From positions 124,001 to 188,000 of the forward strand of contig JAGXFH010000052.1 of the NCBI GenBank assembly GCA_024637315.1: a stretch of 64,000 bases of DNA, given 5' to 3'. Shown piece by piece: positions 1 through 64,000 of this stretch. The first letter of the stretch is position 1; every line of letters starts with the position of its first letter. The notes beneath the pieces are model-generated. The model was given only the letters and a program-made list of their open reading frames with translations, was not told the DNA's origin and made no database searches. This stretch comes from Brevirhabdus sp. (GTDB taxonomy: Bacteria > Pseudomonadota > Alphaproteobacteria > Rhodobacterales > Rhodobacteraceae). A program made the translations under genes and the position numbers.

Positions 1-174
1 CAACCATTCTACCACCTGCTCGCCGAAAACGACCAAAGCTACTACGTGGCGTATGTTTCTGAACAGAACCTCGTTCCGGATTATTCGGGCGAGCCGGTCG
101 ACCATCCTGATCTGCCCGACATGTTCGGTGACTTTCAAGACGGGCTGTACCCGCTGCATTTCCAGCTGAATTAG
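1..174 (+). CDS. hspQ: Heat shock protein HspQ (YccV-like), C-terminal part
   Basis: Only the last 57 residues are in the window; the gene runs in from the left edge and stops with TAG at 172-174. The residues match the C-terminal half of the HspQ/YccV family, with QPFYHLLAEN, then YVAYVSEQNL, then SGEPVDHP. In enterobacteria the family includes HspQ, a hemimethylated-DNA-binding protein that modulates Lon-dependent proteolysis. Start and promoter are outside the window. The family call is secure; the exact role in this organism is inferred. Confidence 0.85.
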   Translation, partial: QPFYHLLAENDQSYYVAYVSEQNLVPDYSGEPVDHPDLPDMFGDFQDGLYPLHFQLN

Positions 175-190
175 CGCAGGGTGGCTCGTA

Positions 191-214
191 ACTCTCGCCA
201 CCGGGGTGGAGAGT
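191..214 (+). terminator. Hairpin after hspQ, possible terminator
   Basis: An inverted repeat (CTCTC-g-CCACC paired with GGTGG-a-GAG) begins 16 bases after the hspQ stop. No clear T-run follows, so it may stabilise the 3' end rather than act as a classical intrinsic terminator. I see no gene in the rest of 175-441. Confidence 0.4.
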
Positions 215-441
215 GTCAGACCTCGACGCCGCGCATTGGGTGGGGGCTGTTAAACGCGACGCCGAGGGAAGCTAAAGCAGCTACAACTCTGTTCTGTTCC
301 TACATTCTGTCGGCCATGTGGACCGATTGGGGCAATTTAACGGCAGGTTAATTCGTCAGAAACCATGACTCCGAGCCGCGTTGGGCAGAGCTTGAAACCC
401 GCCAGGTTCTGTTGCCGGGTCATGCCGGATAAGTCAGGGCC

Positions 442-897
442 TCAATCCAAAACAAGCGCGAAGGTCAACTGGTTTTGTCCGTTCCGCCGTGCATAGGTCA
501 GATCGTGAGCCAGGTCGCGGATCAGCGACCAGCCGAAGCCGCCTTCGGGAAGCGTCTCGGGACTGGCCGAAAGCGCGGCCGTTTTTCGCGCGGGCAGTTT
601 GCCGTGCGGCATCGTCCCGCCATCATCGACGACCTTTATCCGAAGGTCGGCCCGAGTCCGTGCCATCTCTATGTCGATCCGGCAATCAGGCCTGTTCCGG
701 CAGGCATGCTCCACGACGTTGTTGAGGATCTCGGCCATGATGATCTCGACCCGTGCGACAGCGTCGTCGCTCAAGTTCAGGACCGTCATCTCTGTCCGCA
801 AAAGCTGCAAAGCGGCGCGGACCTCGAAAGGATCGCTGGCAAGCGTCAGGCGCATGGGGCGATCGCCTTGCTCTAGCGGCTGTTGGTCATCCGGCAC
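442..897 (-). CDS. ATP-binding anti-sigma-type kinase (RsbW/SpoIIAB-like HATPase)
   Basis: A 151-residue GHKL ATPase of the RsbW/SpoIIAB type. The N box is visible as MAEILNNVVEHA near residues 54-65 and the G box as PEGGFGWSLIRDL near 117-129. Such kinases phosphorylate a STAS antagonist and hold a sigma factor or another target; the STAS partner is encoded immediately upstream on the same strand. The start shown is a GTG lying 17 bases after the STAS stop; ATG at 855, giving MRLTLASDP, is the alternative, and neither has a strong ribosome site. No sigma factor or PP2C phosphatase lies nearby, so the output is unknown. Confidence 0.8.
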   Translation of the reverse strand: MPDDQQPLEQGDRPMRLTLASDPFEVRAALQLLRTEMTVLNLSDDAVARVEIIMAEILNNVVEHACRNRPDCRIDIEMARTRADLRIKVVDDGGTMPHGKLPARKTAALSASPETLPEGGFGWSLIRDLAHDLTYARRNGQNQLTFALVLD

Positions 898-914
898 TCT
901 GGCTTACCGAGGGA

Positions 915-1259
915 TCAGCTTGCAAGTTTCTGGACGCCGACAGCCTCGCTGGCAGAGGCGTGGATCGTGAAGACCGAATCCATTCGGGTCAGGCGAAAGA
1001 CCTTTTCGACTGTTGGCGAAAGTGCGGCCAGTTCCAGCCGCCGTTCCGGCCCCAGAAGCTTCATCGCGGCGACGATCGCACCCAATCCGCTGCTATCGAC
1101 AAAGTCGACGTTCGCAAGATCCAGAATGACTCGTTCGGGCCCGTCCTCCGAAAGGTCTCGCATCGTGTCCTTGAATGCAATCGCGCTGGCCGCGTCGATC
1201 CGGCTTTCCAAGACCGTGATCAGTGTGGCATCAGGAAATTGTTCCGCTGTAAGCTGCAT
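915..1259 (-). CDS. STAS-domain anti-sigma factor antagonist (RsbV/SpoIIAA-like)
   Basis: About 114 residues forming one STAS domain, with the conserved phosphorylatable serine in VDFVDSSGLGA. Members bind an RsbW-type kinase when unphosphorylated and so free its target. I chose ATG at 1259 because AGAGG lies just upstream; an in-frame TTG at 1304 would add 15 residues without a better site. It is the first gene of a two-gene operon with the kinase at 442-897 and is divergent from the thiolase gene. Confidence 0.85.
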   Translation of the reverse strand: MQLTAEQFPDATLITVLESRIDAASAIAFKDTMRDLSEDGPERVILDLANVDFVDSSGLGAIVAAMKLLGPERRLELAALSPTVEKVFRLTRMDSVFTIHASASEAVGVQKLAS

Positions 1260-1354
1260 GGCGGCCTCTGAACTCTGTTCGGTTGAACTTATGCTAGGGG
1301 ACAAAGGTTACCATTCAGTATGACAGAAATATCGAATTTGACGGAGATACCGAA

Positions 1355-2518
1355 ATGAAAGACGTTTTTGTTGCCGGTGCTGCCCGCACGCCGATGGGTG
1401 GGTTCCAAGGGGTGTTCTCGGCCACGGATGCTCCGGCGCTTGGTGCCGTCGCAATCCGCGCTGCGCTTGAAAACGCCGGTGTACGGGCCTCCGAGGTCGA
1501 AGAACTGATCATGGGCTGCGTGCTGCCCGCGGGTCAAGGCCAAGCGCCTGCACGGCAGGCGGGTTTCGCCGCCGGTCTGGGCGAGGAGGTGCCGGCAACC
1601 ACTTTGAACAAGATGTGCGGATCCGGCATGAAGGCGGCGATGATATCGTTCGACCAGATCGCGTCTGGCGGGGCCGACACTGTGGTCGCAGGTGGCATGG
1701 AAAGCATGACCAACGCGCCCTATCTGTTGCCAAAAATGCGCAACGGCGCGCGGATCGGCCACTCTCAGGTCGTTGACAGCATGTTCCTTGACGGGCTCGA
1801 AGACGCCTATGACAAGGGTCGCCTGATGGGGACCTTCGCCGAGGATTGCGCCGAGGCCTACCAGTTCAGCCGCCGCGCGCAGGACGCTTATGCGTTGGGC
1901 TCATTGGAAAATGCGCTTGAGGCGCAGAAATCCGGTGCATTCCGCAAAGAGATCGCTGCGGTAACAGTGACCGGCCGAAGCGGCGAAACGGTTGTCTCTG
2001 AAGACGAACAACCGGGCAAGGCGCGGCCCGAAAAGATCCCGCATCTGAAACCGGCCTTCCGCAAGGATGGCACGGTGACTGCCGCCAATTCCTCGTCAAT
2101 CTCGGATGGCGCGGCTGCCTTGGTCCTGACCTCCGGCAAGGGCGCGAACATCCGCGCCCGCATCCTCGGCCATGCCAGCCACGCGCAGGCTCCGGGGCTT
2201 TTCACCACGGCACCGGTCCCCGCGGCGCGCAAGCTGCTGGCCAGGATCGGCTGGAGCGCGGAGGACGTCGACCTTTGGGAAGTGAATGAGGCCTTCGCCG
2301 TCGTGCCGATGGCCTTCATGCACGAAATGGGACTGCCGCGCGACAAGGTGAACGTCCACGGCGGCGCCTGCGCCCTCGGCCACCCGATCGGGGCTTCGGG
2401 CGCGCGAATCATGGTGACGCTCTTGAACGCGCTCGAAATCCGCGGCCTGAAACGCGGGATCGCCGCGATCTGCATCGGCGGCGGCGAAGGTACGGCGATC
2501 GCGATCGAGCGTGTCTGA
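1355..2518 (+). CDS. Acetyl-CoA acetyltransferase (thiolase)
   Basis: A full-length type II thiolase of 387 residues. The acyl-accepting cysteine is Cys88 in NKMCGSGMKA, the catalytic histidine is His343 in GHPIGASGAR, and the second catalytic cysteine is Cys373 in CIGGGEGTA. It condenses or cleaves acetoacetyl-CoA in the cytoplasm, in PHB synthesis or in amino-acid and fatty-acid breakdown. The ATG follows ACGGAGA. Its stop overlaps the next start (TGATG), so translation with the methionine sulfoxide reductase gene is probably coupled. No reductase (phaB) lies beside it, so a degradative role is equally possible. Confidence 0.9.
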   Translation: MKDVFVAGAARTPMGGFQGVFSATDAPALGAVAIRAALENAGVRASEVEELIMGCVLPAGQGQAPARQAGFAAGLGEEVPATTLNKMCGSGMKAAMISFDQIASGGADTVVAGGMESMTNAPYLLPKMRNGARIGHSQVVDSMFLDGLEDAYDKGRLMGTFAEDCAEAYQFSRRAQDAYALGSLENALEAQKSGAFRKEIAAVTVTGRSGETVVSEDEQPGKARPEKIPHLKPAFRKDGTVTAANSSSISDGAAALVLTSGKGANIRARILGHASHAQAPGLFTTAPVPAARKLLARIGWSAEDVDLWEVNEAFAVVPMAFMHEMGLPRDKVNVHGGACALGHPIGASGARIMVTLLNALEIRGLKRGIAAICIGGGEGTAIAIERV

Positions 2519-2964
2519 TGAACTATACCGACCTTGCGACCTCGATCCGCAGCCTGACTGAAGGCGAAACCGATACCGTTGCCCTGATGGCCACAGTTGT
2601 TTGCGAGGTGCATCATGCCGATGCCCGGTTTGACTGGACCGGATTCTACCGCGTTACAGAACCTGAACTGTTGAAGATCGGCCCCTATCAGGGCAGTCAC
2701 GGCTGCCTCGTGATCCCGTTTTCGCGCGGCGTTTGTGGCGCTGCGGCACGTACCGGCAAGATCCAGTTGGTGCCGGACGTCAATGCGTTCCCTGGCCATA
2801 TCGCCTGCGCATCCTCGACCCGGTCGGAAATCGTACTGCCGGTGCGCGACCGGACCGGAACACTGCTTGGCGTTTTTGATATCGACAGCAACCAACCGGC
2901 GGCTTTTACCGAAGAAGATGCCGAAGCGCTTTCGGCGATCCTCGATATGGTTTTTGCGCAATGA
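2518..2964 (+). CDS. msrC: Free methionine-(R)-sulfoxide reductase, GAF type
   Basis: A 148-residue single GAF-domain protein with the fRMsr signature: FDWTGFY near residue 38, GPYQGSHGC, GVCGAA and FPGHIACASSTRSEIVLPV. The three family cysteines are Cys63, Cys73 and Cys97. The enzyme reduces free methionine-R-sulfoxide and is recycled by thioredoxin. It overlaps the thiolase stop codon. The usual Asp after the third cysteine (IACD) is Ala here, a small departure; the fold and cysteine pattern are otherwise intact. Confidence 0.88.
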   Translation: MNYTDLATSIRSLTEGETDTVALMATVVCEVHHADARFDWTGFYRVTEPELLKIGPYQGSHGCLVIPFSRGVCGAAARTGKIQLVPDVNAFPGHIACASSTRSEIVLPVRDRTGTLLGVFDIDSNQPAAFTEEDAEALSAILDMVFAQ

Positions 2965-3015
2965 GCATTCCGGGCTGACTGGTCTTCGCCGTCTTCTGAG
3001 GTGGTTCTTCGGTTC

Positions 3016-3087
3016 ATGGCGCGTTACTTCATCGGCTACGGCATCATTCTGGGGCTGGCGAATGGCCCCGAACTATGGAGGAAATGA
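3016..3087 (+). CDS. Candidate 23-residue peptide upstream of the GFA gene
   Basis: A short frame reads MARYFIGYGIILGLANGPELWRK and ends in TGA sharing its last A with the ATG of the next gene. The middle is hydrophobic, like a short membrane peptide. A GTG at 3001 would extend it by five residues. It could be a real small protein or a leader that couples translation of the next gene; nothing beyond the overlap and composition supports it. Confidence 0.25.
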   Translation: MARYFIGYGIILGLANGPELWRK

Positions 3088-3467
3088 TGGTCAAAGGCTC
3101 CTGCCTCTGCGGCGCAGTGACATTCGACGTCGACGGTGACTTCCCGCCACCCTCAGCCTGTCACTGCAGCCAGTGCCGTAAACAATCAGGGCATTTCTGG
3201 GCCTCCAGTTATGTGCCGTATGACCGGCTGCGGATCACACGAGCGGAGGGCCTTGCCTGGTACAGCGCCAGCGACATCGCCCGGCGCGGGTTTTGCCGGA
3301 ACTGCGGATCGTTCCTGTTCTGGAAGTGCAGCGGCGAAGGCACGACCTCGTTCAGCATGGGTGCGCTTGCCGCTCCGACGGGCGCCAAACTCGGTCGCCA
3401 TATCTTCGTGGCCGACAAGGGCGACTATTACGATCTTGCAGACGGCTTGCCGCAAAGCGACCAGTAG
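3087..3467 (+). CDS. GFA/CENP-V family zinc protein
   Basis: About 126 residues with the zinc ligands of the glutathione-dependent formaldehyde-activating (GFA) family: CLCGAV at the N-terminus, CHCSQCRKQSG in the middle, and CRNCGS downstream. Most members have unknown substrates, and the name does not prove formaldehyde chemistry. I chose ATG 3087 because GGAGG at 3077-3081 sits five bases before it; two upstream in-frame ATGs (3075 and 3084) are too close to or overlap that site. Confidence 0.85.
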   Translation: MVKGSCLCGAVTFDVDGDFPPPSACHCSQCRKQSGHFWASSYVPYDRLRITRAEGLAWYSASDIARRGFCRNCGSFLFWKCSGEGTTSFSMGALAAPTGAKLGRHIFVADKGDYYDLADGLPQSDQ

Positions 3468-3507
3468 GCCCATTGGTCCTGTCGCCCGGTCATGCTATCG
3501 CCCGCGA

Positions 3508-4152
3508 ATGGACGACTATGACCCACCCCGTGATCCGCTGAACATCCTGCATACGGACCATCATCTTTTGGTGGTGGTCAAGCCCGCAGGTATCTTGTCG
3601 GTGCCGGGCAAGGGCGAGCATCTGTCCGACTGCCTGCTCGCACGCGTTCAGGTGGCCTTTCCAGAGGCGCTGCTGGTCCACCGTCTGGACCGCGACACAT
3701 CTGGGGTGATGGTCTTTGCCCTCTCGGCCATGGCGCAACGTCATTTGGGCCTGCAATTCGAGAAACGGCAGACAAAGAAGGTTTACTACGCCCGCGTCTG
3801 GGGCCGTGTAGCCGAGAAAACCGGCCGCATCGACCTGCCGATCATCGTCGACTGGCCGAACCGCCCCTTGCAGAAGATCGACCACGAAACCGGGCGCCAG
3901 GCGATCACCGACTGGAGGGTGGTGCGCCATGACGGCGACACAACCCGGATCCGGCTTTACCCGCAGACCGGGCGCAGCCACCAGCTGCGGCTGCACATGC
4001 GCGAAATCGGCCATCCGATCCTCGGCGATCCGTTCTACGCCACCGGCGCCGCGCGTGATTTTCCCCGCCTGATGCTGCATGCCGAAAGCCTGCGCATTCG
4101 CCACCCCGAGGGCGGGGCGGGCATGAACTTCAACGCGCCGCGCCCGTTCTGA
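3508..4152 (+). CDS. rluA: RluA-family dual-specificity pseudouridine synthase
   Basis: A 214-residue stand-alone RluA-type enzyme without an S4 domain. The catalytic aspartate lies in VHRLDRDTSGV, followed by LPIICDWPNRP-like (LPIIVDWPNRP), ETGRQA, PQTGRSHQLRLHM and GHPILGDPFYA, the same motif order as E. coli RluA, which modifies 23S rRNA U746 and tRNA U32. The ATG at 3508 is the first that keeps the family length; upstream in-frame sequence is antisense-like extension over the GFA gene. Confidence 0.9.
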   Translation: MDDYDPPRDPLNILHTDHHLLVVVKPAGILSVPGKGEHLSDCLLARVQVAFPEALLVHRLDRDTSGVMVFALSAMAQRHLGLQFEKRQTKKVYYARVWGRVAEKTGRIDLPIIVDWPNRPLQKIDHETGRQAITDWRVVRHDGDTTRIRLYPQTGRSHQLRLHMREIGHPILGDPFYATGAARDFPRLMLHAESLRIRHPEGGAGMNFNAPRPF

Positions 4153-4284
4153 TCCGCTGTTGCTGGAAAGTTTTGCGGTACTCTGTCACACTCAGTTGCG
4201 AGTCGATGCGTCCGCATTGCAGCGCGCCGCACGGAAGAGCATTTTGATTGCTGAATACGAAATCGTAACCGAAAGGAAGATGCT

Positions 4285-4938
4285 ATGGGACTTCGCATCA
4301 ACGACGAGATACCGAACCTCGAAGTCGAAACCGATCAGGGCACGCTCAAGCTGCATGACTGGATCGGCGACAACTGGGCGATCCTTTTTTCGCACCCCAA
4401 GGATTTCACCCCGGTCTGCACGACCGAGTTCGGGGCCGTAGCGCAACTGGCCGATGAATGGGAAAAACGCGGTACCAAGGTCATGGGGATCTCGGTGGAC
4501 AGCGTCGAAGACCACAAAAAGTGGAAAGGCGACATCGAGACCTACGCGGGCACCAAGGCGAGCTTCCCGATCATCGCCGACAAGAATCTGAAGGTCGCCA
4601 AGGCCTTCGACATGCTGCCCGCCGAGTTTATGCTGCCTGACCAGCCGGCGCCGGCTGACAGCCAGACCGTGCGCGTCGTCTTCATTGTCGGTCCCGACAA
4701 GAAGCTCAAACTGTCGATGACCTACCCGATGAATGTCGGTCGCAACTTTGCCGAGGTTCTGCGCGCGCTCGATGCCTTGCAAACTGCCGCGAAAGAGAAT
4801 GTCGCCCTGCCCGCAAACTGGACCACAGGCGAGGACGTCATTATTCCGGTGGCGGTCAGCGACGATGACGCAAGAAAGAAATACGGTGAATTCGAAACCG
4901 TGTTTCCCTATCTGCGCAAGACCAAGCTGCCTTCCTGA
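4285..4938 (+). CDS. 1-Cys peroxiredoxin (Prx6 family)
   Basis: A 217-residue peroxiredoxin with the peroxidatic Cys45 in FTPVCTTEFG and no second cysteine, hence the 1-Cys class. The long C-terminal domain (TTGEDVIIPVAVSDDDARKK) is typical of Prx6. It reduces hydroperoxides in the cytoplasm. GAAAGGAAG precedes the ATG. It stands alone, with 132 non-coding bases upstream holding its promoter and a terminator just after it. Confidence 0.93.
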   Translation: MGLRINDEIPNLEVETDQGTLKLHDWIGDNWAILFSHPKDFTPVCTTEFGAVAQLADEWEKRGTKVMGISVDSVEDHKKWKGDIETYAGTKASFPIIADKNLKVAKAFDMLPAEFMLPDQPAPADSQTVRVVFIVGPDKKLKLSMTYPMNVGRNFAEVLRALDALQTAAKENVALPANWTTGEDVIIPVAVSDDDARKKYGEFETVFPYLRKTKLPS

Positions 4939-4957
4939 CCGGGCGGCCGAACGCCTT

Positions 4958-4979
4958 GGCCCCGGATCGCTCCGGGGCC
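4958..4979 (+). terminator. Intrinsic terminator after the Prx6 gene
   Basis: A 9-bp perfect GC stem (GGCCCCGGA / TCCGGGGCC) with loop TCGC is followed by TTGTCCTGGTCTT. It sits 19 bases after the stop and also faces the convergent end of pnp, so it may serve both. Confidence 0.8.
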
Positions 4980-5002
4980 TTGTCCTGGTCTTGTCGCAGA
5001 GC

Positions 5003-7138
5003 CTATTCGGCGTCGGCGTCTTGCTGTTCCAGTTCCTTGCCGGTCTCCTGATCGACCATCTTCATCGCAAGGCGCACCTTGCCGCGGTCGTCGAAGCCCA
5101 GCAGCTTGACCCAGACCTCCTGGCCTTCCTTCAGAACGTCCGACGGATGGTTCAGGCGGCGGTTCTCGATCTGGCTGACATGCACAAGGCCGTCGCGCTT
5201 GCCGAAGAAGTTCACAAAGGCGCCGAAATCGACGATCTTCACCACCGTGCCCTTGTAGATCTGGCCCTCTTCCGGCTCTGCCACGATCGAGTGGATCATG
5301 TCATAGGCCTTCTTGATGGCCTCACCGTTCGGGCTTGCGATCTTGATGATGCCATCGTCGTTGATATCGACCTTGGCGCCGGAAACCTCGACGATCTCGC
5401 GGATCACCTTGCCGCCCGAACCGATCACTTCGCGGATCTTGTCGGTCGGGATCTGCATGGTTTCGATGCGCGGCGCGTGGATCGAGAAATCGCCCGCCCC
5501 GGTCATCGCCTTCGACATCTCGCCCAGGATATGCAGACGGCCGTCCTTGGCCTGACTCAGCGCGGTTTCCATGATCTCGGGCGTGATGCCCGCGACCTTG
5601 ATGTCCATCTGCAGGCTGGTGATGCCGTTCTCGGTCCCGGCGACCTTGAAGTCCATGTCGCCAAGGTGATCCTCGTCGCCCAGAATATCGGTCAGAACGG
5701 CATATTCGCCGTCATCCTCAAGGATCAGACCCATCGCGACGCCGGCGACCGCCGATTTCAGCGGCACGCCCGCATCCATCATCGACAGGGAGCCGCCGCA
5801 GACCGATGCCATCGAGGACGAGCCGTTCGATTCGGTGATCTCGGAAACGACGCGGATCGTGTAGGGGAAATCCGTCGCCGGCGGCAGCACCGCCTGCAAC
5901 GCCCGCCACGCCAGCTTGCCATGGCCAATCTCACGACGTCCGGTGAAACCGAAGCGGCCAACCTCGCCGACCGAATAGGGCGGGAAGTTGTAGTGCAGCA
6001 TGAAGTTCGACCGGTAGGTGCCATGCAGCGCGTCGATCATCTGTTCGTCGTCGCCGGTGCCAAGCGTGGTCACGACAAGGCCCTGCGTCTCGCCACGGGT
6101 GAACAAGGCCGAACCATGCGTGCGCGGCAGAAAACCAACCTCGCATTCGATCGGGCGGACCGTCTTGGTGTCGCGCCCGTCGATCCGCTTGCCGGTCTTC
6201 ACGACATCGCCACGCAGGATCGCGCTTTCCAGCTTCTTGAACGCGGAACCGAGGTTCTCATCGGCCAGCTGCTCCTCGGACAGGTTCTCGCGAACCGTGT
6301 CGCGAGCGGCAGAAATCGCTGTGGTGCGTTCCTGCTTGTCGGTGATCGCGAACGCCGCGCGCATCGCTTTCTCGCCAGCTTTCTGAACCGCCTTGTAAAG
6401 GTCGGAATAGTCTGCAGGCTGGAAATCGAACGGCTCTTTAGCCGCCGATTCCGCCAGCGAAATGATCAGGTCGATCACCGGCTGCATCGCCTCGTGCCCG
6501 AACTTCACGGCGCCCAGCATCTCGGCTTCCGACAGCTCATAGGCTTCGGACTCGACCATCATCACGGCGTCCTTGGTGCCGGCGACGACCAGGTCAAGCC
6601 GCTGCTCGGGCGTGTTGCGCAGATCGTGCATGTCGTCGACCGAGGGGTTCAGCACGTATTCGCCACCGACGAAGCCGACGCGCGCGGCGCCGATCGGGCC
6701 CATGAACGGCGCGCCGGAAATCGTCAGGGCCGCCGAGGCGGCGATCATCGCGACCATATCGGGGTCGTTGACCAGGTCATGGCTGAGCACGGTGCAGATC
6801 ACCAGGACCTCGTTCTTGAAGCCCGGCACGAACAGCGGGCGGATCGGACGGTCGATCAGACGGCTGGTGAGCGTCTCTTTCTCGGTAGGCCGCGCCTCGC
6901 GCTTGAAAAAGCCGCCCGGCCCCTTGCCGGCTGCATAGTATTTCTCGTTGTAGTGAACCGTCAGCGGGAAGAAGTCCTGCCCCGGTTTCTGTTGCTTGGC
7001 GAAGGTCACGTTCGCCATGACGCTGGTTTCGCCCAGCGTCGCAATGACCGATCCATCGGCCTGCCGGGCAACCTTGCCCGTTTCCAGTGTCAGCGTCTCA
7101 TCGCCCCACTGCATTTCTTTCTTCGTCACATTAAACAT
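5003..7138 (-). CDS. pnp: Polyribonucleotide nucleotidyltransferase (PNPase)
   Basis: Full-length PNPase of 711 residues. It has two RNase PH domains (start [11 protein letters not shown]; second core [32 protein letters not shown]), a KH domain ([20 protein letters not shown], about residues 560-580) and an S1 domain ([19 protein letters not shown], about 625-645). It degrades RNA 3'-to-5' with phosphate in the degradosome. It follows rpsO on the same strand, the usual order, but after an unusually long 638-base gap. The C-terminal tail is acidic. Confidence 0.97.
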
Positions 7139-7347
7139 CTATGGTTTCCTATAGGGAAGCACTCCCGGGCGTTCCCGGGTCTTCCGTTTCTTATGGCGGC
7201 CCCATTGCCGCCGACCCCAATCCTTTAGCGTCCGCCGGGGTCCTAGCGTCACGTCGCAGATGGCGCGCCTATATACGGGATTTCGCGGAATGAAAAGCGG
7301 CGATCAAGTCGGCCGATCCGGGCCGGGATGGCCGGAACCGGGTCGGT

Positions 7348-7461
7348 GTCCACATGTGGACAAATTGCTAAGCCATGGAAATCAAAGGAATAGAGGTGTT
7401 GTCGTTTACCCTTTGTTAGCTTTTTTCAGGGCCGTGCGGAGGGGGTGGACACAAGATATGG
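7348..7461 (+). repeat. Copy A of a two-copy intergenic element
   Basis: The palindrome GTCCACATGTGGAC (7348-7361) is followed 88 bases from its start by GCGGAGGGGGTGGAC (7436-7450) and then ACAAGATATGG. The same palindrome, offset and G-rich box recur at 34412-34525, with recognisable similarity between them (ATCAAAGG, GTTGTCGTT, TTTGTTAGCTTTTTT here). It fills part of the gene-free stretch 7139-7724 between pnp and the rpsO terminator. The rest of that stretch shows no gene I can support. Function unknown. Confidence 0.7.
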
Positions 7462-7724
7462 CGATCAGCCGTCTGCCCGAAACGTCCCCAATCCGCGCGC
7501 CCCTTGCCGCGTCTTTCGTTCCAAATATCCTGAGCGTCCAAGCGGACAGCGCCCGCTTGCCGGTCGTCGCGGGTGAAACGCGCGGCGAAATCCCTGCCTG
7601 GGGAAAGTCGGTTCAAACGCAGACCCCCATGAATTGGCAAGATGTGAGCGGAGCAACGACGATCGGCGGCGTGCCGGGCCCTGAGCCGAGTGCGGTCGCG
7701 CGGATTTCGAACACCCCGAAAGCA

Positions 7725-7749
7725 AAACGCGCCCTGATGGGGCGCGTTT
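7725..7749 (-). terminator. Intrinsic terminator of rpsO
   Basis: A perfect 10-bp stem (AAACGCGCCC / GGGCGCGTTT) with a 5-base loop. On the minus strand it ends in GCGTTTTGCTTT, starting 28 bases after the rpsO stop. It shows that rpsO can be transcribed apart from pnp. Confidence 0.85.
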
Positions 7750-7776
7750 GTCTTGTTCGGGTCGGGGCGGGCCGGC

Positions 7777-8046
7777 TTAGCGGCGCAGGCCGAGGCGCTC
7801 GATCAGCGACTGGTAGCGGGCTTCGTCCTTGCCCTTCACATAATCCAGAAGCTTGCGGCGCTGCGCGACCATCATCAGCAGGCCACGGCGGGAATGGTTG
7901 TCTTTCTTGTGGGTCTTGAAGTGTTCCGTCAGCGTCGCGATGCGGCTTGACAGAACCGCGACCTGAACTTCCGGCGAACCGGTATCGCCTTCTTTCATGG
8001 CGAAGTCCTGCATCAGGCGCTGTTTTTCTTCAACTGTGATCGACAT
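7777..8046 (-). CDS. rpsO: 30S ribosomal protein S15
   Basis: Complete 89-residue S15 with the family core ([26 protein letters not shown] split across residues 20-46, then [20 protein letters not shown]) and C-terminal [13 protein letters not shown]. It binds the central domain of 16S rRNA early in 30S assembly. GGAGAC precedes the ATG. It is upstream of pnp as usual, but truB, its normal left partner, is 2.8 kb away. Confidence 0.98.
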
Positions 8047-8188
8047 CGGGGTCTCCTTTTCAGATCAAGAGGTTAATGGCGCAAGCCGGGATGTCGTCCA
8101 GCAGGGCCCGTGGAGAGTGTCCGGCCAAATCCGTGGCGCGGATGCGGGCGTATAGGGGGATTCCCCGTCAAAGGAAAGCGTTTTCGGC

Positions 8189-8473
8189 CTATTGGCTGGA
8201 CCGGATCTGTTCCGCGATCCGCGCAGCCCAGTCGCCGATGATCGGGATAAAGTCGATATTTGCCAGCAGCAGGAGTAGAATCGACACGAGCACCGTCGCG
8301 CCGACGACCGTTCCCAGACCCATCGCAAGTCCGCGCAGGAACTGATACCACATCAGGCGCGGCAGCGAATTGTGCACCTGAATGAACTTGTGCGAATTCA
8401 ACTGCTCGAGTTCCTGACGCAGACCGGCAATATCACTCTGTCGTTTGGTCGGGGTATTGTTCTTTTTTGTCAT
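8189..8473 (-). CDS. Small membrane protein, DUF5665-like
   Basis: A 94-residue protein with a polar N-terminus, the stretch FIQVHNSLPRLMWYQFLRG, one strong membrane segment (about residues 50-72, GLGTVVGATVLVSILLLLLA) and FIPIIGDWAARIAEQI. This matches what I recall of the DUF5665 family; no function is known. It lies between the hydrolase gene and rpsO on the same strand. The start ATG is followed by a lysine-rich tip. Confidence 0.7.
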   Translation of the reverse strand: MTKKNNTPTKRQSDIAGLRQELEQLNSHKFIQVHNSLPRLMWYQFLRGLAMGLGTVVGATVLVSILLLLLANIDFIPIIGDWAARIAEQIRSSQ

Positions 8474-8504
8474 GTGCTTATTCCTATCACGACATGACAG
8501 ACCG

Positions 8505-9401
8505 TCAATCCGACTGCAAGAACGGAAGGAACGCGTCGATTACCGCTTTTGGGTTTTCCTCCATCACGAAGTGACCGCTTTCACAGCTTACATCCGTAAC
8601 TTCCGTCGCCCAGTTGCGCCACACCTGCGCCGGATTGCCCGACTGCGCGGGAAATCCGCCCTTGGCCCACAGAAAATGCAATGGCGCCCTGATTTTGCGC
8701 CCTGCGGCCCGGTCTTCTTCGTCGAGCCTTCGGTCGGTCGTCGCGCCGGCCCGGTAATCGGCGCACATCGCGGCGATCCTGAGCGGGTCGGCTGCCTGGG
8801 CGCGGTAGCTGGCCAGCGCGGCGGCGGGAAAGACCGACAGTGATTTTCCCAGCGTCCAGGCGGCGAGCGTCCAGTCCAGATAGGCGATCGGGTCGGCGTT
8901 GATCATCCGTTCGGGCAACGGGCTGGGTTGCGCGAGAAAGGTCCAGTGATAGGCTTTCAACGCAAGCTCGGCGTTCCATGCCGCCCAGAAATCCCCGGTC
9001 GGAACGATCTCGATGATTCCAAGTTTGGTCACCCGTTCGGGCGCATCCAGCGCCAGCCGGTAGGCGACCCGCCCGCCCCGGTCATGTCCCAGGACATGCG
9101 CCGATTTCAGACCGAGATGCGTCAGCATAGCCACGATATCACCGGCCATCCGACGCTTGGAATAGACCGAATGTTCCAGGTCATCCTGCGGCGCGCCGCT
9201 GTCGCCATAGCCGCGCAGGTCCGGGATGATAACTTGAAAATGCCGGGCGAAATCCGCCGCCACACCTGCCCAGCACATATGGTTCTGCGGATAGCCGTGC
9301 AACAGGACAAGCGGTTGTCCCGACCCGCCAAGATGCGCGGAAATCTCCACGCCGTCGCCCGGGACCCGGACCTTCTCGAACCCCTCGATATCGGACGTCA
9401 T
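8505..9401 (-). CDS. Alpha/beta hydrolase, haloacetate dehalogenase-like
   Basis: A 298-residue alpha/beta hydrolase. It has HGYPQNH, the oxyanion region; DLRGYGDSGAP; YSKRRMAGD; the nucleophile Asp in GHDRGGRVAYR; a Tyr-His-Trp segment near residue 155; and a late histidine in SGHFVMEE. This set is that of the fluoroacetate/haloacetate dehalogenase group, which hydrolyses the carbon-halogen bond. Epoxide hydrolases share the scaffold, so the substrate is uncertain. It is one of the genes that separate truB from rpsO. Confidence 0.8.
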   Translation of the reverse strand: MTSDIEGFEKVRVPGDGVEISAHLGGSGQPLVLLHGYPQNHMCWAGVAADFARHFQVIIPDLRGYGDSGAPQDDLEHSVYSKRRMAGDIVAMLTHLGLKSAHVLGHDRGGRVAYRLALDAPERVTKLGIIEIVPTGDFWAAWNAELALKAYHWTFLAQPSPLPERMINADPIAYLDWTLAAWTLGKSLSVFPAAALASYRAQAADPLRIAAMCADYRAGATTDRRLDEEDRAAGRKIRAPLHFLWAKGGFPAQSGNPAQVWRNWATEVTDVSCESGHFVMEENPKAVIDAFLPFLQSD

Positions 9402-9536
9402 CGCGCGCTCCCTTTGATCCGTGCCGCCAGTGGGTAAATGTTAAAGGGCATTTGGAGAGAATTGTTAATACTTACCGCGATGTTGCCAGGATGTTCCGTG
9501 CTATGACCGCTTGGGGAATTGGGGAAGGGTGCGGCC

Positions 9537-10274
9537 ATGCTCTATGCGTTGTTGATACTGAGTTTGATACCGGCGGTGCTTTTGCCGGACTTCCTTACAG
9601 AGCGGGACGACGGCACGGATCGGGGCGACCATCCGGAGGAGCCGCTTGATGTGCCGGCAAACCTGCTCGACGACCTGCCCGAGCCAGTGGAAGAAGTGCT
9701 GAGTCCGCTCGACGAAGATGACCTTTCCGGCGATCCGGGCGATGACGAGCTGGCGCTGCTCCCGATCTACGAGGATGATGTGCCCGAACCCGAAGTCACG
9801 GTCCTCGATCCGGTGATCGAGGATGATCAGCCCTCGACCGCGCCACCCGGCGATCCAATCGAGGTCCGGGAACCCGTCATCGAAGACGACACCGATCAGG
9901 GCCATGCCGATCCCGATCCCGACGACGTCCTGCCGCCGGTGATCGAGGATGATGTCGCCTCGGACGCTGCAGGACAAGAGCCGTTGCCGCCGGTGCACGA
10001 GATCGAGGCCTCAGAGCACGGGGCCTGGCTGGATGCCAGCGATCTGGCATCCGGCAGCTATGCCGAGATTTCCGGCTTCGAGGTCGGGACGGATGTCTTG
10101 CACATCACTTTCGATCCGGACCACGATCTGCCCGATCTCGACGTGACGCTCCGCGCCTCGGAAGATGGCGAAGACAGCGAGATCCTGATAGGCGGCACCC
10201 TGGTCGCCGTTCTGCTCGACGCGGCGGATGTGCCGGTCGAGGATATCATCGTGACGATCCAGCGGCTTCACTGA
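9537..10274 (+). CDS. Highly acidic repeat protein with N-terminal membrane/signal segment
   Basis: A 245-residue protein, unrecognised as a whole. Residues 1-18 are hydrophobic (MLYALLILSLIPAVLLP). The middle (about 20-150) is extremely Asp/Glu-rich and carries recurring P-V-I-E-D-D units with YEDD and DEDD variants. The last ~85 residues (ISGFEVGTDVLHITFDP onwards) resemble the beta-rich tail found in RTX-like calcium-binding proteins of Rhodobacteraceae. I chose ATG 9537 over a TTG at 9519. It overlaps the convergent DUF1643 gene by 7 bases. A surface or calcium-binding role is only a guess. Confidence 0.6.
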   Translation: MLYALLILSLIPAVLLPDFLTERDDGTDRGDHPEEPLDVPANLLDDLPEPVEEVLSPLDEDDLSGDPGDDELALLPIYEDDVPEPEVTVLDPVIEDDQPSTAPPGDPIEVREPVIEDDTDQGHADPDPDDVLPPVIEDDVASDAAGQEPLPPVHEIEASEHGAWLDASDLASGSYAEISGFEVGTDVLHITFDPDHDLPDLDVTLRASEDGEDSEILIGGTLVAVLLDAADVPVEDIIVTIQRLH

Positions 10275-10780
10275 TGCGGCCAGGGCACCGGCTGTTGCTG
10301 ATAGCCGATATAGAGCGGGTGTTTGGGATGCCCGGCCCGGGTCAGCCCCAGGCTGTAGAGCGGCGTCTCGGCGTTGCGCAACAGCGCCTCGACCGCCGCC
10401 CCCCGGTCCAGATGCGCGCCGTGCGTGCCCCAGGCGCAGACCACCTGGTCGGCCCACGCCACCGCTGCAAGGATCGCCCGGTCATTCCGGGGACCGACCG
10501 GATCGGACGCCGCCCGCATCGCCCGCGGATCGGTATCGCGCCAGGCGAAGATGTTGGTCACCTGAAACGCCCCGAAGCCCAGCGCCCGTGCCCGCCTTTC
10601 GCAGCGCTCGACCGTCGGATCGTTCTGCATCTCGGTCGCGGTCGAGGGGTTCAGCATGATGAATGTCGCCTTCGGCCCGGCCGCATCCCATGTCCGCGTC
10701 AGGCTGTAACGATACCGCTCGCAGTCGGAATATTCCGCGACGCTGGCCGCATCGCCCTTTTGATGGCGTCGAACGATCAT
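10268..10780 (-). CDS. DUF1643 family protein
   Basis: 170 residues matching DUF1643: YRYSLTRTWD, FIMLNPSTATEMQNDPTVERC, FQVTNIFAWRDTDP and the late VCAWGTHG. The conserved Asn-Pro-Ser/Thr and Cys-Trp-Gly motifs suggest an enzyme, but no reaction is established. It is on the truB strand 46 bases downstream of truB and may be the tail of that operon. Confidence 0.85.
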   Translation of the reverse strand: MIVRRHQKGDAASVAEYSDCERYRYSLTRTWDAAGPKATFIMLNPSTATEMQNDPTVERCERRARALGFGAFQVTNIFAWRDTDPRAMRAASDPVGPRNDRAILAAVAWADQVVCAWGTHGAHLDRGAAVEALLRNAETPLYSLGLTRAGHPKHPLYIGYQQQPVPWPHQ

Positions 10781-10826
10781 GTCCGGGTTCTGCCAAGCCG
10801 ACGCCGCGCGCGCAAGCCTGCCGGGT

Positions 10827-11732
10827 TCAATGATTGAACACGCGGCTGGGATGCAACTCGCCGGCCTTGTAGATCCCTATGGCCACTGCCTTGCCATCGA
10901 GCGACGCCCAGGCCTCGTCGCCGTATTCGGCGTCCGAGGTCAGCACCATCCCGGCATTGCCATGCCTGAGCCGCGCAGCACCTTCGGCGCTGCAACGCAA
11001 TTCCGGCAGGTCGGCCAGGCCGGTTTCAACGGGCAGCAGCCAGTCATCCAGTTCCGGCGATTTCGCCTTGCTCTGCAAGTCCTCCATCGTGATCCCGTCT
11101 TCGGCCTCGAACGGCCCCGACCAGGTCCGGCGCAATGCCACGACATGCGCGTGACATCCCAGAGCGGCGCCAAGGTCGCGGGCGATGGATCTGACGTAGC
11201 CGCCCTTGCCGCAGACCATCTGCAACTCTGCAAGGTCGGGATCGGGCCGCGCGGCCAGATCGAGGCTTTCGACCCAAAGCGGTCGTGCGGCCAGGTCCAG
11301 ATCCTCGCCGTCGCGGGCCAGCTTGTAGGCCCGCTCGCCGCCCACCTTGACGGCGGAAAACTGCGGCGGCACCTGCATGATCTCTCCGACAAAGGCTGTC
11401 AGAGCCGCCCGAACCTGGTCATCCTCGGGTCGCAGGTCGCTTTCGGCAATCACCTCGCCCTCGGCGTCGTCGGTATTCGTCGCCTGGCCGAACCGCACGG
11501 TGAATCGGTAGGCTTTCATCGCATCGGTGACATAGGGGACGGTCTTGGTGGCCTCGCCCAAGGCGACGGCCAGAACCCCGGTCGCCTCTGGATCCAGCGT
11601 GCCGGCATGGCCGGCCTTGTTGGCGTCAAACGCCCATTTCACCTTGTTCACCACGGCGGCGGAACTGATCCCGGCGGGCTTGTCGACCACCAGCCAGCCG
11701 GAAACATCGCGGCCCTTCTTGCGACGCGCCAT
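10827..11732 (-). CDS. truB: tRNA pseudouridine(55) synthase
   Basis: A 301-residue TruB. It has [21 protein letters not shown] at the N-terminus and the catalytic Asp in [22 protein letters not shown], followed by RFTVRFG and the [15 protein letters not shown] motif. It makes pseudouridine 55 in the T-loop of tRNAs. Its start codon shares one base with the rbfA stop, so the two are co-translated in the rbfA-truB order. The normal next gene, rpsO, is displaced. Confidence 0.96.
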
Positions 11733-12139
11733 TACTCTTCCTCGGGCCTGTCCAGATCGCGCCGGACATCCTCCTGTTCGAACAGACGCCGGGTGTCGTC
11801 GAGCCGGTCGAAGGTCTCATCAATGGCGAACTTGATCTCGGGCGAGAATTTCAGCGTCACTTCTTTCGAGACGGCGCGCCGCAGCTCGTTGCGGTTACGG
11901 CGCAAAGCCGCCAGTGCCTCGTCGCGCCCGCGCCCGCCCAAGGGCAGCACATAGGCGGTGGCGATCCGCAGATCGGGAGAGATGCGAACCTCGCCGACCG
12001 TGATCGACATCCGGTTCAGGTCTGGGTCGTGGATCTCGCCCCGGATCAGCACATCCGACAGGGTGCGCCGGATCAATTCGCCCACCCGCAGCTGCCGCTG
12101 CGACGGACCGCGGCTTTCATGTTGCATGTTCTTTGCCAT
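11732..12139 (-). CDS. rbfA: Ribosome-binding factor A
   Basis: A 135-residue RbfA with [43 protein letters not shown] and [26 protein letters not shown]. It assists 30S maturation at low temperature. ATG 12139 is the chosen start; an ATG at 12127 would remove four residues. It is divergent from dapB with 97 bases between them. Confidence 0.95.
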
Positions 12140-12236
12140 GGCCGCCCAGATAAGCCCGAATCCCCGGCGCTGCAACAGGGCTTTGCCTAAGCCGCCGCAA
12201 GCGGCTAAACCGGGCCGAAGCGACAAGGAGCGAAAC

Positions 12237-13046
12237 ATGAGCGAATTACCGGGCATCGTTGTCACCGGCGCGTCGGGCCGGATGGGCCAGATGCTGATCC
12301 AGACCGTAAGGGCCTCGGACAAGGTTCGGCTGGTCGGCGCGGTGGAACGGCCGGGCCATGACTGGATCGGCCAGGATGTCGGCTCCGCGATGGGCGGGGC
12401 GGCGGCCGGACTGTCTGTCACCGACGACGCGCTGGAGGTTTTCGCCAAGGCCCAGGCCATCCTCGATTTCACCGCACCGGCGGCAACGGTCGAGTTCGCC
12501 GCCCTGGCCGCGCAGGCCCGCGCGGTGCATGTGATCGGCACGACCGGGTTGTCTGACGCCGACCTGAAAAAGCTCAACGCCGCCTCGCATCACGCCGTGA
12601 TCATCCGCGCCGGCAACATGAGCCTCGGCGTCAACCTGCTGGTGAAGCTTGCGAAACTGACGGCCGCCGCACTGGACGAGGATTTCGACATCGAGATCGT
12701 CGAGGCGCATCACAACCGCAAGGTCGATGCGCCCTCGGGCACCGCGTTGATGCTTGGCGAAGCGGCGGCCGAGGGTCGCGGCGTGTCGTTGCGGGATGTG
12801 TCGGATCGTGGCCGCGATGGCTTGACCGGCGCCCGCAAGCGCGGCGATATCGGCTTTGTGTCGATCCGTGGCGGCGACATCGTGGGCGAGCACGACGTGG
12901 TCTTCGCGGCAGCGGGCGAACGCGTGATCCTGCGCCATATCGCCACCGATCGCAGCCTGTTTGCCAAGGGCGCGCTTCGCGCGGCGCTTTGGGGGCAGGA
13001 TCGGAAACCGGGCGAATACGACATGTTCGACGTTCTGGGCCTCTGA
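12237..13046 (+). CDS. dapB: 4-hydroxy-tetrahydrodipicolinate reductase
   Basis: 269 residues. The NAD(P)-binding loop is [14 protein letters not shown], the catalytic region [16 protein letters not shown], and the substrate-binding [22 protein letters not shown]. It catalyses the second step of the diaminopimelate-lysine branch. AAGGAG precedes the ATG at a good distance. A small hairpin at about 12189-12210 lies upstream. Confidence 0.97.
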
Positions 13047-13107
13047 CTGATCCAGACCGGGTGCTGCGCCGTACAACCTGCACAACCCGGACATTCAGGG
13101 GGACAGG

Positions 13108-13470
13108 ATGAGACCGCTGCGCGCCATGACGATTGCGACCGTGTTGTTGGCCGGGGCCACCCCGGCAACAGCTTTTTCGCCGATCACAGAGGAATCAAAT
13201 TTCGTCACGATCGTCTCGGGCAAGGAACTGACCCGTTTTGGCATCCGTTTGAACGTCATGCCTGACGGCCTGATCAGCGGCCGAGCGTTCGGCAAGACCG
13301 TCTCGGGGGCCTGGCGGTGGACCGAAGGTTACTTTTGCCGCGATCTGTATTTCGGTGAAACCGATCTTGGCCCGAATTGTCAGGCCGTCAAGATCGACGG
13401 CGGCACGATCCGGTTCATTGCCGATGAAGGGGCGGGGGACCACGCTGATTTCGCCTTGAAACAGCGCTAG
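13108..13470 (+). CDS. Secreted protein of unknown function downstream of dapB
   Basis: 120 residues with a signal peptide (MRPLRAMTIATVLLAGATPATA) and a mature part of about 98 residues containing two cysteines, in GYFCRDLYFG and GPNCQAVKID, which could form a disulfide in the periplasm. I do not recognise a named domain. Proteins like this next to dapB are sometimes labelled dihydrodipicolinate reductase; the sequence shows no such domain. It overlaps the convergent DUF1674 gene by four bases. Confidence 0.7.
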   Translation: MRPLRAMTIATVLLAGATPATAFSPITEESNFVTIVSGKELTRFGIRLNVMPDGLISGRAFGKTVSGAWRWTEGYFCRDLYFGETDLGPNCQAVKIDGGTIRFIADEGAGDHADFALKQR

Positions 13471-13643
13471 AAATCGACCGCGATCCCTTTCTTTTCCCAG
13501 TCCCCGTAGCGCACCGGCTCTGGCCCCTTGCGGCCACCCAGTTCAAGTGGAAGCTCTGCCCTGGTCGCGGCCTTGCGCCTCTGCTCGGCTTCGGCCAGAG
13601 CGCGCTCTGCGGCGCCGGGAACGTCGGGTTGTGTGTCGGTCAT
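13467..13643 (-). CDS. DUF1674 protein (SDHAF4-like)
   Basis: A 58-residue protein whose C-terminus, GGRKGPEPVRYGDWEKKGIAVDF, carries the DUF1674 signature (GP-E-P-R-Y-G-D-W-E-x-K-G). The family is homologous to succinate dehydrogenase assembly factor 4, which protects flavinylated SdhA. The first half is a charged helix rich in Ala, Glu and Arg. It is divergent from rsmB; ATG at 13643 gives the usual family length. Confidence 0.9.
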   Translation of the reverse strand: MTDTQPDVPGAAERALAEAEQRRKAATRAELPLELGGRKGPEPVRYGDWEKKGIAVDF

Positions 13644-13720
13644 TTCGTCCGGTCCTTGTTCGTCCGATTGCAGTGATATAGGGCCTTTTCGTGCAGAACA
13701 ACCGCCGAGGATCCGCATCG

Positions 13721-14989
13721 ATGAGCATTCCGGGACAGGCCCCGCGTCAGGCAGCTTTGCGGCTGTTGACGGCGGTGACGGAAGATCGGGCCATGCTGTC
13801 CGAGCTTTTGCCGAAGGCGCTGGAGGGTCTTGCCGCGGAAGAGCGCGCCCGCGCCGCGCGACTGGCGATCACCTGCCTGCGCTGGATGGACCGTGCCGAC
13901 CGGATGATTGGCCCGTATCTGCGCCAGCGCCCGCCCGAAACCGTTCTCAACGCCCTGCGCCTCGGCACTGTCGAGCTTTGCGCCGACGGTGCGGCCAGCC
14001 ACGGTGTCGTCAATGCGATGGTCGCGCTGGTCAAGGCCGATCCGCATGCGGTTCGCATGGCCGGACTGGTGAATGCCGTGCTGCGCAAGGTCGCCGCCGA
14101 CGGGGCGGAGAAATGGCAAAAGCTGCCGGTTCCGCAACTGCCGAAGTGGCTGCGAAAGCAACTGGTTGCGGATTTCGGCAAGGCCACTGTGCTGGCCATC
14201 GAAACAGCCCATGCCGCCGGCCCGGCGCTGGACCTGACCGTCAAGCAGGATGCCGCAGGCTGGGCGCAAAGGCTGGGTGCCACGCTGCTGCCCACCGGGT
14301 CCGTTCGCCTTTACGGGCAGCAGCAGGTCACCACGATTCCGGGCTTTGCCGAGGGTGCCTGGTGGGTACAGGATGCCGCCGCCGCCCTGCCTGCCAAGGT
14401 GCTTGCGGCGGGGCCCGGCGAGCATGTTCTGGATCTTTGCGCAGCACCTGGCGGCAAGACGATGCAGCTTGCCGCCTTGGGTGCCGATGTCACCGCGCTG
14501 GACATTTCGGGCCCGCGGATGGCGCGGGTCGAAGAGAACCTGAAACGCACCGGCCTTGACGCGGAAATCGTCGTCACGGATGCCCTGCATTACGACCATG
14601 CGCCCTATGACGCGATCCTGCTTGACGCGCCCTGTTCGGCGACCGGCACGATCCGCCGCCACCCCGATCTGGTCCATGCCAAGGACGGGTCCGACTTTCC
14701 GGTGCTCTTCAAGCTGCAGGAGGCGATGATCGACAAGGCGCTGACGCTGCTGAAACCCGGCGGGCGGCTGGTCTATTCCACCTGCAGCCTGCTGATCGAC
14801 GAGGGCGAGGAACAGGTCCGTGACGCGCTTGTCCGCCATCCCGACCTGACCCTTGACCTTGAGGCGCTGAGACTGCCCGGCATCGATCCTGCGTGGATTT
14901 CCGAGACCGGTCTGCGGACGCGTCCGGATCATCTCGCCGATCTCGGCGGCATGGACGGGTTCTTCATCACGATGTTCCGCAAGCCCTGA
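13721..14989 (+). CDS. rsmB: 16S rRNA m5C methyltransferase, RsmB family
   Basis: About 422 residues: an N-terminal NusB-like helical domain (residues 1-130) and a Rossmann methyltransferase domain with LDLCAAPGGKTMQLAALGA, DAPCSATGTIRRHPDL (first cysteine) and YSTCSLLIDEGEEQV (catalytic cysteine). RsmB methylates C967 of 16S rRNA. I chose ATG 13721, which GCCGAGG precedes, over a GTG at 13691. From 14990 to 15188 there is a GC-rich hairpin-forming stretch but no gene. Confidence 0.9.
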   Translation: MSIPGQAPRQAALRLLTAVTEDRAMLSELLPKALEGLAAEERARAARLAITCLRWMDRADRMIGPYLRQRPPETVLNALRLGTVELCADGAASHGVVNAMVALVKADPHAVRMAGLVNAVLRKVAADGAEKWQKLPVPQLPKWLRKQLVADFGKATVLAIETAHAAGPALDLTVKQDAAGWAQRLGATLLPTGSVRLYGQQQVTTIPGFAEGAWWVQDAAAALPAKVLAAGPGEHVLDLCAAPGGKTMQLAALGADVTALDISGPRMARVEENLKRTGLDAEIVVTDALHYDHAPYDAILLDAPCSATGTIRRHPDLVHAKDGSDFPVLFKLQEAMIDKALTLLKPGGRLVYSTCSLLIDEGEEQVRDALVRHPDLTLDLEALRLPGIDPAWISETGLRTRPDHLADLGGMDGFFITMFRKP

Positions 14990-15188
14990 TCAGGCCAGAA
15001 CGCGCGCCCCGCCGGGGACGCCCAGGCGCGCGCATCGCAGCTCTTCCAAACCGTTCCGCCGCGCGTTTGCTTCGTCGGCTCCTGCCGTGCGTATGACCGT
15101 TGCGGAAAACGCCGTCGGGGTCGCAGATAGGGTCTGTGCGCATCCGGATTGGCTTTTCTTATGGGTCGCGCCGGATTATCTGGATGCG

Positions 15189-16256
15189 ATGCCAAAGACG
15201 CTGGAAGACATCTATGCCGAAAAGATTGCCGCGGGCGATCTGACCCGCGATCCGGCGCAGGAAGCCGTGCTGCCGATCCTGTGCGACATCCGGACCTGGC
15301 TGGAAGAGGCGCCCAAACGCGGCTTGCGCGGTCTGTTCGCCAAGGGGCCGCCGCCGCCGAAGGGGCTCTATCTCTGGGGCGGAGTCGGGCGCGGCAAGTC
15401 GATGCTGATGGACATGTTCGTCGAGGCGGTCGATGCGCCCAAACGCCGGGTGCATTTCCATGCCTTCATGCAGGAAATCCATGCCGGCATGCACGAGGCG
15501 CGCAAGAAAGGCGTCGATGACGCCCTGAAACCCGTGGCAGAGGCTGTCGCCGCCGATATCCGCCTGCTGGCCTTCGACGAGATGCAGATCACCGACATCA
15601 CCGACGCCATGATCGTCGGACGGCTCTTTCAGCGGCTTTTCGAAGTGGGGGTACTGGTCGTCACAACCTCGAACCGCCCGCCGGATGACCTTTACAAGGA
15701 TGGGCTGAACCGGGCGCTGTTCGTGCCCTTCATCGAGCTTCTGAAAGAGCGGATGGTCATCCACCACCTTGCCGCCGAAGCCGATTACCGGCAGGACAAG
15801 CTGGCCGGATCACAGACCTATTTCGCCCCCGCGAACGCCGCGGCGCGCGCCGCGGTGCAGGCGATCTGGGAGGATCTCGTGACCGCGCCGCCAGAGCCGC
15901 TGACGCTCAAGGTCAAGGGCCGCGACGTTGTCCTGCCGAAATTCAGCAACGGTGTCGCGCGGGTTCCGTTCTGGGACCTTTGCGGCAAACCGCTTGGCCC
16001 TGCCGACTACCTCGCCGTCGCCGAGGCGGTGCGGGTGCTGATCCTTGAAGACGTGCCGAACCTCAGCCGCTCGAACTACAACGAGGCCAAGCGGTTCGTC
16101 ATCCTGATCGACGCGCTTTATGAAGCGAAGGTCAGACTGATCGTCACCGCAGCCGACATTCCGGAACGGCTTTATGTCGAAGGTGAAGGCACGTTCGAGT
16201 TCGAGCGTACGGCAAGCCGCCTGCGCGAAATGCAGAGCGAAGACTGGGGCACGTAG
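15189..16256 (+). CDS. zapE: AFG1-family ATPase, cell division protein ZapE
   Basis: A 355-residue AFG1/ZapE P-loop ATPase. Walker A is GGVGRGKSML near residue 65, Walker B is LLAFDEMQITDITDA, and the sensor region is VTTSNRPPDDLYKDGL. In E. coli ZapE acts at the Z-ring under low oxygen or stress; mitochondrial relatives handle inner-membrane protein turnover. ATG 15189 (MPKTLEDIYAEKIA) is the natural start; a longer frame begins at 15087 without support. Confidence 0.9.
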   Translation: MPKTLEDIYAEKIAAGDLTRDPAQEAVLPILCDIRTWLEEAPKRGLRGLFAKGPPPPKGLYLWGGVGRGKSMLMDMFVEAVDAPKRRVHFHAFMQEIHAGMHEARKKGVDDALKPVAEAVAADIRLLAFDEMQITDITDAMIVGRLFQRLFEVGVLVVTTSNRPPDDLYKDGLNRALFVPFIELLKERMVIHHLAAEADYRQDKLAGSQTYFAPANAAARAAVQAIWEDLVTAPPEPLTLKVKGRDVVLPKFSNGVARVPFWDLCGKPLGPADYLAVAEAVRVLILEDVPNLSRSNYNEAKRFVILIDALYEAKVRLIVTAADIPERLYVEGEGTFEFERTASRLREMQSEDWGT

Positions 16257-16278
16257 GTCCGTCGCGGTTGCGGCGCTT

Positions 16279-17553
16279 TCAGCTGTTCTCGCGAAGGACG
16301 TTGCCCGCCAGATAAAGCGAGCCGCAGATCAGGATGAGGGCGCCCGGATCGGTGGCGACGATATCGTGAATTGCACCGACCACGGTGTCCGAGACGGTCG
16401 ATCTGATCCCCGCGGCCGTAGCGGCGGCATGGGTTTGTCCGGCACTCAGCGTATTCACCTCGCCGGGGATCGAGACCGCATGCAGGCTGGCTGCGACCCT
16501 GGCCAGCGGTCGCAGATAGCCGCCGATATCCTTGGTGTTCAGCATCCCGCAAATCAGATGCGTCGGACGCTCTGGCAAGCGTCCCAGCGCTTCGGCCAGC
16601 GCCTCGCCCGCCGCCGGATTATGCCCGCCGTCCAGCCAAAGCTCGGCCCGGCCTGCCGCCTCTACAAGCGATCCCTGCCGCAGCCGTTGCAGCCGGGCGG
16701 GCCAGAAGGCATCGGTTACGGCGGCGGCACATTCCGCCTCGCCGAATCGCAGGTGCCGCAGGGCGGCGATCGCGATCCCGGCATTCTGCACCTGATGCCG
16801 CCCGATCAGTGCGGGCAGGGGCAGGTCCAACAGCCCGGTTTCGTCCTGATAGACCAGGCGGCCGTTCTCTTCCGCGACATGCCAGTGCTGGCCCCAGGTC
16901 AACAGCGGCGCGTCCAGCCGCGCGGCCTTCGCCTCGATCACGTCCAGTGCCGCATCGTCTTGCGGACCGACGATGCAGGTCACGCCGCGCTTGAGGATCC
17001 CGGCTTTCTCGCCCGCGATCTCGGCAAGGGTTTCACCGAGATATTGCTGATGGTCCAGAGAGACCGGCGTGATGATCGTCAGCGCCGGGCGCTCGATCAC
17101 GTTGGTTGCGTCCAGCCGACCGCCCAGCCCGACCTCGAGCAGCGTGTAGTCGGCGGGCGAGCGGGCAAAGGCCAGCAGGGCGGCGCAGGTGGTGATCTCG
17201 AAATAGGTGATGCTTTCGCCGCTATTGGCCTGCTCGCATTCTTCCAGCAGCTCGGCCAGCGCCTGTTCCGTGATCAGTTCGCCGGCGATCCGGATGCGCT
17301 CGTGGAACCGCGCCAGATGCGGTGAGGTATAGGCGTGGACGGCTTTGCCGCCAGCCTCCAGCCCGGCGCGGATCATCGCCTGCACCGATCCCTTGCCATT
17401 TGTTCCGGCGACGTGAATGACCGGCGGCAGGCGCCGTTCGGGATGATCCAACGCCGCCAGCAATCGCCAGACGCGATCCAGCACCAGGTCGATGATCTTC
17501 GGATGCAGCGACATCAGCCGTTCAAGGATGATGTCAGAGTGTTGCGGCGTCAC
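16279..17553 (-). CDS. folC: Folylpolyglutamate synthase/dihydrofolate synthase
   Basis: About 424 residues of the Mur ligase-like FolC family. The P-loop is [12 protein letters not shown], followed by [26 protein letters not shown] and the C-terminal [14 protein letters not shown]. It adds glutamate to dihydropteroate and folates. The start is the GTG at 17553, which overlaps the accD stop as GTGA, the usual alphaproteobacterial accD-folC coupling; a much longer in-frame extension runs antisense-like through accD and is not real. Confidence 0.93.
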
Positions 17554-18485
17554 TTCTCGGTGCCGGGCTTCGCGGGTTGCGGAGCGGGGGCTTGCGTGGC
17601 CCCCGCCGGCGCGGGCAGGTCGCCCTTCACCGCAGGCGGCTGGCCGGTCAACATGCGCAAGATGGTGATCAACTCGTCGCGCAGCTTCTTGCGATGGGTG
17701 ACGCGGTCCAGCATGCCGTGATCGAGCAGGTACTCGGCGCGCTGGAAGCCTTCGGGCAGCTTCTCGCGGATGGTCTGTTCGATCACCCGCGGCCCGGCAA
17801 AGCAGATCAGCGCGTTCGGTTCGGCGATATGCACGTCGCCAAGCATCGCGTAGGACGCGGTCACGCCGCCGGTCGTTGGATGCGTCAACACCACGATATA
17901 GGGCAGCCCGGCCTCTTTCAGCATCTCGACCGCCACGGTCGTGCGCGGCATCTGCATCAAGGACAGGATGCCTTCCTGCATCCGCGCGCCGCCGGCAGCC
18001 GAGAACAGCACCAGGGGCCGCTTCAGCTTCACCGCGCGTTCGGCGGCGGTGATGATCGCGTTGCCGACATACATCCCCATCGAGCCGCCCATGAACGAGA
18101 AATCCTGCCCCGCAGCCACGATCGGAGTGCGCCCGATCTCGCCCTCGGCGACCAGCATTGCCTCTTTCTCGCCGGTTTGCTTTTGCGCGGCCCTCATCCG
18201 GTCGGGATATTTCTTCTGGTCGCGGAAATGCAGCGGGTCGGAGATTGGCGCGGGAACTGCGACTTCGACGAAGACGCCGCCGTCGAAAAGATGCGCGAAC
18301 CGTTCTCGCGGGGTGATCGCCATGTGATGGTCGCAACTGGTGCAGACGTTCAGATTCTCCGACAATTCCCGGTGAAACAGCATCGTGCCGCATTCGGGGC
18401 ATTTCGACCACAGGTTCTCGGGCACTTCGCGGCGCGAAAACAGCGAATTGATCGTCGGGCGGACGTAGTTCGAAATCCAGTTCAT
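17550..18485 (-). CDS. accD: Acetyl-CoA carboxylase carboxyltransferase subunit beta
   Basis: 311 residues with the N-terminal zinc ribbon (Cys29, Cys32, Cys48, Cys51 in CPECG and CTSCDHH) and the crotonase-fold core, including [21 protein letters not shown] and [11 protein letters not shown]. With AccA it transfers the carboxyl group from biotin to acetyl-CoA. ATG 18485 gives the family start [15 protein letters not shown]. It is upstream of and coupled to folC. Confidence 0.96.
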
Positions 18486-18549
18486 TGCGCGCTTCGGCCC
18501 CATTGGTCCCTGACGCACCTGAAATAAGCCGCCGGTCTCGGAATTGCAA

Positions 18550-19434
18550 TCAACGCCGCAGTATCCGGCGCAGGATCAGCCAGACCAGCACCATCACCCC
18601 CAGATCGCCGACAGACAAGAGCGGCACCAATTCGGTATCGTCGATCGAATAGGGCGTCAGGTATAGGGCCATGCCGGGAATGGTGCCTTCAGTCGACAGG
18701 ATCAGGACCGCCACCAGATTGTTGGCGAAGTGGTAACCCCAGCCCGCGCCGATGTTGCCCGTCACCCGCGTCAGATCCGCCGCGACCAGCCCGAACGCGG
18801 CGGCGGCGGCGACCACGATCCAGGCGTTGCTGCCTGCCGTGGTCGGGTCGTAGTGCACCACGCCGAAGAGGAGACCGGGCAGGAGCATCCAGATCAGCGG
18901 CGACCGGAACCGCGCCGCCAGTTGCTGCATCAGGTAGGCGCGAAAGACCAGTTCCTCGGCCAGCGTCTGGACCAGCAGGCCGCACAGCGCCAGCGGCAGG
19001 AAGGACAGCCACAGCATTGGTTCCAGGTTGGGCTTGGCGTCGAACCGGATCGACCAGACCGCCAGCAGCAGCGCGTAGAGGATCAGCACCGTCGCCGCAG
19101 CGGTCGCGAAATCCCGCAGCACCCGCGCCGATGGCCCGAACAACGTCGCGACCGGCCGCTTGTGAATCCATCGCACTGCCGCCATCGGTGCAAGCGCCAT
19201 GCCTATGAAGCTTGCCAAAAGCAGCAAGGTCGCTGTCGGGGTCGAGGCCTCGGCAATCCGCTTGGCCCAGTCGAGCATGTCATCGCGCCCGACAGCCAGC
19301 CAGATCAGCCCGAACAGGGCCGCCAGTCCGACGAGGTAGATCACCGTCATCAGGATCGCCCCGACGATCAGCCGCCAGATCTGGGCGCGCGGGCGCGCAG
19401 GCTCCACGTAGCGGTCAAAGAAGGGGTTGAACAT
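18550..19434 (-). CDS. CPBP family intramembrane glutamic endopeptidase
   Basis: A 294-residue multi-pass membrane protein with the CPBP/Abi signature: [10 protein letters not shown] (the E-E-x-x-x-R motif), a second His motif in [11 protein letters not shown] and a third in [11 protein letters not shown]. About eight hydrophobic segments are visible. Relatives include Rce1-type prenyl-CAAX proteases and bacterial proteins of mostly unknown substrate. ATG 19434 ([12 protein letters not shown]) is a better start than an in-frame extension from 19596 that runs into the ilvD leader. Confidence 0.85.
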
Positions 19435-19573
19435 GCTCACTGCCCGATGCTCGATTTTTTCCGGAACGATAGGCCGATTGGCCGGGCAGGGCAATCGCGC
19501 CCGGACAGGCTTGTGAATCGGGGGTTGCCGCACTATTCCGGGTGGTAAATCCGGATCAGCGAGGGGCCGCCCG

Positions 19574-21307
19574 ATGAAAAACAACCAATTCGACAAATCC
19601 CGTTTGCCAAGCCGTCACGTGACCGAAGGCCCCGCCCGCGCGCCGCACCGGTCCTATTACTATGCAATGGGCCTGACCGAAGAGGAGATCGCGCAGCCTT
19701 TCGTCGGTGTCGCGACCTGCTGGAACGAAGCCGCACCCTGCAACATCGCGCTGAGCCGGCAGGCCCAGGCGGTAAAGCTTGGCGTCAAGGCGGGCGGCGG
19801 TACGCCGCGCGAATTCACCACGATCACCGTGACCGACGGCATTGCGATGGGGCATGAGGGAATGCGGTCTTCGCTGGCCTCGCGTGAAGCCATTGCCGAC
19901 ACCGTCGAATTGACCATGCGCGGACATTGCTATGACGCCATCGTCGGCCTTGCCGGCTGCGACAAGTCGCTTCCCGGGATGATGATGGCGATGATCCGGC
20001 TCAATACGCCGTCTGTCTTCATCTATGGCGGCTCGATCCTGCCGGGTCGGCTGAACGGCAAGGATGTGACCGTTCAGGACGTCTTCGAGGCGGTCGGCCA
20101 GAACCAGGCCGGAAACATGTCCGAGGAAGAGCTGACGATCCTCGAGCGGGTCGCCTGTCCTAGCGCCGGGGCCTGCGGTGGCCAGTTCACCGCCAACACC
20201 ATGGCCTGCGTTTCCGAGGCGATCGGCCTTGCGCTGCCCAATTCGGCGGGCGCGCCGGCCCCTTACGAATCCCGCGACCAGTATTCGGTGGCCTCCGGCG
20301 AAGCCGTGATGAACCTGATCGCAAAGAACATCCGCGCCCGCGACATCGTCACGCTGAAATCGCTGCAGAACGCGGCTCGCGTCGTGGCTTGCACCGGCGG
20401 GTCGACGAATGCCGGTCTGCACCTGCCCGCGATGGCGCATGAGGCGGGCATCGACTTCGACCTCGATGACGTTTGCGACATCTTCCGCGAAACGCCCTAT
20501 TTCGTCGACCTCAAGCCGGGCGGTCAGTATGTGGCCAAGGATCTTTACGAAGCCGGCGGCGTGCCCGTGGTATTGAAAGAGTTGCGCAAGGCCGGCCTGA
20601 TCCACGAGGATTGCATGACCGTGACCGGGCGGTCGATTGGCGAGGAAATCGACATGGTCGAGCGGAAGGCCGATGGCAAGGTGATCTATCCAATCGGCGC
20701 GCCGCTTTCGAAGACCGGCGGCGTCGTCGGGCTGAAAGGCAACCTTGCGCCCGAGAGCGCCATCGTCAAGGTCGCCGGCATGTCGGAAAAGGAACAGGTC
20801 TTCAGCGGCCCCGCCCGCGTCTTCGAATGCGAGGAAGACGCCTTTGCCGCGGTCAAGGCGCGCGGCTACAAGGAAGGCGAGGTTCTGGTCATCCGCAACG
20901 AAGGCCCCGCAGGTGGCCCCGGCATGCGCGAAATGCTGGCCACTACCGCGGCGCTGTCCGGTCAGGGCATGGGCAAGAAGGTCGCGTTGATCACCGACGG
21001 GCGGTTCTCGGGCGCGACGCGCGGGTTCTGCGTTGGCCATGTCGGGCCAGAGGCGGCACAGGGTGGTCCGATCGCCCTGTTGCAGGACGGCGACGTGATC
21101 ACCATCGACGCCATCAAGGGCCAGATCTCGGTCGACCTGTCGGATGCTGAACTGGCCGAACGCCGGAAGGCCTGGAAAGGACCGCGCGAGACGATCTATG
21201 CCAGCGGCGCGCTGTGGAAATACGCGCAGCTGGTCGGCCCGACCAACAAGGGCGCGATCACCCATCCCGGAGCCAAAGCCGAGCGTCATGTCTATATGGA
21301 TCTCTAA
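19574..21307 (+). CDS. ilvD: Dihydroxy-acid dehydratase
   Basis: A 577-residue IlvD/Edd family enzyme. Cluster cysteines are in [25 protein letters not shown] and [17 protein letters not shown]; the C-terminal half has [12 protein letters not shown] and [17 protein letters not shown]. It makes the 2-oxo acids of valine and isoleucine synthesis. Its last 20 bases overlap the start of a lipoprotein gene in another frame. Confidence 0.94.
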
Positions 21308-21944
21308 AGCGCTCGCGCTCTGCCTTCTGGTCGCGTTGCCGGGCTGCCTTGCGGAGCCCGAAGTCACCCGCCGCGCGCCTGAAAGGATCGCGGTCGCGGA
21401 TCGCAGCGTGATTGTCGCCGGGCCGCCGGGCTATTGCATCGACACATCCGCAACCCGTGATTCTGCCACCGGTGCCTTCGTGTTGCTGGGCAGCTGCGCC
21501 TCGATCGCAAACAGCCCGCGCGCCGCGAAACCCGCAAAGCCCGCGCTTTTGACCGCCTCGGTGTCGCCGACCAGCCCCGCTGCGGCCAGCGCCTCGGCCG
21601 ATCAGCTTGCTGCCTTCTTCCGCTCGGATGCCGGGCGTGCGGCCTTGGCCCGGAACGGGAAGGCGGCGTCGGTCCGCGTCCTGGCATCCCAGACCCGAAA
21701 CGGCGCGCTTTACATCCACGCCAGCGACAGCAGCGGCAGTCCGACCGGCAGCTTGATGGCGGATTACTGGCGCGGCATCTTTAATCTTGGCGGGCGGCTT
21801 GTGACGGTGACAGTGATCGGTTTTGTCGAACGTCCGCTGAGCAAGGCGGCCAGCATCGGCACGCTCGATGCCTTCGCCGCACGTATCCGCGCCGAAAATC
21901 GCAGCAAGACAAGCGCCGGTCAGACGGCGCGTTTGCCCGGATGA
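21288..21944 (+). CDS. Predicted lipoprotein of unknown function overlapping ilvD
   Basis: 218 residues. The N-terminus is a lipoprotein signal ([15 protein letters not shown]) with lipobox L-P-G-C, so the mature protein should be membrane-anchored. Then come a Cys-containing stretch ([21 protein letters not shown]), an Ala/Pro/Ser-rich linker and a C-terminal domain with [32 protein letters not shown] do not recognise the family. The ATG lies 20 bases inside ilvD, implying co-transcription rather than shared function. Confidence 0.7.
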
Positions 21945-21999
21945 CACCATCGCGGGCAATATACGCGTCACCAGACCGCGCGACCGGACCGGGATAACC

Positions 22000-22773
22000 A
22001 TGTCAGAGCGGATCAACAGCCTGCTGGACCGAGCGTTTCACAAACGCGTGCTGCGGCGTTGGACCAAGCTGGTGGACCGTGCCGAGGCGGCCGACCTGTC
22101 GACGCTGCGCAAGATGCGCAGCCGCGCCCGAGAGATCCGTCGACGGCTGGACGACGTGCTTCACATCGCCGACGCCCGGCTGACCCTGCCGCTTGTCGGG
22201 ACCAACGCCATCGTCAAGCCGCTGCATTCCGACTGGGCCTGGCGGCCGCAGATCTGGCGCGGCCCGGTCAGTCCGCCGGGGATCGCGGCGGTGCAGACCC
22301 GGATGACATTGGGCGGCGAGGCCACGGTGTTCCACGATTGCACAATCACGGAACTCACCTTTCGCCAGATCCGCAACACCCGCGAAGAAGACCTTGCCCC
22401 GTTCGGCCTGCGGATGGACGTGTTCCGCTTCGACGGCAGCTTTCTGTCGTTGGCCATCGACTTGCCCGCCGAGGCGGTCGAGGGCTTGCAGCGCCGGCAT
22501 CTTCTGCGCCTTTCGATGGTAGTGGAAATGGAGCAGCCGCTGGAAATATTCGCCCGACTCAACGTCCGGCACGGGCCGAACACCGAACAGATCGTCCGCG
22601 AACTGCCACTGAACGAGGTCGAGACGATGGTGGAATTCGATCTGGCCTATACCAACATGAACGAAAAGCGCGTCGAGCGGGCCTGGATCGACCTGATCTT
22701 CGAAAACCCGGAAATGAACCAGATCGTGATCCGCGATCTGACGCTTGCCCGCCGACCGCGGGCCGAAATCTAG
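22000..22773 (+). CDS. Conserved protein, DUF6478-like
   Basis: A 257-residue soluble protein. The N-terminus is Arg-rich and helical (RRWTKLVDRAEAADL, RSRAREIRRRLDDVL), followed by TNAIVKPLHSDWAWRPQIWRG and a beta-rich part with FHDCTITELTFRQIRNTREED. This matches my memory of DUF6478, found in Rhodobacteraceae; no function is known. It is followed after 8 bases by another unknown gene, so the two are likely an operon. Confidence 0.65.
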   Translation: MSERINSLLDRAFHKRVLRRWTKLVDRAEAADLSTLRKMRSRAREIRRRLDDVLHIADARLTLPLVGTNAIVKPLHSDWAWRPQIWRGPVSPPGIAAVQTRMTLGGEATVFHDCTITELTFRQIRNTREEDLAPFGLRMDVFRFDGSFLSLAIDLPAEAVEGLQRRHLLRLSMVVEMEQPLEIFARLNVRHGPNTEQIVRELPLNEVETMVEFDLAYTNMNEKRVERAWIDLIFENPEMNQIVIRDLTLARRPRAEI

Positions 22774-22781
22774 GGGGCATC

Positions 22782-23159
22782 ATGTCGAATTTCACTGTCG
22801 CCAAGACCCGCATTCAGGCCGGAATCTGGGAAGGCGTCATCACCGCGGCCGAACCTGGCGGAGACACGCCCGAGATCAACGTCATGCATCTGGAGCGGCC
22901 GGTGACCAGTTTCGCCGTCGGCAGGGAAGCAGACAGGGATCACTGGACGCTACGTATCGCGATACCGCCCGAACTTCTGGCCGACGGTGTGCAGGTCTTC
23001 ACGATCTGCGACAAGGCCACGGGTGAGAAACTGGACAGTTTCACGATCATCACCGGCGAACCGCTTGAAGATGACATCCGCGCCGAGGTCGAGCTTTTGC
23101 GCGCCGAGCTTGACATGCTCAAACGCGCCTTTCGCCGCCATTGCCTGGAAACTGCCTGA
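22782..23159 (+). CDS. Conserved protein of unknown function
   Basis: 125 residues. A beta-rich N-terminal part (residues 1-90, including VMHLERPVTSFAVG and VQVFTICDKATGEKLDSFTI) is followed by an acidic helix with heptad-like leucines (DIRAEVELLRAELDMLKRAF) that could form a coiled coil. AGGGGGC sits before the ATG. It is unrecognised; its position right after the DUF6478-like gene suggests a shared role. Confidence 0.7.
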   Translation: MSNFTVAKTRIQAGIWEGVITAAEPGGDTPEINVMHLERPVTSFAVGREADRDHWTLRIAIPPELLADGVQVFTICDKATGEKLDSFTIITGEPLEDDIRAEVELLRAELDMLKRAFRRHCLETA

Positions 23160-23186
23160 CGCGGGCGCAAGTTTGACGCAGCGTAG

Positions 23187-25265
<2,079 letters not shown>

Positions 25266-25295
25266 GTCTTTACAAATAAACGATCTTTTTCTTTT

Positions 25296-25314
25296 CGTTA
25301 ATGGATCGTTAACG
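25296..25314. promoter_or_regulatory. Inverted repeat upstream of the LysR gene
   Basis: CGTTAA-N7-TTAACG lies in an AT-rich 173-base spacer, 125 bases before the lysR ATG. The arm spacing is in the range of LysR-type operators, so autoregulation is possible. Confidence 0.35.
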
Positions 25315-25438
25315 CTTGTGTTTCTGTGCCATGAACGGTCCTTCAATAATTCGCAGTATTGTCCGCCGCACACCGTAATCTCGCCCGATTTCGAGGCGAT
25401 ACCATCAACCCAAGGGGCCAAGACTACAGGTAACGCGT

Positions 25439-26344
25439 ATGGACAGACTGACTGAAATGGAGGCCTTCGCCACGGTTGTGGATCAGGGCGGCTTCACCGA
25501 CGCGGCCAAGAAAATGGGAATTTCGAAATCTGCCGTTTCGAAACACGTTTCTTCTTTGGAAGCCCGCCTTGGCGCGCGGCTTTTGAACAGAACCACGCGG
25601 CGGGTCAGTCCCACGGAAATTGGCCTTGCGTACTACGATCGCGCCCGGCGCGTGCTGAACGATGCCGGCGAAGCGGATTCGCTGGTGACCTCTATGCAAT
25701 CCGCTCCCTCCGGACTGTTGCGGATTTCGGTTGCCACCGATTTCGGCGTCAACCACTTGTCACCCATCCTGGGCGAATTTTTGCAGGAATTCCCTGATAT
25801 CACCGTGAACATGGTGCTGAACAACCGCTACGTCGAACTGATTTCCGAAGGTTTCGACATGGCGATCCGGATCGGCGAGTTGGAAGACAGCACGCTGCGC
25901 GCCCGCAAGCTGACCGAAACCACCAAGCGGATGGTCGGCTCGCCTGCTTATTTCAAGAAATACGGTCGGCCTCAGAAAATCGACGATCTGAACGAACACA
26001 AGCTGCTGCACTACTCCAATCAGGCCAATAACGCTGTCTGGAAACTGACCGCCCCCTCGGGCGAAAAGCGTCAGGTGCGGACGGCCGGGTGGCTGACGGT
26101 GAATGACGGGCAGTCGCTGCTCAATGCGGCGATCTCGGGCCTCGGCATCGCCTATCTGCCGTCCTTCCTTTATGCGGAATCGCTGACAGAGGGGCTGGTC
26201 GAAGAAGCAATTCCGGATCTGCCGATCGACACGCAAGGCATCTACGCAGTCTACCCACCAGGCCGGTTCACCCAGCCCAAGGTACGGGCCTTCATCGACT
26301 TTCTGGTCCAGGCCTTCGCTGACAAGGGGCCAGACGCCTGGTAA
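25439..26344 (+). CDS. LysR family transcriptional regulator
   Basis: 301 residues. The winged helix-turn-helix is at residues 1-60 (MEAFATVVDQGGFTDAAKKM, then GISKSAVSKHVSSLEARLG and RTTRRVSPTEIG), and the periplasmic-binding-like effector domain follows (SGLLRISVATDFGVNHLSP). It belongs to the CrgA/AaeR-like branch by its VSPTEIG/YYDRARRVL pattern. The target is unknown; no gene is divergent from it, and fadH ends 173 bases upstream on the same strand. Confidence 0.92.
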   Translation: MDRLTEMEAFATVVDQGGFTDAAKKMGISKSAVSKHVSSLEARLGARLLNRTTRRVSPTEIGLAYYDRARRVLNDAGEADSLVTSMQSAPSGLLRISVATDFGVNHLSPILGEFLQEFPDITVNMVLNNRYVELISEGFDMAIRIGELEDSTLRARKLTETTKRMVGSPAYFKKYGRPQKIDDLNEHKLLHYSNQANNAVWKLTAPSGEKRQVRTAGWLTVNDGQSLLNAAISGLGIAYLPSFLYAESLTEGLVEEAIPDLPIDTQGIYAVYPPGRFTQPKVRAFIDFLVQAFADKGPDAW

Positions 26345-26365
26345 TTCGGCGTCAAAACAACACGG

Positions 26366-27304
26366 CTATCGGGTCGAGGTCAGAACCACTTCGACCCGTC
26401 TGTTTTTTCGGCGCCCGTCTTCGGTCAGGTTCGACGCCCGCGGCGCGAGATACCCGACGCCATCCGCCTCCAGCTGCCGTCGCGGCACGTCGTAGACCGA
26501 CGCCAACCGTTCCAGAACCGAAGCCGCGCGGCGCTTCGATAGCGCAAGGTTGCCGGCAATCGAGCCTTCGGCGTCGGTATGGCCGACCAGGGCAACCGTC
26601 ATGTCCGGATTGGCCAGCAGATACGTCGCCAACTGCGCCAGCGAGGTGTATTCTCCTTCCGACAGGTCCGAAGATCCGGTAGCGAAGCTCAAGTCTTCCA
26701 GCGACAGCCGCCCGAGCGTCTCGAGCGCCGCGCCGACATCGCCGGCCACCAACGCAGGCTCTGCCGCCTCGGGATCGTTGGGTGTCGCAACCACCACCGG
26801 TGCGGCTTCCGCCGCCGCCTCGCCCAGATAATCCAGTTGAACCAGTCCGCCAGTCGTCGTGCGGCTGATCATCAGGCTCAGGACATCCGACGGGTCATCA
26901 CGCCGCGCCGTGATGAATTGGTAGTTGCCCAGATCTACATGCATCACCGGCTCTGCGACCAGATCCAGCGCGTAGCGGAAATCGAAGCCGCCGCATTCGG
27001 CATCCTTGCAATCCAGCACGATTTCGTAGCCTTTTTCCAGCAATTGCCGTCGCAGGCTGGCCGCGATCTGGCCGGTCGACAGGCTCGGCTGGCGGATCTT
27101 CCAGACCTGGCTTTGCCGGGTGCCCTCGACGGTGGCGAACTCTACCGCGTTATCGGCGAAAGGTCCGACCGCAAACCGCGCCTGCCCGTTCTCGGCCGAC
27201 CGCTGCGCCACCAGAATGGCGCTCGCGGGAAACTCCAGGACCTCCGCTTGCACCGTGGAAGCAACCCCGGCCATCAGCAGGGCTATCGCGAAGCAAACCC
27301 TCAT
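26366..27304 (-). CDS. OmpA family protein
   Basis: 312 residues with a cleavable signal (MRVCFAIALLMAGVASTVQA), a ~180-residue N-terminal domain with two cysteines (VLDCKDAECGGFDF), an Ala/Pro-rich linker and a C-terminal OmpA peptidoglycan-binding domain (VALVGHTDAEGSIAGNLALSKRRAASV; final DGRRKNRRVEVVL). It should sit in the periplasm or outer membrane and bind the wall. It overlaps the upstream AhpD-like gene by four bases. Confidence 0.88.
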   Translation of the reverse strand: MRVCFAIALLMAGVASTVQAEVLEFPASAILVAQRSAENGQARFAVGPFADNAVEFATVEGTRQSQVWKIRQPSLSTGQIAASLRRQLLEKGYEIVLDCKDAECGGFDFRYALDLVAEPVMHVDLGNYQFITARRDDPSDVLSLMISRTTTGGLVQLDYLGEAAAEAAPVVVATPNDPEAAEPALVAGDVGAALETLGRLSLEDLSFATGSSDLSEGEYTSLAQLATYLLANPDMTVALVGHTDAEGSIAGNLALSKRRAASVLERLASVYDVPRRQLEADGVGYLAPRASNLTEDGRRKNRRVEVVLTSTR

Positions 27305-27870
27305 CGCGCCTGCGCGTGGTATTCGTCATTCGGGCGCATATCGACGGCCGAGGCGACCCGGTTGGTCATGTTGAAGAACCCTGCAACGCCAGCAATGTCG
27401 AAAATGTCGCGGTCACTGAACCCGGCATCGCGCAGGGCCTGCCGGTCGGACTCTTCGATCGTCGAACTGGCCACGGTCATCTTCGCCGCGAAATCCAGCA
27501 TCGCACGTTGCCGCTTGTCCAGCTTGGCGGCGCGGTAGTTCATCACCATCGCCTCGCCCAAGGCCGGATCGCCCGACAGGGCACGCACCGCCGCGCCATG
27601 CGCCACCTGGCAATACCAGCAGCGATTGATCGACGAGACGACGACCGCGATCATTTCGCGCTCGAGCCTGGTCAGGCCCGAGTCCGCCAGCATCAGGTCG
27701 TTGTACATGCCCGCAAAGGCGTTCAGCTTGTCGATATCGAACGCATAAGCCCGCAGCACGTTCGGCACCAACCCGAGTTTCTCCTGGCAGATATCGAAAT
27801 ACTTCTGCGTCTGGGGCGGCAGCGGATCGACCTGCGGCAGATCAAGGGCGGTCGGTGCGTCGGGTGTCAT
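27301..27870 (-). CDS. AhpD-like peroxidase-related protein (CMD family)
   Basis: 189 residues of the carboxymuconolactone decarboxylase/AhpD superfamily. The redox pair is in NRCWYCQVAHGAAV, and the core MIAVVVSSINRC precedes it. Members of this uncharacterised peroxidase-related group are thought to reduce peroxides through the CxxC. It starts 9 bases after the GNAT gene and runs into ompA. Confidence 0.88.
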   Translation of the reverse strand: MTPDAPTALDLPQVDPLPPQTQKYFDICQEKLGLVPNVLRAYAFDIDKLNAFAGMYNDLMLADSGLTRLEREMIAVVVSSINRCWYCQVAHGAAVRALSGDPALGEAMVMNYRAAKLDKRQRAMLDFAAKMTVASSTIEESDRQALRDAGFSDRDIFDIAGVAGFFNMTNRVASAVDMRPNDEYHAQAR

Positions 27871-27879
27871 GGCGGCCTC

Positions 27880-28608
27880 TCATTCAGCAATGCGGATACG
27901 ATAATGATACCGGCCCATCGGCGTCATGCCCATGCCTGAATAAAGCGCGTTCGCCGCTTCATTCGCCGCCGTGACGACCACGGCCAGATGAGCGGCGCCA
28001 TTCTCGCCGGCCCAGCGCGCCGCAGCCCGCATCATGTTGGCCGCCGCCCCCTTGCGGCGGAAGTTCGCGGCGACTTCCAGCGCATGAACCATCGCCACTC
28101 GTCCATCGACCGCGACAAAGCCGCAGCCCGCGGCCCGATCCGCCTGCCGCGCCAGAATGCCGCTCTTGGTGCCGCGAACCCGGTTCATTACCGCGATCCG
28201 TCCCGGCCCGATGCCGCCCCCCGCCCACAGGTCGGTCATGATCATCAGCGGCGGCCAGATCATGAACGTGGTGATCGGCGGCGGCGCGATCCGGGCAAGC
28301 TCGGCGACGGGGGTCACATACTGCACCACCGGGTCCTTGATCGCGTAGCCGCGGTGCCCCAGCGCGACATCCAGCGCCTCGTCGCCGGCCCGGATCATGA
28401 ACAGCGCCGGCTGCCCCAGATCGTCCATCGCCCGCTCGACATCGCCGATCGCGGCGGGCGTGAATGCCGCCTCGCAGGTCGCGGCAGATACCCGTTGACC
28501 GCCGCCCTGACCCTCGCGGATCGTCCAGGGGCCCAGCGGCCAGGCACGGGCAGGGGGCCATGTCGCCTCTGTCACCGCATATAGCCGCCTGGCATCCGGC
28601 AGCGTCAC
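27880..28608 (-). CDS. GNAT family N-acetyltransferase
   Basis: 242 residues. The acetyl-CoA-binding motif appears in ALEVAANFRRKGAAANMMRAAARWAGENGA near residues 180-210, followed by ANEAANALYSGMGM, the typical end of a GNAT fold. The N-terminal half is less conserved. The substrate is unknown. It overlaps the MoCF-domain gene upstream by four bases. Confidence 0.85.
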   Translation of the reverse strand: MTLPDARRLYAVTEATWPPARAWPLGPWTIREGQGGGQRVSAATCEAAFTPAAIGDVERAMDDLGQPALFMIRAGDEALDVALGHRGYAIKDPVVQYVTPVAELARIAPPPITTFMIWPPLMIMTDLWAGGGIGPGRIAVMNRVRGTKSGILARQADRAAGCGFVAVDGRVAMVHALEVAANFRRKGAAANMMRAAARWAGENGAAHLAVVVTAANEAANALYSGMGMTPMGRYHYRIRIAE

Positions 28609-29336
28609 GTCGTCGCCTCCGGGAACAGCGCCGACAGCTTCACGATGGCCGTACTCACTTCGCCGCCGTCGCTGCCCCGGATCACCACGTTGACGCCGAA
28701 GGCGCCGTTCTGGATGAACGGATAGGATCCCAGTGACAGATGCGGATATTGCTTGGCCAAGTCAGCCAGCGGTCCGGCAATGTCCCCCTCGCCGCGGTTG
28801 ATCCGCAGGCTCTGGCTGACCAAAGGTGCGCCGCCCGCCAAGAGCGGCAAGACAGAGGCCACCATCGATTCGAACACTGCCGGAACCCCGGCCATCACAT
28901 GCACGTTGCCGATGCTGAACCCGGGCGCGCCAGAAACCGGATTTTCGATCAACGTCGCTCCTTCTGGTATCCGCGCCATCCGCAGCCTCGCCTCGTTGAT
29001 CTGGGTGCCCATCTTGGCGTAGCGCTGTTCCAGGATCGCGCGGGCATCGTCGCGCACACCGATCCGCACACCAAAGGCGGTCGCGATGCAATCGGCGGTG
29101 ATGTCGTCATGCGTCGGCCCGATGCCGCCCGAGGTGAATATGTGGTCATAACCTGCCCGCAGTGCATTTACCGCCGCGACAATGGCGTCCGCGTCATCCG
29201 ACACCACCCGCACTTCACGCAGGTCGATGCCCGTCTTGGTCAACTCTCCAGCCAGGTAATGCATGTTCGAATCGCGCGTCCGGCCCGACAGGATCTCGTC
29301 TCCGATGACCAGCATTGCGGCGGTGGGATTTGGCAT
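28605..29336 (-). CDS. MoCF/CinA N-terminal-type molybdopterin-binding protein
   Basis: 243 residues with the MoCF_biosynth fold: MLVIGDEILSGRTRDSN, FTSGGIGPTHDDIT and VHVMAGVPAVFESM. This is the N-terminal domain of CinA; the C-terminal amidase domain is absent. Such stand-alone proteins are annotated as competence/damage-inducible protein A-like, some acting as ADP-ribose pyrophosphatases. ATG 29336 is preferred over an in-frame start at 29381. It is the first gene of a four-gene minus-strand operon and divergent from map. Confidence 0.85.
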   Translation of the reverse strand: MPNPTAAMLVIGDEILSGRTRDSNMHYLAGELTKTGIDLREVRVVSDDADAIVAAVNALRAGYDHIFTSGGIGPTHDDITADCIATAFGVRIGVRDDARAILEQRYAKMGTQINEARLRMARIPEGATLIENPVSGAPGFSIGNVHVMAGVPAVFESMVASVLPLLAGGAPLVSQSLRINRGEGDIAGPLADLAKQYPHLSLGSYPFIQNGAFGVNVVIRGSDGGEVSTAIVKLSALFPEATT

Positions 29337-29473
29337 GGCGGGGCTCCGGTATTCGTTTCTTTCGCGTATAGACCCGCGCATTGCCTGTTTCCATAGGCTT
29401 GCGTCGGGCGGCGGCCGTGCCTCGGCCAGGGGTCTGGCCCTTTCGGCCTGCAGACATTATGTAGATCGAAAGG

Positions 29474-30352
29474 ATGACCAGACGGAGCGTTCCCGTGGAC
29501 GAGCCAGCGCGCGGCCGCCTGACCAAGGACGGCATCAGGATATACGAGACCTCGGACTTCGCGGGGATGCACAAGGCTGGCCGCCTGGCCGCCATGATCC
29601 TTGACGAGATCGCCGAGCATGTCGAACCCGGCGCGACCACCGGGCGTCTGGATCAGATCGTCACCAACAAGATCGAAACCGCCGGGGCCACCTCTGCCAC
29701 CATCGGTTACAAGGGCTACCAGCATGCCAGCTGCATTTCGGTCAACCATGTGGTCTGTCACGGCATTCCCGGCAGCAAGATCCCGAAATGGAAGAATGAC
29801 ATCCCTGGCCGCAATGACGATACGCTGCTGGACGGCGACATCCTGAACATCGACGTGACAGTCATCGTCGATGGCTGGTATGGCGATTCCAGCCGGATGT
29901 ACGTGGCGGGCAAGCCAAAGCCCTATGCAGAGCGGCTGATTCAGGTCACCCATGACGCGCTGATGAAGGGGATCGAGGCGGTGAAGCCCGGCAACACGTT
30001 CGGCGATATCGGCCATGCGATCCAGTCCTATGTCGAGGGGCAACGGATGTCGGTCGTTCGCGACTTCTGCGGCCACGGTCTTGGCCGGGTGTTTCATGCG
30101 CCCCCCAATGTCCTGCATTATGGTCGCCCCGGAACCGGTGCGGTGCTGGAAGAGGGGATGTTCTTCACCATCGAGCCGATGGTCAATCTCGGTCGTCCTG
30201 AAACCCGGATCCTCGCCGATGACTGGACCGCGGTGACCCGCGACAAGACGCTTTCAGCGCAATTCGAGCATTCGGTCGGTGTGACGGCGGATGGCGTCGA
30301 AATCTTCACGCGATCGCCCGCGAACCGCTTTCATCCGACCTACGGTGAATAG
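29474..30352 (+). CDS. map: Methionine aminopeptidase, type I
   Basis: 292 residues. The metal ligands are visible in DGDILNIDVTV, YGDSSRMYV, CGHGLGRVFH, FTIEPMV and FEHSVGVT, and the substrate-pocket histidine in NHVVCHGIPG. An extra ~15 residues (SKIPKWKNDIPGRNDD) lie after that glycine, making it longer than the ~265-residue norm. It removes the initiator methionine. Confidence 0.93.
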   Translation: MTRRSVPVDEPARGRLTKDGIRIYETSDFAGMHKAGRLAAMILDEIAEHVEPGATTGRLDQIVTNKIETAGATSATIGYKGYQHASCISVNHVVCHGIPGSKIPKWKNDIPGRNDDTLLDGDILNIDVTVIVDGWYGDSSRMYVAGKPKPYAERLIQVTHDALMKGIEAVKPGNTFGDIGHAIQSYVEGQRMSVVRDFCGHGLGRVFHAPPNVLHYGRPGTGAVLEEGMFFTIEPMVNLGRPETRILADDWTAVTRDKTLSAQFEHSVGVTADGVEIFTRSPANRFHPTYGE

Positions 30353-30514
30353 ATCCGCGAAATTCCCCCCCGATCCCGAAACTACCAATAAATCAGCCGG
30401 CTCCTTTGGAATTTTGGCCTGATCTACCAGTTTTCAGATGAGAGTAATTTGCAACAGTTCGGCAAGACCTCCACATATCCCCTCGCAATCATCCGCCGCA
30501 AAGGAGGCACGACG

Positions 30515-31570
30515 ATGTTGACCCTTTCCCTGAAAACCTTCGGCCTCGCCGCCGCATTTGTCGGCCTTGCCGGTTCCGCCCTCTCGCAAGAGGTCACTCT
30601 GCGGTTCCAGCACTTTGTCTCACCGCTATCCGCGAACCCGACCTATTTCATGCAGCCTTGGGCCGAGAAGGTCGAACGCGACTCGGGCGGGCGCATCAGG
30701 ATCGAGTTGTTTCCGATCATGCAGCTCGGCGGCAGGGCCCCCGACCAGTATGACCTGATCCGCGACGGCGCGATTGACGGTGGCTGGGTGATTCCCGGCT
30801 ACCAGCCCGGCCGCTTCCCCGAAGCCGAGGCGCTGGAACTGCCCTTCATGGTAACGAAATCCGGCGAAGAGGCCAGCAAGGCCGCTTGGGTCTATACCCA
30901 GAAACACCTGATGGATGACTTCGCCGATGTTCAGGTGATCGCTGCTCACATGCACGGGCCGGGCATCATCCACAAGAAAGGCGCCGCCGTGCAGACGGTC
31001 GAGGATTTCCGAGGCTTGAAGCTCCGCGCTCCGTCACGCCCTGCAACGCTGCTGCTCGACCAGCTTGGAGCGGTGCCGATCGGCCTGCCGGTCCCGGCCT
31101 TCCCCGAGGCATTGGCCAAGGGCGTTCTCGATGGCGGTGTCATCACCTGGGAGATGTCGCCTTCGTTGAAGCTGAACGAACTGACCGACAGCCACACCGA
31201 CGTGGCGGGCGACAAATCTCTATACAACCTCTATTTTATCTGGGCGATGAACAAGGCGAAATACGACGCGCTGCCCGATGATCTGAAAGCGGTGATCGAT
31301 GCCAATTCCGGCTTTCACACCTCGGCGCTTGCCGGTCGCGCCCATGATACCGGCGATCTGGAAGGCCGCGATCTGATGCAGGCTGACGGCAACGAGATCG
31401 CCACCTTGTCCGAGGCCGAAACCGACAGGATCAAGATGCTGGGCGAAAAGGTCATCGCCGATTGGAAAACCGAAATGGAGGGCCGGGGCCTTGATGCCGA
31501 AATGCTGGTTTCCGATGTTCGCGCCGCCGTTCAGGTAACGCGCGGTGCCGGCAGCCAGCCCGTCAACTAA
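30515..31570 (+). CDS. TRAP transporter substrate-binding protein (DctP family), orphan
   Basis: 351 residues with a Sec signal (FGLAAAFVGLAGSALSQ) and the DctP fold: GGRIRIELFPIMQLGG, LKLRAPSRPATLLL and FPEALAKGVLDGG, which hold the binding arginine and interdomain strands. It is periplasmic. AAGGAGG precedes the ATG. No DctQ or DctM gene is adjacent; the next gene is a broken HAD hydrolase on the other strand. It may feed a distant permease. An in-frame start at 30449 has no ribosome site. Confidence 0.88.
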   Translation: MLTLSLKTFGLAAAFVGLAGSALSQEVTLRFQHFVSPLSANPTYFMQPWAEKVERDSGGRIRIELFPIMQLGGRAPDQYDLIRDGAIDGGWVIPGYQPGRFPEAEALELPFMVTKSGEEASKAAWVYTQKHLMDDFADVQVIAAHMHGPGIIHKKGAAVQTVEDFRGLKLRAPSRPATLLLDQLGAVPIGLPVPAFPEALAKGVLDGGVITWEMSPSLKLNELTDSHTDVAGDKSLYNLYFIWAMNKAKYDALPDDLKAVIDANSGFHTSALAGRAHDTGDLEGRDLMQADGNEIATLSEAETDRIKMLGEKVIADWKTEMEGRGLDAEMLVSDVRAAVQVTRGAGSQPVN

Positions 31571-32071
31571 GCCCCCAATGCGCAGCGAGTTCCGCCATCG
31601 AGTGAAACACCTGCGCCCCGACCGCGCTTAGCCGCGCACCGTCATAATGCGCGGCGAAGCCATGTCAGGCCATCCCGGCGGCAACGCTAGCCCGACACCC
31701 GGCGGCGCTGTCATCGACCACTGCACAGCGCTCTGCCGGAACCCTCATTGCCCGCGCGGCGATCAGATAAACCGCCGGATCTGGTTTCGGGATGCCATGC
31801 ACATGTGCCGAAAAAAGCCGCCCCTGAAACCGCGACCAAAGCCCTGGATGCTGTCCCAATGCAATCCGCATCTTTGCCATGCGGCCATTCGAGCCGACCG
31901 CATAAGCGATCCGCGCCGAGTCCAGCGCATCCAGCACCCCGACGATCCCGCCGACCAGCGGTGTTTCGGCAAGCCGTGGCGGCCAAGGTCCTTGACCAAG
32001 AGTGCGTTGGTGATCGGCTCACTGTCCACCAGCACCCCGTCGCAATCGAAAAGCACCAGATCGGGCGTCAT
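31563..32071 (-). pseudogene. HAD-superfamily hydrolase, broken
   Basis: The N-terminus reads MTPDLVLFDCDGVLVDSEP, the HAD nucleophile motif, and continues to GRHGLP near 31970. Homology then resumes in another frame (TPLVGGIVGVLDALD, YAVGSNGR, GIPKPDPAVYL, CAVVDDSAAG), with about 55-60 residues of the cap domain missing at the junction. Further on, TGA at 31665-31667 interrupts the frame, yet it stays readable afterwards (HGFAAHYDGARLS to AELAAHWGLS) until TGA at 31563. So there is an out-of-frame deletion plus a premature stop. Its start overlaps rsmD by four bases. Confidence 0.85.
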
Positions 32072-32631
32072 TCCGCCCGCTCCAAAAACGTTACGACCGT
32101 GTCGCCGTATTTTCGCTGATCGCGCAGCTTCAGCCCCTCTGGCACCTCTGGCCGCCGGTTTTCCTCCCAGATCACGATCGCGCCCGGCGCAAGCCAGTCG
32201 CCCTGCAACGCCGCCGCAATCGCTTTTTCGCCCAGCCCCATGCCGTAGGGCGGATCCAGAAACACCAGATCGGCGGGCGGGCCGTGTCGGTCCCCCAACT
32301 TCGTCGCGTCGCGGCGAAACAGCTTCGTTGCGCCCTGCATCCGGGTCAGGTCAATGTTGCTGCGGATCAGCGCCCGCGCCCTGATCCCGTCATCCACGAA
32401 TGTCACCTGCGCCGCGCCGCGCGACAGCGCCTCGAATCCCAGCGCGCCGGTTCCCGCGAAGAGATCCAGCACCACCTTGCCGCGGATCGGATCGCCGTAT
32501 GCCCCGCCAATCAGCACGTTGAAGATGCTCTCGCGCACCCGGTCGGCCGTCGGCCGCAAATGCGCGCCCTCATCGCCCTTGCCCACCGAGGCAAGCGCGA
32601 GACCGCGCATCGAACCTGCGATGATCCTCAT
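32068..32631 (-). CDS. rsmD: 16S rRNA (guanine966-N2)-methyltransferase
   Basis: 187 residues. MRIIAGSMRG at the start, RPTADRVRESIFNVL, the SAM loop VLDLFAGTGALGFEALSRG and the catalytic DPPYG motif (VFLDPPYGMGLG) are all present. It methylates G966 of 16S rRNA. It overlaps the flavoprotein gene upstream and the broken HAD gene downstream by four bases each, so all three were one operon. Confidence 0.94.
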   Translation of the reverse strand: MRIIAGSMRGLALASVGKGDEGAHLRPTADRVRESIFNVLIGGAYGDPIRGKVVLDLFAGTGALGFEALSRGAAQVTFVDDGIRARALIRSNIDLTRMQGATKLFRRDATKLGDRHGPPADLVFLDPPYGMGLGEKAIAAALQGDWLAPGAIVIWEENRRPEVPEGLKLRDQRKYGDTVVTFLERAE

Positions 32632-33833
32632 GCCTTCAGAAGCGCCTTGAGGTCCGTTGCCGGATCGGAAATCACTACGGGCGCCGGTGATTTGCCCATC
32701 TCGATAAGGCGCTTGCCGACCATGTAGGCGCGCGAATCGTTCACCGCATCGACGGCCAGCAACCGATCTCCCGCGAAATACCAGAACGACACGGCGTCGC
32801 CGCCTCCCCGCGTCACCACCCGGTCATAACCCCCATTCAGCCCGGCGATCTGCAGCTTGAAGTCATACTGATCCGACCAGAACCACGGCTTCGCGTCATA
32901 GGGCCGCCCCGCCCCCAGCATGTTCGCCGCCACGCATTCCGCCTGGTCGATCGCGTTGCCCACGCTTTCCAGCCGGATGCGCCTGTCCCTGTAGGGAAAC
33001 GACGTGCAGTCGCCTGCCGCCCAGATCGCCGGATCGCTGGTCCGCCCCTCGGCATCGACCGCGATGCCGTTCTCGATCTTCAGCTTCGCCGCCTCGGCGA
33101 GCGCAGTCGCCGGCACGATCCCGACTCCGACCAGCACGAAATCCACCGGCACTTCGCTGCCGTCGCTCAGCCGTGCCGACCGCACGCGATCCTCGCCGAT
33201 CAACCGTTCCAGCCCGATACCCTCGCGCAGCTGCACGCCATGGCTTTCATGCGCGGCGCGGAAATAGTCCGAGGTTTCGCGGCAGGCCACGCGCTGCAAG
33301 ATCCGGTCGGCCATCTCGACCAGGGTCACGTCGAGCCCTTTCTTCGCCGCCACCGCCGCCGCTTCCAGCCCGATATAGCCGCCGCCGACGATCAGCACCC
33401 GCCGGCCGTCGCGGAATTCAGGCTCCATGGCATCGACATCGGCCAGCGTACGCACGGTGTAGACGCCGTCCAGATCGCCGCCGATCGCGGCGGGCAGGCG
33501 CCGCGGCACAGAACCGGTGGTCAGCGCCAACTGGTCATAATGCAGGATCTCGCCCGCAACGGTGACGGTTCTGGCGGCCGGGTCGATCGCCTCCACGCGC
33601 TGCCGCAGCCGCAGGTCGATCCCGTGCTCGGCATAGAAACTCTCGGGCCGCAGATAGAGCCGCTCCACGGCCATCTCGCCCAGAAGATAGCCTTTCGACA
33701 AGGGCGGCCGCTGATAGGGCGGCACCGGTTCTTCGCCGATCAGCGTCACCCGGCCCTCGAAACCGAGGTCACGCAGCTTGGTCACGAGCGACTGACCGGC
33801 CTGCCCCGCGCCCACAACTACGATATGGCTCAT
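32628..33833 (-). CDS. FAD-dependent ferredoxin reductase-like oxidoreductase
   Basis: 401 residues like putidaredoxin/rhodocoxin reductases. The FAD site is VVVGAGQAGQSLVTKL, followed by PPYQRPPLSKGYLLG, the NAD(P) site VLIVGGGYIGLEAAAVAAKKG, the second FAD motif AIWAAGDCTSF and a C-terminal domain with WFWSDQYDFKLQIAGLNGG. It should pass electrons from NAD(P)H to a ferredoxin for a monooxygenase or P450; none is in the window. ATG 33833 is the chosen start. Confidence 0.9.
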   Translation of the reverse strand: MSHIVVVGAGQAGQSLVTKLRDLGFEGRVTLIGEEPVPPYQRPPLSKGYLLGEMAVERLYLRPESFYAEHGIDLRLRQRVEAIDPAARTVTVAGEILHYDQLALTTGSVPRRLPAAIGGDLDGVYTVRTLADVDAMEPEFRDGRRVLIVGGGYIGLEAAAVAAKKGLDVTLVEMADRILQRVACRETSDYFRAAHESHGVQLREGIGLERLIGEDRVRSARLSDGSEVPVDFVLVGVGIVPATALAEAAKLKIENGIAVDAEGRTSDPAIWAAGDCTSFPYRDRRIRLESVGNAIDQAECVAANMLGAGRPYDAKPWFWSDQYDFKLQIAGLNGGYDRVVTRGGGDAVSFWYFAGDRLLAVDAVNDSRAYMVGKRLIEMGKSPAPVVISDPATDLKALLKA

Positions 33834-33917
33834 GCCCGCCTCCGATTTGCGCTGGTCGCCGTCCCGAAGGACCCTATATCTAGCGCCGGACAAAACGCAA
33901 TCTTACAGGATCACACC

Positions 33918-34406
33918 ATGAGAATCACTTCCGGCGAAAGGCTGCCTTCGGCGACGCTTCTGCAAATCGGCGCGGACGGACCGGAGCCGGTCTCGCTCGA
34001 TGACAAGGTCAGGGCGCGCAGGGTTGTGATCTTCGGCCTGCCCGGCGCCTTCACCGGCACCTGCACCTCGGCGCATGTTCCGAGCTTCATCCGGACCAAG
34101 CCGCAATTCGACGCGAAGGGCGTGGACGAGATCATCTGCATCTCGGTCAACGATCCGCATGTGATGAAGGCCTGGGGAGAGTCGACCGGTGCGACCGAGG
34201 CCGGGCTGACCTTTCTTGCCGATGCCGACAGTTCGTTTACTGGCGCGATCGGGATGCAGTTCGATGCCCCTGCCGCCGGCTACCATAAACGGTCGATCCG
34301 CTATGCGATGCTGGTCGAGGATGGCGAGGTGAAGGTGTTGAACGTGGAGGAGGGCCGCGGGGTCTGCGAGATGTCGTCCGGAGAGACGATGCTGGAGCAG
34401 GTGTGA
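33918..34406 (+). CDS. Peroxiredoxin, Prx5 type
   Basis: 162 residues with the Prx5 signature FGLPGAFTGTCTSAHVPS, peroxidatic Cys49, and the core GVDEIICISVNDPHVMKAWG. Other cysteines (EIIC, RGVC) could serve in resolution. It reduces alkyl hydroperoxides using glutaredoxin or thioredoxin. It is divergent from the flavoprotein gene. The two-copy intergenic element starts 6 bases after its stop. Confidence 0.92.
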   Translation: MRITSGERLPSATLLQIGADGPEPVSLDDKVRARRVVIFGLPGAFTGTCTSAHVPSFIRTKPQFDAKGVDEIICISVNDPHVMKAWGESTGATEAGLTFLADADSSFTGAIGMQFDAPAAGYHKRSIRYAMLVEDGEVKVLNVEEGRGVCEMSSGETMLEQV

Positions 34407-34411
34407 GCGCC

Positions 34412-34525
34412 GTCCACATGTGGACGGTTTCCCTTATCCTTACTTATCAAGGGGTTGGCGTTTTCCGTTAGGGATCTGTCAACTTCTTTGCTGTACCGCG
34501 CGGAGGGGGTTGACGCGAGATCTGG
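34412..34525 (+). repeat. Copy B of the two-copy intergenic element
   Basis: GTCCACATGTGGAC (34412-34425) is identical to the palindrome at 7348. The G-rich box GCGGAGGGGGTTGAC starts exactly 88 bases from the palindrome start, as in copy A, and GCGAGATCTGG follows. In between, ATCAAGGGG, GTTTTCCGTT and CTGTCAACTTCTTT parallel copy A with small shifts. Here it lies between two convergent gene ends, so it cannot be the promoter of either. Confidence 0.7.
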
Positions 34526-34562
34526 GGGCGTCGGCCGCTGCGTGCCCGCACGGATCGCGGCC

Positions 34563-35531
34563 CTACAGCCAGCCGCGGTACTTGAAGTAAAGGTAGGGCA
34601 GGATCGCCGCGGCGAGCATCAGCCCGATCGCGAAAGGATAGCCGAAAAGCCACGATAATTCCGGCATGTAGTCGAAGTTCATGCCATAGATCGATGCAAT
34701 CAGCGTCGGCGGCAGGAAAATCACCGCAACCACCGAGAATATCTTGATCGTGGCGTTCTGCTCGATGCTGATCATGCCGAGGCTGGCGTCGAGCATGAAG
34801 GTGATCTTCTGCGACAGAAAGCCCGAATGGTCGGCCAGCGAGCGGGCATCGCCCGACAGGGTCCTGATACGCTCTCGAAGGTCCGGACCGCATTCCCGTT
34901 CCGAAGCAATATGGCCAAGAAAGCTCGCCAGCCGCTCGAGCGTCGCGAGGCTGTCCCTGATGTTGGAGTTCAGGTCCCCCTTGCGACCGATCTTCTCGAG
35001 CACGCCCTGGAAATCCCGTGGCGCTGCCTTTGCATCAGCCTTGCGAAAGATGGTGGCCGACACCGCGTCGATGTCGCGCCCCGCCCTCTCCAGAACGTCG
35101 GCCAGCCTGTCGATGATCGCTTCGAGCAGTCCAACCAGAATCGTATCCGCATCCGGCAGCTTCATCGCTGTCCTTTTTGCCTGGGTCGGAAAGGTCGTGA
35201 AGGCGCGCGGATCGTGATAGCGCACCGTGATCAGCTGCTTGCCGGTCAGAATGAACGACACGGGGGCCATTTCAGGGTCGTCCTCATCCGTTTGTGCCGG
35301 CAGGATCGCCGTCATGAAGGCCGCGCCGTTTTCCCGATAAAGGCGCGAGGAAATCTCGATTTCCTCCATGTCGGCGCGGTCCGGGATGCTGATTCCAAGC
35401 CGATCGCCAAGTGGTTTCACCTCTTCCGGTCCGGGGTTCAGCAGATCGATCCAGGTCGCGGCCAGATCCGGGCCTGCGGTCATGTCATCAGGATGCAGAA
35501 AGCCTTGCGCGGTGCTGTAGGTTTGGATCAT
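34563..35531 (-). CDS. corA: CorA-type magnesium/cobalt transporter
   Basis: 322 residues. A large cytoplasmic domain is followed by two C-terminal membrane segments; the selectivity motif YGMNFDYMPEL lies between them, and the protein ends in a basic tail (YFKYRGWL). CorA forms pentameric Mg2+ channels. ATG 35531 is preferred over an upstream in-frame ATG at 35645, which would add 38 poorly conserved residues. No gene is recognisable from 35532 to 35768. Confidence 0.93.
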   Translation of the reverse strand: MIQTYSTAQGFLHPDDMTAGPDLAATWIDLLNPGPEEVKPLGDRLGISIPDRADMEEIEISSRLYRENGAAFMTAILPAQTDEDDPEMAPVSFILTGKQLITVRYHDPRAFTTFPTQAKRTAMKLPDADTILVGLLEAIIDRLADVLERAGRDIDAVSATIFRKADAKAAPRDFQGVLEKIGRKGDLNSNIRDSLATLERLASFLGHIASERECGPDLRERIRTLSGDARSLADHSGFLSQKITFMLDASLGMISIEQNATIKIFSVVAVIFLPPTLIASIYGMNFDYMPELSWLFGYPFAIGLMLAAAILPYLYFKYRGWL

Positions 35532-35768
35532 GCCAGTTCCTTGGCTGAGGACAGTGGATAAGCAGTTTGCGACGAACAGTCGAAATAGTCCGGGGAAGCC
35601 AATAATTGCATGTACCGAAGCCGATGCCAAAGCAAGGTAGGGCACGGCAATACCTGGCAGACGTCTTCAGGAATATCGACCCAGCTTGACCGTCAACCGC
35701 TTTCGGCGGGCCGTCTTGGCGGATCGCGCGCCGGTGTCGCTGGCCGGACGGGCCGGTCATAGGGTGCC

Positions 35769-36014
35769 TCAGGACACCCGCTTTTTCTGTTTCGCAAACG
35801 GGCCGAGGCCCAGCCATTGCTGCATTTTCGCGGCGATGGCGCGGTCGCGCCGCTTGTCCCACATCAGCAGAGAAGGGTCGAGGTTCCTGAGCGACAACGA
35901 GGATTCGACCCATTTCTGGCCCCAGATGCCCATCGACTCGATGACCGGACGCACATCGCGGCCGGCCTGTGTCAGGTGGCATTCGAATGCACCCCGGTCG
36001 GCAAGGCGCGGCAA
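35769..36014 (-). pseudogene. Remnant of an HxlR-family transcriptional regulator
   Basis: The frame contains HLTQAGRDVRPVIESMGIWGQ and WVESSLSLRNLDPSLLMWDKRR, typical of the winged-helix regulator and its linker, then jumps directly to AAKMQQWLGLGPFAKQKKRVS, the usual extreme C-terminus. About 70 residues that normally lie between are gone, and no full HTH N-terminus can be found upstream; only LPRLADRGAFE remains. The frame has no ATG, only TTG. I read this as a gene with two internal deletions. Confidence 0.65.
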
Positions 36015-36106
36015 TCGGGCAGCGTAAGCCGGTTCCGGGTGATCGACGACACCGACATTGCCGGCACGATCGCCTGTCTGAAGGCTGGTTGAGGCTCTAT
36101 CCGCCC

Positions 36107-36164
36107 TGGCCGGTTTTGCGCCAACAAATGCGAACTTGGCCGGTTTTGCGCTAACAAATGCGAA
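36107..36164 (+). repeat. 30-bp tandem duplication upstream of the TRAP operon
   Basis: The unit TGGCCGGTTTTGCGC(C/T)AACAAATGCGAA occurs at 36107-36134 and 36137-36164, period 30, with one mismatch. It lies in the 263 bases between the HxlR remnant and dctP. No coding role is evident. It may mark a recombination scar. Confidence 0.75.
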
Positions 36165-36231
36165 ACGAGCGACGGAGTTCGTCAGATCGCTTGATCAATG
36201 CTCTTCTTTGCGCCAAGTTGCGCGTCGAAGG

Positions 36232-36249
36232 CATTCCATTTGTGGAATG
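36232..36249. promoter_or_regulatory. Palindromic operator candidate before the TRAP operon
   Basis: CATTCCA-TTTG-TGGAATG is a perfect 7-bp inverted repeat ending 28 bases before the dctP ATG. The form TTCCA-N4-TGGAA resembles sites of IclR- or GntR-type repressors that control uptake operons. No such regulator gene is in the window. Confidence 0.5.
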
Positions 36250-36277
36250 TCTGACATGGACTATTTGGGAGGAAACC

Positions 36278-37408
36278 ATGACAAACAAGGCAAAACTGGA
36301 CCGTCGGTCGTTCTTGCAACGCGCGGCGGTTGCCGGCCCCGTGGCCGCGGCAGGTACGCTGGCCGCACCGGCCGTGTTGGCGCAGGCGCCAATGGTGCTC
36401 AAGATGCAGACATCCTGGGGGGCCAGCGATATCTGGCAGGGGATGGCGCAGGATTATGCCGATCGGGTGGAGGCGATGTCTGGTGGTCGTCTGAAGATCG
36501 ACGTTCTGCCCGCAGGCGCCGTGGTTGCGGCGTTCCAGGTAATGGACGCGGTGAACGACGGTGTGCTGGATGCGGCGCATTCGGTGCCGGTCTACTGGTA
36601 CGGCAAGAACAAGGCCGCGTCGCTGTTCGGCACCGGCCCGGTCTTTGGCGGCTCGGCCACAACGATGCTGTCGTGGTTCTACGAGGGCGGCGGCAAGGCG
36701 CTGTATGACGAACTGACCCAGGACATCATGGGACTGGATGTCGACGGCTACATGGGCTTCCCGATGTTCGCGCAGCCGTTTGGCTGGTTCAAGAACGAAG
36801 TCAACACGGTTGCCGATATCCAGGGTTTCAAGTACCGCACCGTCGGCCTTGCGGCAGACCTGCTGCAATCCATGGGCATGTCGGTGGCGCAGCTGCCGGG
36901 CGGCGAGATCGTGCCCGCGATGGAGCGTGGCGTGATCGACGCGTTCGAGTTCAACAACCCGTCGTCGGACAAGGATTTCGGCGCGCATGACGTGGCCAAG
37001 AACTACTATCTGTCATCCTATCACCAGGCCTCGGAAAGCTTTGAATTCCTGTTCAACAGGCTGACCATGGAAGACCTGGACCCGGATCTGCGCGCGATCC
37101 TGATCCATGGCGTCGAGGCGGTGTCGACCGCCAACACCGCCAAGGCCATGCGCCGCTATTCCGCTGACCTGAAGTGGCTGCAGGAAGAGGCCGGCGTGAC
37201 GGTTCACCGCACGTCGAGCGAGATCCTCGCGGGGCAGATCGAGGCATGGGACAAGCTGATCCCGGTTCTCGAAGAAGACCCGTTCATGAAGAAGTGCCTC
37301 GACAGCCAGCGCGAATGGGTCGAGCAGGTCACCTATTACGAGCTGATGAACGCGCCGGACTATGCGCTTGCATATGAGCACTATTTCCCCGGCCGCCTGA
37401 AAATCTGA
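36278..37408 (+). CDS. TRAP transporter substrate-binding protein (DctP/TakP-like)
   Basis: 376 residues. The N-terminus carries a Tat-type signal (LDRRSFLQRAAVAGPVAAAG) ending near AQAPM. The body resembles the TakP branch for 2-oxo or monocarboxylic acids: MDAVNDGVLDAAHSVPVYW, GWFKNEVNTVADIQGFKYRTVG (ligand arginine region) and LPGGEIVPAMERGVIDAFE. GGGAGG precedes the ATG; an in-frame extension to 36158 is not needed. It is the first gene of a P-Q-M operon followed by an amidase. Confidence 0.92.
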   Translation: MTNKAKLDRRSFLQRAAVAGPVAAAGTLAAPAVLAQAPMVLKMQTSWGASDIWQGMAQDYADRVEAMSGGRLKIDVLPAGAVVAAFQVMDAVNDGVLDAAHSVPVYWYGKNKAASLFGTGPVFGGSATTMLSWFYEGGGKALYDELTQDIMGLDVDGYMGFPMFAQPFGWFKNEVNTVADIQGFKYRTVGLAADLLQSMGMSVAQLPGGEIVPAMERGVIDAFEFNNPSSDKDFGAHDVAKNYYLSSYHQASESFEFLFNRLTMEDLDPDLRAILIHGVEAVSTANTAKAMRRYSADLKWLQEEAGVTVHRTSSEILAGQIEAWDKLIPVLEEDPFMKKCLDSQREWVEQVTYYELMNAPDYALAYEHYFPGRLKI

Positions 37409-37435
37409 GGCTCGGTTCCGTGCGAACCTAAAACA

Positions 37436-37462
37436 GGCCCCGGCGAAGCGATCGCCGGGGCC
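37436..37462 (+). terminator. Stem-loop between dctP and dctQ
   Basis: A 10-bp perfect GC stem (GGCCCCGGCG / CGCCGGGGCC) with a 7-base loop lies 27 bases after the dctP stop. No long T-run follows. In TRAP operons such hairpins allow more binding protein than permease, by partial termination or by protecting the dctP mRNA. Confidence 0.75.
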
Positions 37463-37488
37463 GTCTTGGCAGGTGAGAGGGGGTTCTT

Positions 37489-38073
37489 TTGGTTGGTTTC
37501 ATCCGGTTTGCCGACAATCTGTCGGCTTGGTTCGGCAAGGGCTTTGCCTGGCTGATCGTATTGATGGCGGTGGGCACCGGGTACGAGGTGGTCGTGCGCT
37601 ATATCTTCAACAACCCGACCGCCTGGTCGCTGGATGTCTCGTTCATCATGTACGGCACGCTGTTCATGATGGGGGGGGCCTATACGCTTTCGCGCGGCGG
37701 CCATGTGCGGGGCGATTTTCTGTATCGTCTGTGGCAACCGCGCAATCAGGCCAAGATCGATCTGGCGCTTTACATCCTGTTCTTCTTTCCCGGGGTCATC
37801 GCCCTGATCCTGGCGGGATGGAAATATGCGGCCCGATCCTGGTCCTATGCCGAGGTATCGGTCAACAGTCCCGCGGGCGTTCCGATCTATCAGTTCAAGT
37901 CGGTGATCGTGGTCGCCGGGATCCTGCTTTTCATTCAGGGTCTGGCCCAGGTCTGCCGCTGCATTCTGGCGATGCGCACCAATGAATGGCTGCCCGCCGA
38001 CGAAGACGTTTTCGAGACAGAAGACCTGTTGATGAAGAAGGCCTCGGAGGCCGAAAGGGACGCACATCCATGA
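37489..38073 (+). CDS. TRAP transporter small permease subunit (DctQ)
   Basis: 194 residues with four membrane segments (about 15-37, 50-68, 88-112 and 135-155) and the family motif TAWSLDVSFIMYGTLFMMGGAYTL. It forms the membrane complex with DctM. The only start matching the family is TTG at 37489, preceded by GAGAGGGGG at a normal distance; this weak codon fits lower expression than dctP. It overlaps dctM by four bases. Confidence 0.9.
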   Translation: MVGFIRFADNLSAWFGKGFAWLIVLMAVGTGYEVVVRYIFNNPTAWSLDVSFIMYGTLFMMGGAYTLSRGGHVRGDFLYRLWQPRNQAKIDLALYILFFFPGVIALILAGWKYAARSWSYAEVSVNSPAGVPIYQFKSVIVVAGILLFIQGLAQVCRCILAMRTNEWLPADEDVFETEDLLMKKASEAERDAHP

Positions 38074-39488
38074 CCGATCCGCAAATTGCCCTGATGATGT
38101 TGGGGCTTTTCCTGGCCTTCGTCTTTCTTGGATTTCCGATAGCCTTCACGCTTATGGCGATGGGCATCGGCTTTGGCTATTACGCCTATTTCGATGCGCG
38201 CCGCATGTGGCGCAGCTATGACCGGATCGGGGAGGATACCAGCTGGTGGGATCAAGCCAGCCTGTGGGTCGAGGGGCTCTTCAACAACCGGATATTCGAT
38301 CTGTTCGTGAACCAGACCTATACGGTGATGTCCAACGAGGTTCTGACCGCCGTTCCGCTGTTCCTGTTCATGGGATATATCGTCGAGCGCGCCAATATCG
38401 TGGACCGGCTGTTCTCGACGCTGAATATCGCTGCCAAGAACATGCCCGGATCCATGGGGGTCGCCGCGCTGATCACTTGTGCGCTGTTCGCCACCGCCAC
38501 CGGGATCGTCGGCGCGGTGGTGACGCTGATGGGGCTTCTGGCGCTGCCTGCGATGCTGAAAGCACGCTATGACCCGTCCTTTGCAAGCGGCATCATCTGT
38601 GCCGGCGGCACGCTGGGCATTCTTATTCCGCCTTCGATCATGCTGATCGTCTATGCGGCCGCATCGGGAGTATCCATCGTGCGGCTCTATGCCGCCGCGC
38701 TGCTGCCCGGGCTGACGCTTGTGGGGCTGTACCTGATCTATGTCATCGGGCGATCGATCCTGCAGCCTTCGGTCGCGCCGCGGCCGACGAAGGAAGAAGT
38801 GCCGGACGTGCCGATCGCCAAGCTGATGGTGATGATCGCCACCTCTTTCCTGCCGCTGGCGTTCCTGATCTTCGCGGTGCTGGGGTCGATCCTGTTCGGT
38901 CTGGCGACGCCGACCGAGGCGGCCTCGGTCGGTGCCCTGGGCGGCATTTTCCTGGCCTTTGTCTATCGCGCGATGACCTGGCAGCGGATGCGAGAGAGTG
39001 TGTACCTGACGGTGCGCACCACGGCGATGGTGTGCTGGCTTTTTGTCGGCTCCTACACCTTCTCGGCGGTGTTTTCCTACCTGGGTGGCGAGCATGTGAT
39101 CTCGGAATTCGTGCAGAGCATGAACCTGACCCCGCTGATGTTCCTGATCCTGGCGCAGCTGATCATCTTCCTGCTGGGCTGGCCGCTGGAATGGTCCGAG
39201 ATCATCATCATCTTCGTGCCGATCTTTCTGCCGCTGCTGCCTATCTTCGGGGTCGATCCGCTGTTTTTCGGCATTCTGGTGGCGCTTAACCTGCAAACCA
39301 GTTTTCTAACCCCACCGATGGCGATGTCGGCCTATTACCTGAAGGGCATAGCGCCACCGGAAATCAAGCTGACCCAGATCTTCTCGGGCGTCATGCCGTT
39401 CCTGTTCTGTGTCATTGTCGCGATGGTCCTGATGTACGTCTTTCCGCAGATCGTGTTCTATCTGCCGGAGCTGATGTATGGCCGGTAA
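38070..39488 (+). CDS. TRAP transporter large permease subunit (DctM)
   Basis: 472 residues, 12 or more membrane segments. Recognisable DctM elements include AVPLFLFMGYIVERANI, GSMGVAALITCALFATATG, GGTLGILIPPSIMLIVYA and LATPTEAASVGALGG. An insert of about 40 residues (DARRMWRSYDRIGEDTSWWD region) near residue 35 explains its extra length. It drives sodium-coupled import of the DctP ligand. ATG 38070 overlaps the dctQ stop, and its end overlaps the amidase start by 11 bases. Confidence 0.93.
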   Translation: MTDPQIALMMLGLFLAFVFLGFPIAFTLMAMGIGFGYYAYFDARRMWRSYDRIGEDTSWWDQASLWVEGLFNNRIFDLFVNQTYTVMSNEVLTAVPLFLFMGYIVERANIVDRLFSTLNIAAKNMPGSMGVAALITCALFATATGIVGAVVTLMGLLALPAMLKARYDPSFASGIICAGGTLGILIPPSIMLIVYAAASGVSIVRLYAAALLPGLTLVGLYLIYVIGRSILQPSVAPRPTKEEVPDVPIAKLMVMIATSFLPLAFLIFAVLGSILFGLATPTEAASVGALGGIFLAFVYRAMTWQRMRESVYLTVRTTAMVCWLFVGSYTFSAVFSYLGGEHVISEFVQSMNLTPLMFLILAQLIIFLLGWPLEWSEIIIIFVPIFLPLLPIFGVDPLFFGILVALNLQTSFLTPPMAMSAYYLKGIAPPEIKLTQIFSGVMPFLFCVIVAMVLMYVFPQIVFYLPELMYGR

Positions 39489-40821
39489 GGTCGATATCCT
39501 GACGCTGGAGGCTTGCGAGTTGCGCGAGCGTCTGGCGAGCGGTGCGATCGGCGCACTGGAGCTGGTGGAAGGCTGCATCGCGCGGATCGAGGCGCGCGAA
39601 CCACAGGTGAAGGCGTGGGCCTGGTTCGACGCCGAATTCGCCCGATCGCAGGCGCGTGCCTTGGACGCGCATCGCAAGAGCGGGCGCGCGCTGGGTCCGC
39701 TGCACGGGCTGCCCGTGGCGATCAAGGACATCATCGACACCGCCAAGATCCCGACCGAAAATGGCTGTGCGGTGGATCGCGCCCGCGTGCCGGTCAAGGA
39801 TGCGGTGATCGTCGCAAGGCTCAAGGCCGCCGGCGCGGTGATCATGGGCAAGACGGTGACGACAGAACTGGCCTCGATGCAGGCGGGCGAGACCCGCAAT
39901 CCGCACAATCTGGCGCATTCGCCCGGCGGCTCGTCCTCTGGCTCTGCGGCGGCGGTGGCCGACGGGATGGTGCCGCTGGCGATTGGCACGCAGACCGCGG
40001 GGTCGGTGATCCGCCCGGCCTCGTATTGCGGCATCACCGGGTTCAAGCCCAGCTTTGGCGCGATCCCGCGCACCGGCGTGCTGATGCAGTCACCGACGCT
40101 GGACACGGTCGGTGTCTTCGGCCGCACCGCCGCCGATGCGGCTTTGCTTGCAGAGGTTTTGTGGGGCCACGACGCCGAAGATCCGGCCACGTCACCAGAG
40201 CCGGTGCCGCCGCTTTTGCAGGTGGCCAGGTCGGCGGCGCCGTTGAAACCGGTCTTTGCCTTTGTCAAACCCCCCGGATGGGACGCGGCCGACCCGGAAC
40301 TGCACGCCGCGTTCGCGGAACTTGTCGAAGCGCTGGGCGAACAGGTGTTCGAGGCCCCCTTGCCGAATGCCTTCGATCAGGCCGCCGAGGTGCGCGAGCG
40401 GATCAATTTCGCCGAAATGGCGCGCTATTACTATCGCTATGCAAGGCATATGGATGCGCTGGGGGTGCGCACCCAGGAGGTCCTGACCAAGGGCAATGCC
40501 ATTCTGGCGCGGGATTATCTGGCGGCGCTGGACTGGGCGGATGTGCTTTATGCCGGGCTGGGCGAGATCTTCGAGCGCTGCGATGCGGTGCTTTGCCCCG
40601 CCGCCACCGGACCTGCCCCCGAGGGGCTGGACTTTACCGGCGACCCGATTTTCAATGGACTATGGACGCTGACCGGTACGCCTGCGGTGACAGTGCCGGC
40701 CTTTACCGCCGAGAACGGGTTGCCGATGGGCGTGCAGCTGGTCGCGGCACGCGGCAACGACGCGCGGCTTTTGCGGACAGCGAACTGGTTTCAGCACTGG
40801 CTGGCCGAGACGGCGAGTTGA
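39478..40821 (+). CDS. Amidase-signature family amidase
   Basis: 447 residues with the Ser-cisSer-Lys triad: Lys83 in AIKDIIDTA, Ser152 in SPGGSSSGSAAAVA and nucleophile Ser176 in GTQTAGSVIRPASYCG. It hydrolyses an amide. Its start overlaps dctM by 11 bases, so it belongs to the TRAP operon; the transported ligand may be the amide or the acid it yields. The exact substrate cannot be read from the sequence. Confidence 0.9.
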   Translation: MAGKVDILTLEACELRERLASGAIGALELVEGCIARIEAREPQVKAWAWFDAEFARSQARALDAHRKSGRALGPLHGLPVAIKDIIDTAKIPTENGCAVDRARVPVKDAVIVARLKAAGAVIMGKTVTTELASMQAGETRNPHNLAHSPGGSSSGSAAAVADGMVPLAIGTQTAGSVIRPASYCGITGFKPSFGAIPRTGVLMQSPTLDTVGVFGRTAADAALLAEVLWGHDAEDPATSPEPVPPLLQVARSAAPLKPVFAFVKPPGWDAADPELHAAFAELVEALGEQVFEAPLPNAFDQAAEVRERINFAEMARYYYRYARHMDALGVRTQEVLTKGNAILARDYLAALDWADVLYAGLGEIFERCDAVLCPAATGPAPEGLDFTGDPIFNGLWTLTGTPAVTVPAFTAENGLPMGVQLVAARGNDARLLRTANWFQHWLAETAS

Positions 40822-40836
40822 GGAAAGGATGATGGT

Positions 40837-40995
40837 ATGAACAGGGTTCTGGCAGTTTTCGCATTCGCAGTGCTGGCGGTGTTTCTGTATATTCTGGGCA
40901 GCAAGATCGGATCGCTTGATCTGTGGCTGGTGATCCTGTTCACCGCCGCTCTGGCGGGCTACGATTTCCTGACCTCCAGCAAGAACAAGAACTGA
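40837..40995 (+). CDS. 52-residue membrane protein at the end of the TRAP-amidase operon
   Basis: MNRVLAVFAFAVLAVFLYIL begins a 52-residue protein with two membrane segments (about 3-20 and 27-44) and a short lysine/asparagine-rich tail (SSKNKN). AGGAAAGGATG precedes the ATG and it starts 15 bases after the amidase stop. The family is unknown. A hairpin (CCGGGCC-GACC-GGCCCGG) follows the stop immediately. From there to 41156 is a stretch that looks coding at its end (AFVQDMQCRNADAF, DVQAMMQHHPASF) but lacks a start. Confidence 0.65.
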   Translation: MNRVLAVFAFAVLAVFLYILGSKIGSLDLWLVILFTAALAGYDFLTSSKNKN

Positions 40996-41187
40996 CCGGG
41001 CCGACCGGCCCGGCATGGGCGGGGGCGCTTGAGACCCAGGCAGAGACCCGTGCGCGCCGGGCTTTCGTGCAGGACATGCAATGCCGCAATGCCGATGCCT
41101 TTTCGAACGACCTCGACGTGCAGGCGATGATGCAACATCATCCCGCCAGTTTCTGACCGACCGGCACCGGGACCGAGGAGTTGCAGA

Positions 41188-41952
41188 TTGACCGATACCC
41201 CCGACCCCTTCGCCCGCCACCCAGAGCTTCGCGACAGGATCGCCGATCCGGAAAGCTCGTTCTTTCGCGATTTCAGCGTGGACAAGGTGGAGGCTCTGTT
41301 CCCGCAACTGAAGGCGGCGCGCGCCTGGACGCATCCCGATGCCGTGCGCGAGGCCAACCGTGCGCAGGCGCTGGCCGGGCACACCGGCGACCTGTGGGTT
41401 TTTGGCTATGGCTCGCTGATGTGGGACCCCGCGCTCCGCTTCGCCGAGGTGCGCCGCGCGCGGGTCGCGGGCTTTGCCCGGCGGATGATCCTGATGGATG
41501 TCAACGGCGGACGCGGCACGCACGAGGCACCGGGCCTGATGGCCGCGCTTGATCGGGGGGAGGGGTGCGACGGGCTGGTCTTTCGGATCGCTGCAAGCGA
41601 CGTGGAGGCCGAAACCGAGATTCTGTGGCGACGCGAGGTGATCGGCCCCGGCTACATCCCGGCCTTCGTCACGGCGACGCTTGACGAGGGGCCGGTTCAG
41701 GCGCTGACGTTTCTGGCGGACCATGCGGCAGCCGAGATCCGGGCGGATCTGACGCTGGCGGAACAGGTCCGCTGCATCGCCCATGGCGCCGGGTTCCTTG
41801 GCACCAGCCGGGACTATCTGGCCAGCATCGTCGACCACTTCGAGGCGCTGGACATTCACGATGCGCATTGCGCCGCCCTGTTGCGCGAGGTTGACGACCT
41901 AGTCGCATCGGTTCGCCCGGCAATCGCAAACAGCACACAGGCCAGCCGATGA
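41188..41952 (+). CDS. ChaC-like gamma-glutamylcyclotransferase
   Basis: 254 residues. The family loop is LWVFGYGSLMWDP near residue 70, followed by FARRMILMDVNGGRGTHEAPG and the catalytic Glu region WRREVIGPGYIPAFV. ChaC enzymes release 5-oxoproline from glutathione. The start is TTG at 41188 with GAGGAG seven bases upstream; no ATG fits. It overlaps the dipeptidase gene by four bases, a sensible pair, since cleaving glutathione leaves a Cys-Gly dipeptide. Confidence 0.88.
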   Translation: MTDTPDPFARHPELRDRIADPESSFFRDFSVDKVEALFPQLKAARAWTHPDAVREANRAQALAGHTGDLWVFGYGSLMWDPALRFAEVRRARVAGFARRMILMDVNGGRGTHEAPGLMAALDRGEGCDGLVFRIAASDVEAETEILWRREVIGPGYIPAFVTATLDEGPVQALTFLADHAAAEIRADLTLAEQVRCIAHGAGFLGTSRDYLASIVDHFEALDIHDAHCAALLREVDDLVASVRPAIANSTQASR

Positions 41953-43013
41953 CCGCCCCGATTCCGTTCTTCGACGGCCACAACGATTTCCTGCTGCGCC
42001 TGATGAAGTCGCCAGCGCCGCGAGAAGAGACCTGGCTGGGCACCGGCGGCAAGGGTCATCTTGATCTGGCGCGGATGAAGGCGGCGGGGTTCGCGGGCGG
42101 GCTTTTCGCGATCTTCGTGCCCCCTGCATCGAGCGGGCCGCCGCCGGACTTCAAGGCGCTGATGGCCGACCCGCCTTACGCGCTGCCGATGATGCCCGAG
42201 ATGACGCATGCTCAGGCGCAGCCCGACGCGCTGACCATGGCGGGGCTGTTGCACTGGATGGAACGCGCCGCGCCCGATGAATTCCGGGTGTGCCGGTCGG
42301 TCGCCGAGACCCGCGCGGCGATGGCGGCGGGGGTGATCGCAGGCGTGATGCACATGGAAGGGGCCGAGGCGATCGGCGCCGATCTCGATGCCCTCTATCT
42401 GTTCCATCAGATCGGCCTGCGCTCGCTCGGGCCGGTCTGGAGCCGGCCGACGATCTTTGGCCACGGCGTGCCGATGGCCTATCCGGGGACACCCGATACC
42501 GGTCCGGGCCTGACGGAAAAGGGCAAGGACCTGGTGCGCCTGTGCGACGAGCTTGGCATCATGATCGACCTGTCGCACCTGAACGAGAAGGGCTTTGACG
42601 ATGTGGCCGCCGCCTCGACCGCGCCGCTGGTCGCCACCCATTCCAATGCCCATGCGCTGTGTGCCTCGCCGCGCAACCTGACCGACCGGCAACTGCACAT
42701 GATCCGCGAACGCGGCGGCATGGTGGGGTTCAACTTCGCCACCTTCTACCTGAACGCCGATGGCACCGCCGCGTCCGGCACCGGCTGGGACGTGATGCTG
42801 CGCCATCTGGACCATCTGATCGCGGAAGCGGGCGAGGATCACGTCGGGCTGGGGTCGGATTTCGACGGCTGCGTGCTGCCCGACCTGATCGGCGACGTGA
42901 CCGGCGTGCCGCGCCTGTTCGAGGCGATGACCGCGCATGGCTACGACGAGGCGCTGATCGGCAAGCTTGCCCGCGAGAACTGGCTGAACGGCCTGGATCG
43001 CTGTCTGAAATGA
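41949..43013 (+). CDS. Membrane dipeptidase-like peptidase, M19 family
   Basis: 354 residues. Zinc ligands are His11 and Asp13 in DGHNDFLL, the bridging Glu in MHMEGAEAI, and His in VATHSNAHAL; the late GLGSDFDGCVLP also fits. M19 enzymes cleave dipeptides, including Cys-Gly. It is coupled to the ChaC-like gene. The 43014-43161 spacer holds an open frame continuing from ATG 43010, with no family resemblance. Confidence 0.92.
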   Translation: MTAPIPFFDGHNDFLLRLMKSPAPREETWLGTGGKGHLDLARMKAAGFAGGLFAIFVPPASSGPPPDFKALMADPPYALPMMPEMTHAQAQPDALTMAGLLHWMERAAPDEFRVCRSVAETRAAMAAGVIAGVMHMEGAEAIGADLDALYLFHQIGLRSLGPVWSRPTIFGHGVPMAYPGTPDTGPGLTEKGKDLVRLCDELGIMIDLSHLNEKGFDDVAAASTAPLVATHSNAHALCASPRNLTDRQLHMIRERGGMVGFNFATFYLNADGTAASGTGWDVMLRHLDHLIAEAGEDHVGLGSDFDGCVLPDLIGDVTGVPRLFEAMTAHGYDEALIGKLARENWLNGLDRCLK

Positions 43014-43161
43014 GCCTGGCCGTGAGGAACGGACGCCTCGACATGACCGAGCCCATGCGACTGACCCCTGCGCTTGTCGATCGCCTGCCGCCCCGCACCG
43101 AAGAACGCGGGCCTGACCGCCACGCGGTGGCCTGTGGCCGCCGCCGCGCTGCGGCGTGGTT

Positions 43162-43461
43162 CTATCCCGCTGCCAAGGCGTCCATCTTCCTGGCCAGCTT
43201 GACGTCCAGTTCGGTCAGGCCGTCCGCGTCATGGGTGCTCAGCGTAACCTCGACGGTCTTGTAGACATTCGACCATTCGGGGTGGTGGTTCAGCTTTTCG
43301 GCCCAGATCGCCGCTTGCGTCATCCAGCCGAAGGCCTGGACGAAATTCTTGAACTGAAAGGTCTTGGCGATCGCGTCGCGGCCATCGACCAGGGTCCAGC
43401 CCGTGGCGTGCAGCCCGGGCAAGTCGGCATCGCGGGCGGTGTCGCTGAGTTTATCTGTCAT
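43162..43461 (-). CDS. phhB: Pterin-4a-carbinolamine dehydratase
   Basis: 99 residues with the PCD motif [23 protein letters not shown] and [11 protein letters not shown]. It dehydrates 4a-hydroxytetrahydrobiopterin, recycling the phenylalanine hydroxylase cofactor. phhA is not in the window. It is the last gene of a four-gene minus-strand operon and overlaps the GNAT gene by four bases. Confidence 0.94.
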
Positions 43462-44663
43462 GTCTCTTCCTCTCCTGTCTTTCGGAACGGTCCGTAACTT
43501 GTAAGGATCTGGTTTTCCTGATCGACCGCGGCGCGTTCGCCGTGCAGGAACTGTTCTACCGCCCGGCGGAAACCGGGATCGGCGATCCAGTGCAGCGAAT
43601 GGGTGGTGACCGGCAGGTAGCCGCGGGCCAGCTTGTGTTCGCCCTGCGCCCCGGCCTCGACCCGCGCCAGGCCATGTTCGATCGCATAGTCGATGGCGCG
43701 GTAGTAGCAGAGTTCGAAATGCAGGTTGCGGTGATCCTCGACGCAGCCCCAGTAGCGCCCGTAAAGCACATCGCGGCCGATGAAGTTGAGCGCCCCGGCG
43801 ACCGGCCTGCCATCCTGTTCGGCCAGCACCAGCAGCACATCGTCGCGCATCGTCGCGTGCACCTCGTCAAAGAACGCCCGCGTCAGATACGGGGTTCCCC
43901 ATTTGCGCGCGCCGGTATCCTGGTAGAACCGCCAGAACGCATCCCAGTGTTCGGGCGCGATATCCGCGCCGGTCAGCATCCGCACGCCGCCGCCGAACGC
44001 TGCCGCCACGGCGCGTTCCTTGCGGATGTTCTTGCGCTTGCGCGAGGACAGGTCGGCCAGAAAGTCGTCGAAGGTCGGGTAGCCCCGGTTGAGCCAGTGA
44101 AACTGCTGGCCGGTGCGGCGCAGCAGGCCGATCTTCTCGCCGGCCGCGGCCTCGCTTTGCGTGCAGAAGGTGACATGGAGCGAGGACAGCTGGTTTTCCG
44201 CCGCGACCTGGACCGCGCCCTGCACCAGTGCGGCGATCCCGGTGTCGCGGTGGTCGGGCCGGGTCAGAAAGCGCCGCCCGGTGGCGGGGGTGAACGGCAC
44301 CGCGATTTGCAGTTTCGGATAGTAGCGCCCGCCGGCATTCTCGTAGGCATGGGCCCAGGAGTGATCGAAGATGTATTCGCCCTGGCTGTGGCCCTTGGCA
44401 TACATCGGCGCGACCGCGATGAGCTGATCGGCGAGCCGCGCCGCCAGGTAGCGCGGGGTCCAGCCGGTGCCCTTGCCGACCGAGCCGGATCGTTCCAGCG
44501 CCGCCAGGAACCGGTAGGTGGTGAACGGATCGTGGGGTCGGCCGCCCGCCGCCGTCTCGGGGCAGGCGCAGGCATCCCAGTCCGCCGCGCCGATCTGGGT
44601 GATCGAGGTGTGCAGGCTGATTTCGATCGGTGTTTCGCTGGGCGGTTTCGCGGCGTCGTTCAT
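43458..44663 (-). CDS. FemAB/GNAT-like protein (COG3146 type)
   Basis: 401 residues. Conserved parts include [64 protein letters not shown] and the C-terminal [23 protein letters not shown]. These define the COG3146 family, a double-GNAT, FemAB-like fold with predicted acyltransferase activity of unknown substrate. It lies between the GDPD gene (31-base gap) and phhB. Confidence 0.85.
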
Positions 44664-44694
44664 GACTGGATAACTGGCCCCTTCGCGGGCATCG

Positions 44695-45465
44695 TCAAGC
44701 GGCGGGGAGGGCGGCGCGATAGCCCTCGAAGGTGATGTTGTGGGCGACGCGGCGCGCGGTCGCCTCGGCCTGGGGCGAGCGGATGGTCCAGCACAGGATC
44801 GCGCCGCCGGCCGCCTTGATCTGCGCCACGCGGGGCCGGTTCAGGTCATCGTGCTGGTGCGAGATGAAGCTGGCGCCGATCCGGTCGTAATCCGGGATCG
44901 CGCGCAGATGGTCGAGAACCCTTGGCGGGACCGGTTTCCAGTCCTGCGGCGCGAAATCGCAGGTCGTCAGGCCGCAGGGCAGGCCAGGTGCGAATTCGAC
45001 GCACCGCGCCACCGAATGCGGGTTGAAGGACATCACGGCCACCGGCCCGGCATAGCCGGTCAGCGCGGTGACCGTCGCGTGTTCCAGTTGCCCGACATCC
45101 GGCCCCAGCGCGCCGTCCTGATCCTTGATCTCGATCAGCAGCGGCACCTGGCCGTCGACGATCTGCAACACTTCGGGCAGCGTCGGGATCGCCTCTTCGC
45201 CGCCTTGCAGCGCGATCCGGCCGAGGGCGGCGGCGCCATGGTTCCGGACCGGGCCGGTCTGGCCGGTCAGGCGATCGAGGTCGTAGTCGTGGAACACCAT
45301 CGCCTGCCCGTCCGACGACAGCTGCACATCAAGCTCGATGCCGTAGCCCGCCGCGATTGCCGCGCGGACCGCGGCGCGCGAGTTCTCGGGCCGGCGGGCA
45401 GCCCGGTCGTGCAAGGCGCGGTGCGCCAGGGGGACCGTACGAAACGCCGTGGGTAATGGGGTCAT
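44695..45465 (-). CDS. Glycerophosphodiester phosphodiesterase
   Basis: 256 residues. The GDPD motif is LAHRALHDRAARRPENSRAA with His and Glu ligands, then GIELDVQLSSDGQAMVFHD and LLIEIKDQDG. No signal peptide, so it is cytoplasmic like UgpQ. It releases glycerol 3-phosphate from glycerophosphodiesters. It overlaps the RidA gene by four bases. Confidence 0.92.
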   Translation of the reverse strand: MTPLPTAFRTVPLAHRALHDRAARRPENSRAAVRAAIAAGYGIELDVQLSSDGQAMVFHDYDLDRLTGQTGPVRNHGAAALGRIALQGGEEAIPTLPEVLQIVDGQVPLLIEIKDQDGALGPDVGQLEHATVTALTGYAGPVAVMSFNPHSVARCVEFAPGLPCGLTTCDFAPQDWKPVPPRVLDHLRAIPDYDRIGASFISHQHDDLNRPRVAQIKAAGGAILCWTIRSPQAEATARRVAHNITFEGYRAALPAA

Positions 45466-45926
45466 CGGACCTGAAAGATCCCTTCGATCTCGACCGCGAC
45501 GCCCAGCGGCAGGGCGGCGACGCCCACCGCGGCGCGGGCATGTTTGCCGGCATCGCCCAGCGCCGCCGCAAGGAAATCCGAGGCGCCGTTGATCACCTTG
45601 GGCTGGTCGGTGAAATCGGGAGCCGAGTTCACGAACCCGCCCAGCTTCACCACGCGTACCAGCCGGTCCAGGTCGCCCTCGCAGGCGGCCTTGACCTGCG
45701 CCAGCAGGTTGATCGCGCAGACCTTTGCCGCCTCGGCCCCGTCCTCGACGCTCATCCCGTCGCCGAGCCGGCCCTTGATCAGCCCGTCCGGCCCGGCCGA
45801 TATCTGGCCCGAGACATGCACCAGGTCGCCGACCTTGACGAAGGCAACGTAGTTGGCCGCCGGGGCCGGGGCGTCGGGCAGGGTGACGCCCAGTTCCGCC
45901 AGCTTCGCTTCATACCGTCCGCTCAT
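45462..45926 (-). CDS. RidA/YjgF family protein
   Basis: 154 residues of the longer RidA branch: PAANYVAFVKVGDLVHVSGQI, VCAINLLAQVKAACEGDLDRLVRVVKLGGFVNS and HARAAVGVAALPLGVAVEIEGIF, containing the imine-deaminating arginine in H-A-R-A-A-V. It hydrolyses reactive enamine/imine intermediates. ATG 45926 (MSGRYEAKLA) is the natural start. It is the first gene of the RidA-GDPD-GNAT-PhhB operon. Confidence 0.92.
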   Translation of the reverse strand: MSGRYEAKLAELGVTLPDAPAPAANYVAFVKVGDLVHVSGQISAGPDGLIKGRLGDGMSVEDGAEAAKVCAINLLAQVKAACEGDLDRLVRVVKLGGFVNSAPDFTDQPKVINGASDFLAAALGDAGKHARAAVGVAALPLGVAVEIEGIFQVR

Positions 45927-46112
45927 CGTCAGTCCTCCAGTCGCTGTGGTCATCGGGACGGTACCGGGCTTGACCGGACAAGAAAACCGCTATTTCCGCA
46001 TGACGTGCATGGCCGGTGAAGGAACCCGGTCTACGGTCAACAAACCGGTTCCATGCGTCGGTCAAACATGTGAAAAAGGCTGGAAATCAATTTGGTGTCC
46101 CTGGGGGGGAAG

Positions 46113-46862
46113 ATGTTGCCTGGTCATGGTGTTTCCACAAAGCTGGCCGTTCTGGGCTGCCTGTTGCTTGCGGCCTGTGCGACACCCGAAGTCGCCAGCG
46201 GCATCCATGATCCCTACGAGGTGACGAACCGCAAGATCCACGAGAGCAACCGAAACATCGACCGCAAGGTGCTGCGCCCGGTCGCCTATGCCTATGGCGA
46301 GTCGGTGCCCGAACCGGTCCGCATCGGCGTCAGCAATTTCGCCGACAATCTGTCGCTGCCCGGTGATGTGGTGAACAACATCCTGCAATTTCGGCTGGAC
46401 GATGCGATCCACAACACGGTGCGCTTCATGGTCAACACGACCATCGGCCTTGGCGGCGTGCTGGATCCGGGCACCGCGATCGGGCTGACTGCGCGCGAAA
46501 CCGATTTCGGCGAGACCCTGCATGTCTGGGGCGTTGGCGAGGGCGCCTATCTGGAACTGCCGTCGCTGGGGCCGTCGACGCAGCGCGACGCCGTGGGCCG
46601 GGGGGTCGATATCTTCCTCAACCCGCTCAGCTATATCGTGCGCAAGCCCGAGCGCTACGCCTTGCCCGCCTCTGGCGTGGCCGCCCGGCTTGGCGACCGC
46701 TACCGGTTCGGCGGAACGCTCGATTCGGTGCTTTACGACAGCGCCGACAGCTACGCGCAGGCGCGTCTTGTGTACCTGGAAAATCGCCGCTTCCAATTGT
46801 CAGGCGACTTGGAGCAGGATGACGAGGACCTATATGATATTTATGAGGAAACATTTGAATAA
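46113..46862 (+). CDS. mlaA: MlaA (VacJ) family outer-membrane lipoprotein
   Basis: 249 residues. A lipoprotein signal ends in LLLAAC; then DPYEVTNRKIHESNRNID, LPGDVVNNILQFRLDDA and LGPSTQRDAVGRGVD, all MlaA hallmarks. It removes phospholipid from the outer leaflet and hands it to MlaC. GGGGGGA before ATG 46113 decides the start over a TTG at 46092. It is followed one base later by mlaC. Confidence 0.93.
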   Translation: MLPGHGVSTKLAVLGCLLLAACATPEVASGIHDPYEVTNRKIHESNRNIDRKVLRPVAYAYGESVPEPVRIGVSNFADNLSLPGDVVNNILQFRLDDAIHNTVRFMVNTTIGLGGVLDPGTAIGLTARETDFGETLHVWGVGEGAYLELPSLGPSTQRDAVGRGVDIFLNPLSYIVRKPERYALPASGVAARLGDRYRFGGTLDSVLYDSADSYAQARLVYLENRRFQLSGDLEQDDEDLYDIYEETFE

Positions 46863-46863
46863 C

Positions 46864-47454
46864 ATGCAAAATCGCCGTTTTGTATTGTCCGGGCTGGCGG
46901 CCATCGGGGCGGCCTCGGCGCTGCCCGGATCCGCGCTTGCCTACAGCGCGGGGGAGGCCAATACGCTGATCACCCGCGTCGTTTCCGAGATCACCACGAT
47001 CATCAACAGCGGCCGGTCGCAGGCCGCGATGTTCGGCGATTTCGAGCGGCTTTTCGCGCGGTATGCGGATGTGCCGCGGATCGCCCAGCTGGTCCTTGGC
47101 CCAGACAACCGCCGCGCCACGCCAGCGCAGCGCGCCGCGTTCGCCGAGGCGTTCCAGGGCTACATGGCGCGCAAATACGGGCGCCGGTTTCGCGAATTCA
47201 TCGGCGGCCGGCTGGAGGTCAACAACACCCGCGCGGTGAAGTCCTTTTACGAGGTCTCCACCACCGCCTACCTTGCGGGCGAGGCCCCGTTCGAGGTCGT
47301 CTTCGTTGTCGCCGACAGCAATGGCCGCTTCATCGACATGAAGATCGAGGGGATCAGCCTGATCAAGGCCGAACGGACCGAGATCGGGTCGATGCTCGAC
47401 CGCCGGCGGGGCGATATCGACGCCCTGATCGCGGATCTGAAACGGGCGGGATAG
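46864..47454 (+). CDS. mlaC: MlaC-type phospholipid-binding protein
   Basis: 196 residues with a signal containing paired arginines (MQNRRFVLSGLAAIGAASAL) and the MlaC/Ttg2D fold: FERLFARYADVPRIAQLVLG, FAEAFQGYMARKYGRRF and SFYEVSTTAYL. It carries lipids across the periplasm. The start at 46864 lies just after the mlaA TAA; an in-frame ATG at 46843 inside mlaA is an alternative. MlaFED is not in the window. Confidence 0.92.
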   Translation: MQNRRFVLSGLAAIGAASALPGSALAYSAGEANTLITRVVSEITTIINSGRSQAAMFGDFERLFARYADVPRIAQLVLGPDNRRATPAQRAAFAEAFQGYMARKYGRRFREFIGGRLEVNNTRAVKSFYEVSTTAYLAGEAPFEVVFVVADSNGRFIDMKIEGISLIKAERTEIGSMLDRRRGDIDALIADLKRAG

Positions 47455-47478
47455 CGGCGGCGGTCCGCAAGACGGATC

Positions 47479-47508
47479 GGGCCAACGGATCGGAATGACC
47501 GTTGGCCC
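47479..47508 (+). terminator. Terminator after mlaC
   Basis: A perfect 10-bp stem (GGGCCAACGG / CCGTTGGCCC) with a 10-base loop, followed by CTTGGGTG. It begins 25 bases after the mlaC stop and lies in the convergent gap. Confidence 0.7.
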
Positions 47509-47539
47509 CTTGGGTGTCGCGATGCCGGTTGCGGGGACC

Positions 47540-47767
47540 CTACCAGCCGCCCGCCGAACGCCGGACATTGCCGTGCCAGTCCTCCAGCGGCATCGGCGCA
47601 GCGGTGCTGTCGGCGGCGGGACCCGACAGCGCGGTCGGGCCGGAGATCCGGCCAAGGCCGTAGCTGGCGACAAGGCCGAGAAGAACCAGAAGGGCCGCAC
47701 GCAGGACCGTCCGGGTGCCGTAGCGGCGGGACTCTGCCGCAGCATCCATGCAGAAATCTGAACTCAT
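47540..47767 (-). CDS. Small single-pass membrane protein
   Basis: 75 residues. A polar N-terminus (MSSDFCMDAAAESRRYGTRT) is followed by one membrane helix (about 24-44, LRAALLVLLGLVASYGLG) and a Ser/Pro/Ala-rich tail ending in DWHGNVRRSAGGW. I chose ATG 47767 because GGAG lies six bases before it; two ATGs at 47782 and 47779 would add five residues. Unknown family, downstream of the PBP1A gene on the same strand. Confidence 0.55.
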   Translation of the reverse strand: MSSDFCMDAAAESRRYGTRTVLRAALLVLLGLVASYGLGRISGPTALSGPAADSTAAPMPLEDWHGNVRRSAGGW

Positions 47768-47858
47768 CTTTCGCTCCATCATCTGTGTTGAACATTCAGG
47801 GATGAGGGCTTTCTACAGCGGGGCGCATGATGAGTAAAATGAATATATCAAACGCGCA

Positions 47859-47877
47859 GCATCACGATATGTGATGC
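47859..47877 (-). terminator. Hairpin downstream of the PBP1A gene
   Basis: GCATCAC-N5-GTGATGC is a perfect inverted repeat 22 bases after the PBP1A stop. On the minus strand TGCGCGTTTGATATATT follows. It may be a terminator or an operator for the small gene at 47540-47767. Confidence 0.45.
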
Positions 47878-47899
47878 GTCGCGGCGGTGACCGGGGGCG

Positions 47900-50107
47900 T
47901 CAGTTCCGGCCGAGGAGCGCCCCCAGCACGTTCAGCAGGATCTGCTCTGCATCATTGTCGTTGCGCTGCTTGTTCCGGTTGGGCTGTTTCTGGCGGTTGT
48001 TGCCGCGCTCTTCGCGCTTTTGCCATTCTTCCGTGACCTGCACCTGCGGCGCGGCAGCCGGGCGCATCATCGGCAGCGGCGTGGCGGGAAGGCCCTGATG
48101 GACGCCGACCATCACCTCGCGCCAGATCTCGGCGGGCAGCCCGCCGCCGGTGACGCCGGAGAGCGGTCTGTTGTCGTCATACCCCATCCAGACGCCGGCA
48201 ACGTAGTCGGCGGTGAAGCCGAGGAACCAGGCATCGCGCGCCGCCTGCGTGGTGCCGGTCTTGCCCGCCGCTTCGCGGTCGTCCAGCCGGGCGCGCGCGC
48301 CGGTGCCGCCATTGACGACCTGGTTCATCATGTAGATCAGCTGCTCTGCGGCTTGCGGGGTGATCACCCGCTCTCCCATGCCGCCCTCTTGCCCCATGAT
48401 GACAGAGTTGTCGCCCTGCAGGCGAAGCTCTGTCATGCCGTAGGGGGTGACGCTTGATCCGCCGTTCAGGATCCCGGCATAGGCCCCGGTCATCTCGATC
48501 AGGGTCGATTCCGATGCGCCAAGCGCCAGCGCCGGCCCCAGGGCCAGATCGCTCTTGATGCCGAAATCCTCGGCGATGGTGCGGACGTTGTCGAGGCCGA
48601 CGAACTGCGCGATCTGCACGGCGGGGATGTTGTAGGATTGCTTCAGCGCCTCGGTCAGCGTGACCCGGCCATGAAACCGGTTGTCGTAGTTGGTCGGTGA
48701 CCACGGACCCGAGCCGGGAATGATGATGGTGATCGGTTCGTCGATCACCGTGGCATCATAGCCGTAGCCAAGGTCCAGCGCGGCGGCATAGACGAACGGC
48801 TTGAACGCCGAGCCGGTCTGCCGCTTGGCCTGGATCGCCCGGTTGAACTGACCCGCCACGCCCCTGAACTTGCGCCCGCCGACCATGGCGCGCACCGCGC
48901 CGTCCGCAGACATCACCACGACCGCGGCCTGCGCCTCTGATCCTTCCTTGACCTTGGTGTCGAAGATCGTCTGCAGCGCGTCTTCGGCGGCCTGCTGGAT
49001 GCGCGGATCGAAGGTGGTCCGCAGGATGACGTCTTCGGTGGTGTCGTTGGTGAGGAAGTTCGGGCCGCTATCCATCACCCAGTCGGCGAAATAGCCGCCT
49101 GCCCGCGCCTCGGCGGCCTGCGACAGTTGCGCGGGGTTGCGCCGCGCCTGCTCGGCCTCGTCGCTGCTCAGGTAGCCCTGATCCTCCATCAGCCCGACGA
49201 TCACCCTTGCCCGATCCTGGCTGCGCTGCAAATTCGCCGTCGGCGCGTAGCGCGAGGGCGCGGTGAGCAGCCCGGCCAGCATCGCCGCCTCGGCGGGGCC
49301 GACCTCGGCCGCGGATTTGCCGAAATAGCGCTGGCTGGCGGCCTCGAAGCCGCGCGACCCGGCGCCCAGATAGGCGCGGTTGAGGTAGATCGTCAGGATC
49401 TCGTTCTTGGTGTACTTGACCTCCATCGCCATCGCGTAGACGGCTTCCTTGACCTTGCGCCAGACCGACCCGGTGCGGCAGTCGGCCTCGTACTCGGCTT
49501 CGGTCTTCCAGACCTTAAGATCGTAGGGCACGCCGATACAGAGCAGTTTCGCCGTCTGCTGGGTGATGGTCGATCCGCCATTGCCCGACAACGGGCCGCG
49601 CCCCTCGCGCAGGTTGATCCGCACCGCACCGGCGACGCCGCGCGGCGACAGTCCGAAATGCCGGTAGAAGCGCTTGTCCTCGGTGGCGACGACGGCATCG
49701 CGAAGATCTTCCGAAACCGTCTCGGCGGTGATCTGTCCGCCGAACTGTTCGCCGCGCCAGGCGAAGACCTGGCCGTCCCGGTCCAGAAGCGTCACCGACC
49801 CGCGCGCCCGCGCGTCCAGAAGATCGCCGACGGGGGGCAGCGTGGCGTAGAAATAGCCGACCGCCAGTGCCAGGATCAGCCCGGTGACGACGCCGCCGCG
49901 CAGAGTGATCTTCCAGATCAGCCGGAAGATCCAGCCGAAGAGGCCAAAGAAGATCCGCGAAAAGATGTTGCCGCGCCGCCGCGCAGGCCGCCGTGCAGGT
50001 CGCCGCGCGCGCGAGGTCTTCGCCGCCGGCTTCTTGGCGGGCGTGGCCGTCTTCTGGTATCGCCGCTCGGCGACCAGCGACGGTCGTTTCTTTCCACTTC
50101 CACTCAT
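47900..50107 (-). CDS. mrcA: Penicillin-binding protein 1A family (bifunctional)
   Basis: 735 residues. A strongly basic cytoplasmic tip (two copies of RRPARR) precedes one membrane helix near 75-95. The GT51 transglycosylase domain shows ATEDKRFYRHFGLSPRG and NGGSTITQQTAK; the transpeptidase domain has SxxK in QTGSAFKPF, SxN in QSYNIPAV and KTGTT. The tail after the last domain is Gln/Asn/Arg-rich. It polymerises and crosslinks peptidoglycan. ATG 50107 is the natural start; an in-frame extension beyond it is not supported. Confidence 0.95.
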   Translation of the reverse strand: MSGSGKKRPSLVAERRYQKTATPAKKPAAKTSRARRPARRPARRRGNIFSRIFFGLFGWIFRLIWKITLRGGVVTGLILALAVGYFYATLPPVGDLLDARARGSVTLLDRDGQVFAWRGEQFGGQITAETVSEDLRDAVVATEDKRFYRHFGLSPRGVAGAVRINLREGRGPLSGNGGSTITQQTAKLLCIGVPYDLKVWKTEAEYEADCRTGSVWRKVKEAVYAMAMEVKYTKNEILTIYLNRAYLGAGSRGFEAASQRYFGKSAAEVGPAEAAMLAGLLTAPSRYAPTANLQRSQDRARVIVGLMEDQGYLSSDEAEQARRNPAQLSQAAEARAGGYFADWVMDSGPNFLTNDTTEDVILRTTFDPRIQQAAEDALQTIFDTKVKEGSEAQAAVVVMSADGAVRAMVGGRKFRGVAGQFNRAIQAKRQTGSAFKPFVYAAALDLGYGYDATVIDEPITIIIPGSGPWSPTNYDNRFHGRVTLTEALKQSYNIPAVQIAQFVGLDNVRTIAEDFGIKSDLALGPALALGASESTLIEMTGAYAGILNGGSSVTPYGMTELRLQGDNSVIMGQEGGMGERVITPQAAEQLIYMMNQVVNGGTGARARLDDREAAGKTGTTQAARDAWFLGFTADYVAGVWMGYDDNRPLSGVTGGGLPAEIWREVMVGVHQGLPATPLPMMRPAAAPQVQVTEEWQKREERGNNRQKQPNRNKQRNDNDAEQILLNVLGALLGRN

Positions 50108-50202
50108 CGTTCGGGTTCCGCTGCCTCTTGGTTTTTCCCAGACTATCCCGCCCGCCGGGAATTGTGGAGCGCCTTCCCGCCGCACTGACACATTAATGAT
50201 AC

Positions 50203-50217
50203 GCCTAATTTTTAGGC
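50203..50217. promoter_or_regulatory. Palindrome in the AT-rich region upstream of glnK
   Basis: GCCTAA-TTT-TTAGGC is a perfect inverted repeat. It is followed by AT-rich sequence with TGCA units (TGCATAAATT, GTGCATTTTGGGGCAT) at 50222-50265 that loosely resemble NtrC half-sites. The glnK start is 135 bases downstream. I infer nitrogen control, but no site is a clean match. Confidence 0.35.
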
Positions 50218-50352
50218 AAGCTGCATAAATTGTGTAAAAAATGTGCATTTTGGGGCATTCGCGGCCCGAAATCCCGCCATGAACCCTGTCAAATGCTGCG
50301 GTGCAGCGGTTTCTTGCTGGCTGCAAGCACCCGCGACATGGAGGGGACACAC

Positions 50353-50691
50353 GTGAAGTTGATAATCGCTGCAATCAAGCCGTTCAAACTGGAAGAGGTC
50401 CGCGAGGCGCTGACCGGCATCGGCGTACGCGGCATGATGGTGACCGAGGTCAAGGGCTTCGGCTCTCAGTCTGGCCATACCGAGATCTATCGCGGCGCGG
50501 AATACGCCGTGAACTACGTGCCGAAGGTCAAGCTGGAACTCGTGGTGACCGATGCGCTGGCCGATCAGGTCGTCGAGACAATCGCCAGCAAGGCACGAAC
50601 CGACAAGATCGGCGATGGCAAGATATTCGTCCTCGATGTGGAAAGCGCGCTGCGCGTCCGCACCGGAGAGACAAACGACAATGCGCTTTGA
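50353..50691 (+). CDS. glnK: Nitrogen regulatory protein P-II
   Basis: 112 residues, the canonical PII length. The T-loop carries the uridylylation site Tyr51 in EIYRGAEYAVNY; IGDGKIFVLDVESALRVRTGE forms the C-terminal nucleotide-binding part. The start is GTG at 50353, giving the standard N-terminus KLIIAAIKPFKLEEV, with GAGGGG upstream. It senses 2-oxoglutarate and energy charge and blocks AmtB when nitrogen is rich. amtB follows after 19 bases. Confidence 0.97.
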   Translation: MKLIIAAIKPFKLEEVREALTGIGVRGMMVTEVKGFGSQSGHTEIYRGAEYAVNYVPKVKLELVVTDALADQVVETIASKARTDKIGDGKIFVLDVESALRVRTGETNDNAL

Positions 50692-50710
50692 GCAGAGAAG
50701 GAACCGCGGA

Positions 50711-52033
50711 ATGAGACTGACCAAGATACTGCCCGCTTTGGCGCTGATCGCGCTGCCGACGATGGGCATCAGCCAAGAGGCCGACGTGACCCCGCCGAAC
50801 GAGGAAATCGGCTATATCCTCACCAGCTTCATGTTCCTCGTCACCGGCTTTCTGGTGATGTGGATGGCGGCCGGCTTTACCATGCTGGAGGCCGGCCTTG
50901 TCCGGCAGAAGAACACGACGATGCAATTGATGAAGAACGTCTCGCTGTTCTCGCTGGCGGCGATCATGTACTACCTTGTCGGCTACAACCTGATGTATCC
51001 CGGTGACGGCTGGTCGATCCCCGGCTGGCTGGGCGCGTTCGGTTTCGCCGCGATGGAACCCGTGGGACTGGCCGAGACCGAGACCGACCTCACCTATGCC
51101 TCGGTCGGGTCGGATTTCTACTTTCAGCTGATGTTCTGCGCCACGACCGCCTCGATCGTATCGGGCACGCTGGCAGAGCGGATCAAGCTGTGGCCCTTCC
51201 TGATCTTCACCGCGGCGCTGACCGGCCTGATCTATCCGATCCAGGCGTCATGGAAATGGGGCGGCGGGTTTCTGGATGCCAATCTGGGCTTTCTCGATTT
51301 CGCCGGCTCGACGGTGGTGCATTCGGTCGGTGGCTGGGCGGCGCTTGCCGGCGCATTGATCCTCGGGCCGCGTCTGGGCAAGTACAAGGACGGGCGCGTC
51401 AACCCGATGCCGGGCGCCAACCTGCCGCTGGCCACGCTGGGCACGTTCATCCTGTGGATGGGCTGGTTCGGTTTCAACGGCGGATCGCAGCTGTACATGG
51501 ATACCGCCGGAAACATCGCCGATATCAGCCGGATCTTCGCCAACACCAATACCGCCGCCGCCGGGGGCGCATTGGCCGCGCTGATCACGACGCAGCTGAT
51601 GTACAAGAAGCCTGACCTGACGATGGTGCTGAACGGTGCGCTTGCCGGCCTGGTGTCGATCACCGCTGAACCGCTGACCCCCAGCCTGGGCGCGGCAACG
51701 CTGATCGGCGCTGTCGGTGGCGTGCTGGTGGTCTTCGCGGTGCCGTTCCTTGACAAGCTGAAGATCGACGACGTGGTCGGCGCGATCCCGGTGCATCTGG
51801 TCTGCGGCATCTGGGGCACGTTTGCGGTGGTGCTGACCAATCCGGACGCCACGCTTTACGGCCAGATCGCCTCGATCCTGATCGTCGGCGCGTTCGTCTT
51901 CGTCACCTCGGCCGCGGTCTGGATGATCCTGAAAGCGACGATGGGCATCCGCGTCAGCGAAGAGGACGAGATCAACGGCCTGGACACTGCCGAGCTGGGG
52001 ATGGAGGCCTATCCGGAATTCGCCAAGGGCTGA
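50711..52033 (+). CDS. amtB: Ammonium transporter
   Basis: 440 residues with a signal peptide (ILPALALIALPTMGISQ) and about 11 membrane helices. The pore histidines are in STVVHSVGGWAALAG and PVHLVCGIWGTF; EAGLVRQKNTT and NTNTAAAGGALAA are also typical. It conducts ammonium and is gated by GlnK, its upstream partner in the conserved glnK-amtB operon. Confidence 0.97.
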   Translation: MRLTKILPALALIALPTMGISQEADVTPPNEEIGYILTSFMFLVTGFLVMWMAAGFTMLEAGLVRQKNTTMQLMKNVSLFSLAAIMYYLVGYNLMYPGDGWSIPGWLGAFGFAAMEPVGLAETETDLTYASVGSDFYFQLMFCATTASIVSGTLAERIKLWPFLIFTAALTGLIYPIQASWKWGGGFLDANLGFLDFAGSTVVHSVGGWAALAGALILGPRLGKYKDGRVNPMPGANLPLATLGTFILWMGWFGFNGGSQLYMDTAGNIADISRIFANTNTAAAGGALAALITTQLMYKKPDLTMVLNGALAGLVSITAEPLTPSLGAATLIGAVGGVLVVFAVPFLDKLKIDDVVGAIPVHLVCGIWGTFAVVLTNPDATLYGQIASILIVGAFVFVTSAAVWMILKATMGIRVSEEDEINGLDTAELGMEAYPEFAKG

Positions 52034-52058
52034 TCGCCGCCCCTCGGCTGGTTCCAAA

Positions 52059-52088
52059 AACTCTCCGGGCGCTTGCGTCCGGAGAGTT
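52059..52088 (+). terminator. Terminator after amtB
   Basis: A perfect 10-bp stem (AACTCTCCGG / CCGGAGAGTT) with a 10-base loop and downstream CGTTTGTGG, 25 bases after the amtB stop. Confidence 0.75.
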
Positions 52089-52188
52089 CGTTTGTGGCGG
52101 GTCGAACCGCTGATCGGTTGCTTCTGCCGCCGACACTTTGCTAGCGTCGCGGCAGCGCGGATGGCGCGACCGGGAGGGACCAGCGGCA

Positions 52189-53847
52189 ATGAACATCCTC
52201 TTCGTGATGTATGACCAGTTGCGTTTCGATTATCTTGGCTGCGCCGGTCATCCGTTTCTTGAAACGCCGAATTTCGACCGCGTCGCCCGGATGGGGGTTC
52301 GGTTCACCAACGCCCATGTGCAATCGCCGATCTGCGGCGCCAGCCGGATGAGCTTTTACACCGGCCGCTATGTCTCGTCGCACGGGGCGCAGTGGAACGG
52401 CATTCCTCTGCGGGTGGGCGAGGTCACGCTTGGCGACCACCTGCGCGCGCTCGGGACGGAGTGCTGGCTGATCGGCAAGACCCACATGAAGGCGGATGCG
52501 GCGGGCATGGAACGACTGGGCCTTGCCCCCGACAGCATCATCGGCGCGCGGCAATCGGAATGTGGCTTCGATGTCTGGGTGCGTGATGACTGCCTTTGGG
52601 GGCAGGGGCCGGACGGGTTCTACGACTCCGGGCGCTCGCCCTATAACGAGTATCTGAAGGCGCGCGGCTATGGCGGCGAGAATCCGTGGGCGGACTTCGC
52701 CAATGCGGGGATCGAGGGTGGCCAGAAGGCCAGCGGCTGGATGTTCGACAATGCCGACAAGCCCGCGAATATCCGCGAGCAGGACAGCGAGACCCCGTGG
52801 CTGACCTCTCGGGCGATCGACTTTATCGACCAGGCGCGGGCGCCGTGGTGCGCCCATCTGAGCTATATCAAGCCGCATTGGCCCTATATCGTGCCGGCGC
52901 CCTACCATGCGCTCTATGGCCGCGACCAGGTGCCGCCGGCGCTTCGGGCGGAGGTCGAGCGTGACGATCCGCACCCGGTCTACAAGGCGTTCATGGGCAA
53001 CAAGGTCGCGGCGGCGTTTCAGCAGGAAGAGGTCCGGCAGAAGGTGATCCCGGCCTATATGGGCCTGATCAGGCAATGCGACGACCAGCTTAGGCGGCTG
53101 CTGGACCATCTGGAGGCGACCGGGCGACTGGCCGACACGATGATCGTGCTGACCTCGGATCACGGGGATTACCTTGGCGATCACTGGCTGGGCGAGAAGG
53201 ATCTGTTCCACCAGCAATCGGTGAAGATTCCGTTGATCATCCATGACCCGCGGGCAAAGGCCGACGCCACCCGCGGAACCACCTGCGATGCGCTGGTCGA
53301 GTCGATCGACCTTGCCGCGACATTCGTCGAGGCGGCCGGCGGAGCCGTGCCCGATCACATTCTGGAAGGCCGCAGTCTGGTTCCCTGGCTGCACGGCGAG
53401 CGTCCAGCCTGGCGCGACTTCGTGATCAGCGAATACGATTATTCGATGACGCCGATGCGCGATGTGGTGGGCGTCGGCATCCGCGACGCGCGGCTGTTCA
53501 TGGTGTTCGACGGGCGTCACAAGCTGATCCATGCCGAAGGCGGCTTTCGACCGATGCTGTTCGACCTGGCGGACGATCCCGACGAATTTGATGATCTTGC
53601 CAAGACCGGCGACCACGCGGCCGAGATCGACCGGCTTTACGACTGTCTTGCGCGATGGTCGCGGCGTCTGGCGCAGCGCGTGACGCGCTCGGATGCCGAG
53701 ATCGAGGCGATGCGGGGCCAGTCGGCGCGGCGCGGCATCCTGCCGTTCCTGAAGGACGGGTCCGAGGTGCCGGCCGAACTGACCCAGGCCTATCGCGGCC
53801 CGGTGGCGCAGGACCACATTGCCGGCAAGGACAAGGCCGAACGCTAG
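52189..53847 (+). CDS. Sulfatase/phosphonate monoester hydrolase family
   Basis: 552 residues of the alkaline phosphatase superfamily. The formylglycine site is Cys49-Gly-Ala-Ser-Arg53 in SPICGASRMSFYTGRY. Metal ligands appear in MYDQLRFD and TSDHGDYLGDH, with the downstream Lys in GEKDLFHQQS. Spacing resembles phosphonate monoester hydrolases, which act on sulfate and phosphate/phosphonate esters. No signal peptide, so it is cytoplasmic. No formylglycine-generating enzyme lies in the window. ATG 52189 follows GGAGGGACC. Confidence 0.87.
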   Translation: MNILFVMYDQLRFDYLGCAGHPFLETPNFDRVARMGVRFTNAHVQSPICGASRMSFYTGRYVSSHGAQWNGIPLRVGEVTLGDHLRALGTECWLIGKTHMKADAAGMERLGLAPDSIIGARQSECGFDVWVRDDCLWGQGPDGFYDSGRSPYNEYLKARGYGGENPWADFANAGIEGGQKASGWMFDNADKPANIREQDSETPWLTSRAIDFIDQARAPWCAHLSYIKPHWPYIVPAPYHALYGRDQVPPALRAEVERDDPHPVYKAFMGNKVAAAFQQEEVRQKVIPAYMGLIRQCDDQLRRLLDHLEATGRLADTMIVLTSDHGDYLGDHWLGEKDLFHQQSVKIPLIIHDPRAKADATRGTTCDALVESIDLAATFVEAAGGAVPDHILEGRSLVPWLHGERPAWRDFVISEYDYSMTPMRDVVGVGIRDARLFMVFDGRHKLIHAEGGFRPMLFDLADDPDEFDDLAKTGDHAAEIDRLYDCLARWSRRLAQRVTRSDAEIEAMRGQSARRGILPFLKDGSEVPAELTQAYRGPVAQDHIAGKDKAER

Positions 53848-53993
53848 GCGGGCTTCATCGCCGCACCCGGCCCGGCTTGACAGAGCGCAATGACGGGGCG
53901 GTGGCGAAGGTGCTCATGTTGTAACCGATTCGCCACTGGCTTGGGCTGGTCCCCGGTTTCGGCTTGGCGTCGATATCGATGGGGGATGGGCAG

Positions 53994-54749
53994 ATGATCA
54001 GTTATGGTTCCGCCGGTATGAACGGCGGCGGTGGGAGAGTACGAAAAGCCAGTGGATTGACGCTGGCCCAGCGCATGTTGCTGGAGCTTCGCCCCCAGAT
54101 CACCGAACAGCGCGCGAACCGCAGCAGCGTCATCGCGCATGAGGGCGACCACGTCAGCCACTTCCTGCTGCTGCTCGATGGCTGGATCGGCCTGTCAAAG
54201 GCGCTTTATGACGGGCAGACGCAATTCGTCGACCTCTTGCTGCCCGGCGATGCCATCCTGATGTCCTCAAGCGGCGCGTCGGCGGCGCCCTTCAGTGCCG
54301 AGGCGCTGAGCGACGTGCGCTACATCGCCTTCGGCGAGGAAATGATCAACGGACCCGAGCCCGCGGCGGCCAGGCTGCGCAGTCATCTGGTCTCGTCCGT
54401 GGCGATCCGTCAGGCCCGGATGAGCGAGTCGCTGTTGCGGATCGGTCAGGGCAGCGCCGAAATGCGGATTTCCTTTGCCCTGCTGGAGCTTTTCGTGCGC
54501 CTTGAAGCCGTCGGCAGGACCGACGGGCAGAAGTTCCATCTGCCGATGAACCAGCGGCAACTGGGGCAGTTTACCGGGCTGTCGAATGTTCACGTCTGCC
54601 GCACATTGCGCCGCTTCGAGCGCAACCGGGTGATCACCAGCGCCGACCATATCGATATCGAGATCGTCGATATCGGGGCGCTCTGCGATATGGCGGACAT
54701 CGATCTGGACGCCTTGCGGGCCGAGATCGTGCCGACGCTGCCGGACTGA
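53994..54749 (+). CDS. Crp/Fnr family transcriptional regulator
   Basis: About 251 residues: a glycine-rich start, a cyclic-nucleotide-like domain (FLLLLDGWIGLSKAL, FVDLLLPGDAIL) and a C-terminal helix-turn-helix (NQRQLGQFTGLSNVHVCRTLRRFE). The recognition helix reads S-N-V-H-V-C-R where FNR has T-V-E-T-I-S-R, so it should not recognise the FNR boxes farther on. No N-terminal cysteine set for an Fe-S cluster is present. GGGGGA before ATG 53994 decides the start; ATG 53979 is an alternative. Confidence 0.87.
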   Translation: MISYGSAGMNGGGGRVRKASGLTLAQRMLLELRPQITEQRANRSSVIAHEGDHVSHFLLLLDGWIGLSKALYDGQTQFVDLLLPGDAILMSSSGASAAPFSAEALSDVRYIAFGEEMINGPEPAAARLRSHLVSSVAIRQARMSESLLRIGQGSAEMRISFALLELFVRLEAVGRTDGQKFHLPMNQRQLGQFTGLSNVHVCRTLRRFERNRVITSADHIDIEIVDIGALCDMADIDLDALRAEIVPTLPD

Positions 54750-54763
54750 CCGCGCGGGGCGCA

Positions 54764-55180
54764 TCAGCGGAACTCGACCACCTCGCCCAGAATCTCGCCG
54801 GCGAGCGCCTCGTCCGCGTCGCGCGCGATATCGCCGACCGACACGATGCCGACGATCCGGCCGTCATCGTCCAGAGCGATCAGGCGGCGCACCTGCCGGT
54901 CGCCCATGATCGCCGCGACGGTCCGGATGCAGTCATCGGCGCGGCAGGTCAGCACCGGCTGCGACATGATCCGGCTGACCGGAAGGTCGGCGTCGAGCCC
55001 GGCCTTGGGGATCAGGCGGATGACGATATCGCGGTCGGTGACGACGCCGATGGGCCGACCGTCTTCGCAGACCGGCAAGATGCCGACATCCAGCGCCTGC
55101 ATCAGCGCCGCGGCCGCGCGAACCGAGGTGTCGGGCGAGATCGTGGTGATCTTCACTTGCATGATGTCCTGCACGTTCAT
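54764..55180 (-). CDS. CBS-domain pair protein
   Basis: 138 residues made of two CBS domains (about 8-58 and 70-125), for example ALDVGILPVCEDGRPIGVVTD and RRLIALDDDGRIVGIVSVGDIA. Such proteins bind adenine nucleotides and tune a partner. It is convergent with the Crp/Fnr gene. The spacer to phaC (55181-55388) holds a GC hairpin and the likely promoter but no gene. Confidence 0.9.
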   Translation of the reverse strand: MNVQDIMQVKITTISPDTSVRAAAALMQALDVGILPVCEDGRPIGVVTDRDIVIRLIPKAGLDADLPVSRIMSQPVLTCRADDCIRTVAAIMGDRQVRRLIALDDDGRIVGIVSVGDIARDADEALAGEILGEVVEFR

Positions 55181-55388
55181 CCTCCGACGCTCCAGCTTTC
55201 GAAGCCGCTGGCGTTGTGGATAGACCTGTTTCGGGGCAAGGAAATTAACCCCGGTAAATAAAGCCCGGCGGGGGTTCGGATTTATTCAGGCTGCGGCACG
55301 GCGATTGCCCGGGGCGCGGTCGGTCCCCGGCTGGTCTGACAGCGCATCCCGCCGTGCCGCCAGCCGGAATCCCGTTGCAGGGCCGGCC

Positions 55389-57233
55389 CTATTTTTGCAG
55401 GACGTAGCCGCCCGGTGCGGCGCAGAGCGGCGGATAGGCCGAATTGCCCATCGGCGGCGGCGCGACCGGGTCGCCGCTGCGGCTGTCCAGCCAGCCGCCC
55501 CATTCAGGCCACCACGAGCCCTCTTCCAGCGCTGCCCGCTCGAGCCATGTGTCGGGGTCGGCATAGGTTTCGCCGTGGCGGGTTTGCCTGATGCGGTAGT
55601 GGCGGCGCGGGTGGCCGGGTTCGGATACGATGCCGGCATTGTGGCCGCCGCTGGTCAGAACGAACGTCACATCGCAATCCGTCAGGATGTGCACCTTGTA
55701 GGCGGACCGCCAGGGCGCCACATGATCGGTTTCGGTGCCGACGGCAAAAATCGGCGCGTCGATGTCGGTCAGGGCGACCGGGCGGTTGCCCGCCTCGAAC
55801 TTGCCGGTGGCCAACTGGTTTTCCAGGAACAGCTTGCGCAGGTATTCCGAATGCATCCTGTAGGGCATGCGGGTGGCGTCGGCATTCCAGGCCATCAGGT
55901 CGATCATCGGCGCCCGGTCGCCCATCAGGTAATCGTGCAGGATCTTCGACCAGATCAGGTCGTTCGAGCGCAGGATCCGGAATGCCCCCGCCATCTGCGC
56001 CGAGTCGAGGTAGCCCTTGGCCCACATCATGTCCTCGAGAAAGGCGACCTCGCTTTCATTGATGAACAGCAGCAGTTCGCCGGCCTCGGTAAAGTCCGCC
56101 TGTGCCGCCAGAAGCGAGATCGAGGCGATCCGGTCATCGCCGTCGCGGGCCATCGCGGCGGCGGCGATCTGCAGCAGGGTGCCGCCAAGGCAGTAGCCCG
56201 TCGCATGGATCCGGTCCGACCCGGTGATCGACTGGACCGCGTCCAGCGCCTGCATCACGCCGAGTTTGCGATATTCTTCCATTCCCATGTCGCGATCGCT
56301 GCTGTCGGGATTTCTCCATGACACCATGAACACGGTGTAACCCTGCGCGGTCAGCCAGCGCACCAGCGAATTCTGCGCGCTGAGGTCGAGAATATAGTAT
56401 TTCATGATCCAGGCGGGGACGATCAGGATCGGTTCCGGGCGGACCTTGTCGGTGGTCGGCGCGTACTGGATCAGCTCCATCAGGCGGTTGCGATGGACCA
56501 CCTGTCCTTCGGCGGTGGCGACATTATCGCCCACCCGGAACGCCTCGGTCCCCGCGGGCGGACGATTGGCCACCAGCCGCTGCCAGTCGTCGATGAAGGT
56601 CTGGAACCCGCGCACCAGATTGGCGCCGCCTTCGCTCACGGTGCGCTCGGCCAGTTCGGGATTGGTCGCGAGGTGGTTCGATGGCGCGAAGACATCCAGA
56701 TATTGCCGGGCGGCGAACGAGACCGCGTGTTCATGCTGCGGGGTGACGCCGCTGATGCCCGTGGTCGCATTGTGCCACCATTGCTGGGTCAGCAGGAAGT
56801 TCTGGTAGATCAGGTTGTAGGGCGGCTTTTGCCAGGCGTCGCCGCGAAACCTCTTGTCCTGAACCAGCGGCTCGATGCAGGGTTCCGGCGATCCGTCCTG
56901 CGTGAGGGCGCAGCGCATCGCATATTGCCAAAGCCGCGATTGCTTGCGCCAGGCCTTTTCCAGCAGATGCATCTGCTTGCCCGGAGAGACGGCGAGGTGC
57001 GCCGCCCAGTCAGCCCAGGCCACCGCAAGCGCGGCCGGGGACAGACCGAAACTCAGGCGCGCCATCGCCGCATGCGCCGTCCGGTCGACCAGTTCGGCAA
57101 GCTGGCCGGCGGCGTCGGCATCGAAATCATCGTAGGCCGCTGCCGGCGGCGCTGCCGGTTTTTCGACCGGACGCAGAGGCGTCACGGTGTCGGGTTTCTT
57201 GGCGGTGCCGGTTTTCGATTTGCGGGCCATCAT
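55389..57233 (-). CDS. phaC: Class I poly(3-hydroxyalkanoate) synthase
   Basis: 614 residues. The PhaC N-terminal domain spans about 85-260 (WWHNATTGISGVTPQHEHAVSF), then PAWIMKYYILDLSAQNSLVRWL and the lipase-like box GYCLGG with nucleophile Cys348; a late histidine lies in TSGGHNAGIVSEPGHP. It polymerises hydroxyacyl-CoA into storage granules. It is the third gene of an operon after the SQR-like and DUF5368 genes, not in a phaZ/phaP/phaR cluster, so it is probably a second-type PhaC. A second ATG directly follows the first. Confidence 0.93.
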   Translation of the reverse strand: MMARKSKTGTAKKPDTVTPLRPVEKPAAPPAAAYDDFDADAAGQLAELVDRTAHAAMARLSFGLSPAALAVAWADWAAHLAVSPGKQMHLLEKAWRKQSRLWQYAMRCALTQDGSPEPCIEPLVQDKRFRGDAWQKPPYNLIYQNFLLTQQWWHNATTGISGVTPQHEHAVSFAARQYLDVFAPSNHLATNPELAERTVSEGGANLVRGFQTFIDDWQRLVANRPPAGTEAFRVGDNVATAEGQVVHRNRLMELIQYAPTTDKVRPEPILIVPAWIMKYYILDLSAQNSLVRWLTAQGYTVFMVSWRNPDSSDRDMGMEEYRKLGVMQALDAVQSITGSDRIHATGYCLGGTLLQIAAAAMARDGDDRIASISLLAAQADFTEAGELLLFINESEVAFLEDMMWAKGYLDSAQMAGAFRILRSNDLIWSKILHDYLMGDRAPMIDLMAWNADATRMPYRMHSEYLRKLFLENQLATGKFEAGNRPVALTDIDAPIFAVGTETDHVAPWRSAYKVHILTDCDVTFVLTSGGHNAGIVSEPGHPRRHYRIRQTRHGETYADPDTWLERAALEEGSWWPEWGGWLDSRSGDPVAPPPMGNSAYPPLCAAPGGYVLQK

Positions 57234-57245
57234 TCCCTCTGGTGA

Positions 57246-57623
57246 CTATCGTTTCAGCTGTGGGCCGCCACGGGGCGGTTGTTTGCCGGTGATCAGCGAC
57301 TGAACGGTATAGACCAGAATAGCCATTCCCACGGCGCCCGCCAGTGCTACGGCCAGAAGAACGATCACGTCGATCGGCCCGCCCATGTCGCCTAGCCCCG
57401 AATCGGTCACCGCCAGCACGAACAGAATCGCGGCCACCGCCCCGACCGGCATCGAGATCTGCGCCAGAAGAAACTTGTGCCAGCTGACCGCGCGGTCGCG
57501 GATCAGCACCCAGAGATAGGCGATCGTGATCAGGGCCGCGGCCGCCACCATCGCCCAGAAGAGCGTGCGGCCGAAGATTTCCTCGAATACGGCGATGAGG
57601 GTGCCGAAGGTCAGGTCTTTCAT
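57246..57623 (-). CDS. DUF5368 membrane protein
   Basis: 125 residues with three or four hydrophobic segments (about 22-42, 56-72 and 85-108). The start FGTLIAVFEEIFGRTLFWAM matches the DUF5368 family as I recall it. Function unknown. It lies 12 bases after the SQR-like gene and 12 bases before phaC, so it is certainly co-transcribed with them. Confidence 0.8.
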   Translation of the reverse strand: MKDLTFGTLIAVFEEIFGRTLFWAMVAAAALITIAYLWVLIRDRAVSWHKFLLAQISMPVGAVAAILFVLAVTDSGLGDMGGPIDVIVLLAVALAGAVGMAILVYTVQSLITGKQPPRGGPQLKR

Positions 57624-57635
57624 CTCTTGGTCTCC

Positions 57636-58940
57636 TCAGGCCCGGCCGCGCAGCATGGCGTTGTAGGTCGCCTTGAGCGCGACTTCCTTCATCAGCCAGC
57701 TTATCCACAACTCCTCCAGCGGGGCGATGATGCCGGGGAAGGACGGGGTCAGGTCATTGTTGTAGTCGAATTCGATCAGCATGGCGCGGCCGATGCGGGT
57801 GATCAGCGGGCAGGACGTGTAGCCGGTGTAGACCTCGGTTCCCGCGCGGCCCTCGATGGCGGCGACCAGGTGATCCTCGACCACCGGCACCTGCCACTTG
57901 ACGCTGGCGGCGGTCTTGCCCTTGGGCACGCCCGCCACGTCGCCCAGGGCGAAAATGTCGGGGTAGCGGCGGTGCCGCAGGGTCTGCTGGTCGACCTCTG
58001 CCCAGCCCTGATCGGTCCACTTGTCGGCCCAGCTGAGACCGGACTGGCGGACGAATTCCGGGGCCCGCTGCGGCGGGATCACATGGAGATAGTCGTATTC
58101 GATCTGCCGGTCCCCGGTCGGTGTCGCGAAGGTCGCGCGTTTCGCGTCGGCGTCGACTGCCTTCAGGACGTGGCTGTAGACCGGCGTGATGCCGCGATCG
58201 CCAAACAGCATCCGCACCTTTTCGGACACGATCGGCACGCCGAACAGGCTGTCGTTGTTCGATGCGTAGATCATGTTCATGCGGCCGACATTTCCGGCCC
58301 GGCGGGCGATGTCGTCGATCAGAAACGTGTGTTTCAGCGGCGCGCCGGCGCATTTCATCTCGGTCGCCGGGCGGGTGAAAAGGCCGGTCCCGCCGGTTTC
58401 GACGAATTGCGCCGCCGCCTGCCAGGTCTTTGCCGCATGGTCCGGACCGGCATAGAGCGCGCCGATGCCCTTCTGCCCGACAAGATCGAGCGAGAAGCCT
58501 TCGATCGCATCGTGATCCAGCACCAGCCCCGGCGCGATGATCAGGAAATCGTAGGCGAAGGTCTGTCCGCCGGTGGTCGAAACGGTCCTGCTTTCGGGAT
58601 CGACGGCCGCCGCGTCCTCGGCGACCAGGCTGACACCGGCCGGCAGCCACTCGGCGGTTTGGGTCAGCACGTAATCGGCGGGCTTGAGGCCGGTTGCGAC
58701 CAGCGACAGGCCGGGCTGGTAGATGTGGTTCTGGCGCCGGTCGAGGATGGTGATCTGCGCCCCGTCAATCCGACGCACGAGGCGATTGGCGATTGCCGTG
58801 CCCGCCGCGCCGGCGCCGATGATGACGATCCTGGCCCTGCTGCTGACAACGGTCTGTGCCTGACCGGAGCGGGGAAGAATGCTTGCCCCGATACCGCCCG
58901 CCGCGGCCATCGCAAGGAGTTGTCTTCGATTGATGTTCAT
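57636..58940 (-). CDS. Sulfide:quinone oxidoreductase-like FAD protein with Tat signal
   Basis: 434 residues. A Tat signal (NRRQLLAMAAAGGIGAS) precedes the FAD loop IVIIGAGAAGTAIANRL; further SQR/FCSD features are NHIYQPGLSLVATGL, the Cys197 region EMKCAGAPLKHTFL, FALGDVAGVPKGKTAASV and Cys377 in GYTSCPLITRIG. Only two of the three cysteines of classical SQRs are seen. It may oxidise sulfide, or a related sulfur species, at the periplasmic face. It heads the operon with DUF5368 and phaC. Confidence 0.85.
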   Translation of the reverse strand: MNINRRQLLAMAAAGGIGASILPRSGQAQTVVSSRARIVIIGAGAAGTAIANRLVRRIDGAQITILDRRQNHIYQPGLSLVATGLKPADYVLTQTAEWLPAGVSLVAEDAAAVDPESRTVSTTGGQTFAYDFLIIAPGLVLDHDAIEGFSLDLVGQKGIGALYAGPDHAAKTWQAAAQFVETGGTGLFTRPATEMKCAGAPLKHTFLIDDIARRAGNVGRMNMIYASNNDSLFGVPIVSEKVRMLFGDRGITPVYSHVLKAVDADAKRATFATPTGDRQIEYDYLHVIPPQRAPEFVRQSGLSWADKWTDQGWAEVDQQTLRHRRYPDIFALGDVAGVPKGKTAASVKWQVPVVEDHLVAAIEGRAGTEVYTGYTSCPLITRIGRAMLIEFDYNNDLTPSFPGIIAPLEELWISWLMKEVALKATYNAMLRGRA

Positions 58941-59013
58941 CTTCCGCCACGCCTCTGCCAGCCACCACCTTGTGGCTACAAGATAGGTGTTTCATCGCCT
59001 GCGGGCTGTGACA

Positions 59014-59027
59014 TTATCACCGATCAA
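59014..59027. promoter_or_regulatory. Degenerate FNR-like box upstream of the SQR-like operon
   Basis: On the minus strand TTGAT-CGGT-GATAA has one perfect FNR half-site and one poor one. It lies 74 bases before the SQR-like ATG. I count it only as a possible site. Confidence 0.3.
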
Positions 59028-59114
59028 CTGCGACCCTTTGCCATCCGGGATGCGGGCGTGTAACCCGTTCATGTCGCGGACCGGTCTGCGGCTGGCGCCA
59101 CGCACGGGCGACGG

Positions 59115-59128
59115 GTTTGATTTCAGTC
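59115..59128 (+). promoter_or_regulatory. FNR/FixK-type box upstream of the acyl-CoA ligase/GNAT gene
   Basis: TTGAT-TTCA-GTCAA matches the FNR/FixK consensus TTGAY-N4-RTCAA at every defined position. It is 122 bases before the ligase/GNAT ATG in the 310-base divergent spacer 58941-59250, which holds no gene. A low-oxygen or redox signal probably acts here. Confidence 0.7.
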
Positions 59129-59250
59129 AATGTGAATGCCGCCCGTGCCGTCCAGAGTGCCGCTGGACGGAACGCCGGCAACGACAGCCGCGACGGCAAG
59201 GCCGTAGCCGTCCGGCTGAACGGACGCGGTCTTGGAAAGGACAGAACTTC

Positions 59251-61932
59251 ATGGGGAAAGCGCCGCTCGACCAGCTTTTCAATCCGACCTCCATCGCTGT
59301 TTTCGGGGCCAGTGCGTCTGGCGGCGGCGTTGGGTCGCGGGTGTTCGCCAATCTGCTGAAGGGCGGTTTCGAGGGGCCGATCATTCCGATCAACCCCAGG
59401 CACCGGACGGTCAGTGGCAAGACCTGCTACGCGTCGATCGAGGATGTGGAGCAGGAGATCGACCTTGCGGTGATCGCGACGCCCGCGGCGACGGTGCCCG
59501 AGATCATCCGGCAATGCGGCGAGGCCGGGACCCGGCATGCGATCGTCCTGTCCGCCGGTTTCGGAGAGGCGGGCGCCGATGGAAAGGCCTTGGGCGAAGA
59601 GCTGCTGGAAGACGCGCGGCGCTACGACGTCCGGCTGCTCGGTCCGAACTGCGTCGGGCTGGTGCGGCCCTGGCTGGGGATGAACGCCACGTTCCTGAAG
59701 TCCGATACGCCAAAGGGACGACTGGCGCTGATCTCGCAGTCCGGCGCGCTCTGTTCGGCGATCTCGGACTGGGCCGGTCCGAACCATCTTGGCTTCTCGG
59801 CGATCGTGTCACTTGGCAATTCCGCCGATCTCGGGTTCGGCGACATCATCGAGTTTCTGGCGAGCGATCCCAAGACCGACGCGATCCTGCTTTACGTCGA
59901 AGGCGTCAATTCGGCGCGGTCGTTCATCAGCGCGCTGCGGGCCGCGTCGCGGATCAAGCCGGTGATCGTGCTGAAATCCGGACGCCATGCCAAAAGCTCT
60001 GAAGCCGCCCGCACCCATACCGGCGCGCTGCTTGGATCGGACGCGGTGTTCGACGCGGCGCTGGAACGCGGTGGCGCGGTGCGCGCCCAGACGTTCGGAC
60101 AGCTGTTCGCCGCGGCCGAGATGCTTTCGACGAACCGGCGCAGCAAGGGCAAACGGCTGGGGATCATCACCAATGGCGGCGGCGCGGGGGTTCTGGCGGC
60201 CGACCGCGCAGGCGATCTGGACATCGACCTTGCCGCGCCGTCGGAAAAGACGACCAGGGCGCTGGACAAGGTGCTTTCGCCGTACTGGTCGAAGGCCAAC
60301 CCGATCGATATCCTCGGCGATGCCACGCCCGACCAGTACCGCGCCGCGGTGTCGGCCTGCCTGGCGGACGAGAATTTCGACGGCGTTCTGGTGATGCTGA
60401 CGCCGCAGGCGATGACCGAGGCGACGGACGCGGCGAAGGCGGTGATAGAAGCCGGCGCGAAAGAGGCGCGAAAGCCGGTGCTGGCATGCTGGATGGGCGA
60501 AAGCTCGGTCGCGCGGGCCCGCGAGCTGCTCAGCGGCGAAGGCATTCCGGACTTCACCACCCCGGAACGCGCGGTCGAGGCGTTTTCCTATCTTGCCCAG
60601 CACCACCGCAACCGCCGGCTGGCACTGGAGACGCCCGGACCGCTGTCCGAGTTCGAGCCGCCGGATGTGGACGGTGCGCGGATGATCATCGATGCGGCCC
60701 TGGCCGACGGGCGCAGCATGTTGTCGGACATCGAATCGAAAGCGGTTATGCGCAGTTTCCGGATACCGATGAACATGGCGCTGGAGGCTGACAGCGCGGC
60801 AAAGGCCCTTGTCGCGGCGGAAACCGTCGGGTTCCCGGTCGCGATGAAGATCAACTCTCCGCAGATCACCCACAAATCCGATGTCGGCGGCGTGCGCATC
60901 GACATCATGAATGCCGCCGACGCGAAACTGGCCTACCGCGATATCGTCGAGTCCGCCAAGGCGGCCCGCCCCGAGGCCACGATCGCGGGCGTGACGGTCG
61001 AGCGGATGGCAGACGTGCGCGATGCCCGCGAATTGCTGGTCGGGGTGAGCCGCGATCCGGTCTTCGGACCCAGCATCGTTTTCGGCGCCGGCGGCACGAT
61101 GGTCGAGATCCTGCGCGACAGTTCGGTGTCGCTGCCGCCGCTGAATGCGGTTCTGGCCGGCCGGCTGATCAACCGGACCCGCGTGTCGCATCTGCTGGAG
61201 GCGTTCCGCGACCGCGCCGCCGTTGACCGCGAGGCGGTGATCGGTGTGCTCTTGCGGGTTTCGGACCTGGTCTGCGCATTGCCGGCGGTGCAGGAGCTGG
61301 ATATCAACCCGCTGCTGGCCGGGCCGGATGGCGTGATGGCGGTCGATGCCCGGATCCGCGTGGCCCGCCCGGATGCCCGACGCGGCCCGCATGATCACAT
61401 GGCGATCGCCCCCTATCCCCGGCACCTCGAACAGCGGGGCCACCTGTCGGACGGCACGCCGCTGACGATCCGGCCGATCCGCGCGGAAGATGCCGAAAGC
61501 GAACAGGCCTTCGTGCGCGATCTGTCGCCCGAGGCGAAGAAATTCCGCTTCATGGGGGCGATCAACGAATTGTCGCCCGAGATGCTGGCCCGGTTTACCC
61601 AGATCGACTATGCCCGCGAAATGGCGCTGATCGCGCTGACCGGGGAAAATGGCAAACAGCGGCAGCAGGGGGTTGCGCGGTATTACATCAACCCCGACCA
61701 GAAAAGCTGCGAATTCGCGATCGTGGTTTCGGACAAGTTGCAGGGTCAGGGCATCGGCACCCGGCTGATGAAAGCGCTGATGGACGCCGCCCGCGGTCAC
61801 GGGCTTGCGGTCATCGAGGGCGCCGTCATGGCGAGCAACAAGGAGATGCTTCATCTGATGAAAGATCTTGGATTCTCGGCCCGCCCCTCGCCCGATGACA
61901 AGGATGTCATTCAGGTGGAGCGGCGGCTTTGA
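59251..61932 (+). CDS. ADP-forming acyl-CoA ligase-type protein fused to a GNAT domain (Pat-like)
   Basis: 893 residues: a CoA-binding domain (IAVFGASASGGGVGSRVF), succinyl-CoA-ligase-like domains with THTGALLGSD (His256), an ATP-grasp domain with SPQITHKSDVGGVRIDI, and a GNAT domain from about 730 (LTIRPIRAEDAES; LQGQGIGTRLMKALMDA). This is the layout of the protein acetyltransferase Pat/YfiQ, which acetylates lysines of acetyl-CoA synthetase. Both histidines typical of active ADP-forming acyl-CoA synthetases are kept, so ligase activity is possible too. The deacetylase gene follows 31 bases later. Confidence 0.9.
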   Translation: MGKAPLDQLFNPTSIAVFGASASGGGVGSRVFANLLKGGFEGPIIPINPRHRTVSGKTCYASIEDVEQEIDLAVIATPAATVPEIIRQCGEAGTRHAIVLSAGFGEAGADGKALGEELLEDARRYDVRLLGPNCVGLVRPWLGMNATFLKSDTPKGRLALISQSGALCSAISDWAGPNHLGFSAIVSLGNSADLGFGDIIEFLASDPKTDAILLYVEGVNSARSFISALRAASRIKPVIVLKSGRHAKSSEAARTHTGALLGSDAVFDAALERGGAVRAQTFGQLFAAAEMLSTNRRSKGKRLGIITNGGGAGVLAADRAGDLDIDLAAPSEKTTRALDKVLSPYWSKANPIDILGDATPDQYRAAVSACLADENFDGVLVMLTPQAMTEATDAAKAVIEAGAKEARKPVLACWMGESSVARARELLSGEGIPDFTTPERAVEAFSYLAQHHRNRRLALETPGPLSEFEPPDVDGARMIIDAALADGRSMLSDIESKAVMRSFRIPMNMALEADSAAKALVAAETVGFPVAMKINSPQITHKSDVGGVRIDIMNAADAKLAYRDIVESAKAARPEATIAGVTVERMADVRDARELLVGVSRDPVFGPSIVFGAGGTMVEILRDSSVSLPPLNAVLAGRLINRTRVSHLLEAFRDRAAVDREAVIGVLLRVSDLVCALPAVQELDINPLLAGPDGVMAVDARIRVARPDARRGPHDHMAIAPYPRHLEQRGHLSDGTPLTIRPIRAEDAESEQAFVRDLSPEAKKFRFMGAINELSPEMLARFTQIDYAREMALIALTGENGKQRQQGVARYYINPDQKSCEFAIVVSDKLQGQGIGTRLMKALMDAARGHGLAVIEGAVMASNKEMLHLMKDLGFSARPSPDDKDVIQVERRL

Positions 61933-61963
61933 GCGGCGCCCGGCTTGCGGATCGGAGGCCGAC

Positions 61964-62881
61964 ATGCTTGCGATGATCTCTCATCCCGACTGCCTCGACC
62001 ATGATCCTGGTCCCTGGCATCCCGATACCGCGGCGCGGCTGAATGCGATCAACGATCAAGTCATCCGCTCGGGTCTGGAATTCGTGATCCGGCACTATGA
62101 TGCGCCGCTGGCGACGCGGGCGCAGCTGGAACGGGTGCATGATCCGGCCTATGTCCAGCGGGTGTTCGACATGGCGCCTGCCGAGGGTTCGGTAGAGATC
62201 GACGGCGACACGGTGATGTCGGCGGGAACGCTGAACGCGGCGTTGCGTGCGGCCGGGGCGGGGGTCATGGGCGTCGACCTGATCATGAAGCAGGAAGCCT
62301 GCCCGGTCTTTTGCGCGATCCGTCCGCCCGGACATCATGCCGAGCACGACAAGGCGATGGGTTTCTGCCTGTTCGACAATATCGCCGTGGCCGCCGCTCA
62401 TGCGCTGCAGGAACACGGCCTGAGCCGGGTCGCCATCGTCGATTTCGACGTGCATCATGGCAATGGAACCGAGGACATCTTTCGGAACGAACCGCGGGTT
62501 CTGTTCTGTTCCAGTTTTCAGCACCCGTTCTATCCGTTCACCGGGCACGAGGCGAGGACCGCCAACCTGATCGGCGTGCCACTGGCCGCCGATACCGGCA
62601 GCGCCGCCTACCGCAAGGCTGTCGCCGAGCACTGGTTCCCGGCGCTGGAGGCGTTTCAACCGGAATTCCTGTTCATCTCTGCGGGGTTCGACGCGCATGT
62701 CCTTGACGACATGTCGAACCTCAACCTGACCGAGGCCGATTTTGCCTGGCTGACCAGCGAATTGATGGCGATCGCCAGGACCCATTGCCAGGGCCGGATC
62801 CTGTCGATGCTGGAAGGCGGCTATGATCCGGGCGCGCTTGCGCGCAGCGTGGTCAGCCATCTGAAGGCGCTGCTGGACTGA
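61964..62881 (+). CDS. Class II histone-deacetylase-like hydrolase
   Basis: 305 residues of the HDAC/AcuC/acetylpolyamine amidohydrolase family. The catalytic pair His124-His125 is in RPPGHHAEHDKAMGFCLF; zinc ligands are Asp162 and His164 in DFDVHHGNG and Asp243 in SAGFDAH; the glycine loop is MLEGGYD. It removes acetyl groups from lysine or polyamines. Following the GNAT-fusion gene by 31 bases, it is the natural eraser for that enzyme. CGGAGG precedes ATG 61964. Confidence 0.92.
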   Translation: MLAMISHPDCLDHDPGPWHPDTAARLNAINDQVIRSGLEFVIRHYDAPLATRAQLERVHDPAYVQRVFDMAPAEGSVEIDGDTVMSAGTLNAALRAAGAGVMGVDLIMKQEACPVFCAIRPPGHHAEHDKAMGFCLFDNIAVAAAHALQEHGLSRVAIVDFDVHHGNGTEDIFRNEPRVLFCSSFQHPFYPFTGHEARTANLIGVPLAADTGSAAYRKAVAEHWFPALEAFQPEFLFISAGFDAHVLDDMSNLNLTEADFAWLTSELMAIARTHCQGRILSMLEGGYDPGALARSVVSHLKALLD

Positions 62882-62939
62882 CACTGACAGCGCCGCCGCC
62901 AGTCGCGATCGGCAACCGCCGGGCGGCGCGTCGAGGCCC

Positions 62940-63317
62940 CTACTTTCGCTGGCGGTAGGCGAGAATGCGCAGCAGGGCCGCCAGCAGCGTATTGGACAGA
63001 TCAGGACCCTTGGCGTGGCCGATGAATTCATCCTCGTCGCGCGCCTCGTTGGACCGCAGGCTGCACCGCCAGTGACCGTTGGGTTCGAACGCGCGGCCCT
63101 TCAGGCGGATCGACCAGCCGGGGGCGGCCTCGTCGACCAGGTGAATGACCGCGTCAGTCGATAGCAGGTCGGAGGCCCGCACGGTTTCCTGCTTGCCGGC
63201 ATCGCGCAGGAACGTGCCGATCACGACGACCGCGGTATCGGCGAGATCCTGATCGAGCGTTGTCGCCGCTTCGATCTTGTCGGCCAGTTCTTCCAGCTGA
63301 TGCGATGTCATACCCAT
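62940..63317 (-). CDS. Conserved protein of unknown function, divergent from ppsA
   Basis: About 125 residues, no signal or membrane segment. Visible stretches are HQLEELADKIEAATTLDQDL (helical), VVVIGTFLRDAG and the beta-rich WSIRLKGRAFEPNGHWRCSLR, ending in NTLLAALLRILAYRQRK. I do not recognise the family. AAAGGA lies seven bases before ATG 63317; ATGs at 63323 and 63311 are alternatives. It shares the FNR-box spacer with ppsA. Confidence 0.6.
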   Translation of the reverse strand: MGMTSHQLEELADKIEAATTLDQDLADTAVVVIGTFLRDAGKQETVRASDLLSTDAVIHLVDEAAPGWSIRLKGRAFEPNGHWRCSLRSNEARDEDEFIGHAKGPDLSNTLLAALLRILAYRQRK

Positions 63318-63394
63318 TTCCATATCCTTTCGGCACCATGGTCCCGTTGCCGACCTTGCCAATGACTGGATAGTGGGCGCGGCGGCGCCGGTCA

Positions 63395-63408
63395 TTGATG
63401 CAGATCAA
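63395..63408. promoter_or_regulatory. FNR-type box between the unknown gene and ppsA
   Basis: TTGAT-GCAG-ATCAA is a perfect FNR consensus palindrome. It ends 58 bases before the ppsA ATG, a suitable position for activation, and 78 bases from the divergent gene. Confidence 0.75.
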
Positions 63409-63466
63409 CGCGTCGGCGCCGCGCATCGCTCAAGCTTCCTGTCGAACCCTCGCGCAGGAGATGGAT

Positions 63467-64000
63467 ATGCCCCAAGGTGCCCGCAATCTGATCTGGTTTG
63501 AAGACTCCTCGCGCGGGGATGTCGCGATTGTCGGCGGCAAGAACGCCTCGCTTGGTGAAATGGCGCGCACCCTGACGGCACAGGGGATCAAGGTGCCGGC
63601 GGGATTTGCCACGACCGCGGATGCATTTCGGGACTTTCTGCAAGCCAACCAGCTGACCACCGTCATCGCCGATCATCTGAAGGCGCTGGCCGGGGAACGC
63701 ATCACGTTGCAGGCCGCCGGGACCGCTATTCGCGCCGCGATCGTCGCCGGACACTGGCCCGAGAAGATCGAGGCGGATATCCGTGCGGCCTACCGCGAAC
63801 TCGGCCGCCGCGCGAACCGCCCCGATCCGTCGGTCGCGGTGCGTTCCAGCGCCACGGCCGAGGACCTGCCGGATGCCAGCTTTGCCGGACAGCAAGAGAC
63901 GTTCCTGAACATTCGCGGCGAGGACGCGCTGCTGACGGCCTGCCGGCGCTGTTATGCTTCGCTGTTCACCGACCGCGCGATCACCTACCGCAAGCTGAAG
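63467..64000 (+). CDS. ppsA: Phosphoenolpyruvate synthase, N-terminal part
   Basis: 178 residues of the N-terminal ATP-grasp domain, cut by the window end. IVGGKNASLGEMARTL, VPAGFATTADAFRDFL and VAVRSSATAEDLPDASFAGQQ are the PEP synthase signatures. It makes PEP from pyruvate for gluconeogenesis. CAGGAG lies six bases before ATG 63467; the ATG at 63461 is too close to that site. An FNR box lies upstream. Confidence 0.93.
   Translation, partial: MPQGARNLIWFEDSSRGDVAIVGGKNASLGEMARTLTAQGIKVPAGFATTADAFRDFLQANQLTTVIADHLKALAGERITLQAAGTAIRAAIVAGHWPEKIEADIRAAYRELGRRANRPDPSVAVRSSATAEDLPDASFAGQQETFLNIRGEDALLTACRRCYASLFTDRAITYRKLK

Follow-up and report, generated by a model that had tools for sequence, protein, structure and literature searches.

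A gene for an acyl-CoA synthetase/acetyltransferase fusion protein (P0001) and an adjoining gene for a deacetylase of the HDAC family (P0002) form a real, conserved pair that is predicted to comprise a writer and an eraser of lysine acylation, and its residues indicate that P0001 is probably also competent as a ligase. The pair lies in the window, i.e., the whole stretch of 64,000 nucleotides that was analysed. The balance of the evidence tips slightly towards a reversible lysine-acylation module that is probably controlled by low oxygen and whose writer is probably ligase-competent. Within such a module, the GNAT half of P0001 would use acyl-CoA to acylate, and most likely to acetylate, lysines of proteins, and P0002 would strip the group from them again. 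Unlike that of E. coli PatZ, the N-terminal half of P0001 would be no dead sensor and would keep the phosphorelay of ADP-forming acyl-CoA synthetases (ACD); phosphate would move from ATP to H541, next to H256 on a swinging loop, and finally to the acyl group and CoA. Because the ACD phosphorelay residues are kept, P0001 probably still interconverts an acid and its acyl-CoA. The module as a whole may be subject to FNR-type control by oxygen.

The gene pair and its products

The original prediction placed an HDAC gene 31 bases after a fusion gene, and this arrangement was borne out: the two open reading frames, of which that of the fusion runs from ATG to stop, translate into 893 and 305 residues, carry the corresponding Pfam domains, and are separated by exactly 31 bases (Table 1). 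We infer that they are co-transcribed. P0001 contains CoA_binding_2 (residues 14-138), Succ_CoA_lig (155-292), Ligase_CoA_2 (305-437), ATP-grasp_5 (483-704), and GNAT families within residues 738-878. Its structure model (pLDDT 88.0, pTM 0.84) resembles both PatZ (9it0; TM 0.89 by query, 898 columns aligned, 36% identity) and an ADP-forming synthetase (8wzu; TM 0.92 by target), and the top PDB sequence matches of its ATP-grasp part are archaeal ACD subunits, with PatZ ranking behind them.

Table 1. Positions of the features of the two-gene locus in the window
Feature	Position	Strand	Remarks
FNR/DNR-type box TTGATTTCAGTCAA	59117..59130	.	1 mismatch to TTGAT-N4-ATCAA; 134 bases upstream of fusion gene start
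P0001, ACD/GNAT fusion, predicted lysine acyltransferase with ligase-type N-terminal part, 893 aa	59251..61932	+	
CoA-binding, succinyl-CoA-ligase-like, and Ligase-CoA domains	59290..60561	+	residues 14-437; ACD subdomains 1-2-5
Predicted swinging loop, residues 246-266	59986..60048	+	alignment with S246-I266 of Nmar_0206
H256 codon, predicted phosphohistidine of swinging loop	60016..60018	+	alignment
ATP-grasp domain, residues 483-704	60697..61362	+	ACD subdomains 4-3
H541 codon	60871..60873	+	aligned with Nmar_0206 H535, the first phosphate acceptor
GNAT domain, about residues 738-887, with E821 and CoA-binding QGQGIG motif	61462..61911	+	
GGAGG, Shine-Dalgarno-like, inside the 31-base gap, 5 bases before HDAC start	61954..61958	+	
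P0002, class II-type zinc-dependent deacetylase (predicted), 305 aa	61964..62881	+	GHHA, DFDVHHG, GFD, EGGY motifs

P0002 matches PF00850 (E 1.3e-85). Its best PDB match is 5ji5 (E 4.8e-103), and HDAC10, HDAH, and pesticide-amide hydrolases appear further down the list. Together with the PF00850 match, its sequence has the zinc ligands, His pair, and catalytic Tyr of a class II-type HDAC, the motifs being assigned their usual roles with the aid of excerpts of PMC8556138. The same motifs are complete in 58 of 61 fusion-linked HDAC rows.

The locus is surrounded by a type III SQR-like gene, DUF5368, phaC, an unnamed open reading frame, and a PEP synthase gene. A larger conserved cluster that includes phaC, SQR, or PEP synthase was considered and rejected, as none of these genes occurs in the flanks fetched for ten orthologs, which extended to at most 8 kb and to less in the case of L094.

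Ligase-type residues and position in the family

Four sets of proteins were aligned: P0001 with 90 relatives (set A; 91 rows, 82 distinct), 33 other alphaproteobacterial fusions (set B), E. coli PatZ with 30 of its nearest relatives from a phylum sample (set C; 31 rows), and 38 stand-alone proteins that are ACD-like by sequence only (set D). Both histidines on which the original prediction rested are present in P0001, H256 in THTGALLGSD and H541 in ITHKSDVGG, and they align with H256 and H535 of Nmar_0206, in which, according to excerpts of PMC11494057, the ACD scheme involves H535 and then H256 on the swinging loop. In DddX, which belongs to the same superfamily, the H292A substitution abolishes activity (excerpts of PMC8163506). 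P0001 also has the ACD residues E619, D623, R653, D684, and N686.

The two histidines turned out to be a poorer mark than had been supposed. H256 is kept in 89/91 rows of set A, 33/33 of set B, and 38/38 of set D, and H541 in 90/91, 33/33, and 37/38, respectively; thus, all 33 other alphaproteobacterial fusions keep both, and the idea that their joint retention is notable or special to P0001 was rejected. As a distinction from PatZ, only H256 stood: it is missing in E. coli PatZ, and its column in set C holds His in 21/31 rows with decayed surroundings (T257 in 14/31), whereas the ATP-grasp histidine is kept in 28/31. The one set A row lacking H541, L210, has a cut reading frame.

The complete set of ligase-type residues is the better argument. 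For E619, the counts are 89/91 in set A, 33/33 in set B, and 37/38 in set D but 0/31 in set C; the corresponding counts are 89/91, 33/33, 37/38, and 2/31 for R653 and 91/91, 33/33, 37/38, and 7/31 for N686, and G598 is kept in 0/31 rows of set C. Together with G310 and G311, these residues are almost always retained in the P0001 clade and lost or decayed in the PatZ relatives. Across the 50 columns in which at least 92% of the 38 set D rows share one residue, P0001 keeps 47 and E. coli PatZ 38 (means of 0.93, 0.96, and 0.79 for sets A, B, and C, respectively), and the 12 columns missed by PatZ include H256, T257, G310, G311, G598, E619, D623, R653, and N686. E. coli PatZ is thus a derived exception, in which the second histidine persists while H256 and the residues linked to it are gone.

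By its place in the tree, P0001 itself is not a PatZ/Pat ortholog. In a fusion-protein tree (quick search, LG+G4, 73 of 193 rows), in which five outgroup rows did not form one side of a branch and L010 fell inside, set A is one branch (39 rows, support 98), and the second branch (30 rows, support 100) unites sets B and C and a single row that lacks GNAT, set C being nested inside set B (support 100 for C). The P0001 clade is thus placed as the sister of the PatZ family, outside the PatZ branch, and the description "Pat-like" has to be given up where it is taken to mean a Pat ortholog. Judged by its residues, P0001 also departs from the type I Pat of PMC8556138 (in excerpts), with its dead synthetase part and lost catalytic His. 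Within set A, the alphaproteobacterial rows are flanked on the outside by those from gamma- and betaproteobacteria; several metagenome-assembled genomes in the set bear odd names (Acidimicrobiales, Nitrosomonas), which makes origin by name uncertain. Two members of the clade, L205 and L206, have lost H256 and keep 0.76 and 0.78 of the 50 columns; they retain the GNAT part, which indicates that the ligase function can be dispensed with. They group together (support 100) apart from PatZ in the quick tree, and H256 was therefore lost at least twice.

Pairing with the deacetylase gene and the upstream box

The gene for P0001 is patchy within its own family. It matches proteins in 23 of 295 genomes of the family sample at E 1e-100 or better, and 11 genomes (its own included) have a full-length match at about 60% identity or more; it is absent from the single congener examined. 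In the class sample, 101 of 385 genomes match, mostly with full-length proteins of 36-47% identity or shorter ACD-only proteins. A plasmid search returned 85 records, none at 60% identity or more, and hence no plasmid carrier of the P0001 clade was seen; in the pSymA record, the stretch concerned carries no annotated features. Relatives for the locus survey were obtained by scanning genome contigs with alignment A1, which yielded 133, of which the best 80 were used; the same scan with P0001 alone as the query gave 45 pattern matches and no confirmed relatives.

Among these best 80 of 133, for which resemblance to the fusion protein was the sole search criterion, an HDAC gene adjoins the fusion gene in 60 loci, so that the adjacency is more than chance. 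The pairings come in three gene orders, i.e., 54 tandem (gap 2-169, median 25), five divergent, and one convergent; 14 loci whose flanks reach 1 kb or more on each side lack an HDAC gene, and six more loci have short flanks. When the surveys are combined, the adjoining writer and eraser genes of the original prediction, whose functions are themselves predicted, recur in 61 of 82 distinct clade proteins. In the family sample, 8 of 10 orthologs have an HDAC gene directly downstream, with products 66-76% identical to P0002, and all ten HDACs listed from the same 295 genomes that share 60% or more of their residues with P0002 are encoded next to a fusion gene. For one of these ten, L221, the contig ends inside the adjoining fusion gene.

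Among the control loci, an HDAC gene lies within 1.5 kb in 0/33 of set B and in 1/30 of set C (L270, a PatZ relative with a convergent HDAC gene), and none was found in the larger flanks of 20 widened set B loci. In 11 widened loci, the HDAC cluster recurs in nine and the next neighbour cluster in five, the latter also being present in seven control loci. Nonetheless, pairing is patchy within the clade and has no single neat history, as the label requires 11 changes on the fusion-protein tree. In a tree of HDACs, 42 Pat-linked rows and four unlinked rows from fusion-bearing gammaproteobacterial genomes form one set (support 97). The HDAC that is common in Rhodobacteraceae lies outside this set, and the host genome has a copy of it as well. 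This tree was built by a quick method with SH-aLRT support only and gave long-branch warnings; 19 linked rows and L130 were left out for thinning, and an earlier HDAC tree was built without eight duplicates and the partial rows L131, L144, and L156. The grouping fits joint inheritance or transfer of the pair but falls short of proof because the unlinked gammaproteobacterial HDACs come from only a few genomes.

The box upstream of the fusion gene was named by the FNR/DNR-type consensus, which we take to be TTGAT-N4-ATCAA. A box with at most one mismatch within 300 bases upstream is present in 40 of 63 alphaproteobacterial and unassigned loci (six exact), mostly 66-167 bases before the start, a count that is inflated by kinship of the loci, between which the spacers nonetheless differ. 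Shuffles of the same stretches give an expectation of 0.17; the background frequency of such a box in these loci is 2.9% per 300-base stretch. It occurs in none of 14 gamma-/betaproteobacterial loci, none of the 30 set C loci, and only 4 of the 33 set B loci, and oxygen control thus would not be general. The window has three sites in its 64 kb, compared with 0.30 in shuffles, one of them an exact box at 63395 before the PEP synthase gene. A Crp/Fnr-family gene in the window (53964-54749) was considered as the regulator of the box; its product scores 54 bits against an FnrL cut-off of 300 and has two cysteines only, both in the C-terminal third. The box suggests that the module may be switched by oxygen.

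Alternative explanations and related systems

Counting against a ligase, residues may be retained through common descent or because they serve a sensor based on phosphorylation. It is possible, as a tentative alternative, that P0001 and P0002 are writer and eraser while the ligase half only senses acyl-CoA or phosphorylation, its residues being ancestral or kept for sensing. All characterised type I Pats have a regulatory synthetase domain according to excerpts of two reviews (PMC8556138, PMC6456759), L205 and L206 do without H256, and the fold of PatZ is still like that of P0001. However, E619, R653, N686, and G598 are near invariant over 124 fusion rows and decay in PatZ relatives, and a pure CoA sensor should have no need of the ATP-grasp and swinging-loop set. 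In a search of open-licence papers, which carries little weight for that reason, no paper on a ligase-active Pat or on dual activity was found.

It is improbable that the two genes share only their regulation and not their substrates, with polyamines or other small acetylated molecules as the targets of the HDAC and the fusion protein working by itself. Polyamine and amide hydrolases do occur among bacterial HDAC relatives, and the pairing is patchy, but the nearest solved relative of P0002 is 5ji5, and the 5ji5-like HDAC AZC_0414 of Azorhizobium lowers protein acetylation in vivo (excerpts of PMC9927263). Moreover, three gene orders with one partner point to a shared function, and a convergent HDAC gene is likewise found beside L270, a relative of PatZ. 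That the adjacency is merely one inherited ancestral gene block is very improbable indeed: the sampling is dense among near relatives and the linked HDACs share kinship, but the outer neighbours are not kept alongside the HDAC cluster, and gene order varies between lineages, the three arrangements already weakening this explanation.

Beyond the reversible acylation module favoured here, a more elaborate scheme seems rather doubtful. A single polypeptide might link flux to tagging: at low oxygen, its ACD half would convert acyl-CoA, ADP, and Pi to acid and ATP and thereby save energy, its own GNAT half would acylate and so inactivate the AMP-forming synthetases that would spend ATP on the reverse reaction, and the HDAC would reopen them when oxygen returns, with the released acetate reloaded by the ligase half and the cassette having moved between gamma- and alphaproteobacteria.

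The pair is comparable to the known writer-eraser kinds PatZ/CobB and AcuA/AcuC. E. coli PatZ (YfiQ/Pka) and Salmonella Pat share the domain order of P0001 (ACD subdomains 1-2-5-4-3, then GNAT), but E. coli PatZ lacks H256, E619, R653, and N686, all four of which P0001 has, and no HDAC was found in the fetched flanks of 29 of 30 loci of PatZ relatives. In excerpts, the reviews that describe type I Pat (PMC8556138, PMC6456759) assign Rhodopseudomonas palustris Pat to different types. The ADP-forming acyl-CoA synthetases Nmar_0206 (8wzu), Korarchaeum ACD1 (4xyl), and DddX (7cm9) differ from P0001, a predicted ligase, in the absence of the C-terminal GNAT domain; Nmar_0206 agrees with P0001 in domain order, H256, H541 (H535), and ATP-grasp motifs. 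In the AcuA/AcuB/AcuC system of Bacillus, an acetyltransferase and a zinc deacetylase are likewise encoded together (excerpts of PMC8556138, PMC13121692), a GNAT writer gene lying beside a zinc deacetylase gene as here. However, AcuA is a small GNAT protein and AcuC is grouped with class I, whereas P0001 is a large fusion and P0002 class II-type, and neither the AcuB gene nor the neighbouring acsA of such operons adjoins the present pair. Azorhizobium AZC_0414 and Burkholderia 5ji5 are class II-type bacterial HDACs like P0002; excerpts of PMC9927263 do not mention a link to an acyl-CoA synthetase/GNAT fusion, such as P0002 has.

In Pat enzymes, the synthetase half commonly passes for a dead sensor. 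The present results suggest that this view holds for the E. coli-like branch and that ligase function may persist in many relatives. In that case, one protein would make or break acyl-CoA and also use it to regulate other enzymes that make acyl-CoA, with the eraser gene next door. The pair provides a defined, if predicted, couple of writer and eraser in Roseovarius, Maritimibacter, Aliiroseovarius, and similar bacteria. The host genome encodes two acyl-CoA synthetases with PKTRSGK, a motif that presumably marks candidate Acs-type acetylation targets; L120 is over the Acs cut-off and L121 below it, and the Acs-type genes are located on other contigs, not beside the pair. Four HDAC-family genes and no sirtuin were found in this genome. 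The idea that the HDAC substitutes for a missing sirtuin/CobB was rejected as a rule, since a sirtuin occurs in 8 of the 11 genomes that have the ortholog and in 18 of the 29 that do not. The domain make-up of the fusion is already known, as a Mesorhizobium plasmid gene carries the NCBI-style annotation bifunctional acetate--CoA ligase family protein/GNAT family N-acetyltransferase.

Genes and an FNR-type box around the fusion–HDAC pair

The 151-aa ORF that separates the HDAC gene from the PEP synthase gene has no match in Pfam or NCBIfam, and the genes adjoining the pair on its other side are not retained next to it in the 10 orthologs examined. An exact FNR-type box, TTGATGCAGATCAA, lies 5' of the PEP synthase gene, which likely starts at ATG 63461 or 63467 rather than at TTG 63395. 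FnrL is the family nearest to the Crp/Fnr-family regulator encoded in the window, with a score of 54 bits against a cut-off of 300; no N-terminal cysteine cluster was found in its translation.

Positions of the features discussed (window coordinates unless a record is named)
Feature	Position	Strand	Remark
Crp/Fnr-family regulator gene	53964-54749		closest family FnrL
phaC, DUF5368, type III SQR-like gene	55389-58940	minus	adjoin the pair
151-aa ORF	62940-63395	minus	between HDAC and PEP synthase
FNR-type box	63395-63408		5' of PEP synthase gene
Set-B-type fusion	L303:7986-10664		Mesorhizobium plasmid

Related fusions in other genomes

Two Thiotrichales-type fusions (L205 and L206) have lost H256, the predicted phosphohistidine, together with other ACD residues, independently of the loss in PatZ. 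One PatZ relative (L270) has a convergent HDAC gene whose product is 52.6% identical to the HDAC of the pair, possibly an independent pairing. The Mesorhizobium set-B-type (alphaproteobacterial) fusion is encoded close to hemA, a phasin gene and genes for universal stress proteins and c-type cytochromes; these surroundings also hint at low-oxygen control.
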